Source: Balneolaceae bacterium
GTDB taxonomy: Bacteria > Bacteroidota > Rhodothermia > Balneolales > Balneolaceae
Length of the DNA: 64,000 nt
NCBI GenBank assembly: GCA_020832285.1
Contig: JAFIFB010000052.1
Location: forward strand, 1 to 64,000
Reading direction: 5' to 3'
Shown: in pieces, positions 1 through 64,000 of the stretch
How positions within the stretch are numbered: the stretch's first letter is position 1
Layout of the letters: each line of letters begins with the position of its first letter
Program-made: the position numbers and the translations under genes
Notes under the pieces: generated by a model
What the model was told of the DNA's origin: nothing
The model's database searches: none
The model's input: the letters and a program-made list of their open reading frames with translations, nothing else

Positions 1-130
1 CGCCTTTCGCCATAAATTCCCTACCCGTGCACAGGCTGAACAGGCAGAAAAACTGGTCAAAAGCTGGAAAAGTAAAAAAATGACTCGCCTTTTGATTGCA
101 GGAAAAATCAACCTCAATGATTACTTCTAA
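1..130 (+). CDS. 3' end of an unidentified gene
   Basis: The second base begins an open frame that runs 42 codons to a TAA at 128-130. The visible C-terminus is basic and ends in NLNDYF. The start and most of the gene lie outside the window. I do not recognise the family. It is called coding only because the frame is open from the edge and ends in a region followed by a structured, non-coding hairpin. Confidence 0.45.
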   Translation, partial: AFRHKFPTRAQAEQAEKLVKSWKSKKMTRLLIAGKINLNDYF

Positions 131-167
131 CCAGATGTAGACTAAAGAAATAATATATTCTTCATTA

Positions 168-235
168 GCTCAGTGTGTGGCAGACCAATCGGCTGGTGCC
201 CCGACCGCTCGGGGGGCTGGTTCTTACACTGTGCC
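168..235 (+). other. Structured hairpin element, possibly a terminator or small RNA
   Basis: This lies in the convergent gap between the gene tail ending at 130 and the minus-strand gene ending at 333. CAGTGT (171-176) pairs with ACACTG (226-231), AGACCA (182-187) pairs with TGGTTCT (218-224) allowing one bulge, and CCCCGA (199-204) pairs with TCGGGG (209-214) around a CCGC loop. The 5' AGACCA segment could instead pair locally with TGGT (194-197), and GGCTGGT occurs twice (191-197 and 215-221), so two alternative folds compete. Only a short T stretch follows (235-239), so it is a weak intrinsic terminator at best. It has no complete tRNA cloverleaf. Confidence 0.4.
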
Positions 236-332
236 TTTTGTGGAATCCAGTCCAGGAAGCTTTTTAGAAGGATAAATGAAAAATACACTGGTTTGCTCTT
301 TTTTATGATTATACCCTATCCGGGTTAAATCA

Positions 333-998
333 TTAGGGGAATGCCCCTGCACATGGAAAGCCCGGCAAGTTCAGAAAAGGGTGCCTCTTCCATTCCAGCC
401 TTTTTGCTGTCTGTAAATCCTCATCAGAGCCAAAATTTGGAAACTCTACTATGCGTTCAAAAAACTCCCTGGAAAAAAGGAGGCAATAGACACCATGTTC
501 CGGCAGCTCATGTTTTTGCATGAGATCTGAAATCTCTTCTTTTGTAAACCCGGAAAGCTCAAACATGGCGTTATGATCGATGATACCGACACCTGATGAA
601 GCCTTTTCCCGGTCAGCATCCTCTATGCAGCGTTCACGGTTATTATGATACCCCGGATAAAGTAATGTATTGACCGATAAGACATGCTCACAAAGCTCCG
701 GGCGGGCTGTGGCCTGGGCTACATTATGAAAACATCGAGAACGAATAAAGGAAGCCCGCGTACCGGGAGAGTTAAACGAGGCTACAAAAACACTGGCTGG
801 AGATATCAGATAGCAGGGTTTTTCAGAACCCAGTTGCCTGGCAAGATCCAGATATTGTGACTCAAGAGGATCAGGTTTAGGCGGTAAAATCACACGCTTG
901 TCTGGATTACCTGAGAGACCGCAACCTGAAAAAAGCAGTATGTAAAACAGCATGGAATAAGCATAAAATTTCCATGTTATTAAAGAATCTATAGCCAT
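333..998 (-). CDS. Putative lipoprotein of unknown function
   Basis: This is a 221-residue protein with an N-terminal hydrophobic stretch ending in a lipobox-like LLFSGC around residue 26, so it is probably exported and lipid-anchored. ATG 998 is used; an internal Met (about residue 16) sits right before the hydrophobic core and would give a more typical signal peptide. The mature part has about five further cysteines and no domain that I recognise. It stands alone, convergent with the gene tail at the left edge. Confidence 0.6.
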   Translation of the reverse strand: MAIDSLITWKFYAYSMLFYILLFSGCGLSGNPDKRVILPPKPDPLESQYLDLARQLGSEKPCYLISPASVFVASFNSPGTRASFIRSRCFHNVAQATARPELCEHVLSVNTLLYPGYHNNRERCIEDADREKASSGVGIIDHNAMFELSGFTKEEISDLMQKHELPEHGVYCLLFSREFFERIVEFPNFGSDEDLQTAKRLEWKRHPFLNLPGFPCAGAFP

Positions 999-1144
999 GT
1001 TATGAAATGATATTTATCAGTTAATTTATATCAATGAAGTCCGTTTGTATCATACAATCCACCTCCCGTCACCACAAGTATATAAATTCTCGATCTGATA
1101 CAACATTATGAATAATTCCTTCGGTGATCCATTGCACAAAATAA

Positions 1145-1720
1145 TCATGGCTGAAGGATCATTTCAGACCAATCCATTCCATTCCTCACAAAAAGTTTCC
1201 TCTTGTGCAGCCTTGATGGTTTGAACTCCAGAAATTCAATCCGCACAGGGTTGATTTCCATTGCCGTCCAGTTTGCCGGCCGCGGAATCTCAGTGCCGTC
1301 AAAGAGGTTTTCATAATGATCGCATCGGGCTTTCAGTGTTTTCGGGTTGTTCATCGGTTTACCCTGTTTACTTGCCCATGCAATGATTTGCGCATTCCTG
1401 GGCCGTTCCCTAAAATATCGATCCGCATTCAATCCACTCATCCGGTGTACATCTCCCTGAACGCGCACCTGTTTTTCAAGAGATGGCCACCAGAAAGTAA
1501 GTGCGCCGCAGGGTGTATGGGTTACCTCCTCTCCTTTTCGCGAATCCTGGGGACCTGTTATTACAAACCGACCGCTGTTCAGCTCCTTCAGTGAAACAAA
1601 CCGTGCATTGGGATAGCCGTCCAGCCCGATGGTAGAGAAACAGCAAGCCGATGGAACCGCACCGTTCTCCTGTTCAAGAGCTTGCTGATACCATTTTCTG
1701 AACTTTTTTATGGGATTCAT
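1145..1720 (-). CDS. pdxH: Pyridoxamine 5'-phosphate oxidase
   Basis: PdxH is the FMN-dependent oxidase that converts pyridoxine or pyridoxamine 5'-phosphate to pyridoxal 5'-phosphate in the cytosol. The 191-residue protein shows the family pattern: an N-terminal PSACCFSTIG...NARFVSLKEL FMN-binding strand pair, a central GALTFWWPSLEKQVRVQG segment, the SGLNADRYFRERP helix, and the C-terminal NPVRIEFLEFKPSRLHKRKLF block that forms the substrate pocket. It is slightly shorter than the 210-220 residues of E. coli PdxH because of a trimmed N-terminus. It follows the efflux operon on the same strand after 117 nt and is probably independent of it in function. Confidence 0.92.
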   Translation of the reverse strand: MNPIKKFRKWYQQALEQENGAVPSACCFSTIGLDGYPNARFVSLKELNSGRFVITGPQDSRKGEEVTHTPCGALTFWWPSLEKQVRVQGDVHRMSGLNADRYFRERPRNAQIIAWASKQGKPMNNPKTLKARCDHYENLFDGTEIPRPANWTAMEINPVRIEFLEFKPSRLHKRKLFVRNGMDWSEMILQP

Positions 1721-1836
1721 TTTTTTTGGTTCTGTTTATTATCTGTTTTATAGATTCTGATAAAGCCACATCAACACATCCGAGGTATTCTCTTCAGGGT
1801 TGGCAACCAGATTTCCGGAAGAACTCTGTTTTATAT

Positions 1837-3219
1837 TTATCCATCGGGACGTTGGCCCAATACCAACAAACCACCGCTCAAATAGAGCAGCCGTGTTTCC
1901 TCCAGTTTCAGTTGCAGTGACAGTTTTGCGATTTGCATCCGGGATTCATGCAGAGACAGCCGGGCATGGCTCATTTCGATTCCTGAAATCAGCCCCTGGC
2001 GATTCGCATGCACTGCACGTTCGTAATTTCGTTCATATACGGAAAGATTAGTCTGTTCGGTTTCAAGCTGATTTTTTAGATGATGAAACCGATCAAGCAC
2101 ATTTTCCACATTTTTCACGATCTGGTCTTCCGCCCGGGTCTTCTCAATCTCTTTTTGCCTGCGTTCAATTCTTGCATTTTGAACCCCTGTGGAAGACCGC
2201 CCGCCCTGAAAAATCGGGACCCTCAGAGTCAGTCCGCCGGTCACACCCAGCCACTCCTGGGTTTCGAATTGCCCTTCCGACGCATACTGGTACTTATACC
2301 CATACCGGGCTGAGGCCGCAAGCGTGGGTAAATAGGCCGAGCGGGCCAGATCTGTTTCTGCATCCGACATTTCGGTTTGAAGTTTTGCGAGCTGAAGTAC
2401 GCGGTTTTCTTTGCGGGCATTTTCTGTCAGCTGATGAATATCAAACCGGAATTCAACCGGAAAATTTGCTTCAAGATCAAAAGGCTCACTCAGGTCCCAG
2501 CCAATTGCGTGATGGAGCTCCCGCCAGGAATTTTGGTATTGCTGTTCGAGATCTCGATAGGCTGTACTATCTCTTTTTAAATCCTTCTGTGCCTGTAATA
2601 GCTGTTGTCCCGATGCCTGTCCGAACCGCCTCTGCTGTTCAAACCTGTGGTAGTGATTCTGACTCTGTTCCACCATTTCTTTTTTTAGCTTCAGAGATTC
2701 CTGCAAGATTGCAGATTGAATGTACGCCCCGGTAATATCAAGAATGGTTTGCTCCATTTTATGCTGATACTGAACAGAAGCGGCTTCCTTTCCGATATGA
2801 AGCAGACGGTACCTCGCCTCTCCGGCCCTGCCGTTGTACAAAACCATTTCGGCAGAAACACCAGCATTCACTTCGGCGGAAGAAACACCGTTGTAGCTGA
2901 TTTCAGAGGGCAACTGGCCTCCCTGTCCGCCAATCAAATCCCTGAAAAAACTGCCTGGTGTCAGATCCACTGCCCCGTACGACTGACCGGCTTCTCCGGC
3001 AAAACCCACAATTGGCAGCAAACCGGCATTGCCGCGTGTGGCAAGATTTTTGGCTATCTCTTTATCCATCGAGCTGATCCGGACAGTGTGATTGTATTCA
3101 AGGCCTGCCTCAATCGCCTCATTCAGAGTCAAAAAGGCCTGCGCTTTTACAGGCTGAATAGTACAAGCGATGAGAATCAGATATATGTACAGTGTTATTA
3201 AGGTTTTTTTGAAATTCAT
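1837..3219 (-). CDS. TolC-family outer membrane efflux protein
   Basis: This 460-residue TolC-like channel has a signal peptide (residues 1-26, ending PVKAQA) and two long alpha-helical repeats with the usual LTLNEAIEAGLEYN start and an RSAYLPTLAASARYGY strand in the second half. It is the outer-membrane exit duct for the RND pump and adaptor encoded upstream on the same strand. The spacing to the pump gene is 123 nt, larger than the adaptor/pump overlap, so it may be partly separately transcribed. Confidence 0.9.
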   Translation of the reverse strand: MNFKKTLITLYIYLILIACTIQPVKAQAFLTLNEAIEAGLEYNHTVRISSMDKEIAKNLATRGNAGLLPIVGFAGEAGQSYGAVDLTPGSFFRDLIGGQGGQLPSEISYNGVSSAEVNAGVSAEMVLYNGRAGEARYRLLHIGKEAASVQYQHKMEQTILDITGAYIQSAILQESLKLKKEMVEQSQNHYHRFEQQRRFGQASGQQLLQAQKDLKRDSTAYRDLEQQYQNSWRELHHAIGWDLSEPFDLEANFPVEFRFDIHQLTENARKENRVLQLAKLQTEMSDAETDLARSAYLPTLAASARYGYKYQYASEGQFETQEWLGVTGGLTLRVPIFQGGRSSTGVQNARIERRQKEIEKTRAEDQIVKNVENVLDRFHHLKNQLETEQTNLSVYERNYERAVHANRQGLISGIEMSHARLSLHESRMQIAKLSLQLKLEETRLLYLSGGLLVLGQRPDG

Positions 3220-3342
3220 GCTCTTTTTTTAGTGTTTGATCCAATCGTCAGGTTTCATTGCGATTACGTTTACTTAAAAACTAAACCTATTTCATAAGGC
3301 ATTGATATTTCTACGGTAGTTGATTCTTTTGCCCGGTTAAGT

Positions 3343-6300
3343 TCATAAATCCACCGACTTCTGGTGATCAAGCAGCCGAACTGCGGGTTCAACCGATACT
3401 CTTTTAACATCAAGACCTGTCATTTTCTGCTGTAAATTCACTCTGACCCGGTTCCACAAAATGAGCATCACCGGCATCAACACAAGGGTAATCAGCAGCC
3501 CAAACAAAAGGCCGTATGCGATCGACAGTGCCGGCGGACGGAGAAATGCAGAAACAAGGCCGCCTATAAAAATCATCGGAACCAGGCCTGCAACAGTACT
3601 CAGTGTGGTAAGAAGAATAGGCCGAAAGCGTGATTGTACAGCATCTTTCAGAGCATCATCAAACCGCATTCCAACAATCAGATTATCGTTGAATGCTGTA
3701 ATCAGCACCAGCATATTGTTGATCAGAATGCCAATCATGGCGATGATTCCCAAAACCGAAAAAATACTGAACGGCACACCATGAACGATATGGCCAAAAA
3801 CCGCACCAACCAATGCAAAAGGAAGCGACAAAAACACCAGAAGAGTTTGTGAAATAGACTGGAAGTTGATCACAATCAGTGAAAACATGATCAGCAGAAT
3901 TACCGGCCCTGCCAGCCGAATCATATTGACAACCCGTGATGCTTCGCGTTGCTGCCCTTCTATCTCGTAACTGACTCCGGGATGACGTTCCATAATACCG
4001 GGTAGTACATTTGCTTCAATATCTCCCAGAATGGCGGGTGCCGACAAGGAAGGGTGCGCTACATCGGCATCCACCAGAATTTGCCTTCGTCCGTTCTGCC
4101 TGTTAATCTGAAGCACATCTTCAGAAGGAATAAGAGTGGTAATTTCCCCAAGCGGATACGCTTCTCCGCCGGGAGTGCGAATTCTCATCTGTTCCAGGCT
4201 TCTGTAATCCGTGCGCTCCGATTCGCTGAAACGAATCCATACCCGCACTTCGTCACCTTCGCGCTGGAGAGACTGAGCCTGTAATCCGAAAAATCCCGCA
4301 CGCACCTGACCCATCACCTCCCGCAGATTTAGTCCAAGCTGTTCACCAGTTGTAGCCATCGAGACATGAATTTCCGGCAACCCCCGCTTGTCGTTATCTG
4401 CTACATCACTGAGATCTTCCCTTGCTTCGAGTTTCGACCGAAGTTCTTGCGCAGCACTTCTCAGCATTGCCAGGTTATCACCATTAAACGAAATAGAGAC
4501 CGGCATTCCTCCGAACCGGTCTTCTGCCGTGGCTCCCGTAAAACGGAGTAGCCCGGCCCCGGGAATTTCTCCTGCGGCTTCGCGAAACATTCTGTTCATT
4601 TGATATGACGGAATTCCCCGGTCACTCCCACCCATCAGAACAATCCTTAACTGGCCCTGATGACTCTGCGGGCCTATCACCCGTTCAACATGTTCAACCA
4701 CTGTTTTCCCATCCCTTCGTTCAGCTTTAAGTTTTACATTCACACTTTGAATAGCTTCTTCGATCTGAATCAGGCGCTGTTCGGTGGTATCGGAAGGAGT
4801 GCCAGGCTCCAGCTCAAGTGTAACCAACTGGATGTCATCATCAAGATTCGGGAAAAAAGTAACCGGCAGCCAACCGGACCGGAGAGAAAAAACCGCGGCA
4901 AACAGCAGAATCACAAATAAAATCATTGTGACACCTTTCCGCTGCTCTTTAATGATATCCCAAAACGGGATAAACCAACCGTCGCGTAAAAAGACCAGGC
5001 TTGAATTGAATCGTTTCTCCCAGCGGGTTTGCCAGTTCTTTTCTGTCAACACCTTGCTCCGGCTCAGCATGGCAGGAATAATGAAAAAAGAGACCACAAG
5101 GGCGGTAAGCAGTGACGAAATCACCACGAATGAGATCTCGGAAAAAAAAGTACCGGGACGCCCGGGAAGGAAGAAAAAGAGGCAAAACGCCGCTGCGGTG
5201 GTGAGCAGAGAGATAATCATTGGCATAGCCACTTCTTCTGCTCCGTCCATGGCGGCGCGAATGGGTTTTTTGCCAAATTCAACGTAATGCCGGTAGATAT
5301 TTTCTGCCACTACAACCCCCGTATCAACCAGCATCCCGAGTACCAGAATAAATCCAAAGATGGAGATGACGTTGATTGAAAGGGAATATCCCAGTTGAGC
5401 AAGGATGAACGTACCCAAAAACGACATCGGGATAGTAAGGGCTACCCAAAATGCAATGCGCTTGTCAAGAAAAAGGGTCAGGATTACCAGTACCAGGATC
5501 AGCCCCAGCACACCATTTTCCCACAGTGAAGCCACCCTCTCTTCAATAAATGCCGAAAAGTCTTCAATTATTAGCAGCTCAACGCCACTATGTGTTTCGT
5601 TAAATTCCCGGGTGTACTCTTTTACATATTCTGCAGCCCTGAGAAGATCTTCATTGCTGGTGGTGAGAATTCGAATCACAACAGCCTGCTCGCCATTTAC
5701 AACCCTTCGCACGGGCTGATCTTCAAACCGGTCTTTCACTTCTGCAATCTCCTTCAACAAAATTCGGCTCCCTTCCGGGTCAGCCCGAACAACAATATTC
5801 TGAAGGTCAGCTGCCGTAACGCGCTGATTGCGGGCCCTGATCTGCCACTTTGCCCCTTCCGTTTTCAGCTCTCCGCCGCTAATGTCGATGTTTGAATTCT
5901 GAACTGCATCCGCAACTTCGGCAAAAGTCATATCCCATCGTTCCAGATCTGACTCCCGGACACTAATTTCAATCTCCTCATCCGGCAGGCCTTGAATAAA
6001 TATTTTTGATAATCCCCCGTCAAACATCCAATCATCCCGAACGGTTTTGGCGTAGTCTTTCAGCTCCTGCAGCGGAACCTCACCTTTCACGGCAACTGTC
6101 ATCACCGGGCTCAGCATCTCCTGTTTATAAATGATAGGTGATTCCATCCCTTCAGGGAAGTTGGTCACCCGGTTAACAGCATTTTCAACATCAGAGAGTG
6201 CTTCGTTTATGTCTGTGCCTTCAAACAACTCAACAGTGATCCGCCCGTTGTTTTCATGAGATACGGATGTGAACCGGTCAATTCCCGTAATTCCCCGCAA

Positions 6301-6513
6301 ATTGTCCTCAATCCTGGCAATTATCCGCTCTTCAATCTCTACGGGTGATGCACCACGATGGATCACATCCACATAAATCTCTTTGGGCTGTTCTTCGGGA
6401 TCGAGAGTAAACTGAACCTGACTGAAGCTGAAAAGTCCCACGATGAAAATCAGGAAGATTCCCAGGTTTACCATTTTCGGATATCGTATAAAAAAACCGA
6501 TTATTTTTTTCAT
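3343..6513 (-). CDS. RND-family efflux pump, inner membrane permease
   Basis: This is a 1056-residue AcrB/HAE-type resistance-nodulation-division transporter. It has the N-terminal membrane helix (MVNLGIFLIFIVGLFSF), a large porter loop, a six-helix bundle containing the LALILVLVILTLFLD and GMLVDTGVVVAEN segments (the aspartate is the expected proton-relay residue), and the repeat of both in the second half (GIIAMIGILINNMLVL). Drug or metal specificity cannot be read from sequence. The gene starts inside the adaptor stop (ATGA overlap at 6510-6513), so the two are translationally coupled. Confidence 0.93.
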   Translation of the reverse strand: MKKIIGFFIRYPKMVNLGIFLIFIVGLFSFSQVQFTLDPEEQPKEIYVDVIHRGASPVEIEERIIARIEDNLRGITGIDRFTSVSHENNGRITVELFEGTDINEALSDVENAVNRVTNFPEGMESPIIYKQEMLSPVMTVAVKGEVPLQELKDYAKTVRDDWMFDGGLSKIFIQGLPDEEIEISVRESDLERWDMTFAEVADAVQNSNIDISGGELKTEGAKWQIRARNQRVTAADLQNIVVRADPEGSRILLKEIAEVKDRFEDQPVRRVVNGEQAVVIRILTTSNEDLLRAAEYVKEYTREFNETHSGVELLIIEDFSAFIEERVASLWENGVLGLILVLVILTLFLDKRIAFWVALTIPMSFLGTFILAQLGYSLSINVISIFGFILVLGMLVDTGVVVAENIYRHYVEFGKKPIRAAMDGAEEVAMPMIISLLTTAAAFCLFFFLPGRPGTFFSEISFVVISSLLTALVVSFFIIPAMLSRSKVLTEKNWQTRWEKRFNSSLVFLRDGWFIPFWDIIKEQRKGVTMILFVILLFAAVFSLRSGWLPVTFFPNLDDDIQLVTLELEPGTPSDTTEQRLIQIEEAIQSVNVKLKAERRDGKTVVEHVERVIGPQSHQGQLRIVLMGGSDRGIPSYQMNRMFREAAGEIPGAGLLRFTGATAEDRFGGMPVSISFNGDNLAMLRSAAQELRSKLEAREDLSDVADNDKRGLPEIHVSMATTGEQLGLNLREVMGQVRAGFFGLQAQSLQREGDEVRVWIRFSESERTDYRSLEQMRIRTPGGEAYPLGEITTLIPSEDVLQINRQNGRRQILVDADVAHPSLSAPAILGDIEANVLPGIMERHPGVSYEIEGQQREASRVVNMIRLAGPVILLIMFSLIVINFQSISQTLLVFLSLPFALVGAVFGHIVHGVPFSIFSVLGIIAMIGILINNMLVLITAFNDNLIVGMRFDDALKDAVQSRFRPILLTTLSTVAGLVPMIFIGGLVSAFLRPPALSIAYGLLFGLLITLVLMPVMLILWNRVRVNLQQKMTGLDVKRVSVEPAVRLLDHQKSVDL

Positions 6514-7625
6514 AGTTCTATCTTTCCTGTGTTGGAAATCTGTAACCCGGAGAGCGGCCGTTCGGGGTTAGCAATGATCACATCACCACTTTGAAGGCCA
6601 CTTACCCATACCCTGTTTCCCTCTATTAAATCAACCTCCACAGGTGTCATTTGAACCGTTTCGCCATTCAGCTTGTAAACATGCCCCGTTCTGAGCAGTG
6701 CTGATCGAGGTATCACTGCCCGTTCTTCCTGATCTCCTGTTTTGATCTGTCCGGTTAGATAGAGTCCTTCCATCAAACCGTCACCTTCAAGATCCATAAA
6801 CACCCGTACACTTTGAGTGCGCCGATCGACAGACGGGTTAATTTCGGAAACCCTGGCGATCCATTCTCCGGTACCAGACCGATTACTAAGCTCTGCTTTG
6901 ATTCCGGGTGTCAGCTTTGCAGCCGCTTCTTTGCTCAGCGTGGTGGTGAACTCAAAATCGTGATTTGAGATAAAGGTACCGAGATGGGTTTGGGGTGATA
7001 CACGGCTTCCTTCACGAACATTTGAAGCTGTTAAAATTCCGTCAAACGGAGCATGAATCACAAACTTTTCGAGGCTTTTTTCTGCACTTTTGATCTGATA
7101 AAACCGCTCGTACAGTCCTCTTGACGAGAGAAAGTAACAAAGCTGATTATCGGCCACATCGGGTAGTTGGGCAAGCGAGTTTTCCGAATCGATCTCTTCA
7201 AGATATCGTTCGAAACGGTCGGCATAATCCGGATAGTCAAGTAGTATATCCGGCATCAGTGAAGAAACCAGGTTCCGAAATGCACTCCTCGAAGATTGTA
7301 ATTGAAGTGCTGCCTCAGTGTCATCAATACGGACCAGAACATCACCCCTGTTAAAACGCACCCCTTCCCTGAACGAATATTCAGCCCTGAGAAAGATACC
7401 GGCCACTTCCGGAAAAAGTTCTATCCTCTCCTTTGCCTGCACTCTCCCGTCGAAATGGATCAATTCTGATATCGGTTCCGTTTCTATCGTCAAAAACTCC
7501 AATCCTGCCGTTTGCGAAACAGCCGCCGGTTTCTGGCCTGTTCTCTTTTCATTATTTCCAGAAAGCAGGTAAAAAACCGCTGCTGACACAATCAAAACTA
7601 AGACGCCTGACACTATTTTTCTCAT
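6510..7625 (-). CDS. RND efflux periplasmic adaptor (HlyD/MFP family)
   Basis: This is a 371-residue membrane fusion protein with an N-terminal signal/anchor (VSGVLVLIVSAAVFYLLSG). A lipoyl-like half-motif follows (HFDGRVQAKERIELFPEVAGI), then a coiled coil, the second half-motif (FVIHAPFDGILTASNVREGSRV), and beta-barrel and membrane-proximal domains ending in PRSALLRTGHVYKLNG. It bridges the inner-membrane pump and the TolC protein. It is first in the operon; its start is 71 bp from a 30-bp palindrome at 7696-7725 that is likely to be a repressor site. Confidence 0.9.
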   Translation of the reverse strand: MRKIVSGVLVLIVSAAVFYLLSGNNEKRTGQKPAAVSQTAGLEFLTIETEPISELIHFDGRVQAKERIELFPEVAGIFLRAEYSFREGVRFNRGDVLVRIDDTEAALQLQSSRSAFRNLVSSLMPDILLDYPDYADRFERYLEEIDSENSLAQLPDVADNQLCYFLSSRGLYERFYQIKSAEKSLEKFVIHAPFDGILTASNVREGSRVSPQTHLGTFISNHDFEFTTTLSKEAAAKLTPGIKAELSNRSGTGEWIARVSEINPSVDRRTQSVRVFMDLEGDGLMEGLYLTGQIKTGDQEERAVIPRSALLRTGHVYKLNGETVQMTPVEVDLIEGNRVWVSGLQSGDVIIANPERPLSGLQISNTGKIEL

Positions 7626-7695
7626 GTAAGCACAACTTTTAATTTCTGATTTGACCGGTTATTTCAATGCTAAAAACAATCTATTCTGTTTAAAC

Positions 7696-7725
7696 AAATA
7701 ATTCAACCACTTGGTTGAATTATTT
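7696..7725. promoter_or_regulatory. Putative TetR operator 1 (efflux side)
   Basis: Two perfect 14-bp arms (AAATAATTCAACCA and its reverse complement) flank a central CT. The core TTCAACCANNTGGTTGAA matches the second palindrome at 7844-7861. It sits upstream of the adaptor gene in the gap shared with the divergent tetR gene. Confidence 0.7.
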
Positions 7726-7843
7726 AGTCAGTACTTTCATGTCAATAGTAAATAATCTGCAAACACATATTTTTATTAAACTAAATAAGCAGAAAATAGA
7801 TGAACATTTCATAGTTTATTTAAGATAAATCTTTCTTATATTT

Positions 7844-7861
7844 TTTAACCAGATGGTTAAA
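7844..7861. promoter_or_regulatory. Putative TetR operator 2 (tetR side)
   Basis: TTTAACCA and TGGTTAAA flank a central GA, a perfect 8-bp-arm palindrome ending 33 bp before the tetR ATG. It shares the core TTNAACCANNTGGTTNAA with the palindrome at 7696-7725, which supports one regulator binding both and repressing both directions. Confidence 0.7.
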
Positions 7862-7894
7862 CCGTGCTTACAAATTCACAATTAAAAACACACC

Positions 7895-8530
7895 ATGACT
7901 GAGATCGAACCGGAAGAATCATCAACCGAGGAGAAAATATTTGAAGCTGCAAAAGATGTCTTTCACCGGAAAGGGTTTGATGGTGCGCGTATGCAGGAAA
8001 TTGCAGACAAGGCAAAAATCAACAAGTCAATGCTGCACTATTATTATCGCTCGAAGGACAAGCTTTTCGAAAAGGTGTACCAGCTTTCGCTGATGCGGGC
8101 CTTGCCTCAGATTGTGAGCCTGTTGAATAAAGATCTGCCACTGGAAGAAAAAATAAGGGAGTTTGTTCGGGAATATCTGAGCGTGATCAAAAAAAACCCG
8201 GAGATTCCTTCGTTCATTATTCGTGAACTGAACACGAATCCGTCGAGAATCCAGGAATTTTTCCGGGCGCAGGTGGCGAAGCGTGTTCAGCCGTTTATCG
8301 ATCAGGTGAGTGAAGCTTCCGAGGCTGGCAAAATCAAAGATGACCTTCCCCCCGAACAGGTGATCATCAATATCATGTCGCTTGTAATTTTTCCGTTTAT
8401 CGGCAAGCCAATTCTCCAGATTCTGTTTAATATAGACGATTCTGCATTTGATGACTTTGTGGATCAGCGGCTGGAATACCTTCCCGATTTCGTCGTTGAA
8501 ATGACACTGAAATCTGATTCAGATTTATGA
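7895..8530 (+). CDS. TetR/AcrR-family transcriptional regulator
   Basis: This is a 211-residue repressor with a canonical TetR N-terminal helix-turn-helix: AAKDVFHRKGFDGARMQEIADKAKINKSMLHYYYRSKDKLFEKVY, residues about 17-62. The C-terminal half is helical and would bind ligand. It is divergent from the RND efflux operon and shares with it an intergenic region holding two related palindromes, so it most likely represses both itself and the pump. Its stop overlaps an ATG of the next small frame (8527-8529, ATGA). Confidence 0.9.
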   Translation: MTEIEPEESSTEEKIFEAAKDVFHRKGFDGARMQEIADKAKINKSMLHYYYRSKDKLFEKVYQLSLMRALPQIVSLLNKDLPLEEKIREFVREYLSVIKKNPEIPSFIIRELNTNPSRIQEFFRAQVAKRVQPFIDQVSEASEAGKIKDDLPPEQVIINIMSLVIFPFIGKPILQILFNIDDSAFDDFVDQRLEYLPDFVVEMTLKSDSDL

Positions 8531-8844
8531 TTGTTTTACTTATGCCGCTGATCTTCCTCTATCAGTTCTATTTTGTGCGCAGAAAAGAAACAACAATTGA
8601 AGTTACTATCAACGGGAAAGTTCATCATACTGACACACTCCCGCTGCCTATCGATGAAAGCAGGATCCTTTTTACCTGATACAGCCCAAAGCCATTAATT
8701 GTCACGCTCAATCCGGCAGTAAACGAACCGATACACCTGCTTGAAACTCGCTCAAACCAGAATAAAGACGGATCGAAGTCCGTCACATCAGGCGATACTG
8801 CCATCGGGTTTAAATGGAACCTGGAGAACCCCGCAATCCGATAG
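8527..8844 (+). pseudogene. Short frame with an in-frame TGA, possible decayed exported protein
   Basis: An ATG overlapping the tetR stop (ATGA) opens a 50-codon frame with a hydrophobic N-terminus (MIVLLMPLIFLYQFYF) and a strand-like VTINGK segment, closed by TGA at 8677-8679. The same frame then continues for another 54 sense codons (YSPKPLIVTLNPAVNEPIHL onward) to TAG at 8842-8844. One TGG-to-TGA change would explain the break. It could equally be a real 50-residue membrane peptide. I do not recognise the family. The minus-strand frame over 8625-8975 has no recognisable content. Confidence 0.4.
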
Positions 8845-9067
8845 ATCACCCAAAACCTTCCGGAATATCCTGTTAAACTATAGTTTAATCCTGCATTTCT
8901 GAATATTCTAACTCTCGAACCAGGATCAAAACAGGAGGGCTTTGTCCAAATCAGATACCTGTGAATAAAAATCAAAACATTAGACGAGTTTTTTAAAAAC
9001 CACTCTTTTTAAAACAGAATATCCTTTTATATTAAAGACTGATATCTAACCAATTTTTAAAACTCTT

Positions 9068-10018
9068 ATGGATCTACGTACAACTTTTCGCCGCTTTCTA
9101 TCACTCCTGACCGCATTTGTTATGGTCGCATTTATTATTTCATGCGACGCTCAAACCGATGACACTGCTGTCACGGAAAGAAATTCCCCTTCAACGGTTG
9201 AGTCACCCGATCTGAACATACCTGACGAGTATAAAATCGGCGGATTTGCCGTAGGTACTCAGGCATATACCTTCAACCGTTTCACCGTGTTTGAGGCGAT
9301 AGAAAAAACAGCGGCGGCAGGCGGGAAAGTTATTGAACTCTATCCTGGCCAAACTCTGAGCCCTGACAATGACATCGCATTCAACCATGAAGTTTCCGAC
9401 GAAATTATTGATGAAGTTCTCGCCAAACTTGAAGAACACAACATTCGGCTGGTAAATTTTGGTGTGGTTGGCCTTCCCGATGAGGAAACCTCTCGCGCCG
9501 TATTTGAGTTTGCCGAAAAACTGGGGGTCCCCTCCATCACATCCAATCCGAACACACACGAAGAGATGGACTTCATTGAACCGCTTGTGCAGGAGTTTGA
9601 TATTATGATGGCCATTCATAACCATCCCCGCCCCGAAGATCCCGATTCTGACTACATGATCTGGGACCCTAATCACGTAGCTGATCTCCTTGAAGGCCGT
9701 GACCCCCGCCTTGGAATTTGTGCTGACACCGGCCACTGGATTCGTTCCGGAATTTCTCCGGTTGAAGCTATTCAAATCTCTGAAGGACGTGTGATCTCAC
9801 TCCACCTCAAAGATGTGGATCAGCAGAATCGCAGTGGAGTGGATGTAATTTTCGGAACCGGACTGGGTGAAGTTGGCGCCGTTCTTGAAGAACTAAAAAG
9901 ACAAAATTTTGCCGGACATATTTCGGTTGAGTATGAATCCAACTGGTATGAAAACGTGCCTGAGGTAGCCCAGAATATCGGGTTCATCCGCGGATGGGCC
10001 GAAGGTGCAGGGTATTAA
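9068..10018 (+). CDS. Sugar phosphate isomerase/epimerase-like lipoprotein
   Basis: This is a 316-residue protein with a lipoprotein signal (VAFIISC around residues 20-26) followed by a xylose-isomerase-like TIM barrel (AP endonuclease family 2). Metal-ligand-type segments are visible: GKVIELYPG, NPNTHEE, MAIHNHPRP, LGICADTGHWIRSG, VISLHLKDVDQ and GHISVEYESNW. Secreted members of this family are common in Bacteroidota near sugar-degradation genes. The substrate is unknown, and no catabolic cluster surrounds it here. Confidence 0.8.
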   Translation: MDLRTTFRRFLSLLTAFVMVAFIISCDAQTDDTAVTERNSPSTVESPDLNIPDEYKIGGFAVGTQAYTFNRFTVFEAIEKTAAAGGKVIELYPGQTLSPDNDIAFNHEVSDEIIDEVLAKLEEHNIRLVNFGVVGLPDEETSRAVFEFAEKLGVPSITSNPNTHEEMDFIEPLVQEFDIMMAIHNHPRPEDPDSDYMIWDPNHVADLLEGRDPRLGICADTGHWIRSGISPVEAIQISEGRVISLHLKDVDQQNRSGVDVIFGTGLGEVGAVLEELKRQNFAGHISVEYESNWYENVPEVAQNIGFIRGWAEGAGY

Positions 10019-10109
10019 TTAAAATCCGCCCGGAAAGTTTTATTTAACGGAAGGGGACTGTTTCAACGATAGTTATTTTTTTTCTGCTAAATTTTGTTGA
10101 AAATGTAAT

Positions 10110-10334
10110 TTGCTACTGAAAAAAACAACCTGGCAGGATACTATATTGAACAACCTGCCAGAGTTTGAGCGCAGCGAAATCCTGGCAGAGTTGTGTCTTA
10201 ATGGAATGATTGACTTTAAGGCTCTCTTAAGCATTACATCTAGACTCTTGCACATAACAATCCCACGAGACAGAGCCCGGAAAAACATGGGTCACACTGT
10301 CAGATCGCTGAACAAACAACCCCCTTCAATTTAA
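10110..10334 (+). CDS. Small hypothetical protein, doubtful
   Basis: A 74-codon frame starting at TTG 10110 has a soluble, helical-looking composition (NNLPEFERSEILAELCLNG). No ATG in frame precedes it, no ribosome-binding site is evident and I recognise no family. It occupies the otherwise empty 508-bp gap 10019-10526. It could be the remnant of a larger gene. Confidence 0.2.
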   Translation: MLLKKTTWQDTILNNLPEFERSEILAELCLNGMIDFKALLSITSRLLHITIPRDRARKNMGHTVRSLNKQPPSI

Positions 10335-10526
10335 CCACTTAGTTTCCGGTAAATCCTGAAATATTGCCCTTAAGGCGTTGATCAGTAACGGACAGATTGC
10401 CCGCAGAACACCGAATAGCCGGTCAGGAATATGTCCACCGAATTGTTAACACTTTTTTTATCCTAATCTATGCTGAATTTTTGTTAAACTAAACGCACTC
10501 CAGGAACCGGAAAACAGAAAAAATCC

Positions 10527-11423
10527 ATGCGCACGTTCACCATTTTTGTATTAACATTTATGATAGCAGCCTGTACAACCGAAGAGAGCATTCGCACATT
10601 TGACCTCCAGGGCCATCGCGGCGCCCGAGGGTTGCTGCCCGAAAACACCATTCCAAGCTTTCTGATCGCCATAGATCACGGGGTAGACACAATCGAATTT
10701 GACCTGGTGGTTACCCAAGATCGGCAGATCCTAATCTCGCATGAACCCTGGTTTCATCATCAAATCAGTACAAAACCCGATGGCACTCCTGTAACTGAAG
10801 AAGAACAGCTTGAATACAACATTTTTCAGATGACGTATGAGGAAACTCAGGAGTTTGATGTGGGTATCCGCGGCCATGTGAATTATCCCAACCAGGAACC
10901 GATGGAAGTGACAAAACCGCTCATGCGTGATGCAATCCGTGCGATTGAAGCGTACACAGAAGAGATCGGACACCCTCCTGTATGGTACAATATCGAAACC
11001 AAAAGCAACCCCAATCAGTACGGTGAATTTTATCCATACCCCGATGAGTATGCTGAACTGCTCTATGAAGAGTTAAAAATACTGCATCAAGAATTTGACC
11101 TGTTTGACAGAATCAATATTCAGTCCTTTGATCCTGCCACTCTGATTGAATTCAGAAAACTAAACGAACAAATTGCCCAGGCGATTCTGGTCTCTACCGA
11201 TGAACCGATTCAAACCTATCTCGATCGCCTCGGTTATACACCTGAAATCTGGAGCCCTAATTTCCGGTATGTGACTCCCGAAATCGTGGAAGAAGCCCAT
11301 GATCGCGGCATGCAGGTGATTCCATGGACCATCAACACCGTTGATGAAATGAAGCGTCAGCTTGAAATGGGTGTGGATGGTATCATCACAGATTATCCGG
11401 ACAGTGCCGCAGTTCTGCGGTGA
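10527..11423 (+). CDS. Glycerophosphodiester phosphodiesterase, lipoprotein
   Basis: This is a 298-residue GDPD-family enzyme that cleaves glycerophosphodiesters to glycerol 3-phosphate and an alcohol. A lipobox (MIAAC, cysteine about 16) anchors it outside the cytoplasm. The catalytic TIM-barrel signature is complete: QGHRGARGLLPENT (His/Arg/Glu), TIEFDLVVTQD and LISHEP near the N-terminus, then YNIETKS, INIQSFD and PWTINT, ending with GVDGIITDYPD. It resembles UgpQ/GlpQ-type enzymes. It stands alone between the isomerase-like lipoprotein and the cupin. Confidence 0.9.
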   Translation: MRTFTIFVLTFMIAACTTEESIRTFDLQGHRGARGLLPENTIPSFLIAIDHGVDTIEFDLVVTQDRQILISHEPWFHHQISTKPDGTPVTEEEQLEYNIFQMTYEETQEFDVGIRGHVNYPNQEPMEVTKPLMRDAIRAIEAYTEEIGHPPVWYNIETKSNPNQYGEFYPYPDEYAELLYEELKILHQEFDLFDRINIQSFDPATLIEFRKLNEQIAQAILVSTDEPIQTYLDRLGYTPEIWSPNFRYVTPEIVEEAHDRGMQVIPWTINTVDEMKRQLEMGVDGIITDYPDSAAVLR

Positions 11424-11561
11424 ATATCAGATCAGATTTATAATCCTGCCATTAATTAAGGCATGATCGGGTTGCTTCTTTTTTCTTTTTATATTCTGCA
11501 GTGTGCATTTAGATAGCGCAAGTGTCTCGATTGTATTCATCTGAACCAAATCATTTTCATC

Positions 11562-12065
11562 ATGCAATCCAGAAAAAAACAACTCATCAAATCACTCAAT
11601 CTTAAGCCTCATCCCGAAGGCGGCTATTTTTCAGAAACATACCGCAGTAATGGAACCATTAAACAAAAAAGCGGAGAATTTCCTGATGGCCGCAACTTCA
11701 GCACTGCGATTTACTTTCTGCTTGGCAGTGAAGATATCTCCATGTTTCATCGGATTAAATCGGATGAGGTATGGCATCATTACGAGGGGTCATCACTAAC
11801 AATTCATGTGATTCATCAAGACGGTTCCTGCCAAAAATTCCGGCTGGGTAAAGATTATGAAAATAGTCAGCAGCCTCAGCATGTGATTCCCGCCGGTGCA
11901 TGGTTTGGAGTAACCGTTGATCAGTCTGACAGTTTTGCACTCTGCGGATGCACCGTATCACCCGGGTTTGATTTTCAAGATTTTGAAATGGCTGACCGAT
12001 CATCTTTACTGGAAAAATTTCCGGAACATGAGGCAATTATCAATCAATTGACTGTCAGTTCCTGA
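11562..12065 (+). CDS. Cupin-fold DUF985 protein
   Basis: This 167-residue protein matches the DUF985 cupin pattern: LKPHPEGGYFSETYRS, a TAIYFLLGSEDISMFHRIKSDEVWHHYEGSSLTI core with metal-type His/Glu residues, and a second half with VIPAGAWFGV and ALCGCTVSPGFDFQDFEMA. The biochemical role of DUF985 proteins is poorly defined; some relatives are annotated as sugar-epimerase-like. It is convergent with hemD, with only 15 bp between them. Confidence 0.85.
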   Translation: MQSRKKQLIKSLNLKPHPEGGYFSETYRSNGTIKQKSGEFPDGRNFSTAIYFLLGSEDISMFHRIKSDEVWHHYEGSSLTIHVIHQDGSCQKFRLGKDYENSQQPQHVIPAGAWFGVTVDQSDSFALCGCTVSPGFDFQDFEMADRSSLLEKFPEHEAIINQLTVSS

Positions 12066-12080
12066 ATAATCTCACCCGTT

Positions 12081-12827
12081 TTAAAGAATCTGGTCATTCA
12101 GCAGATTACCAAGTGAAAACCAATTTCCTCCGGCCTGAAAATCCGCATCCAGCCCTATCTCTTTCAGCTTTTGAGTTACAGTTATTCCACTGGAAATCAA
12201 GGAAAAGCTATTAAGATTCAAATCGGGAAATGCGGTTTTAACACGAATAACAGAAGAACGATTGTGAAAAATGACAGCTTCCGGTAACTCTTTATTAATC
12301 TCTTTCCGGTATTTTTTTAATTGCTCCTCGCCGATAGGCACCTCCCGGCATACCTGAAATTCGGCCACAGCCATTTCCAGCTCCTGCAGCAGCCCAGGTA
12401 TCTCCTCGGTTTTTTGATCGGTTGTGGGATAGAGTACATTGCCCTGCTGAGAGATTCTGAGAAGGAACTCCACTATGTCGATCCCCCTGGCATTTTCTGC
12501 GGGCATTACAGCAGGGATTCCTTTGCCTTCCAGATAATTTGCAGTGGGAATATCTGTTGCAATATTCACTTTTTGCTGAATCCTCATCAGCTCGTTCTCA
12601 TCTTCCATCCACCGGACAAAATAGCGCGCGTTTCGGAGGTTTCCGTGAATCACAATCATAAACTCATCCAATCCCCCCTTTACCTGTCGGCTCTCATCAG
12701 GAGAGGTTTCAAACCGGTAGTGTTCAAGTGGAATGTGCAGCAGAGGCAGACCATTCTCTTTAACCATTTTTAAGAAAGGAGCAGCAAGCTCTTCGTTTGC
12801 CGTAAACAGTATTTTGTTAAAACTCAT
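12081..12827 (-). CDS. hemD: Uroporphyrinogen-III synthase
   Basis: HemD cyclises hydroxymethylbilane to uroporphyrinogen III in the heme, siroheme and cobalamin pathway. The 248-residue length and the two-domain layout fit: an N-terminal strand KILFTANEELAAPFLKMVKENGLPLLHIPL, the central VLYPTTDQKTEEIPGLL hinge segment, and a C-terminal VIFHNRSSVIRVKTAFP / LISSGITVTQKLKEIGL domain. The family is very divergent in sequence, so the call rests on the pattern rather than on catalytic residues. Other heme genes are not in the window. Confidence 0.75.
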   Translation of the reverse strand: MSFNKILFTANEELAAPFLKMVKENGLPLLHIPLEHYRFETSPDESRQVKGGLDEFMIVIHGNLRNARYFVRWMEDENELMRIQQKVNIATDIPTANYLEGKGIPAVMPAENARGIDIVEFLLRISQQGNVLYPTTDQKTEEIPGLLQELEMAVAEFQVCREVPIGEEQLKKYRKEINKELPEAVIFHNRSSVIRVKTAFPDLNLNSFSLISSGITVTQKLKEIGLDADFQAGGNWFSLGNLLNDQIL

Positions 12828-12925
12828 GTAAACTTCTGGATTGATAAAACAGATTGTAGTCTTTCCGATAAAATTCCTTGAAAATTATCTTCAATTTTTT
12901 CAAAAACCATTAATTATAAGACAAT

Positions 12926-14086
12926 TCAAAAAATATAACCCGCACCAAAATATACACGATACGTTTCATTAGAGAAACCGACATCTCCCCTTACAAAAAA
13001 ATCGGGATTAAAGAGAGACAATGCACCGCCCACTCCGTAAGTCTGGTTCCAATCGGAGAAAACGCCGGAACTATCAAGATTCGAAAATACACGTCCGCTG
13101 TCCCAGAAAGCCTGTGCTCCAAAACGAATCTTGTCGTCAAACATAGAAAAGAGCCAGCTTCGCAATTCAACAATGTTCAGTAGCGAGCTATTACCACGAA
13201 ACCGGTGCATATGATAACCACGCAGGCCCAGTTGGGTACCGATAACAGCATGATCCCAAAAGGGTGCATCCCCGATGATATGTTCAGCTTCAAATTTATG
13301 TGCGAGCACCACATTTCCAAAAAGATGAAAAAAGTGCCGCATCTCTAAACTCAGGTCAGAGTAGGAATAATCATTGCTAAATACCGGAACAGTTGTATTA
13401 AATCCTGCCTGATAGCGCAATCCTCGCGTAGGCAGAAATTCACTGTCACGGCTGTCGGCAACCAGGCCTATTCCGGTTTTCAGTACACGGTTTTCTCCAA
13501 ATCCGTCAGGTTGTTCTACTTCAAAAAGTGATTCCTCACCCCTGACAACTCCATTTACATTCGAAAAAGAGGTCATTAAAAATGAATCGAGCATACCCCG
13601 GCTGCCAAACTTCCCTACTTTCTTTCGTGCCTGATAACTGATATAAATTTCCCGGTTTTCATAATAGAAAAATCCGTCGTCATATTGTTCATCGGAGTAA
13701 ACAGTTTCATTTCCGATTCCGAAATAATGCCCCCGGAGCTGCCGTTCTCCAATAAATTCGATCCGGCTGCGAATAGAACTGCCAAAGGTTTGAATCCGCT
13801 CATATTCTGCGCTGGTAAGAAGGGTTCCGTTGGTTGAAAAGATCACATCGGCCTTGGCGTTACTTAAAAATGGAAAAACGTGAACACCGTAATTAATTCG
13901 CTGGATAAAACCACCGCCGAAGAGTCCCCAATCGGATGTATAGCCGGCAAGCGGAAAAACCTGGTAATAACTGCCTACTCTCGGATCCGTCGAAAAACCC
14001 TCTTCCGGTTCTGTTTCAGAAGGGATCACCTGCCCGGCAAGTACAGCCGGGCAAAATATGAATAGTAAAATCAGCACAAATTTCAT
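12926..14086 (-). CDS. Omp85/BamA-TamA-like outer membrane barrel protein
   Basis: The ATG at 14086 is preferred over a GTG at 14098. It gives a clean signal peptide (MKFVLILLFIFCPAVLAG), starts just past the upstream TGA, and has an AAGG-type ribosome site upstream. The 386-residue protein lacks obvious POTRA repeats and is mostly amphipathic strands, with the surface-antigen signature VADSRDSEFLPTRGLRYQAGF and the late LGLRGYHMHRFRG, RFGAQAFWDSGRVF and YGVGGALSLFNPDFFVRGDVG strands, ending in a hydrophobic strand to the terminal Phe. It is probably an outer-membrane assembly or secretion barrel of unknown substrate. Confidence 0.8.
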   Translation of the reverse strand: MKFVLILLFIFCPAVLAGQVIPSETEPEEGFSTDPRVGSYYQVFPLAGYTSDWGLFGGGFIQRINYGVHVFPFLSNAKADVIFSTNGTLLTSAEYERIQTFGSSIRSRIEFIGERQLRGHYFGIGNETVYSDEQYDDGFFYYENREIYISYQARKKVGKFGSRGMLDSFLMTSFSNVNGVVRGEESLFEVEQPDGFGENRVLKTGIGLVADSRDSEFLPTRGLRYQAGFNTTVPVFSNDYSYSDLSLEMRHFFHLFGNVVLAHKFEAEHIIGDAPFWDHAVIGTQLGLRGYHMHRFRGNSSLLNIVELRSWLFSMFDDKIRFGAQAFWDSGRVFSNLDSSGVFSDWNQTYGVGGALSLFNPDFFVRGDVGFSNETYRVYFGAGYIF

Positions 14087-14087
14087 T

Positions 14088-14450
14088 TCAGAGTGCACCT
14101 TCTTCTTCGAGCAGTTCTAAGGTGTCAACAGCATGTCGAAAATGCGGAATCATGATACTCCCACCCACAATCAGCGCTACATTGAGGGCATCTACAATCT
14201 CCTCTTTGGTTGACCCTGTTTTGGCACACTGCTCCAGATGGTAGTCAATACAGTCGTTACAGCGCAGTACAGCCGATGCAACCAGCCCCAGTAATTCTTT
14301 TGTCTGTGCGGAAAGTGCGCCGTTTTTGTAAGTATTTGTGTCGAGGTTAAAAAAACGTTTTACGCCCAAATGCTCTAGCCCCATCACTTTATCGTTCATG
14401 ATTTCCCGGTTTTTTCGGAATTGTTCAAGCCGGCTTGTTTTTAATGTCAT
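14088..14450 (-). CDS. AhpD-like carboxymuconolactone decarboxylase-family protein
   Basis: This is a 120-residue alkylhydroperoxidase-D-like protein. The LVASAVLRCNDCIDYHLEQCAKTG segment carries the CxxC...H redox motif typical of AhpD-type peroxidase reductases, followed by ALIVGGSIMIPHFRHAV. It could reduce a peroxiredoxin partner, which is not in the window. It is the first gene of a two-gene unit with the Omp85-like barrel, whose ATG begins immediately after this stop. Confidence 0.88.
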   Translation of the reverse strand: MTLKTSRLEQFRKNREIMNDKVMGLEHLGVKRFFNLDTNTYKNGALSAQTKELLGLVASAVLRCNDCIDYHLEQCAKTGSTKEEIVDALNVALIVGGSIMIPHFRHAVDTLELLEEEGAL

Positions 14451-14512
14451 AATCTGATTGATTTACGGGGATTGTTTTCTCATTTTCATACCAAAGGTAA
14501 CAATTTCATCAA

Positions 14513-16015
14513 TTGTTTAGCAGACGAAGATCATATAAACACAAACTCGTTGCCATGGGAGACAGCATGGCCCAGGGGTTCAAAAACGGAGGAATCTACC
14601 GAACCGACCTGAGCTTTCCTGCTCTGCTTGCGCGATCTATGGGTGAATCGGATAAATTCGACATCCCTTCCTTTTCGGCACAAGCTGGTATTCCTATCAA
14701 TATTGAGGTGCTTATCCGCGGCCTGGCTGAGAAATTTGGTAATGAAATCACCCTCACAAACTCCATTCCGGTGGCATCAGAAATGTACCGGACTCTAAGC
14801 CGAATCAAATCGTATTGGGAAGGCCACCTCAAATCTTTGCGTGTGGATCAGCCAACTCCCTATCACAATCAGGGAATTTGGGGTTTCTCCATCAGTGATA
14901 CCATGCTTATTCACGACAAATATTGCCGGAATTATATCACCGAAAACAAACCCAGCTATTCGGTTTTTAATGTGTTGCCCGATCACGCTATGTACACAAC
15001 CGCTCGACTCGTTTTAAACCCTTCCTTTGATGAGAAACGAGAGAACCATACAATGATCGATAACGTGAATAATCTACAGAAAGACGGCGGCATAGAAAAT
15101 TTGATTGTCTGTATCGGACACAATAACATTGTGGGAGCTGTAACCAAACTTAAGCTTGATTTTTCCGAAGAAAGTGATGTAAACACTTATTTTGCTAACA
15201 GAACCTGTACCGTTTTTCGACCGGAACATTTTCAGCGGGAGCTGAGGCTTCTCTATAAGAAAATTTCGGTTATGAATATTCGAAATGTTTTTGTTCCTAC
15301 GATCCCCTATGTAACTATCCCTCCTGCCATTCGCGGTGTGAATGAAGACAGAAGTGAACCTCCCGGAGGATATTTTGATTATTACGCCCGATTCTGGATC
15401 TGGGATGAAGATTTTGACCCCGAAAAACATCCTCATCTCACCCGCAGCGAGGCAATTTTGCTCGACCAGATCGTGGACCAATACAATGAGATCATCCGAA
15501 AGCTGGCTTATGAATTTGGCTTTTATGTGGTACCGGTTCACCGCTATGTTTCTGCAGCAGCAAGAAGGCGGCAGGGTAAACTGATCATCCAGCCTTTTCC
15601 CGATGATTTTCTCCATGCATTGAAAAGCAATGTAAAAACAAACTATCTGCTAAATGAACACGGTCAACCGAGAATCTCAACGGACTATTTGCGGCTGGAT
15701 AATGAAACCGGAAAAATCGATCGTGGGGGCATCTTCAGCCTCGACGGGCTTCACCCCTCCACAATCGGATACGGGCTGATCGCAAACATTTATAAAATGC
15801 ACATGGAAAAACATAGTGTGAATTTTGAAAAACCCTTCGATTGGAATTTTGTGATCGAAAATGAAACACTCATCACCGATCCTCCTCCCCTGATGCACAA
15901 TCTCCGCCTGCTTCTTCGATTCCTGGCCATGAGCAGGCAGGAGCGCCTCACCTTTTTCGGGAAAAACCTATTGGAGGGCCTGCTCGAAGCCTTCTCCTCA
16001 AGGCCTGAATTTTGA
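14513..16015 (+). CDS. SGNH/GDSL-type hydrolase domain protein
   Basis: This is a 500-residue protein whose first residues already form an SGNH block I (VAMGDSMAQG, Ser about 18). Block III is LIVCIGHNNIVGA and block V is SLDGLHPSTIGYG (Asp/His pair, about residues 409-413). The start is TTG at 14513, with AAAGG at 14493-14497 and an in-frame stop just upstream; no earlier start is possible. It lacks a signal peptide, so it is cytoplasmic or atypically exported. It is much longer than simple GDSL esterases, with large insertions between blocks. The substrate is unknown. Confidence 0.7.
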   Translation: MFSRRRSYKHKLVAMGDSMAQGFKNGGIYRTDLSFPALLARSMGESDKFDIPSFSAQAGIPINIEVLIRGLAEKFGNEITLTNSIPVASEMYRTLSRIKSYWEGHLKSLRVDQPTPYHNQGIWGFSISDTMLIHDKYCRNYITENKPSYSVFNVLPDHAMYTTARLVLNPSFDEKRENHTMIDNVNNLQKDGGIENLIVCIGHNNIVGAVTKLKLDFSEESDVNTYFANRTCTVFRPEHFQRELRLLYKKISVMNIRNVFVPTIPYVTIPPAIRGVNEDRSEPPGGYFDYYARFWIWDEDFDPEKHPHLTRSEAILLDQIVDQYNEIIRKLAYEFGFYVVPVHRYVSAAARRRQGKLIIQPFPDDFLHALKSNVKTNYLLNEHGQPRISTDYLRLDNETGKIDRGGIFSLDGLHPSTIGYGLIANIYKMHMEKHSVNFEKPFDWNFVIENETLITDPPPLMHNLRLLLRFLAMSRQERLTFFGKNLLEGLLEAFSSRPEF

Positions 16016-16314
16016 ATGACATTCCCATTCAAAGTTCAAATATAATTGCGGAAACAAATGATTGAAACATTCATTTTTTGTTAATCCAGGATGTGATTTA
16101 TTTAATTGAGCGAGCAGAATCATTGGTCAGGTATCGGGTGAGAGCAAATTAAAAAAGAACCAGGTTTATTTTTCTCCGGAATAATTTATTCAACTTCTTT
16201 TTTGCATATTTAACCGGTTGTCTCAATGTAATTTGCAGTCTTATAATTTTGAAAATTGAACGATCATTATTACGTTAATTTAATATTAAACCTCTTAACC
16301 TTAATGTAAAGAAA

Positions 16315-17268
16315 ATGGCTGACAAAAAATTAATAACAGTATTCGGAGCCACCGGTTCACAGGGTGGCGGACTTGCCAATGCAATTCTGGATGATAAAGA
16401 TAGTGAGTTTTCAGTCCGTGCGGTTACAAGAGACCCTTCATCTGATGCAGGGAAAGCCCTGGCTGAAAAAGGCGCTGAAGTCGTAAAAGGAGATATTGAC
16501 GATTTTGACAGTATCAAAGAAGTTTTGAAGAATGCTTATGGAGCCTATTTTGTTACGTTTTTCTGGGATCATTTTTCACCTGATAAAGAGAAAGAGCAGG
16601 CAAAAAACCTGGCAAAAGCTTCGGCTGAGGAAGGCCTCCGCCATGTGATCTGGTCGTCACTTGAGGATACACGGATGTGGGTGGCGCTTGATGATGATCA
16701 GATCCCCACACTTCAGGGTAAATACAAAGTTCCTCATTTCGATGCCAAAGGTGAATCCAACCAATACTTTATCGCGAACTGTGTCCCTGTTACCTTCTTG
16801 CACGCATCTTTTTACTGGGATAATATGATCCATTTTGGACTTGGTCCCAAACGGGGTGAAGACGGCAAGCTCGCTATCTCCTTTCCGATGGGAGATAAAA
16901 AAATGGCAGGGATTTCAGCCGATGATATTGGGAAATGTGCTTACGGCATATTCAAAAAGGGAAACAGTATGATTGCGAAAACTATTGGTGTAGCAGGCGA
17001 GCACATTTCATGTTCAGACATGGCAAAAGCCCTTGGCAATGTACTGGGTGAACCTGTGGCCTATAATGAGATGACTCCTGACCAGTTCAGAGGCCTTGGG
17101 TTCCCTGGCTCAGACGATCTTGGCAACATGTTCCAATTCTACCGCGATTTTGAAGAAGCTTGTAATTCAACACGGGATGTAAACCGTTCAAAAGAACTGA
17201 ACCCGGAACTCAAATCGTTCAGAAAGTGGCTTGATTTGAATGCATCCAGGATACCACTTGATGGCTAA
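16315..17268 (+). CDS. NmrA/HSCARG-like NAD(P)-binding protein
   Basis: This 317-residue atypical short-chain dehydrogenase opens with TVFGATGSQGGGLANAIL, the NmrA variant of the nucleotide-binding GxxGxxG motif. NVRAVTRDP-like (VRAVTRDPSS) and HVIWSSLEDT segments follow. NmrA and HSCARG relatives sense NAD(P) redox state rather than catalyse. The stop codon TAA (17266-17268) lies inside a 15-bp match to the terminal repeat of an inverted-repeat element found at 26.7 kb. Confidence 0.85.
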   Translation: MADKKLITVFGATGSQGGGLANAILDDKDSEFSVRAVTRDPSSDAGKALAEKGAEVVKGDIDDFDSIKEVLKNAYGAYFVTFFWDHFSPDKEKEQAKNLAKASAEEGLRHVIWSSLEDTRMWVALDDDQIPTLQGKYKVPHFDAKGESNQYFIANCVPVTFLHASFYWDNMIHFGLGPKRGEDGKLAISFPMGDKKMAGISADDIGKCAYGIFKKGNSMIAKTIGVAGEHISCSDMAKALGNVLGEPVAYNEMTPDQFRGLGFPGSDDLGNMFQFYRDFEEACNSTRDVNRSKELNPELKSFRKWLDLNASRIPLDG

Positions 17269-17279
17269 TGTCGTGTCAA
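17265..17279 (+). repeat. Solo copy of an inverted-repeat end
   Basis: CTAATGTCGTGTCAA matches the right-hand terminal repeat of the element at 26659-26807 (CTAGTGTCGTGTCAA on the other strand) at 14 of 15 positions. No matching second end is visible within the next 100 bp. Confidence 0.4.
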
Positions 17280-17297
17280 AAACAGAATGATGCAGAA

Positions 17298-17370
17298 ATC
17301 CATAATGTTCTCTCATGATTAAATCGAAAGATGTTTTCACTGTTTTTTTCTGAAAGGAAACATTATGGAT
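17298..17370. repeat. 12-bp inverted repeat between nmrA-like gene and truA
   Basis: ATCCATAATGTT (17298-17309) and AACATTATGGAT (17359-17370) are perfect reverse complements separated by 49 bp, in the convergent gap before the truA stop. The loop is too long for a normal intrinsic terminator. The inner flanks are only loosely complementary. Confidence 0.45.
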
Positions 17371-18110
17371 TAATATTCGACACTTTCCAGTACTAATCCA
17401 CGAGCTGGTGCAGTGTGTCCTTTCTGTACTGATTCGGGACCGGAAAGAAGTTTTTCAAACTGATCAAGCCTGAGTTTTCCTTCACTCACCCGGACCATTG
17501 TACCCACAATCCGGCGGACCATATGTCTTAAAAATCGATTGCCTTTAATTCTGTATACCAGTACTTCCCCTGCTTTCTCCCAGAAACTTTCGGTGATTGT
17601 GCATTCGGTGGTCTGGTATTCATCGCCCGAAGGAATACAGAAATTAATGAAATCGTGAGTGCCTGTAATTTTATCTGCACTCTCGTTAAGCAAATCTTCC
17701 CTTAATGTACCGTGATAAATCCATGTAAAATGCCGATTCAGCGGCGATGGACGTTCCAGCAGCCGGTAAGTGTAACTTCGCGAAACAGCATCGAAACGTG
17801 CATGAAAACCGGGAGAGATTTTCTCCGCCTTTAACAAGGCTACATCGTTCGGAAGAAGCCCCTTCATAGCATGGAGAATGCGGTATTCCTCAAACCGTAC
17901 GGGTAAATCAGCGTGGGCGGCCTGCCCTGTAGCATGTACTCCGGCATCCGTACGCCCCTGTCCTGCGATTTTAATTTCCTTTTGAAACAGAGTTGAAAAA
18001 GCTCCTTCAATTACTCCCTGTACTGTTCGCTCATCCGGCTGCCGCTGCCACCCGCTGAAATGGGTTCCATCATATTCAAAGATGAATTTGTGGCGATTTG
18101 TTTCTTGCAT
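17370..18110 (-). CDS. truA: tRNA pseudouridine synthase A
   Basis: TruA makes pseudouridine at positions 38-40 of the tRNA anticodon stem-loop. The 246-residue protein has the family's usual size, the N-terminal EYDGTHFSGWQRQP strand, the catalytic GQGRTDAGVHATGQ motif (Asp about 55), the FHARFDAVSRSYTYRL RNA-contact segment and the late FLRHMVRRIVGTMVRV motif. Confidence 0.96.
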   Translation of the reverse strand: MQETNRHKFIFEYDGTHFSGWQRQPDERTVQGVIEGAFSTLFQKEIKIAGQGRTDAGVHATGQAAHADLPVRFEEYRILHAMKGLLPNDVALLKAEKISPGFHARFDAVSRSYTYRLLERPSPLNRHFTWIYHGTLREDLLNESADKITGTHDFINFCIPSGDEYQTTECTITESFWEKAGEVLVYRIKGNRFLRHMVRRIVGTMVRVSEGKLRLDQFEKLLSGPESVQKGHTAPARGLVLESVEY

Positions 18111-18197
18111 TGACTACTGTTTTGAATTTAAAATCTGAATAAGGTCAAAAATAAATATAACACAGCCAACATCCCCATCAATTAAATCCAGGAAGCT

Positions 18198-18359
18198 ATG
18201 GAAAATGTCATATGGATCGGGAGAAGGCTTTTTCAGATTTTTGATCCTCAAAACCTTACAGAGTGGTACGAAAAACTCACTGGAACTGAATTTGCCTCAA
18301 ACCTGAAGAACACTCATGGCTGCAAAAAGCGGGTAATACGATTAACTGAAATAAAATAA
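18198..18359 (+). pseudogene. N-terminal relic of a VOC/glyoxalase-family gene
   Basis: A 53-codon frame begins MENVIWIGRRLFQIFDPQNL and continues TEWYEKLTG, closely matching the first strand and helix of VOC-superfamily proteins (FFK..DP..L.EWY...LG). Only about the first third of one VOC module is present before the frame ends in unrelated sequence. It fills most of the gap between truA and the second tetR gene. Confidence 0.5.
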
Positions 18360-18563
18360 GAACTCATTGACAGTTTTGTATAAAGGCTCATTGCATTTCC
18401 GTCTTACCAGCACCCAATCCTGTATCCCGTCTTGAAAGATCTCCAAAATTAAACCAGAGAAGTAAGCGTTAATTATGTGCGGGGTGATAGCAATTTGAAC
18501 TCCTTCATACCTTTGGAAGAGTTTTTCTGCACTAAAACCGCATCAAATATTCTCCAACTAAAA

Positions 18564-19127
18564 ATGCCTGATATGAATGAACAAAATACCTTTATCGAGA
18601 AGCAGGCTGTAGAAAAGGCGATGTATCAATTCTGGCTGAAGGGCTATGAAGCCACCACCGTTCCAGACCTGATCCGCATAATGAATATAAACCAGGTTGA
18701 TTTTGAAAAACAATTTGGCAGTAAGGAAAATCTGCTGCTTCAAACAATGAGTCACTATCTGGATCACATATTTATTCCTGAACTTGAAAAACTTAGTCAT
18801 ACAAAAGAGTTTTCTGCATTTTTTGAAAGGATGCTCACACCCCGAAATAGTGGCACTTCAGGGTGTTATATACTTACTATTTCGTCCGAAACCGCTGATT
18901 CAAAACCGAAAGTTTTACAGCTATTAAAAGAGTATGTTCAGCGAATTCAACAGGTACTTGAGGAGGTCGTAGAGTATCGTTACCCCTCCCTTACAGATGC
19001 AGAACGTAAAATGAAACTCACCCAGCTGCTGTCGCTATTTACTTCAATACCATTGGTCCACGCCATTATCTCACCGGAAATGTGCCTGGAATATACCCGG
19101 GAAATGCTTTCATTAATTGATAGTTAA
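18564..19127 (+). CDS. TetR-family regulator (divergent)
   Basis: The start is taken at ATG 18564 (or 18573); the frame is open back to 18477 but that extra segment is not TetR-like. The 187-residue product has a recognisable but weak HTH: EKAMYQFWLKGYEATTVPDLIRIMNINQVDFEKQFGSKENLL. A C-terminal half with a SGCYILTISSETADSKPKV segment resembles TetR_C domains of AcrR-type regulators. No divergent partner or clear operator is present; the neighbouring VOC relic could be a former target. Confidence 0.7.
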   Translation: MPDMNEQNTFIEKQAVEKAMYQFWLKGYEATTVPDLIRIMNINQVDFEKQFGSKENLLLQTMSHYLDHIFIPELEKLSHTKEFSAFFERMLTPRNSGTSGCYILTISSETADSKPKVLQLLKEYVQRIQQVLEEVVEYRYPSLTDAERKMKLTQLLSLFTSIPLVHAIISPEMCLEYTREMLSLIDS

Positions 19128-19163
19128 CTTTGCAGAGCGATGCATAGAATCTTTGCACCTCAT

Positions 19164-20009
19164 TCAGGTAAGTATCGAATCCGTAATATAATCCGGAATA
19201 ATTCCTGTTGAACTGATTTTTACATACACATTTTCGGGGTGTGTGTTTCCGGTAAGTACTAAAAGTGTTTTCAGGCCGAATTTGTTGCCTCCCAGAATAT
19301 CTGTGTTGAGGGTATCTCCCACCATCAGAATGTCGCTTTTTTCGTAAGTCCCCGTTTTATTAATGCTTTCCAAGGCATACATAAACATTTGAGTATCGGG
19401 TTTGCCAAACCGTATAAATTTCTGATTTAGCACCGACTCTACAAGGCGCGATACCCCACCGATTGCAACAGCTACATCGTTTTTAGAAATAGGATAATAT
19501 TTATCGGAATTGGCCACAATTACAGGCAGGTTTTTTCTCCTTAGGAAATTAACTGTTTTGTTGATATCGCGGTTCCAGTCGAAGCCTTCATCATCCAAGA
19601 AGACGAATGCACGTATATCCTCGATATCATCCAGGTCCAGATCGGCCACGGCAATTCGTTCAATGCCGGAGTGCAGAATAGATTCTGCAGAGTTTTCCGT
19701 TCCGAGATAGGCAATTCTCCCCTCTTTAATCTTCAGCTCAAGAAACTGCTTCGCCAACATTCCGGATGTAATAATCTCCTCTTCCTTCAGGCTGTTTAAG
19801 CCCAGATCCTTGAAAGCCTGAATCTGCTGTAGCTGGCTTCGTGATGCATCATTTGTAAGTATCCTAAGTGTAATTCCTTCATCCCGAAGATAATGGATTG
19901 CTTTCTCAACACCGGAAATAAGTCCCCGGTGATTTTTTAAAACGCCGTACGAATCAATAAAAACAGCTTTAAATTCCCGGGCTAACCATGAAAAAGATAT
20001 TTTTTCCAT
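19164..20009 (-). CDS. HAD-superfamily IIA hydrolase (NagD-like)
   Basis: This is a 281-residue phosphatase-like protein. Motif I reads FIDSYGVLKNHRGLI: the nucleophile Asp is kept but the usual second Asp is replaced, as in the hyp4 branch of HAD-IIA where that position is aromatic. Motif II is LRILTNDASRS, the cap follows, and motif IV is DILMVGDTLNTDILGGNKFG. It is the second gene of a pair with an APH-like kinase 11 bp upstream, suggesting opposite phosphorylation steps on a shared small molecule. The substrate is not known. Confidence 0.82.
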   Translation of the reverse strand: MEKISFSWLAREFKAVFIDSYGVLKNHRGLISGVEKAIHYLRDEGITLRILTNDASRSQLQQIQAFKDLGLNSLKEEEIITSGMLAKQFLELKIKEGRIAYLGTENSAESILHSGIERIAVADLDLDDIEDIRAFVFLDDEGFDWNRDINKTVNFLRRKNLPVIVANSDKYYPISKNDVAVAIGGVSRLVESVLNQKFIRFGKPDTQMFMYALESINKTGTYEKSDILMVGDTLNTDILGGNKFGLKTLLVLTGNTHPENVYVKISSTGIIPDYITDSILT

Positions 20010-20020
20010 AATTCAAGTGA

Positions 20021-21064
20021 TTAAAAGTTTAATGCCTTTAAAAGTGGTTCAGGGTTGAATTTTTCATCAATGGTTGGCAAGTGCTCGTTGTAGACATCGT
20101 GCTGCAACCGGGTTGCAAAAATCTCATGAAAAAAATAACGGCCATATTTTATAACATAGTTAAGCAGAAAAAACCGGTAGGTTTCTTTCAAATAGAGAAT
20201 TTCAACTTCTTTTAACGGATATTCTTTGTGATACGCCTGCAAAAACAGAATAAACCGATCTTCCATCAGGCGGTCAATTTCGTAAGTAAACAATGTTTTA
20301 TCCCCAACTTCTGATACAATCCGGCTGAAAAAATAAAAATCCATCATACGTGAACTCACCCGAAACCAGTCGTAATCCCATCGTGAGAAGAGTTCGAAGT
20401 TAGGTGTAACAGAAAAATTTCCGATGTTCCAATCTACAAAAACCGGAATACTGTCGAGTTTATCTGCTCCAAGCTGTTTTACATTTTGCAAAAAAGTGTT
20501 GCACTGCTTTCGGATCAGGTCCAGATGCATACGATGTTCGTGCTGCCCTTCTTTTGTTTCGAGAATATCCAGCAAATGGTAAATATCCACATGCAGGGTT
20601 TTGGAGGACGGAGGAAGTGTATTACGTATGCTGTCGCACGATTTATGGAACCGGGCGAAAGACTTTGCAAGTTTTACGATCTGATCATCATTCAGCCGCT
20701 TGGGCAACTTTTTTTTCACTCGCATCGGCCTGTAAAATACAACCCACGCATCTATCAATGAACTTTGATGGCGGTGCACGTAAAGAGAATTCCCTTTTAT
20801 GAGTGAACGGGCAAGTACATTTTCAAACGGAGCCGGCAGATTATTGGCCAGCGAGTTGATAATACTGTGATCCTCCACAAAATGCTCGAACTTACCAAAA
20901 TAAGAGAGTTTGGCGATAATAATATTTCCATCCGTAAACTTGATCCGGTACACATAATTTGTGGAAACTTTGGCACTGATATCGGTGATTGCAGAAATTA
21001 CCTTACTTTTGTCATAATACTCCACAGCTTCTCTGACAATTCCATTAAAATCGATCTGAATCAT
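20021..21064 (-). CDS. Aminoglycoside phosphotransferase-like kinase
   Basis: This is a 347-residue protein with the APH/choline-kinase fold: a glycine-poor N-lobe (YRIKFTDGNIIIAKLSY, with the probable ATP-binding Lys), a hinge, and a catalytic-loop segment IPVFVDWNIGNF. The Brenner motif HxDxxxxN is present as V-x-D-x-x-x-x-N, so the leading His is replaced. A metal-binding Asp occurs in SRWDYDWFRVSSRMMDF. Such proteins phosphorylate small metabolites more often than antibiotics. It is followed after 11 bp by a HAD hydrolase on the same strand. Confidence 0.75.
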   Translation of the reverse strand: MIQIDFNGIVREAVEYYDKSKVISAITDISAKVSTNYVYRIKFTDGNIIIAKLSYFGKFEHFVEDHSIINSLANNLPAPFENVLARSLIKGNSLYVHRHQSSLIDAWVVFYRPMRVKKKLPKRLNDDQIVKLAKSFARFHKSCDSIRNTLPPSSKTLHVDIYHLLDILETKEGQHEHRMHLDLIRKQCNTFLQNVKQLGADKLDSIPVFVDWNIGNFSVTPNFELFSRWDYDWFRVSSRMMDFYFFSRIVSEVGDKTLFTYEIDRLMEDRFILFLQAYHKEYPLKEVEILYLKETYRFFLLNYVIKYGRYFFHEIFATRLQHDVYNEHLPTIDEKFNPEPLLKALNF

Positions 21065-21304
21065 AAAATCTTCTCTGTAAAATTCTTACCTGAATATCCG
21101 GATCAGTTTAAACTCTTTTTCTGACTTCACCAACCCAAAGCCTTTTTTAAAAAATATCTGAACTTAATTATTGCCGGATTTTGCCGAACAATCGAGAGGC
21201 GGTAAGAACTGTAAATAAGAGTGGATGTTGCCTATGTCCTTCTTTTAATAAAACCGCAGGGAACTGACTCATCGACTCCAATACTTTTTTTTGTGTAAAG
21301 ATGG

Positions 21305-21341
21305 AAAAAGCCCCATTCCATTTATGGAAAGGGGCTTTTTT
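21305..21341. terminator. Strong intrinsic terminator, bidirectional
   Basis: AAAAAGCCCC (21305-21314) pairs with GGGGCTTTTT (21331-21340). An inner TTCCA/TGGAA extension closes a four-base loop, with T tracts on both strands. It lies 31 bp past the glnII stop. Confidence 0.9.
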
Positions 21342-21371
21342 AAATAGAATTACGATACTATTTCACTGTTG

Positions 21372-22385
21372 TCAGAATTTGATATTTCTAACGGTGGTGA
21401 TAATACGTCCGGCAACTTTGTAAGGATCTGCGTTCGATGCAGGCCGTCTGTCTTCAAGTCTTCCTTTCCAGCCATCATCGATGGTAGAAACCGGAATCCG
21501 GATGGAAGCACCACGGTCGGATACACCGTAGCTAAACTTGTCGATCGATTGTGTTTCGTGTTTACCGGTCAGCCTCTTATCATTGTCGGCTCCGTACACA
21601 TCGATGTGTTCCTGGATAAACTTGCCAAACTCTTCGCAAACTTTTCTCATGTTCGCTTCACCGCCGGTATCTCTCATGAAACCGTTGGAGAAATTTGCGT
21701 GCATTCCAGAACCGTTCCAGTCTGTATCGCCCAGTGGCTTGGGATGCCAGTCAACAGCAACACCATATTTTTCGGCTGTTCTTTCAAGCAGGTAACGGCC
21801 AACCCAGATTTCATCACCGGCTTTAGCTGCTCCTTTTGCAAAAATCTGAAACTCCCACTGTCCTGCAGCTACTTCGGCATTGGTTCCTTCAACATTCAAT
21901 CCGGCTTCTAGACAGATATCCAGGTGTTCGTCTTTGATTTGACGTCCAAAAGCATACTTGGCACCGATACCACAGTAATACCGTCCCTGTGGCTCTGGAT
22001 ATCCATTCAGTGGAAACCCAAGCGGCAGGTTGGTCTCAGGGTCTACAAAAAAGTACTCCTGCTCAAAACCGAACCAGAAATCCTCGTCATCTTCATCAAT
22101 AGCTGCTCTGCCGTTGGTTGCATGAGGTTCTCCGTCTGCATTTAAAACTTCGGTCATTACAAGATAGCCATTCTTAACATCGGGATCAGGATAGATTGCA
22201 ACTGGTTTCAGGAGACAGTCGGAACCTGCAGTATCAGCCTGTAATGTAGAACTACCATCAAATGACCAAATGGGTGCATCTTCAAGTTTTCCGCTAAAAT
22301 CGTGAACTACGAGTGTTTTACTTCTCATAAACTGGGTAGGCTCGTAACCATCAAGCCAGATATATTCAAGTTTGGAATATGCCAT
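21372..22385 (-). CDS. glnII: Glutamine synthetase, type II-like
   Basis: This enzyme makes glutamine from glutamate, ammonia and ATP. At 337 residues it fits the eukaryote-like GSII class rather than the 450-470-residue GlnA. The N-terminal beta-grasp domain carries PIWSFDGSSTLQA. The catalytic domain shows WFGFEQEYFF (metal Glu residues), GRYYCGIGAKYAFGRQI, NVEGTNAEVAAGQWEFQIF, GSGMHANFSNG and the C-terminal SYGVSDRGASIRIP. It has its own strong terminator and a 338-bp upstream gap, consistent with separate nitrogen control. Confidence 0.95.
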   Translation of the reverse strand: MAYSKLEYIWLDGYEPTQFMRSKTLVVHDFSGKLEDAPIWSFDGSSTLQADTAGSDCLLKPVAIYPDPDVKNGYLVMTEVLNADGEPHATNGRAAIDEDDEDFWFGFEQEYFFVDPETNLPLGFPLNGYPEPQGRYYCGIGAKYAFGRQIKDEHLDICLEAGLNVEGTNAEVAAGQWEFQIFAKGAAKAGDEIWVGRYLLERTAEKYGVAVDWHPKPLGDTDWNGSGMHANFSNGFMRDTGGEANMRKVCEEFGKFIQEHIDVYGADNDKRLTGKHETQSIDKFSYGVSDRGASIRIPVSTIDDGWKGRLEDRRPASNADPYKVAGRIITTVRNIKF

Positions 22386-22723
22386 ATTTAAAAATGTTAT
22401 TTAGTTGTTGAGTTAAATAAATCAGGCCAAAAAGTTCGATTGGTAAAATCAAACCAGGCCTTGTGAGCAATTTGCCAATAAATCGATGATAAGATATCGA
22501 CAAGAATTGTTATTTGAAAATTTTTAAGAAAAAAAATAGTAATAACTAATAATAATTCTATTAGGAACTATTAACCTTAATTTGTTAAAGTGTAAGCGCT
22601 TTTTCATTTCTATATATTAAAAATGAAAATCTAAAATAATACTGTTCCGAAGATTTTAAGGCGGACAATAATTGCCTATCTTCAAAGCCGGAAATCATCC
22701 ACAGAACAACTCACATTTTTTCC
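22386..22723. other. Divergent intergenic region glnII / menA
   Basis: This is 338 bp of A+T-rich sequence between two outward-facing genes. It must hold promoters for both. I see no strong palindrome, riboswitch or open frame that I could defend. Confidence 0.5.
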
Positions 22724-23611
22724 TTGAAAACCTCAAAATTTTTCATCTGGCTGCGCGCGGCAAGGCCTCAAACACTTGCCGCGTCGGTTGTTCCGGTGGT
22801 TGTTGGTGCATCTCTGGCATGGGCCGATCAGCTATTCAGATGGGACACTACACTGGTTGCTCTTTTTTGTGCTGTCCTGATCCAGGTTGGCACTAATTTT
22901 GCCAATGATTATTACGACTTTATTAAAGGAGCCGATACACCCGAACGCATCGGGTTTGAACGTGCAACGGCTTCGGGGCTTGTCACACCAAAAGCGATGT
23001 TCACAGCCACTTGGTTTACGATGGCAGTCGCTTTTTTTGCAGGACTTTATCTTGTGTGGATAGGCGGCTGGGTCATACTCCTGATCGGCATCTTGTCACT
23101 CTTATTTGGCATCCTCTACACCGGCGGCCCCTATCCATTGGGCTACAATGGCCTGGGAGACCTGTTTGTTTTCATATTTTTCGGATTTGTGGCCGTGATG
23201 GGCACCTATTATGTAAACGCACTTGAGTGGAGCTGGATATCGTTCTGGGCATCGATTCCCGTAGGAGCATTGTGTGTAAATATATTGGTTGTAAATAATC
23301 TTCGCGATGTTAAGCAGGATAAAATTTCCGGCAAAAAAACCCTCGGTGTTCTATTTGGCGAACCGGTACTTATGATTGAGTACACCATCCTGATTTTCAT
23401 CTCTTTTATCATACCCCTGGTCTTCTATGAGTTTTACCATTTAAACGGCTGGATATTCCTGCCATTTCTGGCACTGCCCGCAGCATGGGTTCTTTTAAAA
23501 CAGATTTGGCAGCATGATGACAAACGAACTCTCAACGCTACGCTCGAACGCACAGCCCAATTCATGGTTCTGTATGGATTCTTGTTCTCTGCAGGAATAT
23601 TACTATCATAA
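22724..23611 (+). CDS. menA: 1,4-dihydroxy-2-naphthoate polyprenyltransferase
   Basis: MenA attaches the polyprenyl tail to 1,4-dihydroxy-2-naphthoate to give demethylmenaquinone, in the inner membrane. The 295-residue UbiA-family protein has 7-9 membrane helices and the two aspartate-rich motifs: NFANDYYDFIKGAD (first) and NNLRDVKQDKISGKKTL (second), plus the start WLRAARPQTLAASVVPVVVGA typical of MenA. The start is TTG at 22724; no ATG lies upstream in frame close by. menC follows after 3 bp. Confidence 0.93.
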   Translation: MKTSKFFIWLRAARPQTLAASVVPVVVGASLAWADQLFRWDTTLVALFCAVLIQVGTNFANDYYDFIKGADTPERIGFERATASGLVTPKAMFTATWFTMAVAFFAGLYLVWIGGWVILLIGILSLLFGILYTGGPYPLGYNGLGDLFVFIFFGFVAVMGTYYVNALEWSWISFWASIPVGALCVNILVVNNLRDVKQDKISGKKTLGVLFGEPVLMIEYTILIFISFIIPLVFYEFYHLNGWIFLPFLALPAAWVLLKQIWQHDDKRTLNATLERTAQFMVLYGFLFSAGILLS

Positions 23612-23614
23612 AGA

Positions 23615-24697
23615 ATGCTTAGCTTCTATGAATACCATCTGCCATTTAAACAGCCACTGGAAACCGGGGCCGGAAGTTTCTTACACAGAAAAGGTATTCT
23701 AATCTCTTTTTCGGAAGATGGCAGATACTTTCTTTCAGAAGCATCTCCCCTGCCGGGATTTTCTCAGGATACACTTCCCGATGTAACCTCTGCCCTTCTT
23801 GAAAACTCTGAATTACTTAGCCGGTTTCTCGCCTCTTCATTCAATAAAGATAAACTGAATACACTTCTCAAAAAGCTGCCATCGCTCCCATCATTGCAGT
23901 TCGGACTCAGTTTCCTCGGGGCCGAAATTCTGTCATACAGAAAAAATATAAGCTTTGGTAAACTTTTTGGATTGAACGAAGCTAAATCGATTGGGGTGAA
24001 TGATGTGATCGGAAAACTCCCCGCCGAACAAGTTTTCGAACGGATTCAAACCAGTATTGAGCTCGGGTTCACCACTATCAAACTGAAAGCCGTTCCACCG
24101 CTAATCACTCTTGCTGATGTTCTCAAAAAGATACATTCATCTCATCCAGGCATACGATTTAGGCTGGATGCCAACCGTTCCTGGTCGCCTGATGAACTGA
24201 AATCACTTTCGGCACTCTTCTCTCATCTGCCGGTCGATTATATTGAAGAACCGTTTCCGATGGAATCGGATTCAGAGATAAAAAAAGCCCAAAAAGAATC
24301 TGCTCTTCCCCTTGCACTGGATGAATCGATCAGCTCTATCAGCCGCCTGAACAAACTTCTTACTGGTAACCGTGAACTTTATCTGATTATCAAACCGATG
24401 CTCCTCGGAAATCTTTTTGAATTAGCAGGAACAATCACCCGGCAAAGAAGTAGATGTGAACATATTGTGATTACAACAAGCCTGGAGTCTGCCGTGGGCC
24501 GCTCAATAATAGCAACCGCGGCTTCTATGATTGGTGATAGAACCCTGCCTCATGGCCTGAATACTGGAGAACTTTTTGAACGAGACCTTTTTACAACCAC
24601 CGGGATAAAACATGGGCAATTATCCCTTTCTAAACCACTCTTCAGGCATATTTCATTTGATGCTTTACCTGAAAAATATCTTAAACGCCTGGAATAA
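23615..24697 (+). CDS. menC: o-Succinylbenzoate synthase
   Basis: MenC dehydrates SHCHC to o-succinylbenzoate in menaquinone synthesis. This 360-residue enolase-superfamily protein has the catalytic lysine segment TTIKLKAV, metal-ligand segments FRLDANRSW, VDYIEEPF and ALDESI, and a late Lys region YLIIKPMLLGNL. It lies between menA (3 bp) and menE (5 bp), so the three genes form one operon. Confidence 0.92.
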   Translation: MLSFYEYHLPFKQPLETGAGSFLHRKGILISFSEDGRYFLSEASPLPGFSQDTLPDVTSALLENSELLSRFLASSFNKDKLNTLLKKLPSLPSLQFGLSFLGAEILSYRKNISFGKLFGLNEAKSIGVNDVIGKLPAEQVFERIQTSIELGFTTIKLKAVPPLITLADVLKKIHSSHPGIRFRLDANRSWSPDELKSLSALFSHLPVDYIEEPFPMESDSEIKKAQKESALPLALDESISSISRLNKLLTGNRELYLIIKPMLLGNLFELAGTITRQRSRCEHIVITTSLESAVGRSIIATAASMIGDRTLPHGLNTGELFERDLFTTTGIKHGQLSLSKPLFRHISFDALPEKYLKRLE

Positions 24698-24702
24698 TTT
24701 TT

Positions 24703-26175
24703 ATGACCGGAAAATCCATACCTGTTCCTCAATTTGATTTACCTTCCGGGGAGCTGATATTCCTCACCTCCGGGAGCCAGTCATATTCTTACAACCACTT
24801 ATTTGCTTTTGCTGATTGGCTGAGCAAGGAAGTCAGCCCGCTGCAAAAAAAACCATCAGACCCATTGCTGATATTTGCGCAAAACAGCGTGGAAGTTGTT
24901 TTATTGATTGCGGCCTGCTTTCTGAAGCAGATTCCCGTACTCCCGATTCACCCCGATACACCCGATTCCGAACTGAAAAGCATTATTGAAAGGGTGCGTC
25001 CATTCGCCTTTTTTTCAGGTAAAAAGAAAGAAGTAAATATCCCTGCTGAAATTCCTTCTGTTTCATTTCGGTCAGATCAAATTTCGCCTGAAGGACTTTC
25101 CGAACAACTCTCTCTTTTTACGGATAACGAAGAATATGTGGCGGGCTATTTTCTCACATCCGGAACCACGGGCTATCCGAAAGTCGTTCCTGTGAAGCGA
25201 AGGCAGGTGCTTTTTGCCGCAGCTTCATCGGCCGAAAATTTTAAAACTTCACCCAATAAATACTGGCTTCTTTGCCTGCCCCTGAATCATGTAGGCGGTA
25301 TTAATGTGATCTATCGCTCTCTGTTATACAGGTCTGCCGTTTACCTGACCACCTCTTTCGATGCAGAGTACATTCGCGAACTGCTGAACGAAAACAGTCA
25401 ATTTGAAGCGGCTTCGATGGTGCCAACTATGCTTGAAAGACTGATAGAACACTCATTTTTTAGGGTTCAGCGTCAGTTTAAAGGCCTTTTAATTGGTGGC
25501 GGACCCATTTCGATGGATCTGATCAACCGGTCGATAACCCGAGGCATTCCTATTGTTACCAGTTACGGTATGACCGAAACCTGCGCTCAAATTGCAGCCA
25601 ACCCAATGCTGATGCCCAGCGGTATGTATATTCCAAAGAAAAGTGTGGGCACAGTTTTTAAACCCAATAAAATTCAAATTCGGGATGATAACGGAAACGT
25701 CCTGCCCTTCAACGAATCGGGAAAAATCTGGCTGAGCGGTCCACAAATATTTGATGGCTATCTGGATCCGGATCAAACAAAACAGACTTTTGACAGTGCA
25801 GGATGGTTTAATACCGGTGATTATGGCCATCTGAACCGTAAAGGCCAGCTCTTTATCGAGAGCCGCCGCACCGACCTGATCATTACCGGTGGAGAAAACG
25901 TGAATCCAACAGAGATTGAAGAGGTTATAAACAGACTGGATTCTGTTCAAGAAGCAGCAGTTGTTGGGGTTCCGGATCAAACATGGGGACAGCAGGTTAC
26001 TGCATTTGTGGTTCCCGTAGAAGAAGGATTCGATACAGAAAAAGTATTAAACCAGCTTAAAGAGACCCTTCTCTATTACAAAGTCCCCAGAAAAATTATC
26101 GTGGTAGAAAAATTACCAAAGACTTCTACGAACAAGATCAAAAGATCTGAACTGATCCGGAAATACACCTCCTGA
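24703..26175 (+). CDS. menE: o-Succinylbenzoate-CoA ligase
   Basis: MenE activates o-succinylbenzoate as its CoA thioester. The 490-residue acyl-adenylate-forming enzyme shows the AMP-binding motif GYFLTSGTTGYPKVVPVKR, the SYGMTETCAQIA A5 motif, the WFNTGDYGHLNRKGQLFIESRRTDLIITGGENVNPTEIEEVI A7/A8 region and the C-terminal catalytic lysine in PKTSTNKIKRSEL. It is the last gene of the menA-menC-menE operon; menB, menD and menF are elsewhere. Confidence 0.93.
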   Translation: MTGKSIPVPQFDLPSGELIFLTSGSQSYSYNHLFAFADWLSKEVSPLQKKPSDPLLIFAQNSVEVVLLIAACFLKQIPVLPIHPDTPDSELKSIIERVRPFAFFSGKKKEVNIPAEIPSVSFRSDQISPEGLSEQLSLFTDNEEYVAGYFLTSGTTGYPKVVPVKRRQVLFAAASSAENFKTSPNKYWLLCLPLNHVGGINVIYRSLLYRSAVYLTTSFDAEYIRELLNENSQFEAASMVPTMLERLIEHSFFRVQRQFKGLLIGGGPISMDLINRSITRGIPIVTSYGMTETCAQIAANPMLMPSGMYIPKKSVGTVFKPNKIQIRDDNGNVLPFNESGKIWLSGPQIFDGYLDPDQTKQTFDSAGWFNTGDYGHLNRKGQLFIESRRTDLIITGGENVNPTEIEEVINRLDSVQEAAVVGVPDQTWGQQVTAFVVPVEEGFDTEKVLNQLKETLLYYKVPRKIIVVEKLPKTSTNKIKRSELIRKYTS

Positions 26176-26273
26176 AAGCAGCAGAATGATTAGTCTATAT
26201 AGCATTCCGTCAATTCTGGCAGCTACTTATTCTGATATGTACTGACCAGTTTTCTTAACTGACCAATTGAACC

Positions 26274-26489
26274 TTATTCCTTTTTGTATTTAAAAGAAAC
26301 ATTCATTCTCACACGATAGGCTTCTATCTTATCATTATTGAGTTTCACGTCAAAAGATTTTACCTCTGCAATTCGCAGGTCACTCAACGACTGGGATGCT
26401 TTCTTAACAGCATTTTCAGCCGCTTTTTCCCAAGATTCACTACTCGTTCCAACCAGTTCTATGATTTTATAAACACTATTGTCAGACAT
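26274..26489 (-). CDS. Dodecin family flavin-binding protein
   Basis: The start is placed at ATG 26489 because a strong ribosome site (AGGAGAG) lies just upstream; an ATG 24 bp earlier overlaps it. The 71-residue product begins MSDNSVYKIIELVGTSSES and has the dodecin pattern SWEKAAENAVKKASQSLSDL followed by two strands (EVKSFDVKLNNDK / AYRVRMNVSFKYK). Dodecins form 12-subunit shells that store or buffer flavins. It is monocistronic. Confidence 0.9.
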   Translation of the reverse strand: MSDNSVYKIIELVGTSSESWEKAAENAVKKASQSLSDLRIAEVKSFDVKLNNDKIEAYRVRMNVSFKYKKE

Positions 26490-26658
26490 ACTAACTCTCC
26501 TATTTATTACCATTTACATTAACTTTTGTATTGTTAAAGTAAAAAATATACGGGCGGGTTAAAAACGAAATATCTGCCTTAGTTTTTGCCTACTTGATTT
26601 CTGCTGAAGGAAATGCACACAACGGCAAAGCTGGTCATAGTAATGCCTATTATACGAT

Positions 26659-26807
26659 GTACTAGTGTTATGTCAAAGATAAAACGTCGGGTTAAGTCAT
26701 CTGACGAGTTTGTCAAAAAATTTACCAATGTAGATGATTGGGATGATCCCGGAACGACTCGTCTGATGACTCTCTCACACTTTTACAGTTGACACGACAC
26801 TAGTGGT
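26659..26807. mobile_element. Small inverted-repeat (MITE-like) element
   Basis: ACTAGTGTTATGTCAA (26661-26676) and the reverse complement of TTGACACGACACTAGT (26789-26804) match at 14 of 16 positions, bracketing about 145 bp. TACGAT occurs directly on both sides (26653-26658 and 26808-26813), as a 6-bp target duplication would. A 40-codon frame (26670-26792, MSKIKRRVKSSDEF start) spans the interior but has no recognised function. A solo end-like copy occurs at 17265-17279. The rest of the 26490-26969 gap shows nothing I can name. Confidence 0.55.
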
Positions 26808-26969
26808 TACGATCACGTATATGTTCATTTTGATACCCAGTTGCAATAGTATCAGGGCGATTGATTCATTAAAGTTGGTTAGGAAACCATACCACAGGCA
26901 TAAATTTTCTCAATAGCCCCCAGTGAGTATGAATATGAACAAAAATCATACTTTTTTTCATCTATAACC

Positions 26970-28466
26970 CTACTTATTCATCGAAAGTAAAAAATCTTCA
27001 TTCGATTTGGTTCCCTTCATTTTATCAAGAAGAAATTCCATAGCTTCGTAGGCGTTGTGTTTGTTCAGGTAGCGTCGCAGCAGTACAACTTTTTCCCGCT
27101 CATCGTCTGATACAATCAGTTCCTCGCGTCTTGTTCCGCTCTTGAATACATCAATAGCCGGAAAAATACGGCGTTCGGCAAGGCGGCGATCCAGAACCAG
27201 TTCCATATTACCGGTCCCTTTGAACTCCTCAAAAATCACATCATCCATGCGAGAGCCAGTATCAACAAGTGCAGTAGCTATAATCGTGAGACTTCCACCC
27301 TTTTCAATGTTCCGTGCAGAACTGAAAAGCTGACGTGGTGCTTTCAAGGCCTCTGAATCGATACCACCTGTCATCGTTCGGCCGGAGCTCCCACCAGCTA
27401 CGTTATAAGCACGCCCCAATCTTGTGATTGAATCCATAAGAAGTAACACATCATGCCCGCTTTCTACAAGTCGTTTGGCTTTCTCAAATACAATTTCAGA
27501 CAGTCCAATATGATTTTCCGGCTTTTCATCAAACGTGGAGGCGACCACTTCGGCATCTTTAACAGTTCGCTGCATTTCGGTAACTTCTTCAGGGCGCTCA
27601 TCCACCAATAAAATAATTATTTTGGTTTCGGGATGATTTCGGTTTACCGCATTGGCCACATTCCTGAGAATAGTGGTCTTTCCTGTTTTAGGCTGGGCTA
27701 CAATCAATCCCCGCTGGCCTTTCCCGATAGGAGTAAACATATCCATAATTCGGGTCGAATATTCGGCAAAATTGTTTTCCAGTTTAAACCGTTCCTCTGG
27801 GTAAACCGGCAGTAAATCCTCAAAATCTTCCCGATTGTCCATATCACGGGGAATTTTACCATTAACTCCCTCAACCCTTAGTAAGGCAAAATATCGTTCT
27901 CCAACTTTGGGCGGGCGAATAATACCGATCACGCAATCTCCCTGCTTCAGCCGAAACCGCTTGATTTGTGATGGGGAAACATAAATATCATCGGGACTGG
28001 CCTTGTAATTGTAATTTACAGATCGCAGAAAACCATATCCATCAGGTAAAATTTCCAATGTGCCTTCATTCAGCAAAAACTTTCCAAGCTGTGGAATAAT
28101 TTCAGCAAGCCTTCCATCAAGCGTGTCTGCATCTGACTCGGGCAGCACATTGCTCACATGCTTTTTATTCTTCTTTTGATTGTGATTTTTAGATGGATTG
28201 CGTTCATTTTTTTTCTTTTCAGGCTTCTCATCATATGTCTGTATGTGATTACCTTTCCCGTATCTGGTATCCTGAGATGACAAATTTTCTTCGGGGCGTG
28301 CATTGTCCACAGCTTCGCGGATACGGTCAATGACACCCTGTTTTCTGATATTTGTGATCCCTTTCAGGCCAATTGCTTTTGCAATAACTCTCAAGTCCTG
28401 AACGGTTTTTTGATGCAATGTATCCAGGTCAATTTGTAAATCGTTATCGGTTTGATTCTCCGACAT
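26970..28466 (-). CDS. rho: Transcription termination factor Rho
   Basis: Rho is the hexameric RNA-dependent ATPase that ends transcription. The 498-residue protein has a Rho-N helix domain (about 12-55), a charged linker rich in Lys/Asn (55-110) absent from E. coli Rho and common in Bacteroidota, and a cold-shock-like RNA-binding domain ([15 protein letters not shown]). The ATPase core has Walker [15 protein letters not shown], Walker [11 protein letters not shown], and the Q/R-loop region [15 protein letters not shown]. Confidence 0.97.
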
Positions 28467-28541
28467 AATGAAATATTGGTTCTTAGGTTTTATTCATGTA
28501 GAAAAGCGGACAACTTTGGTAGCAGTAGTACGCCGTGGGTT

Positions 28542-29843
28542 TTATCGTCTGCGGAAAGATTTGTTTTCTGAAGCAATCATGGTACCCATCCACCTGCTCA
28601 CTGTATTGTAAAAGTAAAAACTTCCGCTAAATATTACTAATTCTGTTTTGAATTGATTTAGAGCCGTTACCCCTGCCCCGGTAATGATGCTTGCACCAGG
28701 AAAAAAAGGTATCATCTGTTCTATACTCGCCGCTCTGACTGAATCTAACTGAAATAAATATAGTTCCGGGAATTGATTCCAGAAATCGGCAATTTCCTGA
28801 TTGAGCTTATCTGTCATGAAGCTGAGCACCACAGTCCATTTCTCAGGTGGTGCTATCTGAAGCATTTGTTCGGTTATGTGATGAACAGCTTCGGGATTAT
28901 GCCCTCCATCAAAATACCATTTTTTTTCGGGAATCAATGCCTCAAATGTACCTGTTTTAGAAAAAATCGCACTCATTTGCTGAATACCTCTTATAAAATC
29001 ATCTCTTGATACCGGCATTATCCCTGATAAAAGATTAACAGCCTGAAAAACTATCGCTGTGTTTACTGCATCTGTTTTTCTTTGCAGACTATTTTCTATT
29101 TCAACGGGTGGATAAACACCTTTCAGCTTCACTTTTCCATCTTCAAATACAGGTTCGCAATCTGAGGCTTTTAATATATTTGAATTTTTTTTGAGAACAA
29201 TTTTCTTGATAACCGTTTCAGCCTCAACCGGTAAATTTCCTGTTATAACCGGTTTCCCTTCTTTAATGATGCCGCCTTTCTCAAACGCGATAGCACCCAA
29301 AGTATTTCCCAATAGATTCGTATGATCCAGTCCAATGGATGTGATAATACTCAGTTCCGGATCAATAACATTGGTTGCATCCAGACGGCCTCCCAATCCG
29401 GTTTCAATCATAGCGATGTCCACATTTTCTTTAGCAAAATACCAGAAAGCAATTGCTGTGGTTATTTCAAAATATGTATATCTAAACTCCGTAATGTGTG
29501 TTCCAAACGTTTTGAAAAATAAAATCATTGAATCAATTTCGATTTCAATGCCATTGATTCGGAAACGTTCACGAACATCAGTCAAGTGAGGCGAGGTATA
29601 AATACCGGTTTTATATCCGCTCTGCTGATATACCGCAGCCAGCATTCTGCAAACCGTGCCCTTCCCGTTGGTTCCGGCCACATGTACCGAGCGGAATTTT
29701 TTTTGCGGATTTCCCATTTCTGTACAAAACCGTTTCATTCTGTTCAGATTAAAGTTGGCAGCCGAAGATCCGGTTTGCCCAAACATCGGGATTGAATTCA
29801 AAAAATGATTCACCTCTTCGAAACTCTGAAAGCTGCTTTTCAT
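28542..29843 (-). CDS. folC: Folylpolyglutamate synthase / dihydrofolate synthase
   Basis: FolC adds L-glutamate to dihydropteroate and to folates. The 433-residue Mur-ligase-like protein has the ATP loop SVHVAGTNGKGTV, SPHLTDVRERFRING, the MIETGLGGRLDATNV motif, SIGLDHTNLLGNTL with the metal His, and the C-terminal WYFDGGHNPEAV. The downstream half ends in a hydrophobic strand FSGSFYFYNTV. It shares a 4-bp overlap (29840-29843) with the aminotransferase-like pabC gene before it, so they are coupled. Confidence 0.95.
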   Translation of the reverse strand: MKSSFQSFEEVNHFLNSIPMFGQTGSSAANFNLNRMKRFCTEMGNPQKKFRSVHVAGTNGKGTVCRMLAAVYQQSGYKTGIYTSPHLTDVRERFRINGIEIEIDSMILFFKTFGTHITEFRYTYFEITTAIAFWYFAKENVDIAMIETGLGGRLDATNVIDPELSIITSIGLDHTNLLGNTLGAIAFEKGGIIKEGKPVITGNLPVEAETVIKKIVLKKNSNILKASDCEPVFEDGKVKLKGVYPPVEIENSLQRKTDAVNTAIVFQAVNLLSGIMPVSRDDFIRGIQQMSAIFSKTGTFEALIPEKKWYFDGGHNPEAVHHITEQMLQIAPPEKWTVVLSFMTDKLNQEIADFWNQFPELYLFQLDSVRAASIEQMIPFFPGASIITGAGVTALNQFKTELVIFSGSFYFYNTVSRWMGTMIASENKSFRRR

Positions 29844-30712
29844 TCTCCCGTTTCTATTTGTTTCATCTTGTTCAGTTCAACTCTAATCAATTCAAATACA
29901 GGATCATCGGTTCGAAATTCTTTTCCGTTAACTGATTGAACCGGAAGAATTTCTCTCACACTATTTGTGAGCCAAATACAATCAGCAACTTCAAGCTGTC
30001 CGTACTGAAATTCACCTTCAATAAGCTTTAATAGTGAATGTTGGTTAAGAATTTCAATCAAAGTATTTCTCATAATTCCAGGTAAAATATCACACGCCGT
30101 GGATGGAGTATAAACATCATTTCCTTTTTTCCAGAAAATATTGGCTATAGAAGTTTCGGCGATAAAACCATCTACAGTTAACATGAGTGCATCATCTGCG
30201 CCAGCATCCAACGCTTCGCGAAAGGCATTTCGGTAGTGAAGCATATTGCTCAGTTTCAGATTTGCAGGTTTGCACTCAGCGGGAACTACTTTGGTGTTCA
30301 CAGAGGCCAGCCGGGTTGGTTTCATACGTTCTTGATGAAACCGGCTGCAAGTGATGATTTGGTTCAATGGACGTTCCGAATCGCGATAATAACCTTTCTG
30401 CTCATTCAGGGAACACTGGATACGTATCCGTGCACGGTCTTTTTTAAGATTGTTTTTTTTCACAAGCCGGTAAATATCGGCCGATAACTTCTCCATTTCA
30501 GGATGAAATTTCGTCGGTACTCCCAGATAATCAAGCCCAGAGATCATACGATTAAAATGTTCATCAAACCGATAAACCCTGCCTTGCTCAATCAAAAAAG
30601 ATTCGAAACAGCCCGCCCCGTAAAAAAGCCCGGACTGTACTGCCGGTACATTTGCATCTTCTTGTAACACAATCTTACCATTCAAACTGATAAATTGATT
30701 GGAGTCAGCCAT
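29840..30712 (-). CDS. pabC: Class IV aminotransferase, probable aminodeoxychorismate lyase
   Basis: This is a 290-residue PLP enzyme of the BCAT/D-alanine transaminase/PabC fold. It has GLFYGAGCFESFLIEQGRVYRFDEHFNRM near the N-terminus, a probable PLP-lysine in TRLASVNTKVVPAE / NLKLSNMLHYRNAFREAL, DDALMLTVDGFIAETSIANIFWKKG and the TPSTACDILPGIMRNTLIEI motif. PabC is favoured over branched-chain transaminase because the gene is coupled to folC. It would release pyruvate from aminodeoxychorismate to give p-aminobenzoate. Confidence 0.8.
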   Translation of the reverse strand: MADSNQFISLNGKIVLQEDANVPAVQSGLFYGAGCFESFLIEQGRVYRFDEHFNRMISGLDYLGVPTKFHPEMEKLSADIYRLVKKNNLKKDRARIRIQCSLNEQKGYYRDSERPLNQIITCSRFHQERMKPTRLASVNTKVVPAECKPANLKLSNMLHYRNAFREALDAGADDALMLTVDGFIAETSIANIFWKKGNDVYTPSTACDILPGIMRNTLIEILNQHSLLKLIEGEFQYGQLEVADCIWLTNSVREILPVQSVNGKEFRTDDPVFELIRVELNKMKQIETGE

Positions 30713-31238
30713 CCTCTAAAAGCTGGTTTAATTTTTCACGAAGTGCATCGGTATCATCACCAACCTGAGTGGCAAAAACCTTACCCTCTCTATTAATCAG
30801 TATCTGTGATGGAATCCCGGGAACGTAAATGGTCTGAAATAAAGCAGTACCTTCCACATACGCAAAATTGTATGGATGACTGTTGATGTACTCAAGAATC
30901 TGCTCTTCTCCGTCACGAACTGCTGCAGCAATTACAAAGAGTTCTGGGTTCGCTATTGTATATTCATCCAAAAATTCATTTACAGCGATAGATTTCCCCG
31001 ACCATGTAGACCAAAACTGAATCACAACGGGTTTCATGGTTTTATCTTTCAGGTAAAGAGAATCGATTGCTGTGAAAGACCTGAATGCCAGTGTGTCGAG
31101 CTGAACAGCAGCAATATTTTCTTCAAAATCAGCCACTTGCTTTTGTGAATAGCGCAGTGTGCTGTAGATAATTGCCATAAGGGCCAGTAAAGCACATATT
31201 CCAATAAATAGGTTGAAATATTTAGGGTCGAGTCTCAT
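30705..31238 (-). CDS. TlpA/thioredoxin-like membrane-anchored protein without cysteines
   Basis: This 177-residue protein has one N-terminal membrane helix (residues about 9-26) and a periplasmic thioredoxin fold (PVVIQFWSTWSGKSIAVNEFL ... FAYVEGTALFQTIYVPGIPSQILINREGKV, with the cis-Pro loop GIPSQ). The active-site WCxxC is WSGKS here (Ser80 and Ser83), and the only Cys in the protein is in the membrane anchor, so it cannot act as a disulfide oxidoreductase. It overlaps the pabC start by 8 bp, making a three-gene unit with folC. It is probably a chaperone-like or degenerate TlpA. Confidence 0.85.
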   Translation of the reverse strand: MRLDPKYFNLFIGICALLALMAIIYSTLRYSQKQVADFEENIAAVQLDTLAFRSFTAIDSLYLKDKTMKPVVIQFWSTWSGKSIAVNEFLDEYTIANPELFVIAAAVRDGEEQILEYINSHPYNFAYVEGTALFQTIYVPGIPSQILINREGKVFATQVGDDTDALREKLNQLLEDG

Positions 31239-31572
31239 AAATGCAATCGGTAGAGAGGATATTTCTTATCATAAGTTTTACATTACTTTTTAAAGTATCA
31301 AATTTGGTGGGACTCATACAACCTGCTTTATTCACAAAGAAAGCTAATCACTCTTATCGAAAGATATATCAGTAAGATGCATCAAAAAAGAATATAATTT
31401 CATTAAAAACTTTATCAATTTTTGCATTCCGCACGTAAGTTAAATTGCTTTCTGCATTAAGGTATAACTATACTGATTCCCCGGAATTCAGAAACTCATG
31501 TTCACGATTTCCCTGAAGCTTTAAGGCGGATGGGTTTTGAGAGTTGTACTCATAGAATCTATTAACTTATGA
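31239..31572. other. Gene-free stretch
   Basis: This is a 334-bp A+T-rich gap on the upstream side of the tlpA-like gene. A short open frame reads HVHDFPEALRRMGFESC before a stop, but it is too short to assign. I see no structure worth naming. Confidence 0.4.
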
Positions 31573-32952
31573 TTAATGGCTCATATAGACGCGCTCAAAA
31601 AGCCGGTAGCTATTAGGCTCAATACTGTATGGTGAGGACACCGCTTCTTCAACACCATCAAAAACGTCCATCCAGGTTCCTTCGTGGCCATCAGTGAAGC
31701 TGAAAGTTCTCTCTTCATCAGAAAAATTAAGGATCACCATCACCTGTTCATGATGGCCGATCCGTTTATAAGAAAAAATATGCTCATCTTTATCGGTTGA
31801 CAGTTTTCGGAAATCACCGCCAATTTCACCGTTAAACAGAGCCTGATTTCTGGTGTTCAGATCGAGTAGTGTGGTGTAAAAATCCTGATATTTATAATCT
31901 ATCCAATCAATTTCATCCTTTTCAAATGTTTCAAGCCGCCTGTCGAGGCCCGATTCCTGCCCGTTATAAATCAGTGGCATTCCCCAGACAGTGGCAGACA
32001 GAACCGCAAAATTTTTGAAATTGTCGGCATAAAGCTCGGGATCGCTGCCCTGTAACGAGTTTTTTTCATAATTAATGGTGTATAACATCCGGTAATTTTT
32101 CTTTTCAAACCGTTCAAAATTTCGTTCGAGTGCCGCGTCAAGGTCGGAAAGGCCTACTTCCCCTGACCCGATATTTTGTATGGTTTGTGCGTAGTCCAAT
32201 GCATAAGTCATATCAAAGGCCCGGTGCAGTTCAGGCTCTTCAGATTCAGCCAGCATAAAAACCGGCATGATAGCTTCAAGCCTTTCCCGCGCTTTAATCC
32301 AGAATTCGGTTGGCACCATGTCGGCCACACTGGCATGGTATCCATCGATGTTGTACTCTTCCACCCAGTATTCCATCGCACTGATCATCTCTTCCCACAT
32401 TTCCCGGTCCTCAACATCAAGCTGAATCACATCGTCCCAGTCGGGATTTGGGGGATAGAAGTTGCCCTCTTCATCGGTTTTATAAAATTCCGGATTGGTT
32501 TCCGTCCAAACCGCATCCCAGGCTGTATGATTGGCAACCCAATCCATGATGACTCTCATTCCGAGGCCCTTGGCTTTATCAACCATAATCCTGAATTCCT
32601 CTTTTGTTCCAAATTCAGGATTGATTTCCGCGTAATCTGCGATGCTGAAGTTACTGCCAAGTGCACCTTTTCGATTCTCCTCTCCAATCGGATGAACAGG
32701 CATAAGCCAAAGAATTGTAACACCCATTTCTTGCAGTCTCGGCAGATCTTCGGTAAAAGCGCTGAAGGTACCTTCAGGTGTGTAATGTCGGATATTTACC
32801 TTGTAAATATTTGCGTTTACAGCCCATTCAGGGGGAAGAAATTCAATTTCATTTTCTGTAGCAATTGTTTCATCACCGTTACAGGACAAGGCAAACGACA
32901 AAATTAAAAGCAGGGAAATAAAAAGAAAGCTGTATCTAAATATGATATTCAT
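31573..32952 (-). CDS. GH13 alpha-amylase-family lipoprotein, active site lost
   Basis: This is a 459-residue protein with a lipoprotein signal (LSFALSC, Cys24) and a complete GH13 TIM barrel. Region I is intact (DWVANH, 137-142) and the acid/base Glu is present (AESEEP, Glu236). Region II reads GYHAS (204-208), where the family has G-F/Y-R-x-D: the Arg is His and the nucleophile Asp is Ser208. Region IV, normally NHD, reads NYE (294-296). The final barrel strand (GMPLIYNGQESGL) and the C-terminal beta domain are normal. It is therefore probably a glycan-binding pseudoenzyme or an enzyme with an altered mechanism; family membership itself is clear. Confidence 0.9.
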   Translation of the reverse strand: MNIIFRYSFLFISLLLILSFALSCNGDETIATENEIEFLPPEWAVNANIYKVNIRHYTPEGTFSAFTEDLPRLQEMGVTILWLMPVHPIGEENRKGALGSNFSIADYAEINPEFGTKEEFRIMVDKAKGLGMRVIMDWVANHTAWDAVWTETNPEFYKTDEEGNFYPPNPDWDDVIQLDVEDREMWEEMISAMEYWVEEYNIDGYHASVADMVPTEFWIKARERLEAIMPVFMLAESEEPELHRAFDMTYALDYAQTIQNIGSGEVGLSDLDAALERNFERFEKKNYRMLYTINYEKNSLQGSDPELYADNFKNFAVLSATVWGMPLIYNGQESGLDRRLETFEKDEIDWIDYKYQDFYTTLLDLNTRNQALFNGEIGGDFRKLSTDKDEHIFSYKRIGHHEQVMVILNFSDEERTFSFTDGHEGTWMDVFDGVEEAVSSPYSIEPNSYRLFERVYMSH

Positions 32953-33051
32953 GACCCGGTTGTTTTTTGATGACTGCTCAATGGCCAGATTAATTGATGA
33001 ATACTTTTAGCCGCAGATTAATTCATGTATAGCCGGAAGAATCGCGATTTT

Positions 33052-33096
33052 CCGAAAAAAAATGAAACCGGTACAGAGATGACTTTGAACCGGTTT
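33052..33096 (-). terminator. Intrinsic terminator after subunit-3-like gene
   Basis: On the minus strand AAACCGGT and ACCGGTTT (33089-33096 and 33065-33072) form an 8-bp stem with a 16-nt loop, followed by a T-rich run (complement of the A-run at 33055-33062). It lies 24 bp past the stop at 33120. Confidence 0.65.
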
Positions 33097-33119
33097 AAAA
33101 TAATTTTTATGCTACCAGA

Positions 33120-33683
33120 TTATGTAGCCCAGGTTCTTCCGATCTCTTCAAAAGGAACACAGCCTTCGTAGATGCCGGGAACCTGCTCATATCTCAAAAC
33201 CTGTGTGGCCCCAACTTCTGAAGTAAAAAAGCCTATCATAGTGAGCTCCTTAAAAATCAGGAAAAACTGGGGACCTTCGGCTGCTTCACTTTCGATGGCG
33301 GCATGATTTTGAAGGGAAGCATATTCAAACTGATCTTCTTCGCTTAGATCGGCAAAATAGCTGCCTGTTTCATTTCGACACTCTTCATTGAAATTGTTGA
33401 GACCGGCAAGAAAATTCTCCCGCTGTTCGTCATTGTAGACTTCGTTTACCATACTTTCAATGAAACCTGGAACGCCAACTTCAACCGCACCGTCCGTTTC
33501 GGTAGCAGGTATAATGGTTCCGGCAAGTGCGGTGGTAAGAGCAGCCTGGTTTCTGTCAAATAAAACCGGAGTCCAGGTTTCGGTTGTGGGAGTACAGCCT
33601 TTCAGAACCCCTAAAATAGTTGGGGCAAATATCACTCCGCCCATTAGTGCTGCTGTTCGTTTAATTGCTTCTCGTCGTTCCAT
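33120..33683 (-). CDS. Gluconate 2-dehydrogenase subunit 3-like protein
   Basis: The start is placed at ATG 33683 (187 residues). An ATG 54 bp earlier reads through the tail of the upstream GMC gene in another frame and is unlikely. The N-terminus MERREAIKRTAALMGG...LKGC looks like a twin-arginine-type signal with a lipobox. The body FDRNQAALTTALAGTIIPATETDGAVEVGVPGFIESMVNEVY is characteristic of the small subunit that accompanies periplasmic GMC-family sugar or alcohol dehydrogenases. Its partner, just upstream, is destroyed, so this gene may be an orphan in early decay. Confidence 0.85.
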   Translation of the reverse strand: MERREAIKRTAALMGGVIFAPTILGVLKGCTPTTETWTPVLFDRNQAALTTALAGTIIPATETDGAVEVGVPGFIESMVNEVYNDEQRENFLAGLNNFNEECRNETGSYFADLSEEDQFEYASLQNHAAIESEAAEGPQFFLIFKELTMIGFFTSEVGATQVLRYEQVPGIYEGCVPFEEIGRTWAT

Positions 33684-33702
33684 TATTTCGATATTTCGTT
33701 GA

Positions 33703-33974
33703 TTATAAATTTCCTTTTTGAAGTTCATCAGAGGCATCGTTGGCAGCCCTTGCTGTTAATACCATATATGTTAGTGTGATGGGTTCTGGCACACAGCCGA
33801 AGTCATGCATGCTCCATCGGTCACAAAAACATTCTTCACGGAATGTACCTGATTCCAGTGATTTAAAACAGATGTTTTTGGGTCTGTTCCCATTTCGTGG
33901 ATACCGAGGCCAGACCCTCCCGGATCATCATAAGTATTGATCTTTTTTGGTTTATGGTCAAAATTCAATTCTGA
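33703..33974 (-). pseudogene. C-terminal remnant of a GMC-family oxidoreductase
   Basis: The frame [20 protein letters not shown] continues [20 protein letters not shown] and then [20 protein letters not shown], ending VCQNPSH. This is the conserved C-terminal block of GMC (glucose-methanol-choline) oxidoreductases. Compared with the usual [15 protein letters not shown], about five residues are missing. A frameshift after NPS breaks the reading, but the alternate frame carries on with [20 protein letters not shown] to TAA at 33703-33705. The first roughly 450 residues are gone: TGA closes the frame at 33975-33977. This was the catalytic partner of the subunit-3-like gene that follows. Confidence 0.8.
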
Positions 33975-34180
33975 TCATATCTGATTCATTACTTTCAGTA
34001 AAATTATTTTAATCAAAGCTTTAACCTGTCTTAGATTGAAAAAGATTTCAACAAAAGTAACGAGACTTAAAAGTTATCCTTGCATTAAGATTAGTTACCT
34101 AACGGAACTGAAGAAAATCTGGTTCCTTACTCTTGAATCATTTAAAGAGTAATGACATTGATAGAGATGTTCATGGAAAA

Positions 34181-34639
34181 TCAAGATAGAATACGCTGAT
34201 CAAACCGAAAACTTCTCACCTCTCCAGTTTTTACCTGACTCATTTCTTTATGAGCCGGATTCAGCAAAATATTAAACTCCGAATGAATGAGAGCCGATGG
34301 AACTCTCATGGCCAATGAATTTCGGGAGATTAACCATTCAGATCCTGCTTCTCTCAGATAATTAGGCGGAGGATACCGATTCCAGCCTTTTGGCAGATCC
34401 GGACTTTTTATTTGCATGATTTTAATGGATTCAGGAAGAATCAGAGTAATCAGATAAAGATCATCAGGAAGTGAGGATAGTGGAGTATTAGCAAGGACTT
34501 CAATAGCTGCCAAAGATTCCTGAGAGGAAGTGTAAATAACAGGTACTCTTCTTTTATTCCACCGGCCTCCAAATCTCCGTGCTCCTTCTCCGCTTAGATC
34601 CCGAATATATTTTTCTCTCGAAATACGATAAACCTTCAT
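34181..34639 (-). CDS. RES-domain toxin (NAD+-degrading family)
   Basis: This is a 152-residue RES-family protein. The three name-giving residues are visible: Arg in the GEGARRFGGRWNKR start, Glu in YTSSQESLAAIEVL, and Ser in LAMRVPSALIHSEFNILLNP. RES toxins such as MbcT and Res degrade NAD+. The gene overlaps the antitoxin stop by one base, with the antitoxin first, the usual order for Xre-RES type II pairs. Confidence 0.92.
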   Translation of the reverse strand: MKVYRISREKYIRDLSGEGARRFGGRWNKRRVPVIYTSSQESLAAIEVLANTPLSSLPDDLYLITLILPESIKIMQIKSPDLPKGWNRYPPPNYLREAGSEWLISRNSLAMRVPSALIHSEFNILLNPAHKEMSQVKTGEVRSFRFDQRILS

Positions 34640-35067
34640 CAGGAATAGACACCGTGTTCAATTCTTCCGAGCAGATCAGTTACCATACGGGCGCCAAAAC
34701 TGGTATCGAGCAGACTAATGGGAGTTCGGTTACCAAGAGCAATTGACGTAGTGTGTAGCCAGTGTTGCAACTTTTCTACGGAACCGAATACATCGATTCC
34801 TTTTCCCAAAACTTCGGCAATAAGAAGGGCCTTTTCTGAAATATTGGGTTCAAGGCGTTCATCATCTTTGTATCGCTGAATGGTTCTTAGAGAAACCGGT
34901 AAAAGTGTTGAAAGTTCTTTTAATGAAAGGCCGCTTGTCTCCGAAATGTTTAAAAGTGTTTTTTTTGAGATGCCTTCCCGGGCGCGTTCTACAAGGGAAA
35001 GATCGTTTTCGGTTTTGTAGGCTATTGCTGCTTCTCTGATGATATTTTCAAATTCTTCTTCACTCAT
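34639..35067 (-). CDS. Xre/MbcA/ParS-type antitoxin of the RES pair
   Basis: The start is ATG 35067 (142 residues); a TTG nine bases earlier would lie inside the operator palindrome. The N-terminal half is helical, with an HTH (LLNISETSGLSLKELSTLLPVSLRTIQRYK). The C-terminal half (ALLIAEVLGKGIDVFGSVEKLQHWLHTTSIALGNRTPISLLDTSFGARMV) is the toxin-binding domain DUF2384/MbcA-ParS-Xre. It should bind and neutralise the RES toxin and repress the operon. Confidence 0.92.
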   Translation of the reverse strand: MSEEEFENIIREAAIAYKTENDLSLVERAREGISKKTLLNISETSGLSLKELSTLLPVSLRTIQRYKDDERLEPNISEKALLIAEVLGKGIDVFGSVEKLQHWLHTTSIALGNRTPISLLDTSFGARMVTDLLGRIEHGVYS

Positions 35068-35074
35068 GGCACGC

Positions 35075-35101
35075 AAACTGTCGTTTAAATAACGACAGTT
35101 T
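35075..35101. promoter_or_regulatory. Operator palindrome of the Xre-RES operon
   Basis: AAACTGTCGTT and AACGACAGTTT, two perfect 11-bp arms, flank TAAAT. The site ends 7 bp before the antitoxin ATG, a position where binding would block translation start or the promoter. Autoregulation by the antitoxin is the likely role. Confidence 0.75.
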
Positions 35102-35472
35102 ACATATACTTTTAATGAATTTCAACTGCTATTAGGTAAATCCCACTATTGCTTCTAAAAACCCCACTGCTAAAGTGTGAAATCCGGATCTGTTTTTTGA
35201 ATTATTTTTACCAAGTGAAGTCAAAAATGTCCTGCATTACATTAAAATAAATTTATCATTCGAAATTTGTTTTCGGATTTTCTGTTGCCGGATTCTTTAA
35301 TCAATTCAAAGTTTATGTGACAAAATAACCAGAATGATATGGCTCAAATACTACAAACATAATTTTTCTCCAGGGAATGAAAGAGTACTGTTTAATCTCA
35401 TCCACATTCCCTATTTTCATTTTCAGAGATCTTCTACACTTCAGACCAACGCTTTACTCTATAAATTTGCCC
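35102..35472. other. Gene-free stretch before the Wzi-like gene
   Basis: This 371-bp gap holds the divergent promoters of the antitoxin operon and the Wzi-like gene. The open frame beginning at 35377 runs into the Wzi-like gene but codes no signal peptide before Met 33. I see nothing else supportable. Confidence 0.4.
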
Positions 35473-36957
35473 ATGCCCCGACTGCTTCTGTCTATGCTGT
35501 TTTTTCTGATGGCTGCTGTTCACACATCCACTGCACAGGTTCAAACATCCATTGAAACATCCGGAATCATAAGTTCAACCGATACAACTCCGTTTTGGTT
35601 TCAATCGAACAGGTATGGTATGTACGCTCCGGATGGCAGTCAATTCATGACCCGATTCCAATATTACTCCAATCAGAATGAAGTTGGAATTTTTAATATT
35701 CAGTTTGGAGCCGATATGATTGCACGTCCTGGAAACAACTCCACCCTCAACTTTAACCAGGGCTATCTGAATATTCACGCTTTCGGAGTTGAACTTATAG
35801 CAGGTAGATTTCATAACACATCCCCTCTTCATGACGACCGATTAAGCATGGGGTCACTCGGTATCAGCACAAATGCCAGCCCAATTCCTCAAATTCGGCT
35901 CGGCCTCACCGACTGGACACCTATCCCATTCACCAAAGAATTCCTTAAAATAAAAGGCCATATTTCTCATGGATGGCTGGGTAGCAGACGGTATACAAAG
36001 GACCTTTTACTACATGAAAAAGTGGGACATCTCAGAGTCGGGGGCAACCTGCCGATAAACATTTATGCAGGCCTGGCTCATTACGTGAAATGGGGCGGAA
36101 ACCATCCGGAGTATGGTGACATTCCCACGCGATGGTCAGATTTTAAAAATGTATTTTTGGCCTACCCCGGTGATGAACAAACTCCCGGCCCCATGCAGAC
36201 CTATGTATTAGGAGACCACCTTGGAGCCTGGGATTTTGGTTTTTTTCTGGATATCGGGGAAACAAATATTTCTTTATACCGGCAGCACCCGCTCGAGTCG
36301 CGCGATAACCTGAAACTGAAAAGCCTTCAGGATGCCCTGACAGGAATATCGATTGATCTGCCGGAAACATCTTCGTTGCCCGTTCGGCGTTTTCTCTATG
36401 AGTACCTTTATACTAAATACCAGGATGGACCAAGACGAGAAAACTTTGGAGGCGATCTCACCCGTGACCGCTATCGCGGAAATGAAAACTACTATAATCA
36501 CGGAATTTATCGAAGCGGCTGGGTCTATAACTACCGAACGATCGGTAATCCGCTTTTTATCCCTTCCGATGAAAATATGGGTGTCGTTAATAACCGGATT
36601 GTTGCTCATCATATCGGGTTAATATCAAACTTTGATCGTGCTGAACTTACAATGAAGGCAACCTTTAGCCGAAATTATGGAAAATATTGCGACAACCGTG
36701 TGCCCGATTTGGGAGAGGGAGAACTTTTCGGTGTTGAATGTGCCGAAGATAACTGGAATGACGATGCAACTGAACTTATTCACACTGTTTCAGGCCATTC
36801 TGTGGATCAGTGGTCATTTCTTGCCGGACTGTCGATGCCAATCCGGTTTATTGAAAACCAAAATCTCCGGCTCATACTAGAACTCGCTTTTGATAACGGT
36901 GCCCTTGCCGGGGATCAGTTTGGAGCACTAATCGGTTTAAGGTGGCTTCCCAGATAA
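35473..36957 (+). CDS. Wzi-like capsule-assembly / outer membrane barrel protein
   Basis: The start is ATG 35473, because MPRLLLSMLFFLMAAVHTSTAQ there is a clean signal peptide; an upstream ATG at 35377 would add 32 unlikely residues. The 494-residue protein resembles the Wzi family (capsule assembly): FWFQSNRYGM, IQFGADMIARPGNNS, GYLNIHAFGVELIAGRF, HGWLGSRRYTKDLLLHEK and GAWDFGFFLDIGETNISLYRQH, ending in strands typical of an 18-strand barrel. It probably binds surface polysaccharide at the outer membrane. No capsule cluster is adjacent. Confidence 0.85.
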   Translation: MPRLLLSMLFFLMAAVHTSTAQVQTSIETSGIISSTDTTPFWFQSNRYGMYAPDGSQFMTRFQYYSNQNEVGIFNIQFGADMIARPGNNSTLNFNQGYLNIHAFGVELIAGRFHNTSPLHDDRLSMGSLGISTNASPIPQIRLGLTDWTPIPFTKEFLKIKGHISHGWLGSRRYTKDLLLHEKVGHLRVGGNLPINIYAGLAHYVKWGGNHPEYGDIPTRWSDFKNVFLAYPGDEQTPGPMQTYVLGDHLGAWDFGFFLDIGETNISLYRQHPLESRDNLKLKSLQDALTGISIDLPETSSLPVRRFLYEYLYTKYQDGPRRENFGGDLTRDRYRGNENYYNHGIYRSGWVYNYRTIGNPLFIPSDENMGVVNNRIVAHHIGLISNFDRAELTMKATFSRNYGKYCDNRVPDLGEGELFGVECAEDNWNDDATELIHTVSGHSVDQWSFLAGLSMPIRFIENQNLRLILELAFDNGALAGDQFGALIGLRWLPR

Positions 36958-37378
36958 AAATCACTATTCTGGGAAATTCAGATTTACTGGATGAGAAAAA
37001 AACCTAATCTTCAAAATCATGCCTTTTATTCGGATAGGACATTCTGAATTCACATTTTGGACCTGCGCAAGTTGTATTTACCTATTGTGATTTGAGCAAT
37101 TAAAATCAGTAACAGCTGCTTTCATGTTTCGCACTTGCGGAAATTCCAATCACCAGTTTTTTAAATAGCATTTTTACTTTACTAATAGTCACGATACGTA
37201 TTCAAGTTACTTTTCCTCTTGCAGCTGATTCCAATGAGAATCCAATAATTAAGACCAAAAAAATAGAATTCTTTCTCACAGCGTTTTCACTTGGTTAAAT
37301 CGTAAACTAATTTTAACTTTACTGTTCTGAAAAAGATAGGATTCGCTAAAGAGCGAACAAGATTAATAAAAATTTTTT
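36958..37378. other. Gene-free stretch
   Basis: This 421-bp gap between two same-strand genes has a slightly higher A+T content. I see no frame with coding character, no palindrome of note and no tRNA. The promoter of the TPR gene should lie near its right end. Confidence 0.4.
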
Positions 37379-38059
37379 ATGAGCAAGAAATTGTCCAAAG
37401 AAGATCTCGAACAGGATATTCTGATTGAATATTCATCGAGGTTTATGTTTTTCTACGAGCGGAATAAAGCCGCTGTAATTGGTGGCGGAATCGGGCTTGT
37501 CCTCGCTATTGGGCTCCTTATCGGTTTTTTCATCTACTCAAGCCAGCAAGAACAAGAAGCTCAGATTTTGCTGGGTGTTGCAGAACAATCGATGCTTCAG
37601 GGAAATTTTGAACGGGCACTTTATGGTGATGATGAAGAATTTACACTCGGCTTTGTACAAATTGCAAGAAACTACAGCCGCACAGATGCAGGAAATCTTG
37701 CCAACTATTATGCAGCAATAGCCGAATATGAACTGGGTAACTACGAAGATGCACTCGATTATATCAAAAATTACACACCTCCAAGAGGAATTTTAGGTGT
37801 AGCCCCTATTTCAATGCGCGCCAATATACTGGTTGAACTTGGCCGGTATGAAGATGCAGCCCGTCAGTTTGAACGAGCCGCAGGATGGGATGAGAACAGC
37901 TCAACAACTCCATACAATTTATTCGAAGCTGCTCAGGCCTATATCGAAACAGGAAATACCCAGCGGGCTTTGGAGCATTTGGAAACCATACTAACAGAAT
38001 ATCCAAACAGTCAGCAGGCCGGACAGGCTGAACGTTTACAAGGAATGATCTCCGGTTAG
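37379..38059 (+). CDS. Membrane-anchored TPR protein (YfgM-like)
   Basis: This 226-residue protein has a cytoplasmic N-terminus, one membrane helix (about 31-53, AAVIGGGIGLVLAIGLLIGFFIY) and a periplasmic series of three or four tetratricopeptide repeats (YYAAIAEYELGNYEDALDYI, MRANILVELGRYEDAARQFERAA, LFEAAQAYIETGNTQRALEHLETIL). The layout matches YfgM, a chaperone-linked SecYEG-associated protein, and AncA-like scaffolds. The specific partner is unknown. It is convergent with icmF. Confidence 0.75.
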   Translation: MSKKLSKEDLEQDILIEYSSRFMFFYERNKAAVIGGGIGLVLAIGLLIGFFIYSSQQEQEAQILLGVAEQSMLQGNFERALYGDDEEFTLGFVQIARNYSRTDAGNLANYYAAIAEYELGNYEDALDYIKNYTPPRGILGVAPISMRANILVELGRYEDAARQFERAAGWDENSSTTPYNLFEAAQAYIETGNTQRALEHLETILTEYPNSQQAGQAERLQGMISG

Positions 38060-38151
38060 GCCAGAAAGTACTTACATACACTCGCAACACCCTTTTTGCT
38101 GATGATGAAAATTCAATCATTTATCAATTAAGGGGCTACGAATACCTTAGG

Positions 38152-41100
38152 CTACATATTCCTCCTATACTGCCCACCCACTTCGTAGAGTGCCCTGGAA
38201 ATCTGTCCAAGTGAAGCCGATTTAACGGTCTCCATCAATTCTTCAAACAGGTTTTCATTCTTTCTCGCTTTCTCTTTTAGCCTTAACAGAGCTTTTTTCG
38301 CTTCCTGGTCATAACGCTTTTGGAATGCTTTCAGGTTATTGATCTGTTGAAGCTTTTCATCTTCTGTGGAACGGATCAGCTCCTGTACACGCTCTTCTTC
38401 GGTGTCCTCCGGACTGGTAAATGTGTTTACACCTATAATCGGAAGCTCTCCTGAATGTTTCATCGATTCGTAATGTAGGCTCTCCTCCTGAATTTTACCA
38501 CGCTGATACATACTTTCCATAGCACCCAGCACACCACCTCTTTCGGTAATCCGGTCAAATTCAGCCAAAATGGCCTCTTCAACCAGATCGGTGAGCTCTT
38601 CGATAATATAAGATCCCTGCAACGGATTTTCATTAATAGCCAGCCCAAGCTCTTTGTTGATGATCAGTTGTATGGCAAGAGCCCGCCGGACAGATCCCTC
38701 TGTTGGTGTGGTGATCGCTTCATCAAAGGCATTGGTGTGAAGAGAGTTGCAATTATCATAAATGGCCATTAATGCCTGCAGTGTGGTGCGTATGTCATTG
38801 AATTGGATCTCTTTAGCATGCAACGAACGTCCGCTCGTCTGGATATGGTATTTCAGTTTTTGCGAACGCTCACTGGCCGTATACTTGTGCTTCATAGCTA
38901 CAGCCCAGATTCTCCGGGCCACTCTGCCTATCACCGCATATTCCGGATCCAGCCCGTTACTGAAAAAGAATGAGAGATTATGTGCAAAATCATCAATCCT
39001 CAGCCCGCGAGACAAATAGTACTCTACATATGTGAAACCGTTGGCAAGGGTAAATGCAGCCTGTGTAATGGGATTAGCCCCGGCCTCAGCAATGTGATAG
39101 CCTGAAATAGAGACTGAATAGTAATTTCGTATCTTATTTGCCGTAAAATAACTTTGCACATCACCCATCATTTTGAGGGCAAACTCAGTTGAAAAAATGC
39201 AAGTGTTCTGAGCCTGATCTTCCTTCAGAATATCGGCCTGGACGGTTCCCCGCACCACTTTCATCGCCTCCGATCTGATCTTTTCATAGGTTTCCCGTTC
39301 CAAAAGCTGATCTCCAGATATACCAAGAAGACCTAACCCAAAACCTTCATTGGAAGCTGGCAGTTCAATTTCATAGCGGGGTCTCTGCTCACCTTTTTCT
39401 TCAAAATAAATGTCAATTTTCTTGTCAGCCTCTTCCCAACGGCCCTGCTCTTTCAGGTATCGCTCTACCTCCTGGTCGACCGCAGTATTCATAAACATCG
39501 CCAGAATCATTGGGGCCGGCCCATTGATCGTCATTGAAACCGAGGTGGTTGTTGAGGTCAGCTCAAAGCCGGAATAGAGTTTTTTCATATCATCGAGCGT
39601 GCAGATACTCACCCCGGAATTCCCGATTTTTCCATAAATATCGGGACGATGATCAGGGTCTTCACCATATAGAGTCACCGAATCGAATGCTGTAGAGAGC
39701 CGTGCAGCAGCCATCCCCTCGCTTACGTAATGAAACCGTTTATTGGTACGCTCCGGGGTTCCTTCACCGGCAAACATTCGGGTAGGATCCTCACCCTCTC
39801 GCTTGAACGGGAACACTCCTGCCGTAAAAGGAAAATATCCGGGCAAGTTTTCCCTGAGGGCAAATTTCAATCTTTCACCGAGGTTTTGAGTTTTCGGCAG
39901 CGACAACCTCGGGATTTTCGTTCCACTCAGCGATTCGCGATACAGTTTATTTTTGATCTCTTTGCCACGAATTTTTACGGTAAACTCGTCACCGGTATAT
40001 TTTTCATAAAGTTCCTCCCACCCTTCCAGAATCTTTGTCGGCAGCGGGTCCAATTTAACAGCCCAGTGTTGTTCCATTTCCTGAAGCCTGGATATCATTT
40101 TCTTTTCATCTTCAGGTGCCCATTTTTTAATCTGACTGATGGTACCCCGAACCTGATCCAGTTTGGATGCTATTTCAATCTGATGCCCGGCCCATTCGTG
40201 ATAATTCTGGATCGTCTCTGTAATTTCAGACAGATACCGCTGCCTTTTGCCCGGTATTATTGCCTGTGCATGTAGACCCTCGGCCGGTTCAATATTGGTG
40301 AAGAGTTCCGGATTCCAGTTAAGCCCGTGCTTTTCATTGATCTTTTTCACAATTGCTGCAAACAACCGGTGTACACCTTCATCATTAAACTGCGATGCAA
40401 TGGTTGGATATACCGGCATATTTTTAGGTTTAATATGCCAGTCACCCCGATTTCGCTGAATCTGTTTGCGAACATCCCGCAAAGCATCAAGTGAGCTTTT
40501 TTTGTCAAATTTGTTGAGTACCACAAGATCGGCGAGGTCCAGCATGTTTATTTTTTCAAGCTGAGTTGCTGCACCATACTCATGGGTCATCACATAAATG
40601 GGTATATCGCACAAATCTACAATTTCTGCACCGCTCTGCCCGATTCCGCTCGTTTCAATAATAATCAGATCAAATTCGGCTGCTTCATAAACAGCAATTG
40701 CTCCCCTTACCGCATCACTGACCGATTTGTTGGATGCTCGCGTGGCCATGCTTCTCATAAACACGTGGTCTGTGTCGATACTATTCATGCGGATACGATC
40801 GCCCAGCAATGCACCCCCAGTTCGCACTTTGGAGGGATCAATCGAAATCACACCAACATTAATGTCGCTGAATTCCGTCAAAAACCTGCGAATGATCTCA
40901 TCGGTTAGCGAGCTTTTGCCAGCACCGCCGGTACCCGTAATTCCAAGCACCGGGATCGATTTTTTTTTCTTGTTTGATGCTGTATTATTATTGTTGATAA
41001 CCAGTTTGTCACCCTCAAACCGTGCTACATCACGCACATTGTTTTCCAGTGCAGTGATGGTACGTGCGATTGCATCGGGTCGTCTATCGAAAATACCAGC

Positions 41101-41625
41101 GGGATCTGCGGGAACGGTCTCATTCGTATCGAAATCGCAGGTTTTCATCATAAAATTGATCATACCCTGAAGACCCATCTTGCTGCCATCCTCAACAGAA
41201 AAAATACGGGTCACACCGTACTTATGTAATTCCTCAATTTCATCGCTGGAAATTACTCCGCCTCCGCCTGCAAACAGATGAATGTGTGAGGCATTTTTCT
41301 CACGTAACAGATCAATCATGTATTTAAAATATTCCACATGCCCGCCCTGATATGAGCTAATGGCAATTCCCTGGGCATCTTCCTGAATGGCACAATTCAC
41401 AATTTCCCGAACTGACCGGTTGTGACCTAAATGGATAACCTCTGCTCCCGTTGCCTGTAAAATACGCCGCATGATATTGATGCTTGCGTCGTGTCCGTCG
41501 AACAGACTGGCTGCAGTTACAAAACGTACTTTGTGTTTAGGCTGATATTTCTCATAAACTACTTTTTTCCCCGGTAATGAAACGGATTTTTTGGGCTTTT
41601 TCTTGATGTTTGAACCGTCTGACAT
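38152..41625 (-). CDS. icmF: Fused isobutyryl-CoA mutase IcmF
   Basis: This 1157-residue single chain has an N-terminal coenzyme-B12-binding domain ([18 protein letters not shown], axial His45), a central MeaI-type G-protein chaperone with P-loop [13 protein letters not shown] and switch-like [12 protein letters not shown], and a C-terminal mutase barrel ([20 protein letters not shown] and [20 protein letters not shown]). The order is that of IcmF, not methylmalonyl-CoA mutase, which has the B12 domain at the C-terminus. It interconverts isobutyryl- and n-butyryl-CoA, with possible pivalyl/isovaleryl activity. It is monocistronic with a long upstream gap. Confidence 0.95.
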
Positions 41626-41962
41626 AAAACTGGAATAAATCGTTTATTAGATGAGTAATAGCTAATCCATTAAAGATACGAATATTCTATCTCTTATTTT
41701 ATATACTGAGTTTCAGCTTTTTATCTACTCTACAGGCAAAGATATCCACAATAATTCAGCCTGAATTAAATACCAGGAAATTAGTTTATATGAAACTTAC
41801 AGATGGACACAGCAATAAATTCAATAATCATTTTTAGGGTTATACAGTTTAGTATTAACCGGTCATACGCTGAATAATTTTAAATTGGGTGACACGAATT
41901 AATCTGCTACCTTTTTTGGTACCACTCAATCAAATTCATCTGATTTCGGTAGTTTAACCATT
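41626..41962. other. Gene-free divergent gap icmF / MscS
   Basis: This 337-bp A+T-rich stretch separates outward-facing genes. I see only short, weak inverted repeats and no cobalamin riboswitch, although icmF needs B12. Confidence 0.4.
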
Positions 41963-42859
41963 ATGCTTAATAACGAATCCTCATTAGAAGAATCATTAGC
42001 TATTTCAGAAACTGTTCTGAGCCTGTTAATCAGCACTGCCATTCTGATTATAGTAATTATTATTCTTCGGGCAATAATATCCCGTTTTATCCGAAAAAGT
42101 GTCGGCTCGCTTGAACTTCAGCGAAGGTGGCTTGTTCAGACCAGAAACGCACTTATTTTACTCCTGCTGCTGGGACTGATCAGTATCTGGGCTGAAGAAC
42201 TTCAGACCCTCGCCCTCTCCGTCGTGGCGATCGCTGTAGCATTTGTGGTGGCAACCAAAGAACTCATTTTGTGTGTCACCGGTTCTATCCTGAAAACGGG
42301 TGCTGGTTCATTTAATATCGGAGACCGTATTCAAATCAAGGATTTTCGCGGCGATGTGATTGATCAAAACCTGCTGGCCACCACCATTCTTGAAGTGGGG
42401 CCTGGAAAACTCACTCATCAGCGCACTGGACGTATGACGGTCATCCCTAATGCCTTGTTTGTATCTGAGCCTGTGATTAACGAAAGTTTTACTCACGACT
42501 ATGTGCTGCACGTATTCACCGTTCCTTTTAAGCGGGAAGATGATTGGCAATCTGCAAAAAACAAGTTTATCGAAGCAGCAAACAAACACTGCAAACCATT
42601 TCTGAAAGAAGTCCGCAAATACATGGAACAGGTTAGCAAGCAAAAGGGACTGGACATACCCTCCGTCGATCCGCGAGTGACCATTCAGATTCCGGCGGCC
42701 GGTGAAGTTCACCTGATAGTGCGGGTTCCCACTAAATCGGGACAAAGAAGTTACATCGAGCAGTCCATCCTTATGGATGTGTTCAGCAACCAGGATTTTT
42801 CACCTAAAAAAGAGGAGAAAAAACTGGACGACTCTATTACACAAAGTCCTAATTCCTGA
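41963..42859 (+). CDS. MscS-family mechanosensitive channel 1
   Basis: This 298-residue protein has three membrane helices (about 18-40, 58-78, 82-105), an MscS beta domain (GSFNIGDRIQIKDFRGDVIDQNLLATTILEVGP ... MTVIPNALFVSEPVINES) and a C-terminal soluble domain. It probably opens on hypo-osmotic shock or transports a small solute. It is the first of three MscS paralogues in a row. Confidence 0.88.
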   Translation: MLNNESSLEESLAISETVLSLLISTAILIIVIIILRAIISRFIRKSVGSLELQRRWLVQTRNALILLLLLGLISIWAEELQTLALSVVAIAVAFVVATKELILCVTGSILKTGAGSFNIGDRIQIKDFRGDVIDQNLLATTILEVGPGKLTHQRTGRMTVIPNALFVSEPVINESFTHDYVLHVFTVPFKREDDWQSAKNKFIEAANKHCKPFLKEVRKYMEQVSKQKGLDIPSVDPRVTIQIPAAGEVHLIVRVPTKSGQRSYIEQSILMDVFSNQDFSPKKEEKKLDDSITQSPNS

Positions 42860-42924
42860 TTTACCATGACATATTTGTTATTATTTGCTGAAAAAACGGG
42901 AAACAAACCCAATATCTCGAGACA

Positions 42925-43860
42925 ATGAACCTCATTGAATTTGCTTCAGAAATGCCATTGCTTTATCGCATTCTGCTGATCATCTTTATTGCAGGTGGTG
43001 CACACATTATCGTAACGATTATTCGGCGAATTTCTCAGTTTATTCTTTTAGGACGAAATCAGAGTCCACAGCAGGGTGGATCGGAATTTGCTAAAAGATA
43101 TCCCCGCACAGCTACGGTAATTACCATTCTGGAGAGCACTCTTACATTCATCATCTATTTTGTAGCGCTTGGGCTTATTCTCCAGGAATTCAACTTATCC
43201 CTTCGAGCCTATCTGGCCAGTACTACAGTTATTGGTTTGGCCATAGGATTTGGATCTCAAGGTATTGTGCAGGATGTTGTTATAGGCCTTACCTTGATTT
43301 TTTCAAATCTAATTAAGGTGGGAGATGTTGTTGAAGTATCTGGTCAGATTGGGCGCGTGGACTCGGTGGGGATGAGGTTTACAGTTTTGATCAATCTTCA
43401 TGGCCAGCGAGTATTTCTGCCAAATCGAAATATCGCAGTTATCAGCCAGTTCCGGGGCGGATGTATTCGGGCATATGTGGATTTTCAAATTCCGGACAGT
43501 GAAAATGCCAACCGGGTACGGCAAACTGTGAGTCCGCTTGCTGCCGCTCTCTACAATCAGCATAAAGCCATTGTAATGGAAGAGCCAGAATATTTCGGAG
43601 TTCAAAACACTACAAAAGGAGGATGGCGATATATACGATATAAATTCAAACTATGGCCTGGCCAGGGAGCACTAATCGAAACAAATTTCAGGCAGATGGC
43701 ACTTGCAAGATTGAGAACAGCTTTCCCTGATTATGCAGACTGGATGATTAACATCACCTACCGGTCCGAACGACTGATCATCAAGGATGGAACACTGATA
43801 GATGAATCAGACTCTGACGAAGGCCAGTCATTAAACCCACAAGAAGAAGTTCACCAATGA
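42925..43860 (+). CDS. MscS-family mechanosensitive channel 2
   Basis: This 311-residue MscS homologue follows the first by 65 bp on the same strand. It has helices at about 14-35, 67-88 and 93-118, with the pore-lining TTVIGLAIGFGSQGIVQDVVIGLTLIFSNLIKVGDVVEVSG. The beta domain is RVDSVGMRFTVLINLHGQRVFLPNRNIAV. Sequence similarity to the other two is only at family level, so this is not a recent duplication. Confidence 0.88.
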   Translation: MNLIEFASEMPLLYRILLIIFIAGGAHIIVTIIRRISQFILLGRNQSPQQGGSEFAKRYPRTATVITILESTLTFIIYFVALGLILQEFNLSLRAYLASTTVIGLAIGFGSQGIVQDVVIGLTLIFSNLIKVGDVVEVSGQIGRVDSVGMRFTVLINLHGQRVFLPNRNIAVISQFRGGCIRAYVDFQIPDSENANRVRQTVSPLAAALYNQHKAIVMEEPEYFGVQNTTKGGWRYIRYKFKLWPGQGALIETNFRQMALARLRTAFPDYADWMINITYRSERLIIKDGTLIDESDSDEGQSLNPQEEVHQ

Positions 43861-43870
43861 ATTACACTTA

Positions 43871-44764
43871 TCACTTATCAGTAATTAGAGACTCTTCTAA
43901 CGGCTTTTCGGAACCATTAAGATAGCTGATCGTACGCTGAGGGAAAGGGATCACGATCCCTTCATTGTCAAACCTTTTTTTGATGCTTTCAAGTACATCA
44001 CACTGCATCACAAAAGCATCCGGAGTATCTGCAGCCCAGACCCAGGCACGAAGTAAAACAGAGGAGTCCCCCAACTCAAGTACCCGAACCATCACCTTCG
44101 GTGTTCCTTTTTCAATATCTTCAGGTTTTCGATTATCCATATTGAGTGGATGGTTGCCAATTTCTTCAGCCATTATACTTTTGGCCAGGTCAATATCAGA
44201 TTCATAACTTATACCGATGTCTATCAGGCGGCATATCTTTTTATCTGTATAATTCGAGTTGGTGAGCACCTGGTTACTGATAATGGAATTGGGAATGATG
44301 ATGCGTTGATTTTCAAAGTTCCGGATCACCGTATGGCGCAGGCTGATGTCTTCCACAACGCCGCGAACACCATCGCTCATGGAAATGCGATCGTTGATCT
44401 GGTATGGTTTAGACATTACAATAAATACACCACTTACAATATTTCCCAGAGCCTGCTGAGCCGCAAATCCAACAGCAATCGCCATAATACCGGCCGCACC
44501 TACGATCGAAGCAGCCACTGGTCTTAAAAACGGAACCACCGAAATGGCAAAACTGAATCCAATTACGTAGACCACTACGGAGATAGCGTGCTCCAAAAAC
44601 TTATAAGTGGTAAGGTTTTCAGTCCCCTTCTCCTGGCTTTTCTCTAAAAATCTCTTGTACAGGTAATTCAATGCTCTTGCAAGAAAAAATGTTACTGTAA
44701 GAATGACAAAAATTCTGATAAAAATCTGGAGGTTCGTCAGATCTGAAGGTATTTGTTCTTCCAT
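43871..44764 (-). CDS. MscS-family mechanosensitive channel 3
   Basis: This 297-residue MscS protein is convergent with the second channel with 10 bp between stops. The classic core is present: ASIVGAAGIMAIAVGFAAQQALGNIVSGVFIVMSKPYQINDRISMSDGVRGVVEDISLRHTVIRNFENQRIIIPNSIISNQVLTN. It is closest in style to YbdG/YnaI-type or small-conductance channels. It lies 3 bp downstream of the Ig-like lipoprotein and may be co-transcribed with it. Confidence 0.9.
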   Translation of the reverse strand: MEEQIPSDLTNLQIFIRIFVILTVTFFLARALNYLYKRFLEKSQEKGTENLTTYKFLEHAISVVVYVIGFSFAISVVPFLRPVAASIVGAAGIMAIAVGFAAQQALGNIVSGVFIVMSKPYQINDRISMSDGVRGVVEDISLRHTVIRNFENQRIIIPNSIISNQVLTNSNYTDKKICRLIDIGISYESDIDLAKSIMAEEIGNHPLNMDNRKPEDIEKGTPKVMVRVLELGDSSVLLRAWVWAADTPDAFVMQCDVLESIKKRFDNEGIVIPFPQRTISYLNGSEKPLEESLITDK

Positions 44765-44767
44765 ATT

Positions 44768-46519
44768 TTATTCGTTTCTGTTTTCTTCGGTTTCTCCACC
44801 GATAATTTCGATTTCTTCTCCCGGTTCCTCTTCCGCTTCCGATACTTCATCGGGATCATCCTCAATGATTTCAGGTCCGGTATCTCTCGGCGGAAAAACC
44901 ATCTCCACTTCGGATGTGAAACCTTCACGCACTGGCACTGATCGCCGGATTGCATATGGTTCCGGCCTTTCGTATGGATCAACTATACCGGGATCCCACC
45001 TCCCGTTTTCATTCACATCTTCAAATACGATGATTTTATACTCAAGCGGAGGCAGGTTATCGATTAAAAGTGTTCCATCAGCAAACGTTGTGTCCACGCG
45101 GATGCTTTCTTCCCGGTCGGTCAGAATAACATAGTTAAGCACATCTGGATCATCATTTTCCATAGTAATTTCAATACCCCCAAGCTGATTTCGCTGCCAT
45201 ATATCCGGTTCTATCTGTTCTCGATCTTCTTCCCAGGGATTCCAAACCCGAAACTGATAGCGAATACCGGACTCCCAGCTCTCATCCGGAATTATGCGAA
45301 GAATGTGGCGGTCTAATTCCACGTGAGGCCAGTTTTCAATCACCTGATCTCCTGCCACCACCTGCAGCGAATCCACCACATTATTGTCATCAATGAATTT
45401 TGTATAAGCAACTTCAAGGGCTTCATCGGGAAACAACCCGCTACCAGCATTATGAAAAACGGTTCGAAGAATTGTAGTATCGGGTTCAGCCGAACCGGAA
45501 AAAGGAGAAAAATCAACCCGAAGGCGATTTCCTGCCCTGTCGGTAAAACCCTCGGGTTTCAGAGTAAATGTTTGAGATTCGCCAAGAGGCTCCACAGATT
45601 GTGCAAAAACTACGGTGGGATCATCCTCTGATTCGTATAACGGGTAGGCACGGGTAATCTCATTTTCGAGTGTATCTGTCACCGAAAGGAAAGCGCCAGG
45701 GCGCCACGTAACCTTCTCGGACAGACGAAGTCTTAACCGCTTTTCGGAAAGCAAACCCACCCCTTCGATTCGCGGGGCTACTGTATCGGGTGCAGAAAAG
45801 TAAAGGGTGCCAAGATCCATTGAATCACCGTGTGCCACGTCGAATGTTTCAAAACGAAAAGGCTGAGCCCTCTCCCGGTTCCTGTCCCAAATTCGGTTTC
45901 GGTTGATGTCATCCACCCAAAAAGCTTTATAAGTACCCTCTGCGATATAACCAAAATTTGCCCGGCCCGATGTATCAGTCTGTGCCACATAATTGGCCCG
46001 TTCTGTTAAATCATACGGTTCGCGGTAGAGAAAAATCCGTTTACCGCTGTCACCCTGCCCGGTTGTGGCATCCAGAATTCGGGCTGTAATAGAAGCCTCA
46101 TCCAGAACATCTCCTGTAGAGAGTGCAATTTCGTACGGGCGTTCCATCTTGTTACGGTTCGTGTCGGTCACATCAGTCCCGGCCTGCACGATGATAGTGG
46201 TATTTTCAGGCAGAGAACGGGTAAAAGATACAATTCCGGTGCGACGGCTGAAATCTACTTCAAATTCAATTCCCAGGTCCGGTTCAACACTGATGTTCTG
46301 GCGAAAAGAGTTACGGTCAACAAATTTATCGAACTTGAACCGTACCTCATTACCCTCAAAGTTGGTAGTTCCGCTGGGTGGATAGGTTTCCAGAACTCTC
46401 GGGCCGGTCCGGTCGGGTTCCCCTCCAGTAGGAGCCATCGGTGTGGCACAGCTTTTGATCAATAAGAGCAGAAGTATGAGTGATAAAAGGTAATAAAGCG
46501 ACTTCAAATGATGTGACAT
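44768..46519 (-). CDS. Ig-like (SbsA-type) domain lipoprotein
   Basis: This is a 583-residue lipoprotein with a signal ending LLIKSC (Cys24), directly followed by ATPMAPTGGEPDRTGPRV. An SbsA-type Ig-like domain (Big_5) spans about 40-135 (VLETYPPSGTTNFEGNEVRFKFDKFVDRNSFRQNISVEP). Then come transthyretin- or Cna-B-like strands (GTYKAFWVDDINRNRIWD, EYKIIVFEDVNENGRWDPG) that each carry a DxNxNxxWD calcium-like loop. The C-terminus is very acidic (about 545-583). It is probably surface-exposed or periplasmic; the function is unknown. Confidence 0.8.
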   Translation of the reverse strand: MSHHLKSLYYLLSLILLLLLIKSCATPMAPTGGEPDRTGPRVLETYPPSGTTNFEGNEVRFKFDKFVDRNSFRQNISVEPDLGIEFEVDFSRRTGIVSFTRSLPENTTIIVQAGTDVTDTNRNKMERPYEIALSTGDVLDEASITARILDATTGQGDSGKRIFLYREPYDLTERANYVAQTDTSGRANFGYIAEGTYKAFWVDDINRNRIWDRNRERAQPFRFETFDVAHGDSMDLGTLYFSAPDTVAPRIEGVGLLSEKRLRLRLSEKVTWRPGAFLSVTDTLENEITRAYPLYESEDDPTVVFAQSVEPLGESQTFTLKPEGFTDRAGNRLRVDFSPFSGSAEPDTTILRTVFHNAGSGLFPDEALEVAYTKFIDDNNVVDSLQVVAGDQVIENWPHVELDRHILRIIPDESWESGIRYQFRVWNPWEEDREQIEPDIWQRNQLGGIEITMENDDPDVLNYVILTDREESIRVDTTFADGTLLIDNLPPLEYKIIVFEDVNENGRWDPGIVDPYERPEPYAIRRSVPVREGFTSEVEMVFPPRDTGPEIIEDDPDEVSEAEEEPGEEIEIIGGETEENRNE

Positions 46520-46779
46520 CAGTTTAAGAAATAAGTAAGGAATATAGGTAATTTTAAAACCTTCAGGAATAATGTTTAGCCCGGATATCTTTCACGGGGA
46601 TCGCTCCGCTTTGTACTTATAATAAATATGTTGAATGAAGTGTAAATAATGTCTTGTTTATGATCTGGGTTAACGGTAACGAACAATTCATTCAGAAATG
46701 ATTGAGGTATATTAAATAGACTTTCTCATTCACTGCGTCATTCGTTATTTTTCTACAGTTATAAAATTAATGATCTGCC

Positions 46780-48186
46780 ATGTATATTGATCACCCCGCA
46801 TCCTACACCGATTATTATGAACTAACGATGGCCCAGGGATACTTCCTGTCAGGAATGCATCAACAGCGAGCCAGCTTCGATTATTTTTTCCGTAAGGTTC
46901 CGTTTGACGGCGGATATGTGATTTATGCTGGTCTGAAGGAGCTGATCGAAACGATCAAACACTTGCGTTTCAGCGAAGAGGAAATGGAGTACCTGGTAAA
47001 GGAAGGCTTCTCCGATAAATTCATCACCTACCTGAAATCATTTGAGTTTCGGGGCGATATCTGGTCAGCGAAGGAGGGCGAAATTGTGTTTCCTAACGAA
47101 CCTGTTTTGCGGGTTGAAGGCAACTTGCTGGAGACCCAGCTCATCGAAACACTTCTGCTGAATGTACTCAACTTTCAGTCACTAATCGCTACGAAAGCAG
47201 CAAGGATCAAATATGCAGCCGGTGAAAATTCTACCGTTCTCGATTTCGGCCTTCGCCGCGCACAGGGCCTGGCCGGTATTCACGCTACACGGGCAGCAAT
47301 GATCGGCGGATTTGACGGTACCTCAAACGTCTATTCGGCACAGCGTTTTTCCATTCCTGCAGGAGGCACCATGGCTCACTCATGGGTTCAGTCATTTGGA
47401 GATGAACTCACAGCCTTCCGCACATACTGCGAGCACTATCCCGATTCAGCGCATCTTCTGGTCGATACATACGACACACTCGGCAGCGGAATACCGAATG
47501 CGATCACAGTAGCAAAGGAACTTCGTGAAAAAGGGCACGAATTGAAGGGGATCCGGCTCGACAGCGGTGATCTTGCCTATTTTTCACGTCAGTCCCGAAA
47601 AATGCTGGATGATGCCGGATTTAAAAACGTAAAAATTGCCGCCTCAAACCAGCTTGATGAACGTGTGATCGCCAGCCTGAAAACACAAAAAGCTCCTATC
47701 GATACCTTCGGAGTGGGCACCCGTCTTGTGACAGGCGACAACTCCCCGGCTCTCGACGGCGTTTATAAACTTAATTCTGTAAATGATGAGCCCACACTAA
47801 AAATCTCGGAAAACATCGAAAAAATTACCCTACCCGGTAAAAAGAAAATTTACCGTTACCTGAACGCAGACGGCACCTTCTACGGAGATGCCGTGCTTCT
47901 GGATCATGAAACACTCCTTGAACGAATGCATCATCCCACTTTCCCCGCAAAAAAGAGCAATCTGAACGGGCGCACATACGAAGAGCTTTTGGGCCAGGTA
48001 ATAAAAAATGGTGAAGAAATGTATGATTTGCCGGAGGTGGATAAAATTGTGGAGTATAAGAAAGAACGTTTCGCGAAACTCCATCCGGAATACAAACGTT
48101 TTGATAATCCCCACATCTACAAAGTGGGTATCAGTACCCGGCTGATGGAAACAAGAGACAACCTTTTAAATACACTGAAACCCTGA
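46780..48186 (+). CDS. pncB: Nicotinate phosphoribosyltransferase
   Basis: PncB converts nicotinate and PRPP to nicotinate mononucleotide in NAD salvage. The 468-residue protein shows [31 protein letters not shown] at the start, the RRAQG segment, [14 protein letters not shown] with the catalytic His, [15 protein letters not shown] and [21 protein letters not shown]. It is followed after 5 bp by pncA, which supplies nicotinate. Confidence 0.95.
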
Positions 48187-48191
48187 TCATA

Positions 48192-48806
48192 ATGAAAGCA
48201 TTGCTGATTGTTGATATTCAAAATGATTTTTGTCCCGGCGGAGCACTCGCTGTTCCCAATGGAGATGCCGTCGTATCCATAGTTAACAAACTTATTGACC
48301 GGTTTGATGTTGTAATCCAGACACAAGACTGGCATCCGGCTGGTCACAGCTCGTTTGCATCCTCCCATGAGAAAAAAAATCCCTATGAAACAATCGAGGT
48401 CTATTACGGCACACAGATACTTTGGCCTGATCACTGTGTGCAGGGTAGCGAAGGGGCCGATTTCCACCCCGATCTGAACACTAAAAAAACACAGGTGATC
48501 ATTCGAAAAGGATTTCGCAAAGCGATAGATTCCTACTCTACATTCTTTGAAAACGACCAGAAAACCACTACCGGCCTTACCGGGTACCTGAAACAGCGCG
48601 GCATCACCGATCTCTACATCGTTGGCCTTGCGACCGATTTTTGCGTAAAATGGTCTGTACTCGATGGCATTGATGAGGGATTTACCATGCATGTTGTTGA
48701 GGATGCCGTGCAGGGAATTGACCTGGAAGGTTCGCTCGATGCCGCATGGATAGAGATGAAAGAGAAAGGTGCGAAGATTACAACTTCAGACCAGCTTCTC
48801 TCGTGA
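48192..48806 (+). CDS. pncA: Nicotinamidase
   Basis: PncA hydrolyses nicotinamide to nicotinate. The 204-residue isochorismatase-fold protein has the catalytic Asp (VDIQNDFCPGGALAV, Asp8), the metal-binding TQDWHPAGHSSFASSH, the catalytic Lys region IIRKGF and the catalytic Cys in IVGLATDFCVKWSVLDGI. It is coupled to pncB upstream (5 bp) and overlaps the next gene (GTGA). Confidence 0.96.
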   Translation: MKALLIVDIQNDFCPGGALAVPNGDAVVSIVNKLIDRFDVVIQTQDWHPAGHSSFASSHEKKNPYETIEVYYGTQILWPDHCVQGSEGADFHPDLNTKKTQVIIRKGFRKAIDSYSTFFENDQKTTTGLTGYLKQRGITDLYIVGLATDFCVKWSVLDGIDEGFTMHVVEDAVQGIDLEGSLDAAWIEMKEKGAKITTSDQLLS

Positions 48807-49903
48807 GCCAAACCGACTTTTATGATGTCGCCGTCCTGGGAGCTGGCCTGGCAGGACTCTCAGTCGCTGATTCCGTACTCGAACGGGGACAAAGCTGTGC
48901 CATTGCAGATCCATCAGGTGCAGGCGGAGGAGCTTCCGGTGCACCGATGATGCTCGCAAATCCTGCTGCAGGAAGAAGGGCCAAAAAAACCTGGCGCGCA
49001 GATGATTGCCTGGATCATCTTACAAATATTCTGAATAAAATTTCTGAAAATAAACGTAGGCGAATATTTGAACAAAACGGAGTATTACGTCCGGCATTGA
49101 CCGAAAAAATAGCCCGTGATTTTGAACGCTCCCTTGAAAAATATGAGTGGACTGACGGCTGGGTTGAATGGATTCCCAAAAAAGAATTTGAAGAACAATA
49201 TCCTTTTTTTGACGAGCATTTTGGTGGCCTTCATATCAAAAAAGCCTTCACTGTTCGAGGTGAAGAATTCACAAAACTTTTTTTGGATAATCTTAAAAAC
49301 AGGGGATGCCATTCCATCTCTTCGGGTTACACAGAACTGTATGATACTGGCAACCGGTGGAACATTCACTTTCAGAATGGATCGCAGATCAGCGCAACAC
49401 AACTGATCGATGCCACTGGATATCATCAGCTTCGATCCGGCAGATGGGATTTTTTACCCCTCCATCCCGTGAAAGGCCAGACCGCCACGTTTCATTTTGA
49501 CGAACCTCTGCCGCTGCGCCACTCCGTTTCCAGCCTGGGATACATGGCATATATGAACAGTTCGCCTGATACTCTGACCACAGGCAGCACCTATGAACAC
49601 AATTTCGATCACCTTCAGCCCGATGATGAAGGTCTCTCCTACCTGAAAGGAAAATTAAACCGTACCCTATCCGGTTTTTCTGATCGTGCAATTTCTGTGG
49701 ATCAATGGGCATCGGTGCGTGTAACGGTGCCCGATAAAAAGCCGGTCATCGGAGCCCACCCTCACAAGCCACGCTTATGGTTTTTCGGTGCACTCGGCTC
49801 CAAAGGCCTGCTTATGAGCCGCTACCTTGCCGACATGCTGACTCGTTCCCTTTTTGATAATGAAATTATAGCAGATAGCGTCTCCATCCGAAGACTTTTT
49901 TAA
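48803..49903 (+). CDS. FAD-dependent oxidoreductase (DAO fold, MnmC-C-like)
   Basis: The start is taken at GTG 48803, overlapping the pncA stop as GTGA (366 residues). An upstream frame start inside pncA is less likely, because the FAD motif DVAVLGAGLAGLSVADSVLERGQSCAIAD would then sit unusually far in. The dinucleotide fold, a substrate domain, and the C-terminal motif GALGSKGLLMSRYLADMLTRSLF are visible. The layout resembles the C-terminal oxidase domain of MnmC (tRNA wobble modification) or a DadA-like amine oxidase. Coupling to pncA is not explained by either. Confidence 0.8.
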   Translation: MSQTDFYDVAVLGAGLAGLSVADSVLERGQSCAIADPSGAGGGASGAPMMLANPAAGRRAKKTWRADDCLDHLTNILNKISENKRRRIFEQNGVLRPALTEKIARDFERSLEKYEWTDGWVEWIPKKEFEEQYPFFDEHFGGLHIKKAFTVRGEEFTKLFLDNLKNRGCHSISSGYTELYDTGNRWNIHFQNGSQISATQLIDATGYHQLRSGRWDFLPLHPVKGQTATFHFDEPLPLRHSVSSLGYMAYMNSSPDTLTTGSTYEHNFDHLQPDDEGLSYLKGKLNRTLSGFSDRAISVDQWASVRVTVPDKKPVIGAHPHKPRLWFFGALGSKGLLMSRYLADMLTRSLFDNEIIADSVSIRRLF

Positions 49904-49998
49904 CTTTTTATTTCAGGTGTAATCAGGAAAAGTTGACGAACCAAATTTTTTTCTCTATTGTCAACCTGTAAACTAATTAACCTGAATATCATCACCTT

Positions 49999-51354
49999 AT
50001 GTCTGCCACATTTCTGCTCTCCCTCACTGTCGTAAGTATTCTGTTTCTGCTGATTCTTATTATTTATTTCAGGATGCAAGCCTTTATTGCTCTGCTGGTT
50101 GTAAGCCTGATTGTGGCAATTGTGGGCGGGATTCCCGTCGAGGATGTGATTGACACCATTCAGGAAGGGATGGGCGGCATTCTGGGATATATCGCTGTTG
50201 TGATCGGCATTGGCACAATGGTGGGTGAAATCCTTCGTGTATCGGGTGGAGCCAAACAGATTGCCAGCACCATTCTGAAAAGCTTCGGTGAACGGAAAGC
50301 TCCATGGGCCCTCTCCCTTATTGGGCTGATTGTGGCAATTCCCGTCTTTTTTGAGGTTGCGCTCCTCCTTTTCATACCGCTGGTGTACGATCTGACCCGC
50401 CGGACCGGAAAATCGATTCTGAAATACGGTATTCCGCTTGTAGCAGGTATTGCCGTGGCCCACGCCTTTATCCCTCCAACTCCCGGCCCTGTAGCTGTTG
50501 CTGCACTGATAGGTGCCGACCTCGGCTGGGTAATTCTCTTCGGTTTAATTGCCGGAATTCCCTCAGCCATTGTAGGTGGTATCTTTTTTGGCAAATATAT
50601 CGGAGATAAGATCAAGCTGGGTGTTCCTGATTTTATCCTCGAACAGGATGATGACGATACTGTGGATACAAGCCTCACAAAAATTCCGGGTTTCGCAATT
50701 TCCGTAACGGTCATCATCGTACCACTTGTACTGATTCTGCTGAACACCGCTTCCGGATTTTTCTTTGAAGAAGGCAGCACCGCATACCACTGGATGTCGT
50801 TCATTGGTCATCCCTTTACCGCCCTAACCATCGCCTGCCTGATGGCATTTTATTTCCTGGGAACACGGCTCGGTTTCACTCGTGATCAGGTTCAGGAAGT
50901 GGCCACCAAATCGATGCAGCCGGTGGGTATGATCATTCTGCTGACCGGAGCAGGCGGCGTTTTTGGAAGAGTTTTGGTTTCTGCAGGAGTTGGGGATGTT
51001 TTGGTTGATGTAATGTCAGACACTGCACTTCCTATCGTTCTCTTTGCATTTCTTGTTGCCACGGTGATTCGGGTTGCACAGGGTTCGGCAACCGTTGCAA
51101 TGGTTACCTCTGCCGGACTTATCGCGCCCATCATTGAAACCGTCGGCTACTCCGCTCCACTCGTCGGATGTGTAACCATTGCTATTGCCTGTGGTGCGAC
51201 TGTGCTTTCACATGTAAACGACTCAGGATTCTGGCTCGTGAAGGAATTTTTCGGTATGACGGAAAAACAGACCCTGATGTCATGGACAGTGATGGAAACA
51301 ATTATTGGTGTGACGGGCGTAACGATTATACTGATTATTAGCTTGTTTCTGTAG
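49999..51354 (+). CDS. GntP-family gluconate:H+ symporter
   Basis: This is a 451-residue permease with 12-14 membrane helices and GntP hallmarks: MGGILGYIAVVIGIGTMVGEILRVSGGAKQIA, KYGIPLVAGIAVAHAFIPPTPGPVAVAALIGADLG, VIRVAQGSATVAMVTSAGLIAPI and TIAIACGATVLSHVNDSGFWLVKEFFGMT. It probably imports gluconate or a related sugar acid. No gluconate kinase or catabolic gene is adjacent; the wrecked GMC dehydrogenase at 33.7 kb is too far away to be linked. Confidence 0.92.
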   Translation: MSATFLLSLTVVSILFLLILIIYFRMQAFIALLVVSLIVAIVGGIPVEDVIDTIQEGMGGILGYIAVVIGIGTMVGEILRVSGGAKQIASTILKSFGERKAPWALSLIGLIVAIPVFFEVALLLFIPLVYDLTRRTGKSILKYGIPLVAGIAVAHAFIPPTPGPVAVAALIGADLGWVILFGLIAGIPSAIVGGIFFGKYIGDKIKLGVPDFILEQDDDDTVDTSLTKIPGFAISVTVIIVPLVLILLNTASGFFFEEGSTAYHWMSFIGHPFTALTIACLMAFYFLGTRLGFTRDQVQEVATKSMQPVGMIILLTGAGGVFGRVLVSAGVGDVLVDVMSDTALPIVLFAFLVATVIRVAQGSATVAMVTSAGLIAPIIETVGYSAPLVGCVTIAIACGATVLSHVNDSGFWLVKEFFGMTEKQTLMSWTVMETIIGVTGVTIILIISLFL

Positions 51355-51461
51355 GCAGCCAAATATTAAGTAAGCTCTTTGTGTGGGTTTGGACCCAGGT
51401 AAACTTATGTTCTTTATAGCTCATTTAACTTTAACTCTGATCTTTAAAAAACTTAAAATTA

Positions 51462-51872
51462 TCAATAAAGGAAATGCCTTCCCCTGGATTCATTTTTGAT
51501 AAATCCAGTGCCTTTTAAATTAAAAATCGATTTAGCTACTTCTATTAAATACTGGTCTCTGATTTCTGAATCACTATCCTTCAAATTATTGTGGAAAAAT
51601 TGGAATGAATCCAGTGTATTAGCGCGGTGTTTGTTTACTGTATGCAAATGTTTATGGATTGTGAATTGCTTAAAACAAAAGCGCATTCCAAACAATAATA
51701 ATCCAAGTAATATCAACCTTTTCAAATAAAAGGGTATAAGAGCTTGAGTATATGTTATACTATCAATACCCATTGCTTTAATAGCTTCTATATCATCTTG
51801 TACAGAGGCTGTATCAGGAATGAAAAAGTTCAGGTATAAAAAACTTTTTGCAGAATAGATGCAATTTTTCAT
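51462..51872 (-). CDS. Small membrane protein coupled to the DUF4065 antitoxin
   Basis: This 136-residue protein has one or two hydrophobic segments (about 43-66, ALIPFYLKRLILLGLLLFGMRFCF). A C-terminal helical region follows: FTIHKHLHTVNKHRANTLDSFQFF continuing to EVAKSIFNLKGTGFIK. That end matches a pattern I know from larger membrane-linked proteins next to defence genes (HL..N.HRA.AL.TF...... A..IF....TGY). It appears to be a minimal or 5'-trimmed version. Its ATG overlaps the antitoxin stop by 4 bp, so it is made with it. It could be a second toxin or an effector; no function is established. Confidence 0.5.
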   Translation of the reverse strand: MKNCIYSAKSFLYLNFFIPDTASVQDDIEAIKAMGIDSITYTQALIPFYLKRLILLGLLLFGMRFCFKQFTIHKHLHTVNKHRANTLDSFQFFHNNLKDSDSEIRDQYLIEVAKSIFNLKGTGFIKNESRGRHFLY

Positions 51873-52855
51873 CTTTTCGGATACTTCAATATAAAAGCGT
51901 AATTATAATCAATAAGATTTTGCTCATCCTTGTTTTCTAACCAGGCAGCTTCTTCGTGTGAGATATTAATTAAATCATCTGTTTTCATTGATCCCAACGA
52001 TTCTTTCACCATTAAAAGAGTCTTCCTCTCTTCAGCCGTCAACACATTTAATACATCGCTATTGGAACTTGAAATAAATCTTTCTCCTTCTCTTTCCGGA
52101 AACTTAACCAGCTCTATACTAAAAGCCCCTTTTTCCGCTCCAAACTCAAAAAGCGAACCGTATCTATGAGGAACCGGCCCCATTGGAATTGCTTGATAGG
52201 ATGTTCCACTTATGGACTGCCCATATTGTTTAAAATGGCAGAAATCTGAATAAAACAATAGTTTGCAGAGCTTAACTTTGAAAAAGTTAGAGTTGAGAGC
52301 CATCAATGCAATCATAGCATTTAACTTTTCAATAGAAGGTGCTTTATAGCCTGTAAACTCATTCGGTTCCTGATGCCTGAACAACCAACTAAATAGCTTT
52401 TCATTATTTGAATACGCAGCCTTCGCACACTTTATATACTTCTCTTTCTGCTTTACAGTTAAACTATCGCAATCATTTACCAGATCAATAAAAAGACTTG
52501 GCTTTGATGCTATGGAAATCAATTTTGCATTAGCTAACTGTGGCACATCTCCATTCTCATAATTTCTGAACGTATTTGGTCCAAAACCAAGAATTTCAGC
52601 CATCTTAGTTTGATTTACCCTATACTTTTCCCGGATATTTTTTATTTCTTCAGGAAAAGGAATGTTGTGCTTTTTTCTATATGCACTATGCAACAGATGC
52701 ATATTCAATTCATCAATATCACGGGTTGTAAATTCTTTGCCCGTATCAACACATTTATAGTTGTTGTATGATATGGTGAACTTTTCACCACGGAATTCCA
52801 ATTCTTCATTATTAATCTGGCGTATCACTTCGCCACCTGTGTATGGACTTTTCAT
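51869..52855 (-). CDS. Antitoxin: MqsA-like N-terminus, HTH and DUF4065/Panacea domain
   Basis: The 328-residue protein has three parts. Residues 1-60 resemble the MqsA/YgiT zinc-finger domain, but the cysteines are replaced (MKSPYTGGEV instead of MKCPxCG). Residues about 60-115 form an Xre-type HTH (IREKYRVNQTKMAEILGFGPNTFRNYENGDVPQ). Residues about 175-300 are the DUF4065/SocA/Panacea domain (LNAMIALMALNSNFFKVKLCKLLFYSDFCHFKQYGQSISGTSYQAIPMGPVPHRYGSLFE). It should neutralise the MqsR-like toxin 9 bp upstream and repress the operon. Without its cysteines, the N-terminal domain cannot bind zinc in the usual way. Confidence 0.85.
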   Translation of the reverse strand: MKSPYTGGEVIRQINNEELEFRGEKFTISYNNYKCVDTGKEFTTRDIDELNMHLLHSAYRKKHNIPFPEEIKNIREKYRVNQTKMAEILGFGPNTFRNYENGDVPQLANAKLISIASKPSLFIDLVNDCDSLTVKQKEKYIKCAKAAYSNNEKLFSWLFRHQEPNEFTGYKAPSIEKLNAMIALMALNSNFFKVKLCKLLFYSDFCHFKQYGQSISGTSYQAIPMGPVPHRYGSLFEFGAEKGAFSIELVKFPEREGERFISSSNSDVLNVLTAEERKTLLMVKESLGSMKTDDLINISHEEAAWLENKDEQNLIDYNYAFILKYPKR

Positions 52856-52864
52856 GATTTCCTC

Positions 52865-53218
52865 CTATTTAAATGGAAAATTCATTGGATGTTCTGCGAT
52901 ATGGAATGAAATACAAATCACAGAGCTGTTTGATTTCCCCAGTGTTATTTTGATATAGATCTCTTGATTTTTAACAAGCTTACCGAAAACATACATTTCG
53001 GAATCACCCCCAAAAAACTCTTCCGGCTTTGGCCCTTCAGAGTAATCTTTAACGGAAAGATTTTTGATGATATCATCCCGTTCAAACGGTTTTAGTTCAA
53101 GTGTAGCTAATGTTTGTACATTTTTTGGCCGGTCATCCTCATAAATTATATCGTAGATGTTGGCTTTTACCTTCAATCGTTCTAAAAACGACGCTACTTC
53201 TTCTTTTGTTGTGATCAT
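52865..53218 (-). CDS. MqsR-family toxin
   Basis: This 117-residue protein has an RelE/MqsR-like fold: KPFERDDIIKNLSVKDYSEGPKPEEFFGGDSEMYVFGKLVKNQEIYIKITLGKSNSSVICISFHIAEHP. It aligns by eye with MqsR (ADELGLDF...LSESDFYKS...TIWQDVYRPRLVTGQVYLKITVIHDVLIVSFK). MqsR is an mRNA endonuclease. It is the first gene of the operon, with the antitoxin second, the MqsRA order. The start is ATG 53218 after an A+T-rich upstream region. Confidence 0.75.
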   Translation of the reverse strand: MITTKEEVASFLERLKVKANIYDIIYEDDRPKNVQTLATLELKPFERDDIIKNLSVKDYSEGPKPEEFFGGDSEMYVFGKLVKNQEIYIKITLGKSNSSVICISFHIAEHPMNFPFK

Positions 53219-53221
53219 TTA

Positions 53222-53276
53222 CAACTTTATAGTTGAATATATAAATATTTACCATATGATGACAACTATATGGTTT
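53222..53276. promoter_or_regulatory. Two operator-like repeats before the MqsR-like toxin
   Basis: CAACTTTATAGTTG (53222-53235, perfect 5-bp arms) and CAACTATATGGTTT (53263-53276) match the same pattern and lie 41 bp apart, directly upstream of the toxin ATG. Residues 53251-53274 also form ACCATAT...ATATGGT. These are likely binding sites for the HTH domain of the antitoxin. Confidence 0.5.
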
Positions 53277-53307
53277 ATTTTTACACTTTTTTGTTTATTA
53301 CAGCCTC

Positions 53308-55017
53308 TCAACTCCCCTCCAAAACCTCCCCAACCAACCCCTTCACCAACCGCTCATTCACCTGCTGCCGCTGCTCCAATTGGGCTTTGAACCGGTCGCA
53401 GATGGCAAAGAGCTCTTCGATGCGCTGGACGATGCGGTGTTGCTCTTCGAGTGGGGGAAGGGGAAATAACAGGTTACTTAATTTTGTAGCATTTACATTT
53501 GGTTGCCCAGTTCCTGATGTACTTTCGTATAGCTGGTTCCAATACAAATTGGTATTCAAATATTTGTAGATGTATTCTGAGGTATTGGTAAATGTTGGTA
53601 TAAACCTAATGAGATAAGAAGCAAATACTGCTAAATAATTTACTTCATAAATTAAAAATGACTTACCAACTGTACCACCGGTTCGAGCAATAATTAAATC
53701 ACCACTTTGTAACTCATATTTGGAAATTTCATCTTCTTTGATTGAACATCCAGGTGTATTATCCCAATCAACAGATCCATCTTGGATATCAGTTATTCTC
53801 AAAAATTTCGGTTCTGAAATATCAAAGTCAGCACTCTCTGTATATCCGTAATGAACATCATTAGCTGTATTTCCTAACCTTGTCCAAGTCCAACTCTCCG
53901 GCACCTCAAACGGAATTTCTCTTTCATCAACAGGTGGCAGATCTTTAGGCTTTCGAATCTCACCCTCCTCAAAAAGCCGTTGTTTCTCCGCCTCAATCTT
54001 TTTAAGGAGCTCGAAAGCAGATTCGTCGTTCGGGTCCTGGAATACGAGCCTGCCACGTACGGCCTCATTCAGGATGTTCTTTTTGAGGTTGTCGATTGCC
54101 TCCGGGGTGTGGTAGAGAGTCTCGAAATTGGAGGTGATGAAGTTCCAGGCGGTTTTGGAGGCTTCGGCATCCGGGGCTTGCTGTACCTCGGTATTGACCG
54201 CCAACTGCAATTTCTCATCCAGATTGGTTTGCCGATCCATCTTATCTTCCAGTTCATCTACTTCTGCGAACAGGGATTCAATTTTTTGAACAATGCGGTG
54301 TTGTTCATTTGACGGTGGAAGAGGAAAGGGACGATGCTCAAAATAACCTTTAGGAACCCTTTGATGTCCAGCTGTACCAGTCATTTCTTCAACTCCTTGA
54401 TTAACAAAATCAGGAGTTTTTAGAAAAGCATATACATATTCAGGAATTAATCCATCAATAACTGATCTGAAAATATAAAGTTCAGTTGTTCCTGCACCAA
54501 TGCCATTGGCAAGGTTTCTAAAAATTGCAGCTTTCCCATTTTGGAAACAGGGTGTAATTTTTGCTAAACCGACATCATTTTCAGCGAAATGAGTATATCC
54601 GGATTTTATTTCCTTCCATTTTCTTGTTTCTGAATCATGCATTTCCATAAATCCTTCAGAAATCAAACTCATAGAAATGAATGAAGTATCCAAATCATCT
54701 TTGGCGTCATTACGTGGATTTATCACCCCAGCTTCATTTAAATTTGTCCAAACCCAATTATTTGGAATTTCGAATGGATAATCACTTTCTGAAACCTGTT
54801 TAACTTTTTTGGGTTTACGAATTTCATCTTCCTCATAAAGTCGCTGTTTCTCAACTTTAATCTTCTTCAACAACTCCGAAGCCGGTTCATCATTCGGATC
54901 TTGGGGAACCAGTTTACCGCGTACAGCAAGACCAAGGATGAGGGAGCGGAGTTCGGTGAGTCCTTCGGCTGTGTCTATAACAACGTTAAATTCTTGGAGA
55001 AGGTCGGTTAGGTTCAT
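53308..55017 (-). CDS. hsdS: Type I restriction-modification specificity subunit
   Basis: HsdS sets the DNA target of the methylase and nuclease. The 569-residue protein is two tandem halves. Each half has an N-terminal linker (LVPQDPNDEPASELLKKIKVEKQRLYEE at the first, LVFQDPNDESAFELLKKIEAEKQRLFEE at the second), a target recognition domain (about 85-240 and 360-510) and a coiled-coil spacer (LPPSNEQHRIVQKIESLFAEVDELEDKM, LPPLEEQHRIVQRIEELFAICDRFKAQL). The start ATG overlaps the DUF559 stop (ATGA), so the two are coupled. It is the last gene of the R-M unit. Confidence 0.94.
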   Translation of the reverse strand: MNLTDLLQEFNVVIDTAEGLTELRSLILGLAVRGKLVPQDPNDEPASELLKKIKVEKQRLYEEDEIRKPKKVKQVSESDYPFEIPNNWVWTNLNEAGVINPRNDAKDDLDTSFISMSLISEGFMEMHDSETRKWKEIKSGYTHFAENDVGLAKITPCFQNGKAAIFRNLANGIGAGTTELYIFRSVIDGLIPEYVYAFLKTPDFVNQGVEEMTGTAGHQRVPKGYFEHRPFPLPPSNEQHRIVQKIESLFAEVDELEDKMDRQTNLDEKLQLAVNTEVQQAPDAEASKTAWNFITSNFETLYHTPEAIDNLKKNILNEAVRGRLVFQDPNDESAFELLKKIEAEKQRLFEEGEIRKPKDLPPVDEREIPFEVPESWTWTRLGNTANDVHYGYTESADFDISEPKFLRITDIQDGSVDWDNTPGCSIKEDEISKYELQSGDLIIARTGGTVGKSFLIYEVNYLAVFASYLIRFIPTFTNTSEYIYKYLNTNLYWNQLYESTSGTGQPNVNATKLSNLLFPLPPLEEQHRIVQRIEELFAICDRFKAQLEQRQQVNERLVKGLVGEVLEGS

Positions 55018-55619
55018 GCTCTGTCTCCTTTCTTTTCCACCTCTCCCCGGCCCTCTCCTCGAGGAGAGGGAGTGGACTTTGTTGCTTTAGTAGATGGTTG
55101 AGTAGAATCTGAAGATTGACTGCGAAAGCCGCTCTCTTCATGGAGTTGGGTTTGGGGAGAGGTAGATTTGAGGGTGATTACAGTTTTCTTCAATTTCTTT
55201 AATACTCCATCTATATCATTCATAATTTCTTCATTGGTGAATCTGATCACGGTAACTCCATACCGTTTGAACTCTTTGGTTCTTTCTTTATCGTAATATT
55301 TACTGTCTGCCTCGTTATGATATTCTCCGTCAGCTTCGATTACCAGCCGTAGTTCGTGGCAATAAAAATCTACAATGAATTCAAGAAGTGGATGTTGTCG
55401 TCTAAATTTTAGATTCAAAAACCGGCGGGCACGTAAATGTTGCCAAAGCACTTTTTCTGCATCAGTCATTTCTCGGCGAAGCTGCCGGGCATACTTGAAC
55501 TGATGTGGTTCGGCACCTGCGTGAAGGGGAATTTTTGGTGGTTTCTTGCCATTTTCGGCCTCTCCCCCGGCCCCTCTCCCGCCAGAGAGGGGAGTGCTAT
55601 TTTTAGAATTATCTGCCAT
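55014..55619 (-). CDS. DUF559 endonuclease-like protein with repeat-encoded tails
   Basis: This 201-residue protein has a compact DUF559 core at about 45-147 (REMTDAEKVLWQHLRARRF, FRRQHPLLEFIVDFYCHELRLVIEADGEYH, DKERTKEFKRYGVTVIRFTNEEI), a Vsr-like PD-(D/E)xK nuclease fold with Asp84 and Glu95/Asp97 as candidate catalytic residues. The N-terminal and C-terminal tails are low-complexity (TPLSGGRGAGGEAE, STPSPRGEGRGEVE) because they are translated from palindromic DNA repeats at 55559-55596 and 55037-55074. It sits between hsdM and hsdS and may be a passenger. Its stop overlaps the hsdS start by 4 bp. Confidence 0.85.
   Translation of the reverse strand: MADNSKNSTPLSGGRGAGGEAENGKKPPKIPLHAGAEPHQFKYARQLRREMTDAEKVLWQHLRARRFLNLKFRRQHPLLEFIVDFYCHELRLVIEADGEYHNEADSKYYDKERTKEFKRYGVTVIRFTNEEIMNDIDGVLKKLKKTVITLKSTSPQTQLHEESGFRSQSSDSTQPSTKATKSTPSPRGEGRGEVEKKGDRA
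55037..55074 (+). repeat. Palindromic repeat A (forward), at the 3' end of the DUF559 gene
   Basis: A CACCTCTCCCCGG head is followed by the perfect palindrome CCCTCTCCTCGAGGAGAGGG (55051-55070). It belongs to the same family as copies B, C and D, and it codes for the C-terminal tail of the DUF559 protein on the minus strand. Confidence 0.85.
55131..55163 (-). repeat. Degenerate repeat D (reverse), partner of A
   Basis: GGGTTTGGGGAGAGGT (55148-55163) is the reverse of the repeat head. The stem before it (CTCTCTTCATGGAGTT) is an imperfect copy of the palindrome. It is oriented opposite to A and lies 56 bp from it, so A and D form a facing pair. Confidence 0.65.
55559..55596 (+). repeat. Palindromic repeat B (forward), at the 5' end of the DUF559 gene
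   Basis: The CCTCTCCCCCGG head is followed by stem CCCCTCTC (55571-55578), loop CCGCCA and stem GAGAGGGG (55585-55592). It codes for the N-terminal tail of the DUF559 protein. Confidence 0.8.
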
Positions 55620-55671
55620 AAAAATGAATCATTCAATTAACTCAAAAAGAAGTATGCACAAGAGTACTTCA

Positions 55672-55705
55672 GCCCTCTCCTTGAGGAGAGGGTTTGGGAG
55701 AGGTG
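55672..55705 (-). repeat. Palindromic repeat C (reverse), partner of B
   Basis: CCCTCTCCTTGAGGAGAGGG (55673-55692) is a near-perfect palindrome followed by TTTGGGAGAGGTG. It is oriented opposite to B and lies 75 bp from it, just past the hsdM stop, forming the second facing pair. Confidence 0.85.
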
Positions 55706-55709
55706 AAAT

Positions 55710-57140
55710 TCAGGTCAATGTCTCCTTCAGTTCCCCAAGTAACCTCCGACTCAATTCCCGAATCTCATCATTCAACCTGTTCCGTTTCTCAAGAAGCTTT
55801 TCCACATCATATGTTTTATTATCTGCCCCATTCGGGTTCTTTATGTCCAAATTATAGTTTCGTTTCTCGATATCCTCTGTAGTGACTTTCCACGCCTTAT
55901 CAGTTTCCTTTCGGTCGTTCCACCATTCCTTCTCCATATCAAATTCTTCAATGCGGATCGGTTTGGTCTTGGAGTAGCTTTTATAGCCTTCGGGATAGCT
56001 GTGTTCAAAATACCACACCTCATCGGTAGAGTCCCCTTTCTCAAAAAAGAGCAGATTGGTGTTGATGCTGGTATAGGGCGCAAACACGCCTTTCGGCAGG
56101 CGCACGATGGTATGCAGGTTATTCTCCTTCAGCAGCCGCTCTTTGATGCGGGTTTTTACACCTTCCCCAAACAGAAATCCGTCGGGAAGTACCAGGGCAC
56201 ACCGACCACCTTCTTTCAGTAGGCGCATGATGAGCACCAAAAAGAGATCAGCTGTTTCCCTTGTTTGAAACTGCGCCGGAAAGTTCTTTTCGATGCCGTC
56301 TTCTTCCTGTCCGCCAAATGGAGGGTTGGTTAACACCACATCAACTCGGTCTTTGGCCTTGTATTCGTTGTACGGCTTGTTGAGGGTATTATCGCGCCGG
56401 ACCTTAGGCACATCAATACCGTGCAAAATCAGGTTGGTGGTGCAGAGCATATGCGGCATCGGCTTTTTCTCCACACCTTGTATGTTTTCCTGGAAGGCCT
56501 TCAAGTCATCAATGGACGACGACTGCTCTTTCATATGCTCGATGGTATCAACCAGGAATCCACCCGTTCCGCAGGCCGGATCAAATACGGTTTCCCCGAT
56601 TCTCGGGTCTACCATCTGAGTCATGAATTTGGTAACTGCACGCGGCGTGTAGTACTCCCCGGCATTTCCGGCGCTTTGCAGATCCTTCAGAATCTTCTCA
56701 TAGATATCATTGAACTGATGGCGGTCATCCTTCTTATTGAAGTTGATCTCATTCAGCTTGTTCACCACCTGCCGGAGCAGCGTCCCAGATTTCATGTAGT
56801 TGTAAGAATCCTCGAAGATCGACCTTACCACAAACGCCAGCCTGGGGCTCTTTTCGTCCAGCTCCATCTCCTTCATCTCCTTGAACAGCCCGTCGATGAA
56901 CTCCAGCAATGCATCCCCGGTGATTCCCTCTTCATCATGCGCCCAGTTTCTATACCGATATTTTTCCGGGATGGGAGACTCGAAGTTATCAGTCATGAGT
57001 TCCTGCTCAGTTTCGTAATCATCAAAAACCTTGAGGAACAGCATCCACCCAAGCTGCGAGATTCGCTGCGCATCGCCGTCAACCCCGGCATCCTTGCGCA
57101 TAATGTCTTGAATGGATTTAATGGTGTTGGATATGGACAT
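55710..57140 (-). CDS. hsdM: Type I restriction-modification DNA methyltransferase
   Basis: HsdM methylates adenine at the N6 position within the site chosen by HsdS. The 476-residue protein has the N-terminal HsdM_N helical domain, SAM-binding motif I FDPACGTGGFLVDT (about 187-195), and catalytic motif IV TNPPFGG (272-275) followed by QEEDGIEKNFP. The C-terminal helical tail (LLEKRNRLNDEIRELSRRLLGELK) would contact HsdS. A protease-like gene lies 33 bp upstream and the DUF559 gene 90 bp downstream. Confidence 0.96.
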   Translation of the reverse strand: MSISNTIKSIQDIMRKDAGVDGDAQRISQLGWMLFLKVFDDYETEQELMTDNFESPIPEKYRYRNWAHDEEGITGDALLEFIDGLFKEMKEMELDEKSPRLAFVVRSIFEDSYNYMKSGTLLRQVVNKLNEINFNKKDDRHQFNDIYEKILKDLQSAGNAGEYYTPRAVTKFMTQMVDPRIGETVFDPACGTGGFLVDTIEHMKEQSSSIDDLKAFQENIQGVEKKPMPHMLCTTNLILHGIDVPKVRRDNTLNKPYNEYKAKDRVDVVLTNPPFGGQEEDGIEKNFPAQFQTRETADLFLVLIMRLLKEGGRCALVLPDGFLFGEGVKTRIKERLLKENNLHTIVRLPKGVFAPYTSINTNLLFFEKGDSTDEVWYFEHSYPEGYKSYSKTKPIRIEEFDMEKEWWNDRKETDKAWKVTTEDIEKRNYNLDIKNPNGADNKTYDVEKLLEKRNRLNDEIRELSRRLLGELKETLT

Positions 57141-57173
57141 ATTTTAAATCTAAGTTCTAATTAATATAAAATC

Positions 57174-58136
57174 TTAATCTTCTTCTTGTTTTTTGCTGGA
57201 AATGGAAAAATCTCTATTTGAACCGATAATGGCTAACGATTTCTTATGAAAAACCTCCAAACACATATTAACATTGTTCAAAAAACTGTGGATGTCATTT
57301 GAAAGTATATATTCTGGACTTGTGTCTTTGATGCAATCACCCAAAAGTTTAGTTGCTTCTTCTTTGTCAATAACAAAACTATGATCTTTATATTCGTAGA
57401 CTAATTTATGAGCTATCTCTGAAATATTTATCTTTTGATCCTTTTCACTTAATAGCCTGGTAGCATATTGCACAGCAGATTCAGAAACTCTTTCAAAGTA
57501 GCCAAGTATCCTCAAATCAAGTTTTTCTTTCATAAACTCTGAAAACATGTTGCTTGAATTGGGATATTTGGAAACAATCTTTGCTATACTTTCCAAAGAA
57601 CTACTTATCCCTAATGCTGGTAGCCCCCCAAATTGTGGATCTATTGGGCCAAGTTCACTCATTGGTCCCATATGAATTTCCTGACCACCTAATGCAATTA
57701 GTGTGGCAGCTGACTTTGCTTTTCTTGGAACAGCTACAACGAATTTTTTAGATAATTCTTTACAAGTTTTACTGATTAAGTATGCTGGCTCAATTCTTCC
57801 TCCGTGATTATGGATAATCATCAATATTGGTTTCTCATTATCTGTAGAAATCGCATTATAAATCCTATCAACCATACCTTCTGATATTCTGTTGTTTGGC
57901 TCATACAAGAAAAGAATAAGATACTCTGAACTGATTTCGTGTCTCTTAGTAATTTTAAGAATTTGCTTATAAAGTAATGGTCTAAGATCGTTAACCTTAT
58001 CCTCTGGAATATTGGCTATTAGATTTAAAAGATTCTCAAATTTCTCAAGATCAATATCATTTTCTTTTTTCTCATTAATACCCTCACTATCTTTCTTTTT
58101 GGCATCTTGTTCTGTCGTGCTTTTCTTTTTACTCAT
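57174..58136 (-). CDS. Serine dehydrogenase-type (SDH/ClpP-fold) protease within the R-M operon
   Basis: This 320-residue protein has the SDH_sah/ClpP-crotonase pattern: ILMIIHNHGGRIEPAYLISKTCKEL (oxyanion Gly112-Gly113), then VAVPRKAKSAATLIALGGQEIHMGPMSELGPIDPQFGG, with Ser142 as candidate nucleophile (KSAATL). The first 35 residues are highly charged. It lacks a membrane anchor and so should be cytosolic. Located 33 bp from hsdM and 32 bp from hsdR, it is clearly part of the operon. Relatives are annotated as serine dehydrogenase proteinases; the role in restriction is not established. Confidence 0.85.
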   Translation of the reverse strand: MSKKKSTTEQDAKKKDSEGINEKKENDIDLEKFENLLNLIANIPEDKVNDLRPLLYKQILKITKRHEISSEYLILFLYEPNNRISEGMVDRIYNAISTDNEKPILMIIHNHGGRIEPAYLISKTCKELSKKFVVAVPRKAKSAATLIALGGQEIHMGPMSELGPIDPQFGGLPALGISSSLESIAKIVSKYPNSSNMFSEFMKEKLDLRILGYFERVSESAVQYATRLLSEKDQKINISEIAHKLVYEYKDHSFVIDKEEATKLLGDCIKDTSPEYILSNDIHSFLNNVNMCLEVFHKKSLAIIGSNRDFSISSKKQEED

Positions 58137-58168
58137 AAATGCTAATAATAATTTTGATTTAAGTGAGA

Positions 58169-60538
58169 TTAAGCTGATTTATATAATTCATTCTCAATTT
58201 CGTGGATGGCCTGAAAGTATAGATCTCGCCCGCCAAACTCTTGTATGATTTCCATCGGTGTACCTATATTGTTGAATGGATCTAATCTAAGAATATTCAC
58301 ATCCTCCAGATTCTCAAGCCCTTCATCTTCATACTTGTCCAACAGGGCTTGTAATACCTCCTTGGCAGTTCCGGTGTACTTGCCGAAGTAGTTCCTCTTC
58401 TTCACGTTATTGGCCCTTTCCTGACGGGTGAGTGGAGGCTGCTCGAAGGCTATGTGGCAGATGAGGTCAAAAGGATCAAGCTCTTTATCTACGTCTTTTT
58501 TCAGTTCGCTGAATACCACTCCGGCTTCTTCCAGTTCTTCTACAATGGCCTGTTTCTTTTCAGAACCTTTCCACTTGCGTAGAAAATCATCCAGTGAGTT
58601 GTACTTATCATTGATTTTCTTGCGGGAGTAATCCTTCAGAGATTCGGTAATTAGCTTTCCATCGTCACCATAGTACTGAACTCTTTGGTTGAGCAGTTTC
58701 ACCTCCACTTTATCAACATAAAAACGTCTCACATTATCCTCCTCAATCGGACCGCCATCATCCTCACCTTCCCAAAGAAAATCCTCACCCTCACTTTCAA
58801 CTGCTACCGATGGAATATCATCCGGGTGGAATTCATCTTCTGGAATGGGTGTATCATTCGGGCCAAAACTGGTAGCCTGTACCGGCTCACCATCAAAGTC
58901 GGGATCGGCAAAGTGGCGGGTCACATTTCGGAAATCCATAATGGTGAAATACATCTTTCCATAATCTTCACTGATTCGTGTGCCACGGCCGATGATCTGT
59001 TTGAATTCAGTCATCGACCCGATATTGGCATCCAGCACGATGAACTTGCAGGTTGGAATGTCAACCCCTGTGGTAAGCAACTTGGAGGTTGTCGCGATTA
59101 CCGGATACGGTTCCTCTTCATCCATAAAATTATCCAGTTCCCGTTTACCAATGATCTCATCACCAGTAATTCGCATCACATAACGGTTATCTCTGGCAAC
59201 TATATCCGCATTATAATTGATAAGGGCCTGTCGCATTCTTTCAGCGTGATCGATGTCTATACAGAAGATGATCGTTTTAGCATACCGGTCCGTTTCCTTC
59301 AAAAACTCTGTCACTTTACGCGCTACCAAATCTGTGCGTTTTTCAAGAATTAGATTCCGGTCGTAATCCTTCTGGTTGTACTCGCGGTCGGGAATAATAT
59401 TACCATACTTATCGGTAAAGCCATCCAAAGGTCTCCACCCTTCAGCATCTTTATCAAGGGTGAATCGCACTACTTTGTATGGTGCAAGAAACCCATCTTC
59501 AATTCCTTGTTTTAGGGAGTAGGTGTAGAGCGGCTCACCAAAGTAGTCTATATTGGAAACGGTGTTTGTCTCTTTAGGTGTGGCAGTCAGGCCTATGTGG
59601 GTGGCACTGTCGAAGTATTCCAAAACCCGGCGCCAGGCCGAATCTGCAGCAGCGCTTCCCCTGTGGCACTCATCGATGATGATCAGATCGAAGAAGTCAT
59701 GAGAGTACTCTTTGAATACATCCTCAAAATCTTCATTTCCTGTCACTGCCTGGTATAAAGCAAAATAGATTTGGTGGGCCTTGCTGACTTTTCCTCTTTG
59801 AATTTTGTGAACGATGTCTTTAAGTGATCCAAAGTATTTACGAATCGGATCATCCACCAGGATATTTCTATCAGCCAGGAAAAGGATTCGTTTGTTCTGG
59901 CCTGATTTCCAGATTCTCCAGATGATCTGAAAAGCCGTCAAGGTTTTTCCAGTCCCGGTTGCCATAACCAAGATTATTCGATCCATTCCTTTGGCAATGG
60001 CTTCAATGGTTCGGTTAACGGCAATTTCCTGGTAATATCGAAGAGTTCGGCTTCCCTGCTCAAAATGATAGGGCTGTTTTACCAGCTTCTCCTGTATTTT
60101 ATTGAACCCATTGGCCTCAGCATATCGGTTCCAGAGTTCTTCAGGCGAAGGGAAATCATTCAGCCCAATTTCTCTGATAATCTCACCATCAGTCTTAGTA
60201 CGGTCATGCTCAACAAATCCATCTCCGTTTGAGCTGTAGACAAAAGGTGTGTCGAGGATATCCCCATAATCAAGCGCTTGCTGAAGCCCGGCGCCTACGG
60301 AATGTGAATTATCTTTTGCCTCGATGATTGCCAGTGGTATACCTCTTTTGTAATAGAGGATGTAGTCAGCCTTCTTTCCTTTGTCTCTCTTTGCTAATGA
60401 CCCTCTTACACGAATCCGACCATCTGTAAAATACTTCTCTTCACGAATTTGTTTATGTAAATCCCATCCTGCGTCCAGCAATGCCGGTGTGATGTATTTC
60501 GACCGAATATCCGCCTCTGTGAGTCCCGATTTATTCAT
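58169..60538 (-). CDS. hsdR: Type I restriction enzyme subunit R
   Basis: HsdR is the ATP-driven translocase and nuclease. At 789 residues it is of the shorter EcoAI/EcoEI style. The N-terminal PD-(D/E)xK nuclease domain has ADYILYYKRGIPLAIIEAKD (Glu73-x-Lys75 region). Helicase motifs follow: Walker A VMATGTGKT (191-199), DECHRGS (289-295), THIGLTATP, TTGVDIPTC and QIIGRGTRISEDYGK. The C-terminal HsdM-contact region follows. It is the first gene of the operon. Confidence 0.96.
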   Translation of the reverse strand: MNKSGLTEADIRSKYITPALLDAGWDLHKQIREEKYFTDGRIRVRGSLAKRDKGKKADYILYYKRGIPLAIIEAKDNSHSVGAGLQQALDYGDILDTPFVYSSNGDGFVEHDRTKTDGEIIREIGLNDFPSPEELWNRYAEANGFNKIQEKLVKQPYHFEQGSRTLRYYQEIAVNRTIEAIAKGMDRIILVMATGTGKTLTAFQIIWRIWKSGQNKRILFLADRNILVDDPIRKYFGSLKDIVHKIQRGKVSKAHQIYFALYQAVTGNEDFEDVFKEYSHDFFDLIIIDECHRGSAAADSAWRRVLEYFDSATHIGLTATPKETNTVSNIDYFGEPLYTYSLKQGIEDGFLAPYKVVRFTLDKDAEGWRPLDGFTDKYGNIIPDREYNQKDYDRNLILEKRTDLVARKVTEFLKETDRYAKTIIFCIDIDHAERMRQALINYNADIVARDNRYVMRITGDEIIGKRELDNFMDEEEPYPVIATTSKLLTTGVDIPTCKFIVLDANIGSMTEFKQIIGRGTRISEDYGKMYFTIMDFRNVTRHFADPDFDGEPVQATSFGPNDTPIPEDEFHPDDIPSVAVESEGEDFLWEGEDDGGPIEEDNVRRFYVDKVEVKLLNQRVQYYGDDGKLITESLKDYSRKKINDKYNSLDDFLRKWKGSEKKQAIVEELEEAGVVFSELKKDVDKELDPFDLICHIAFEQPPLTRQERANNVKKRNYFGKYTGTAKEVLQALLDKYEDEGLENLEDVNILRLDPFNNIGTPMEIIQEFGGRDLYFQAIHEIENELYKSA

Positions 60539-61190
60539 AGGCTAAAGTTCAAGTAGCTTTGTATAATTGCTTAATATAAAAGAACTTTGAGAAATTGGAA
60601 GAAATAAAAATTGTACAATTAATTATTTTGATTTTAATTCAACCTGTGCAGTTATTGAACTTATAAGATTAATGATTCATTTTTCTATACACATTAATAA
60701 ATCCAAAGACTATGGGAATTTATTTTATTGCTGCAGGATTATCATCGAACAATAGAAAAAAAAGTCTCGACAAGGCTTTTAAAACTTCAGATTTAATATC
60801 CTATCTGCCGGTGGACATTAAACAAAAGTTATATGCTTGTTTTGGAGAAGATGAAAGTATCTACGTTTGGGGGGCTAACTAAGATAGTTTACATCATGGT
60901 AAAGCTATAACCCGGCGAATACACAGTGAAAATGCATCGCTATTTGGCCAACTACTTCACCTCAGTTCCTCCCGATATTATATCAGTCGGGATTGTAATG
61001 ACGATCAATTAAATCCTCTACTTTTCGACCAAAGAGGATGATGGTCCTCCATTAAGACTTTAAACTGGAACCATTAACCTGAAAACGGATCATTACTCTT
61101 GTCTTTGTTATTTAGACATTTAAGTTCTTATAAAAAAAATTTATAGCAATTTTAAAGTCCTAATTCTAAACACATCAATATATTATTAAC
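60539..61190. other. Mostly gene-free region upstream of hsdR
   Basis: This stretch of about 650 bp between the hsdR start and the tRNA-Ser region contains one small frame (60712-60882) and two weak hairpins (CCCGA/TCGGG near 60973-60993; ATCCTCT/AGAGGAT at about 61013-61039). The hsdR promoter should lie within its first 150 bp. Confidence 0.4.
60712..60882 (+). pseudogene. Small frame, possible 5' relic of a larger gene
   Basis: ATG 60712 opens 56 codons: MGIYFIAAGLSSNNRKKSLD then KAFKTSDLISYLPVDIKQKL and a terminal YVWGAN before TAA at 60880-60882. The start looks like the N-terminus of a folded protein. In the same frame the sense reading resumes after the TAA for about 55 codons without a convincing domain. 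It may be a truncated gene or a real small protein; I do not recognise the family. Confidence 0.35.
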
Positions 61191-61241
61191 TTGAAGGGAT
61201 GTTGTACCCTTCAAAATCAAGTGTACCCTTATTGTACCCTT
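61191..61241. repeat. 8-bp inverted repeat with three TGTACCCTT direct repeats
   Basis: TTGAAGGG (61191-61198) and CCCTTCAA (61207-61214) are perfect inverted arms with an 8-bp spacer, like a tyrosine-recombinase core. TGTACCCTT is repeated at 61203-61211, 61222-61230 and 61233-61241. It lies 79 bp beyond the 3' end of tRNA-Ser, on the side of the R-M block. No integrase gene is visible. Confidence 0.4.
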
Positions 61242-61284
61242 GAATCTGTACTTTCCCGCACCGACTTGTCCTGAAAAATTGCAT

Positions 61285-61316
61285 AAAAAAAGGGCATCTG
61301 TCGGTAACAGACGCCC
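61285..61316 (-). terminator. Intrinsic terminator of tRNA-Ser
   Basis: On the minus strand GGGCGTCTGT and ACAGATGCCC form a 10-bp stem with one G-T wobble and a 5-nt loop, followed by a T7 run. It begins 3 nt after the encoded CCA of the tRNA. Confidence 0.9.
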
Positions 61317-61319
61317 TGC

Positions 61320-61411
61320 TGGCGGAGAGAGAGGGATTCGAACCCTCGATACCCCGTTAAGGGTATACTCCCTTAGCAGGGGAGCGCTTTCGACCACTCA
61401 GCCATCTCTCC
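61320..61411 (-). tRNA. tRNA-Ser (anticodon GCT)
   Basis: On the minus strand the sequence starts GGAGAGATGGCTGAGTGG and closes with a 7-bp acceptor stem (GGAGAGA with TCTCTCC), discriminator G and an encoded CCA (complement of 61320-61322). The anticodon loop CTGCTAA gives GCT, reading AGC/AGT. A long variable arm (GGGAGTATACCCTTAACGGGGTA) and the T-loop GGTTCGAATCC are typical of tRNA-Ser. Confidence 0.97.
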
Positions 61412-61500
61412 AAACGGCAGATCAGTATTTGATCATAGACTTGTAAATATAGGAACCTTTCCGATCTCTTTGCAACATAAAAACATATTTTTTTCCCAGA

Positions 61501-62058
61501 CTAACCTTTCTGAAGAATATAAATCTGGGAAAGGTTTCTGCCTTCCTGTGCAAAATCGAGACCATAACCCACAACAAACAGATTCGGAATATTAAATCCG
61601 GTGTAGTCGATCTGAAGATCATACCTTGTCGCTTCTTTTTTGTGAAGTAAAGTCACTACAGATACCGATGCAGGATTCATGCGGTTCATTTTGTCTGCCA
61701 GAAATTTCATAGAGAGTCCCGTATCAATAATATCTTCCACGAGAATAACATGTCGCCCTTCGATATCAGCATCAATTTCTTTCAGCTCCTGAACCTCCCC
61801 TGATGAAACCTTTTCATCACCGTAACTGCTAAGTTTCAAAAAGTCCACTTCACAAGGTATGGTCACATAGCGCATTAAATCAGCCAGGAATATGTAAGCG
61901 CCATTCAGTACACCTATGAAAATGGGCTTCTTATCTTTGTAATCTTTGCTGAGCTCTTTTCCAAGCTGCTTAATTCTTTGCTGTATTTCTTCATGAGTGA
62001 GATATACTCTGAACTCTTCGCCATTTATATTCACAATTTCCGGCTGATACAAATCCAT
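61501..62058 (-). CDS. hpt: Hypoxanthine phosphoribosyltransferase
   Basis: Hpt salvages hypoxanthine (and guanine) to IMP (GMP) with PRPP. The 185-residue protein has the PRPP-binding motif HVILVEDIIDTGLSMK and IFIGVLNGAYIFLADLMRYV, with the flexible-loop SSYGDEKVSSGEV and C-terminal VGYGLDFAQEGRNLSQIYIL. It is 10 bp downstream of tilS on the same strand, a pairing common in bacteria (tilS-hpt-ftsH). Confidence 0.95.
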   Translation of the reverse strand: MDLYQPEIVNINGEEFRVYLTHEEIQQRIKQLGKELSKDYKDKKPIFIGVLNGAYIFLADLMRYVTIPCEVDFLKLSSYGDEKVSSGEVQELKEIDADIEGRHVILVEDIIDTGLSMKFLADKMNRMNPASVSVVTLLHKKEATRYDLQIDYTGFNIPNLFVVGYGLDFAQEGRNLSQIYILQKG

Positions 62059-62068
62059 AAAAACTGAT

Positions 62069-63442
62069 CTACTTTTTTCGAATAGTTAGTGTTTGTTTCG
62101 TTTCAGGAGTGCATCGAACTCGCTCAGAAAGGGTCCCCAACTGTTCTGTCCCTGAATGGTGCGGAAATATAACGGCAGAAATGGTTCCGTCAAAAGATTC
62201 CAGAACTTTTGCCTGTTTTTTAAGGGATGAAGGAATTTTACGGTTCGTCAGATGATCAGATACAAGCTGGCTTCCACTCATTCCCAGTGGCTGAAAACGA
62301 TCGGCATCCTTCCAGTTTCGCAGGGTTAGCGGAAACTCAATAGCATTTACATCAAGATGGAGCGTTTGATCGATAAAAGTTTCCGGGGGTTTCTTCAGCG
62401 ATAAATGGAGTGCAGATGATTCGTACCCATCAATAACCTCTTTTTTGGAAATAGTGATATTCTCTGAAAAAAACTCGCTGCTTTTAATCAGTTTAAATGA
62501 ATCGCGGTCGCGTAATAGTACTGCATTATCAGAAAGGGTGAATGATTTTCCGGTTTGCAGATCACCAATGTCTCTCAGCGAATCTAAAAATCCGCGGCTC
62601 AGGTTAATCTCTATCATACTCTCTTCTGCCAGTTTTTTTACCATTACCGGATGAAGATCTTCTGGAAGATCCAAAAACTTCCGGCGGTCTATCATCCCCT
62701 GGCTACGGGATATCTGTCGATATAAAAGATCAGCCATCATTGTAAACTCTCTGGCTTTATCCGGAATTTGTAACAAATTAATTTTCCATCCGGGAAATAA
62801 GCGATTCAGTTCGGGAAACCAGTTGTTACGAATAAAATTTCGTGCATATGTGGATTCTTCGTTTGTCCGGTCCATCCGATACGGGATGTTGAATTCCTGT
62901 ATAAACCGGAGGATGTCTGACTTGGAAACATCCAGCAACGGCCTGAACAGATCGCCGTCCAATACATCCATACCCTTCCAGGCTGAAAAACCTGCTCCGC
63001 GCATAATTTTCTGGAGAATAGTTTCGAGCTGGTCATCTTCATGATGGGCTGTTGCAATATAATCTGCATCAAATTCTTTTTTGATATCGCTGAAAATCTG
63101 ATACCTGCGATCACGTGCCCAAGACTGAAAATTTCTTCCTTCGCTTTCATCCGGATCAAGCCGGACCGAAACACATTCAAGATCCCATAAAGCAGAGACC
63201 TCTTCTACGATTGACTGGTCTTTGTCTGAAGCTTCCCCTCGAAGCCTATAGTTGATGTGAACAACAATAGTGTGGATTTGATGGCGATGGAGCAGATAAA
63301 GGAGAGCCATCGAATCTGGCCCGCCGCTGACTCCAGCTACAATTTTGCCTGAAAAGTCAGGCAGACAGGCCTCTTTTTGGCTCAGAAAAGAGTTCGTTAC
63401 CGGTGATGATGCGAATTTGTTCATAACTGAATTTATTGACAT
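62069..63442 (-). CDS. tilS: tRNA(Ile)-lysidine synthetase
   Basis: TilS attaches lysine to C34 of tRNA-Ile2 so that it reads AUA. The 457-residue protein has the ATP-pyrophosphatase loop KIVAGVSGGPDSMALLYLL, then VVHINYRLRGEASDKDQ and YIATAHHEDDQLETILQKIMRGAG, and the DRTNEESTYARNFIRNNWFPEL motif. The C-terminal PP-loop-associated domain includes RNWKDADRFQPLGMSGSQLVSDHL. The start overlaps the end of birA by 86 bp (or 68 bp if the ATG at 63424 is used); no later start is available before the P-loop, so a sizeable overlap is real. Confidence 0.94.
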   Translation of the reverse strand: MSINSVMNKFASSPVTNSFLSQKEACLPDFSGKIVAGVSGGPDSMALLYLLHRHQIHTIVVHINYRLRGEASDKDQSIVEEVSALWDLECVSVRLDPDESEGRNFQSWARDRRYQIFSDIKKEFDADYIATAHHEDDQLETILQKIMRGAGFSAWKGMDVLDGDLFRPLLDVSKSDILRFIQEFNIPYRMDRTNEESTYARNFIRNNWFPELNRLFPGWKINLLQIPDKAREFTMMADLLYRQISRSQGMIDRRKFLDLPEDLHPVMVKKLAEESMIEINLSRGFLDSLRDIGDLQTGKSFTLSDNAVLLRDRDSFKLIKSSEFFSENITISKKEVIDGYESSALHLSLKKPPETFIDQTLHLDVNAIEFPLTLRNWKDADRFQPLGMSGSQLVSDHLTNRKIPSSLKKQAKVLESFDGTISAVIFPHHSGTEQLGTLSERVRCTPETKQTLTIRKK

Positions 63443-64000
63443 CTAACTGTTCATTCAACATCAGCAGTTCTCCTTTTTCATTCACACCGATAAATTTGAA
63501 CTTTTCATCCGTCATTTTATCATATACGCTAATATGCACCCATTCGCCATATCCAATTAACCGATGATTAATGTCTCTTTGTAAATCGTCATCAAACTTG
63601 TGCCATCGATGATAAAAAAGCTCAATTTCAGAAAGCAAGTCACCTAAAAGTTCTTCTCTTGAAAAAGTTCTTCCGGCTATCGAAGAGAGAGATACTGCAG
63701 ATTGTCGAATATCTTTGCTGAACTGTTTTTGATTTGTATTCAGGCCTATACCGATAAGTACCCGCTCAGGCTTGGGACCATTAAATGTACACTCCGTTAG
63801 CAATCCGCCAATTTTCCGATTTCCAACTAACAGATCATTTGGCCATTTAATACGCACCTGTTCAGTAGTATATTTTTGCAATGCATGGCAAACGGCGGAT
63901 GCACAGGCAAGTGTAAGAAGAACAAGGCGTTCTCCCTTTGGAGGCCGAAAGGCAAGTGTAAATGTGAGATTTTGAAATGGTGCAGCTTCCCAGCTTCTCT
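63357..64000 (-). CDS. birA: Biotin-acetyl-CoA-carboxylase ligase, 3' part
   Basis: The gene enters from the right edge; its N-terminus is missing. The visible 214 or so residues run FTLAFRPPKGERLVLLTLACASAVCHALQKYTTEQVRIKWPNDLLVGNRKIGGLLTE (catalytic core with the KWPNDLLV lysine motif) and RVLIGIGLNTNQ, then a C-terminal SH3-like domain (GEWVHISVYDKMTDEKFKFIGVNEKGELLML). BirA attaches biotin to the carrier protein of acetyl-CoA carboxylase. No N-terminal HTH can be judged from here. Confidence 0.92.
   Translation of the reverse strand, partial: RSWEAAPFQNLTFTLAFRPPKGERLVLLTLACASAVCHALQKYTTEQVRIKWPNDLLVGNRKIGGLLTECTFNGPKPERVLIGIGLNTNQKQFSKDIRQSAVSLSSIAGRTFSREELLGDLLSEIELFYHRWHKFDDDLQRDINHRLIGYGEWVHISVYDKMTDEKFKFIGVNEKGELLMLNEQLDVNKFSYEQIRIITGNELFSEPKRGLSA

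Follow-up and report, generated by a model that had tools for sequence, protein, structure and literature searches.

A DUF559 nuclease gene bracketed by potential intrastrand-triplex repeats in a Balneolaceae genome suggests a mobile genetic system

The stretch of DNA analysed here, referred to as the window, comprises 64,000 nucleotides of contig JAFIFB010000052.1 of a Balneolaceae bacterium (GenBank GCA_020832285.1). It includes an hsd operon in which the interval between hsdM and hsdS holds a gene for a DUF559 nuclease, bracketed by four facing repeats, three of them intact and one decayed (Table 1); hsdR is located further upstream in the same region, at positions 58169–60538. From low to high coordinates, the repeats are arranged as A> D< DUF559 B> C<, with their heads directed outwards. 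Repeats B and A are translated as the tails of the DUF559 reading frame, whose stop codon overlaps the start of hsdS. The four bracketing repeats had been proposed in the first-pass annotation of this DNA; their positions and layout were confirmed, and copies A, B and C are intact, while D, at about 55127–55164, retains its head and spacer (GGGTTTGGGGAGAGGT) and has a decayed hairpin, scoring under the unit threshold. The palindrome is exact in A (55051–55070) and C (55673–55692) and is present with a different loop in B (55571–55592), giving three palindromic sites versus a mean of 0.14 in dinucleotide shuffles of the window. Scanning of the whole 64 kb for the pattern of a pyrimidine arm, a loop, a purine arm, a spacer and a third strand revealed perfect (8/8) triplex units only at A, B and C.

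A gene for a ClpP/SDH-like serine protease is located between hsdR and hsdM (57174–58136). Beside hsdS lies a gene with MqsA-antitoxin and SocA/Panacea domains (51869–52855), adjoined by a 117-aa ORF without a Pfam match (52865–53218), and the two could form a toxin–antitoxin pair. The possibility that the DUF559 protein is a subunit of the type I restriction system was rejected, since the hsdM–hsdS pairs of three other genomes (G293, G159 and G046) lack the gene and its contexts elsewhere are unrelated.

Table 1. Features of the DUF559 cassette and its surroundings (window coordinates), and the related elements next to E. coli ycjD.
Feature	Position	Strand	Basis
Whole cassette	55031..55705		675 bp missing from the hsdM–hsdS junction of G293 and G159 (blastn and alignment, L277, L278)
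DUF559 nuclease gene, 201 aa	55014..55619	-	ORF list; PF04480 E = 1e-37; AlphaFold core pLDDT above 90
PIT unit A: hairpin CCCTCTCC-TCGA-GGAGAGGG, spacer CCG, third strand GGGAGAGG on the minus strand	55040..55070	-	Perfect triplex unit, 8/8
PIT unit D, decayed, facing A; third strand and spacer intact, hairpin broken	55127..55164	+	Sequence and repeat pairs
PIT unit B, translated as the N-terminal low-complexity tail of DUF559	55560..55592	-	Perfect triplex unit, 8/8
PIT unit C, facing B: CCCTCTCC-TTGA-GGAGAGGG-TTT-GGGAGAGG	55673..55703	+	Perfect triplex unit, 8/8
Target copy at the hsdM end, AAGGAGACATTGACCTGAATTT on the coding strand	55706..55727	-	Matches the single copy in the G293 empty site
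Second, imperfect target copy at the hsdS start, AAGGAGACAGAGCATGAACCT	55010..55030	-	Both copies align to L277 2914–2935
hsdM, host operon, outside the cassette	55710..57140	-	PF02384
hsdS, host operon, outside the cassette	53308..55017	-	PF01420
BoxC/PIT unit in the ycjD–fabI gap, and degenerate facing copy overlapping the ycjD 3' end	L205 2204–2245, 2399–2422		3' side of ycjD

The repeats are known potential-intrastrand-triplex elements (PIT; BoxC/TM_ECO in E. coli). They had been taken for REP-type repeats composed of a head, CACCTCTCCC, and a palindrome. A family of head and palindrome is indeed present, but the head is more than an arbitrary tag: it mirrors the arm of the hairpin across a 3-base spacer, and head and palindrome make up one intrastrand-triplex unit in which a third strand takes the place of the supposed head. 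PIT motifs, known in E. coli, were described by Holder et al. 2015 (PMC4666352), who reported a stable triplex of the E. coli motif in vitro and no triplex signal in vivo, described the E. coli PIT sites as unstable regions, and did not find mobility functions near them.

The triplex rule extends well beyond the window. Fully homopyrimidine/homopurine arms were found in 165 of 181 palindromes flanking DUF559 genes. In a set of 223 palindromes from DUF559 loci, with those of Pseudomonas added, 187 have an 8/8 triad-compatible third strand, as compared to 0/223 with shuffled flanks, and the spacer is 3 nt long in 163. Within the triads, a G of the purine strand is answered by G (1204 versus 26) and an A by A or T (453 versus 5). 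More than 20 different arm sequences, including CCCTCTCC, CCCCTCTC, CCTTCTCC, CCCTCCCC and TCCCCCTT, follow this rule, and therefore it is the capacity to form the structure, rather than one particular sequence, that is conserved. Arm classes are clustered overall on the DUF559 tree (34 changes versus 55 in shuffled data), while no clustering was observed for the CTTCTC class; the coevolution is thus weak, and sequence-specific recognition is unsupported. A second repeat class, CCCCCTTT..AAAGGGGG, with a near-mirror head, also flanks DUF559 genes (loci L042, L047, L048, L053 and L144).

The association between DUF559 genes and PIT units was analysed across loci from the Bacteroidota, Pseudomonas and a cross-phylum set found by a peptide motif alone (an 8-row alignment), with sources in Bacteroidota, Acinetobacter, Pseudomonas, Methylococcales, Chloroflexi, a cyanobacterium, a planctomycete, spirochaetes, Omnitrophota, Latescibacterota, and one Methanophagales archaeon. 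Under the strict triplex-unit criterion, a PIT unit was present within 250 bp of DUF559 at 22/30 loci of Bacteroidota, 49/75 cross-phylum loci and 27/28 loci of Pseudomonas, while GIY-YIG nuclease genes of the same phylum gave 0/26 and positions 1 kb away from DUF559 genes gave 0–1 positives. With a simpler criterion, a GC-rich perfect palindrome within 250 bp, 77 of 105 DUF559 loci were positive, 51 of them on both sides. The corresponding controls yielded 0–3 positives among 105 loci with shuffled flanks and, at distances of 1 kb or more, 1–4 among 55–93 loci, none of them two-sided. A chance origin of the palindromes was rejected on the basis of the shuffles, the distal windows and the GIY-YIG control. 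DUF559 homologues lacking such repeats had been named as an observation against the cassette; such loci exist, no recognisable repeat being present at roughly 25–33% of those examined.

Copy number was compared with gene presence at the level of whole genomes, in counts that treat related genomes as independent, so that p-values overstate the case. Among 296 genomes of Bacteroidota, the palindrome occurs in 61 of the 126 with a strong DUF559 match versus 19 of the 170 without (odds ratio 7.5), and almost no occurrences were found in the same genomes when the pattern was read backwards. In 149 Pseudomonas genomes, two or more palindromes are present in all 28 DUF559-positive genomes versus 17 of 121 negative ones, with medians of 70 and 0, respectively, and a maximum of 427. 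The first-pass annotation had called for such a count and for a search of the complete genome, listing restriction of the repeat to this locus as an outcome against its reading. This is the outcome obtained for the window genome itself: in the 5.33-Mb assembly the exact palindrome was not detected outside the cassette locus, and the version with shorter arms occurs at just two further places. Its relatives carry up to hundreds of copies. PIT-rich genomes without a strong DUF559 match also exist (e.g., 32 copies in G086 and 160 in G358); they are expected after gene loss or with other factors acting. Of the Bacteroidota in this group, G125 (16 copies) and G001 (12 copies) are palindrome-rich like G086, and possibly reflect loss or another enzyme.

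Comparison of empty and filled hsdM–hsdS junctions, also proposed earlier, provided direct information on mobility. In G293 and G159, whose HsdM proteins are 92–93% identical to that of the window, hsdM overlaps hsdS directly and the 675 bp of the cassette (55031–55705) are missing. At the same junction G046 carries an element of about 95 bp that lacks a nuclease gene and contains two PIT units, one intact and the other decayed. Therefore, the empty, mini and full states are all represented at one site. Together with the controlled cross-phylum association and the link between repeat copy number and DUF559 presence, these states support the proposal of a small cassette. The cassette of the window is flanked by an imperfect target repeat of about 20 bases, which, judging from the alignment, may be a target-site duplication; no duplication was seen at the G046 mini-element, and a clean target duplication was not found.

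Pseudomonas genomes contain many copies of a PIT pair of about 183 bp, with about 83–91% identity. Across 79 genomes, one orthologous site has the pair in some and lacks it in others; an indel scan of four Pseudomonas genomes revealed chiefly nested or replaced repeats. The layout in the window and in relatives, the dispersed pair and its site polymorphism agree with the REPIN-like architecture of facing pairs suggested at first. In Acinetobacter, most compared DUF559 loci have the same upstream neighbour, and therefore the gene appears to be vertically inherited there, with REPIN-like units varying around it. RAYTs behave likewise, the gene being vertically inherited and the repeat units variable.

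Cassettes were also found in frame inside LeuRS, ValRS, MetH, MnmE, HrpA and HsdR. The LeuRS cassette adds about 155 extra residues, versus 6 in the Thermus enzyme at that place; MetH cassettes occur in both Bacteroidota and Chloroflexi, and HsdR cassettes in Bacteroidota and an archaeon. A Pfam scan of the exact ORFs of eight in-frame host proteins reported no intein domain.

The structural data agree with the initial assignment of the enclosed gene to the Vsr-like nucleases and not to the Y1 transposases. In the AlphaFold model of the window protein, the core has pLDDT above 90 for 82 residues, and the tails encoded by repeats B and A, described earlier as translated low-complexity tails, have low confidence. 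Foldseek matched 3hrl, a DUF559 protein of Neisseria (TM 0.92 of target); the closest structure outside DUF559 was the homing endonuclease I-Bth0305I (3r3p; TM 0.81 of target, E 1.5e-4), and AbaSI/PvuRts1I and Vsr were next. A profile hit in line with the EDxHD/Vsr-like fold had an E-value of 1.2e-6, and the conserved acidic and histidine residues fit a metal-dependent nuclease. In the literature, DUF559/YcjD was called Vsr-like in PMC1189080 and PMC12907096, and EDxHD once, in PMC9403480. The Caulobacter DUF559 protein VsrA is induced in a DNA-damage response and has been linked to breaks (PMC12907096). PADLOC defence models gave weak partial matches to DUF559, the best with 8e-7 over 47 residues; membership in a known anti-phage defence system was rejected, since no match covered most of the model length.

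E. coli MG1655 has a DUF559 gene, ycjD, with a BoxC/PIT unit and a degenerate facing copy on its 3' side (Table 1). Among 5426 complete E. coli genomes, ycjD was found in 3366 and BoxC-like sequences in 5395, with a median of 19 places. Since BoxC persists in E. coli without ycjD, the enzyme is unneeded for maintenance of the repeats, possibly being required for their spread only.

The presence/absence and copy-number patterns suggest that DUF559 and the long-known orphan PIT repeats form one previously unrecognised mobile genetic system. There is good support for the gene and the repeats being inherited and moving as a single unit; that DUF559 recognises and cleaves the PIT structure, and by which route transposition proceeds, we infer. 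On balance we favour, as somewhat more probable than not, the explanation that DUF559 is the enzyme partner of the PIT repeats and that both move as one cassette. In DNA made single-stranded by replication or transcription, the PIT unit would fold into a hairpin or an intrastrand triplex; the DUF559 protein, a Vsr/EDxHD-type nuclease, could recognise the folded structure at facing units and nick or break the DNA, and repair or replication would then copy the bracketed segment to a new site. Mini-elements consisting of two PIT units, REPIN-like or, in E. coli, BoxC pairs, would be non-autonomous derivatives. Since the repeats can often be read through without stops, insertion at operon junctions, like in-frame insertion in protein loops, would be tolerated. 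Weighing against this explanation are the DUF559 loci with no PIT unit, the PIT-rich genomes in which a strong DUF559 match is missing, the BoxC-like sequences of E. coli genomes that lack ycjD, the restriction of the repeat to the cassette in the window genome, the conserved location of the gene in Acinetobacter, the want of a clean target duplication and the negative in vivo result of Holder et al. A wider proposition, for and against which we see the balance as even, is that these cassettes represent an undescribed widespread class of mobile DNA, found in bacteria and probably also in archaea, with intrastrand-triplex ends and a triplex-recognising DUF559 protein of the Vsr/EDxHD fold, in which the PIT/BoxC repeats, those of E. 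coli included, are non-autonomous copies and YcjD is the E. coli K-12 member.

One could hypothesise instead that DUF559 is a maintenance enzyme, which removes or repairs stalled triplexes in PIT-rich genomes, the adjoining repeats regulating the gene or the gene travelling with repeat-rich DNA. The Vsr-like fold, the behaviour of Caulobacter VsrA and the conserved gene position in Acinetobacter are in line with such a role, but it leaves unexplained the bracketing by facing repeats and in-frame placement in unrelated proteins of many phyla, as well as the occurrence of a single site in empty, mini and full form; persistence of BoxC without ycjD also argues against it, and we regard it as unlikely. 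Less likely still is a free-standing homing endonuclease that cuts cassette-free sites and spreads by gene conversion, with PIT units as passengers or protective ends rather than the substrate. Its appeal lies in the structural proximity to I-Bth0305I and in the use of the same protein loops by distant phyla, those of HsdR by both Bacteroidota and an archaeon and those of MetH by both Bacteroidota and Chloroflexi; however, the contexts are highly varied, unlike one homing site, the copy number of repeats far from the gene tracks DUF559 presence, and gene homing does not explain repeat-only mini-elements.

The REPIN-like architecture, with facing pairs and dispersed copies, could also be taken to mean that RAYT (Y1) transposases move the PIT repeats in trans, like ordinary REPs, and that DUF559 is incidental. 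This is very improbable: PIT abundance in Pseudomonas is unrelated to the Y1 transposase (31/34 versus 103/115) and strongly related to DUF559, the repeat-rich DUF559-positive genome G422 has no Y1 match, and PIT repeats have no GTAG tag. We give just as little weight to a passive hotspot, in which PIT sites would be fragile DNA receiving many small genes, DUF559 among them; the instability reported for E. coli PIT sites (PMC4666352) would agree with it, but none of the 26 GIY-YIG control genes is PIT-flanked, the bracketing of DUF559 recurs in many phyla, and repeat copy number follows the presence of this gene.

DUF559 as the mobile partner of PIT repeats may be compared with several known systems. 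With PIT/BoxC/TM_ECO elements the repeats share the G/C-rich hairpin, the mirror third strand, the short spacer, the frequent arrangement in inverted pairs and the dispersal in many genomes; the presence of many copies, not found in the window genome with its one locus, holds for its relatives and for Pseudomonas. The difference is that these elements had previously been connected with neither an enzyme nor a mobility function, while here a DUF559 gene lies between the repeats. REPIN/RAYT systems likewise have facing palindromic repeats, non-autonomous pairs and a dedicated gene flanked by repeats, but their enzyme is a Y1 HUH transposase rather than a nuclease of the Vsr/EDxHD fold, and the position of the unpaired GTAG-type tag is taken here by the mirror third strand; membership in REP/RAYT was rejected, Y1 presence being unrelated to the repeats. 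EDxHD/Vsr-like homing endonucleases such as I-Bth0305I have the same catalytic fold and are also inserted in unrelated hosts, but DUF559 is bracketed by repeats, no intron or intein was found, and the observed likeness is one of fold. Palindromic repeats inside protein-coding genes are also known as Rickettsia palindromic elements and CGTC REPs; these differ in tag and stem, and no triplex third strand was described for them (PMC3733652). According to Di Nocera et al. 2013 (PMC3733652), the CGTC REPs have no transposase dedicated to them; membership in this family was rejected, since their stem and tag as described there differ from ours.

Both parts were already known, and the DUF559–PIT pairing is what is new; a search of open-licence papers revealed none linking the two. 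Catalogues of PIT/BoxC/TM repeats go back decades and cover hundreds of genomes, E. coli K-12 among them, with neither a source nor a mobiliser known, and the widespread DUF559 family has no known substrate; a link between them would explain both. If true, it would mean that a counterpart of REPIN/RAYT has evolved a second time, independently, and would indicate a nuclease that partners DNA triplexes in bacteria. The cassette also accounts for an anomaly that recurs in annotations, in which essential enzymes such as LeuRS and MetH contain nuclease domains with low-complexity tails.

Two further DUF559 places were noted in the window genome, C112:28784–29101 (L002) and C70:129073–129415 (L003, L004); one is in frame in a 1411-aa ORF with PIT-like sequence adjoining, and the other is frameshifted. 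In five Pedobacter genomes (L094, L099, L127, L130 and L140, about 3860–5116), DUF559 and hisF form an in-frame fusion, with DUF559 immediately upstream, that appears to be inherited.
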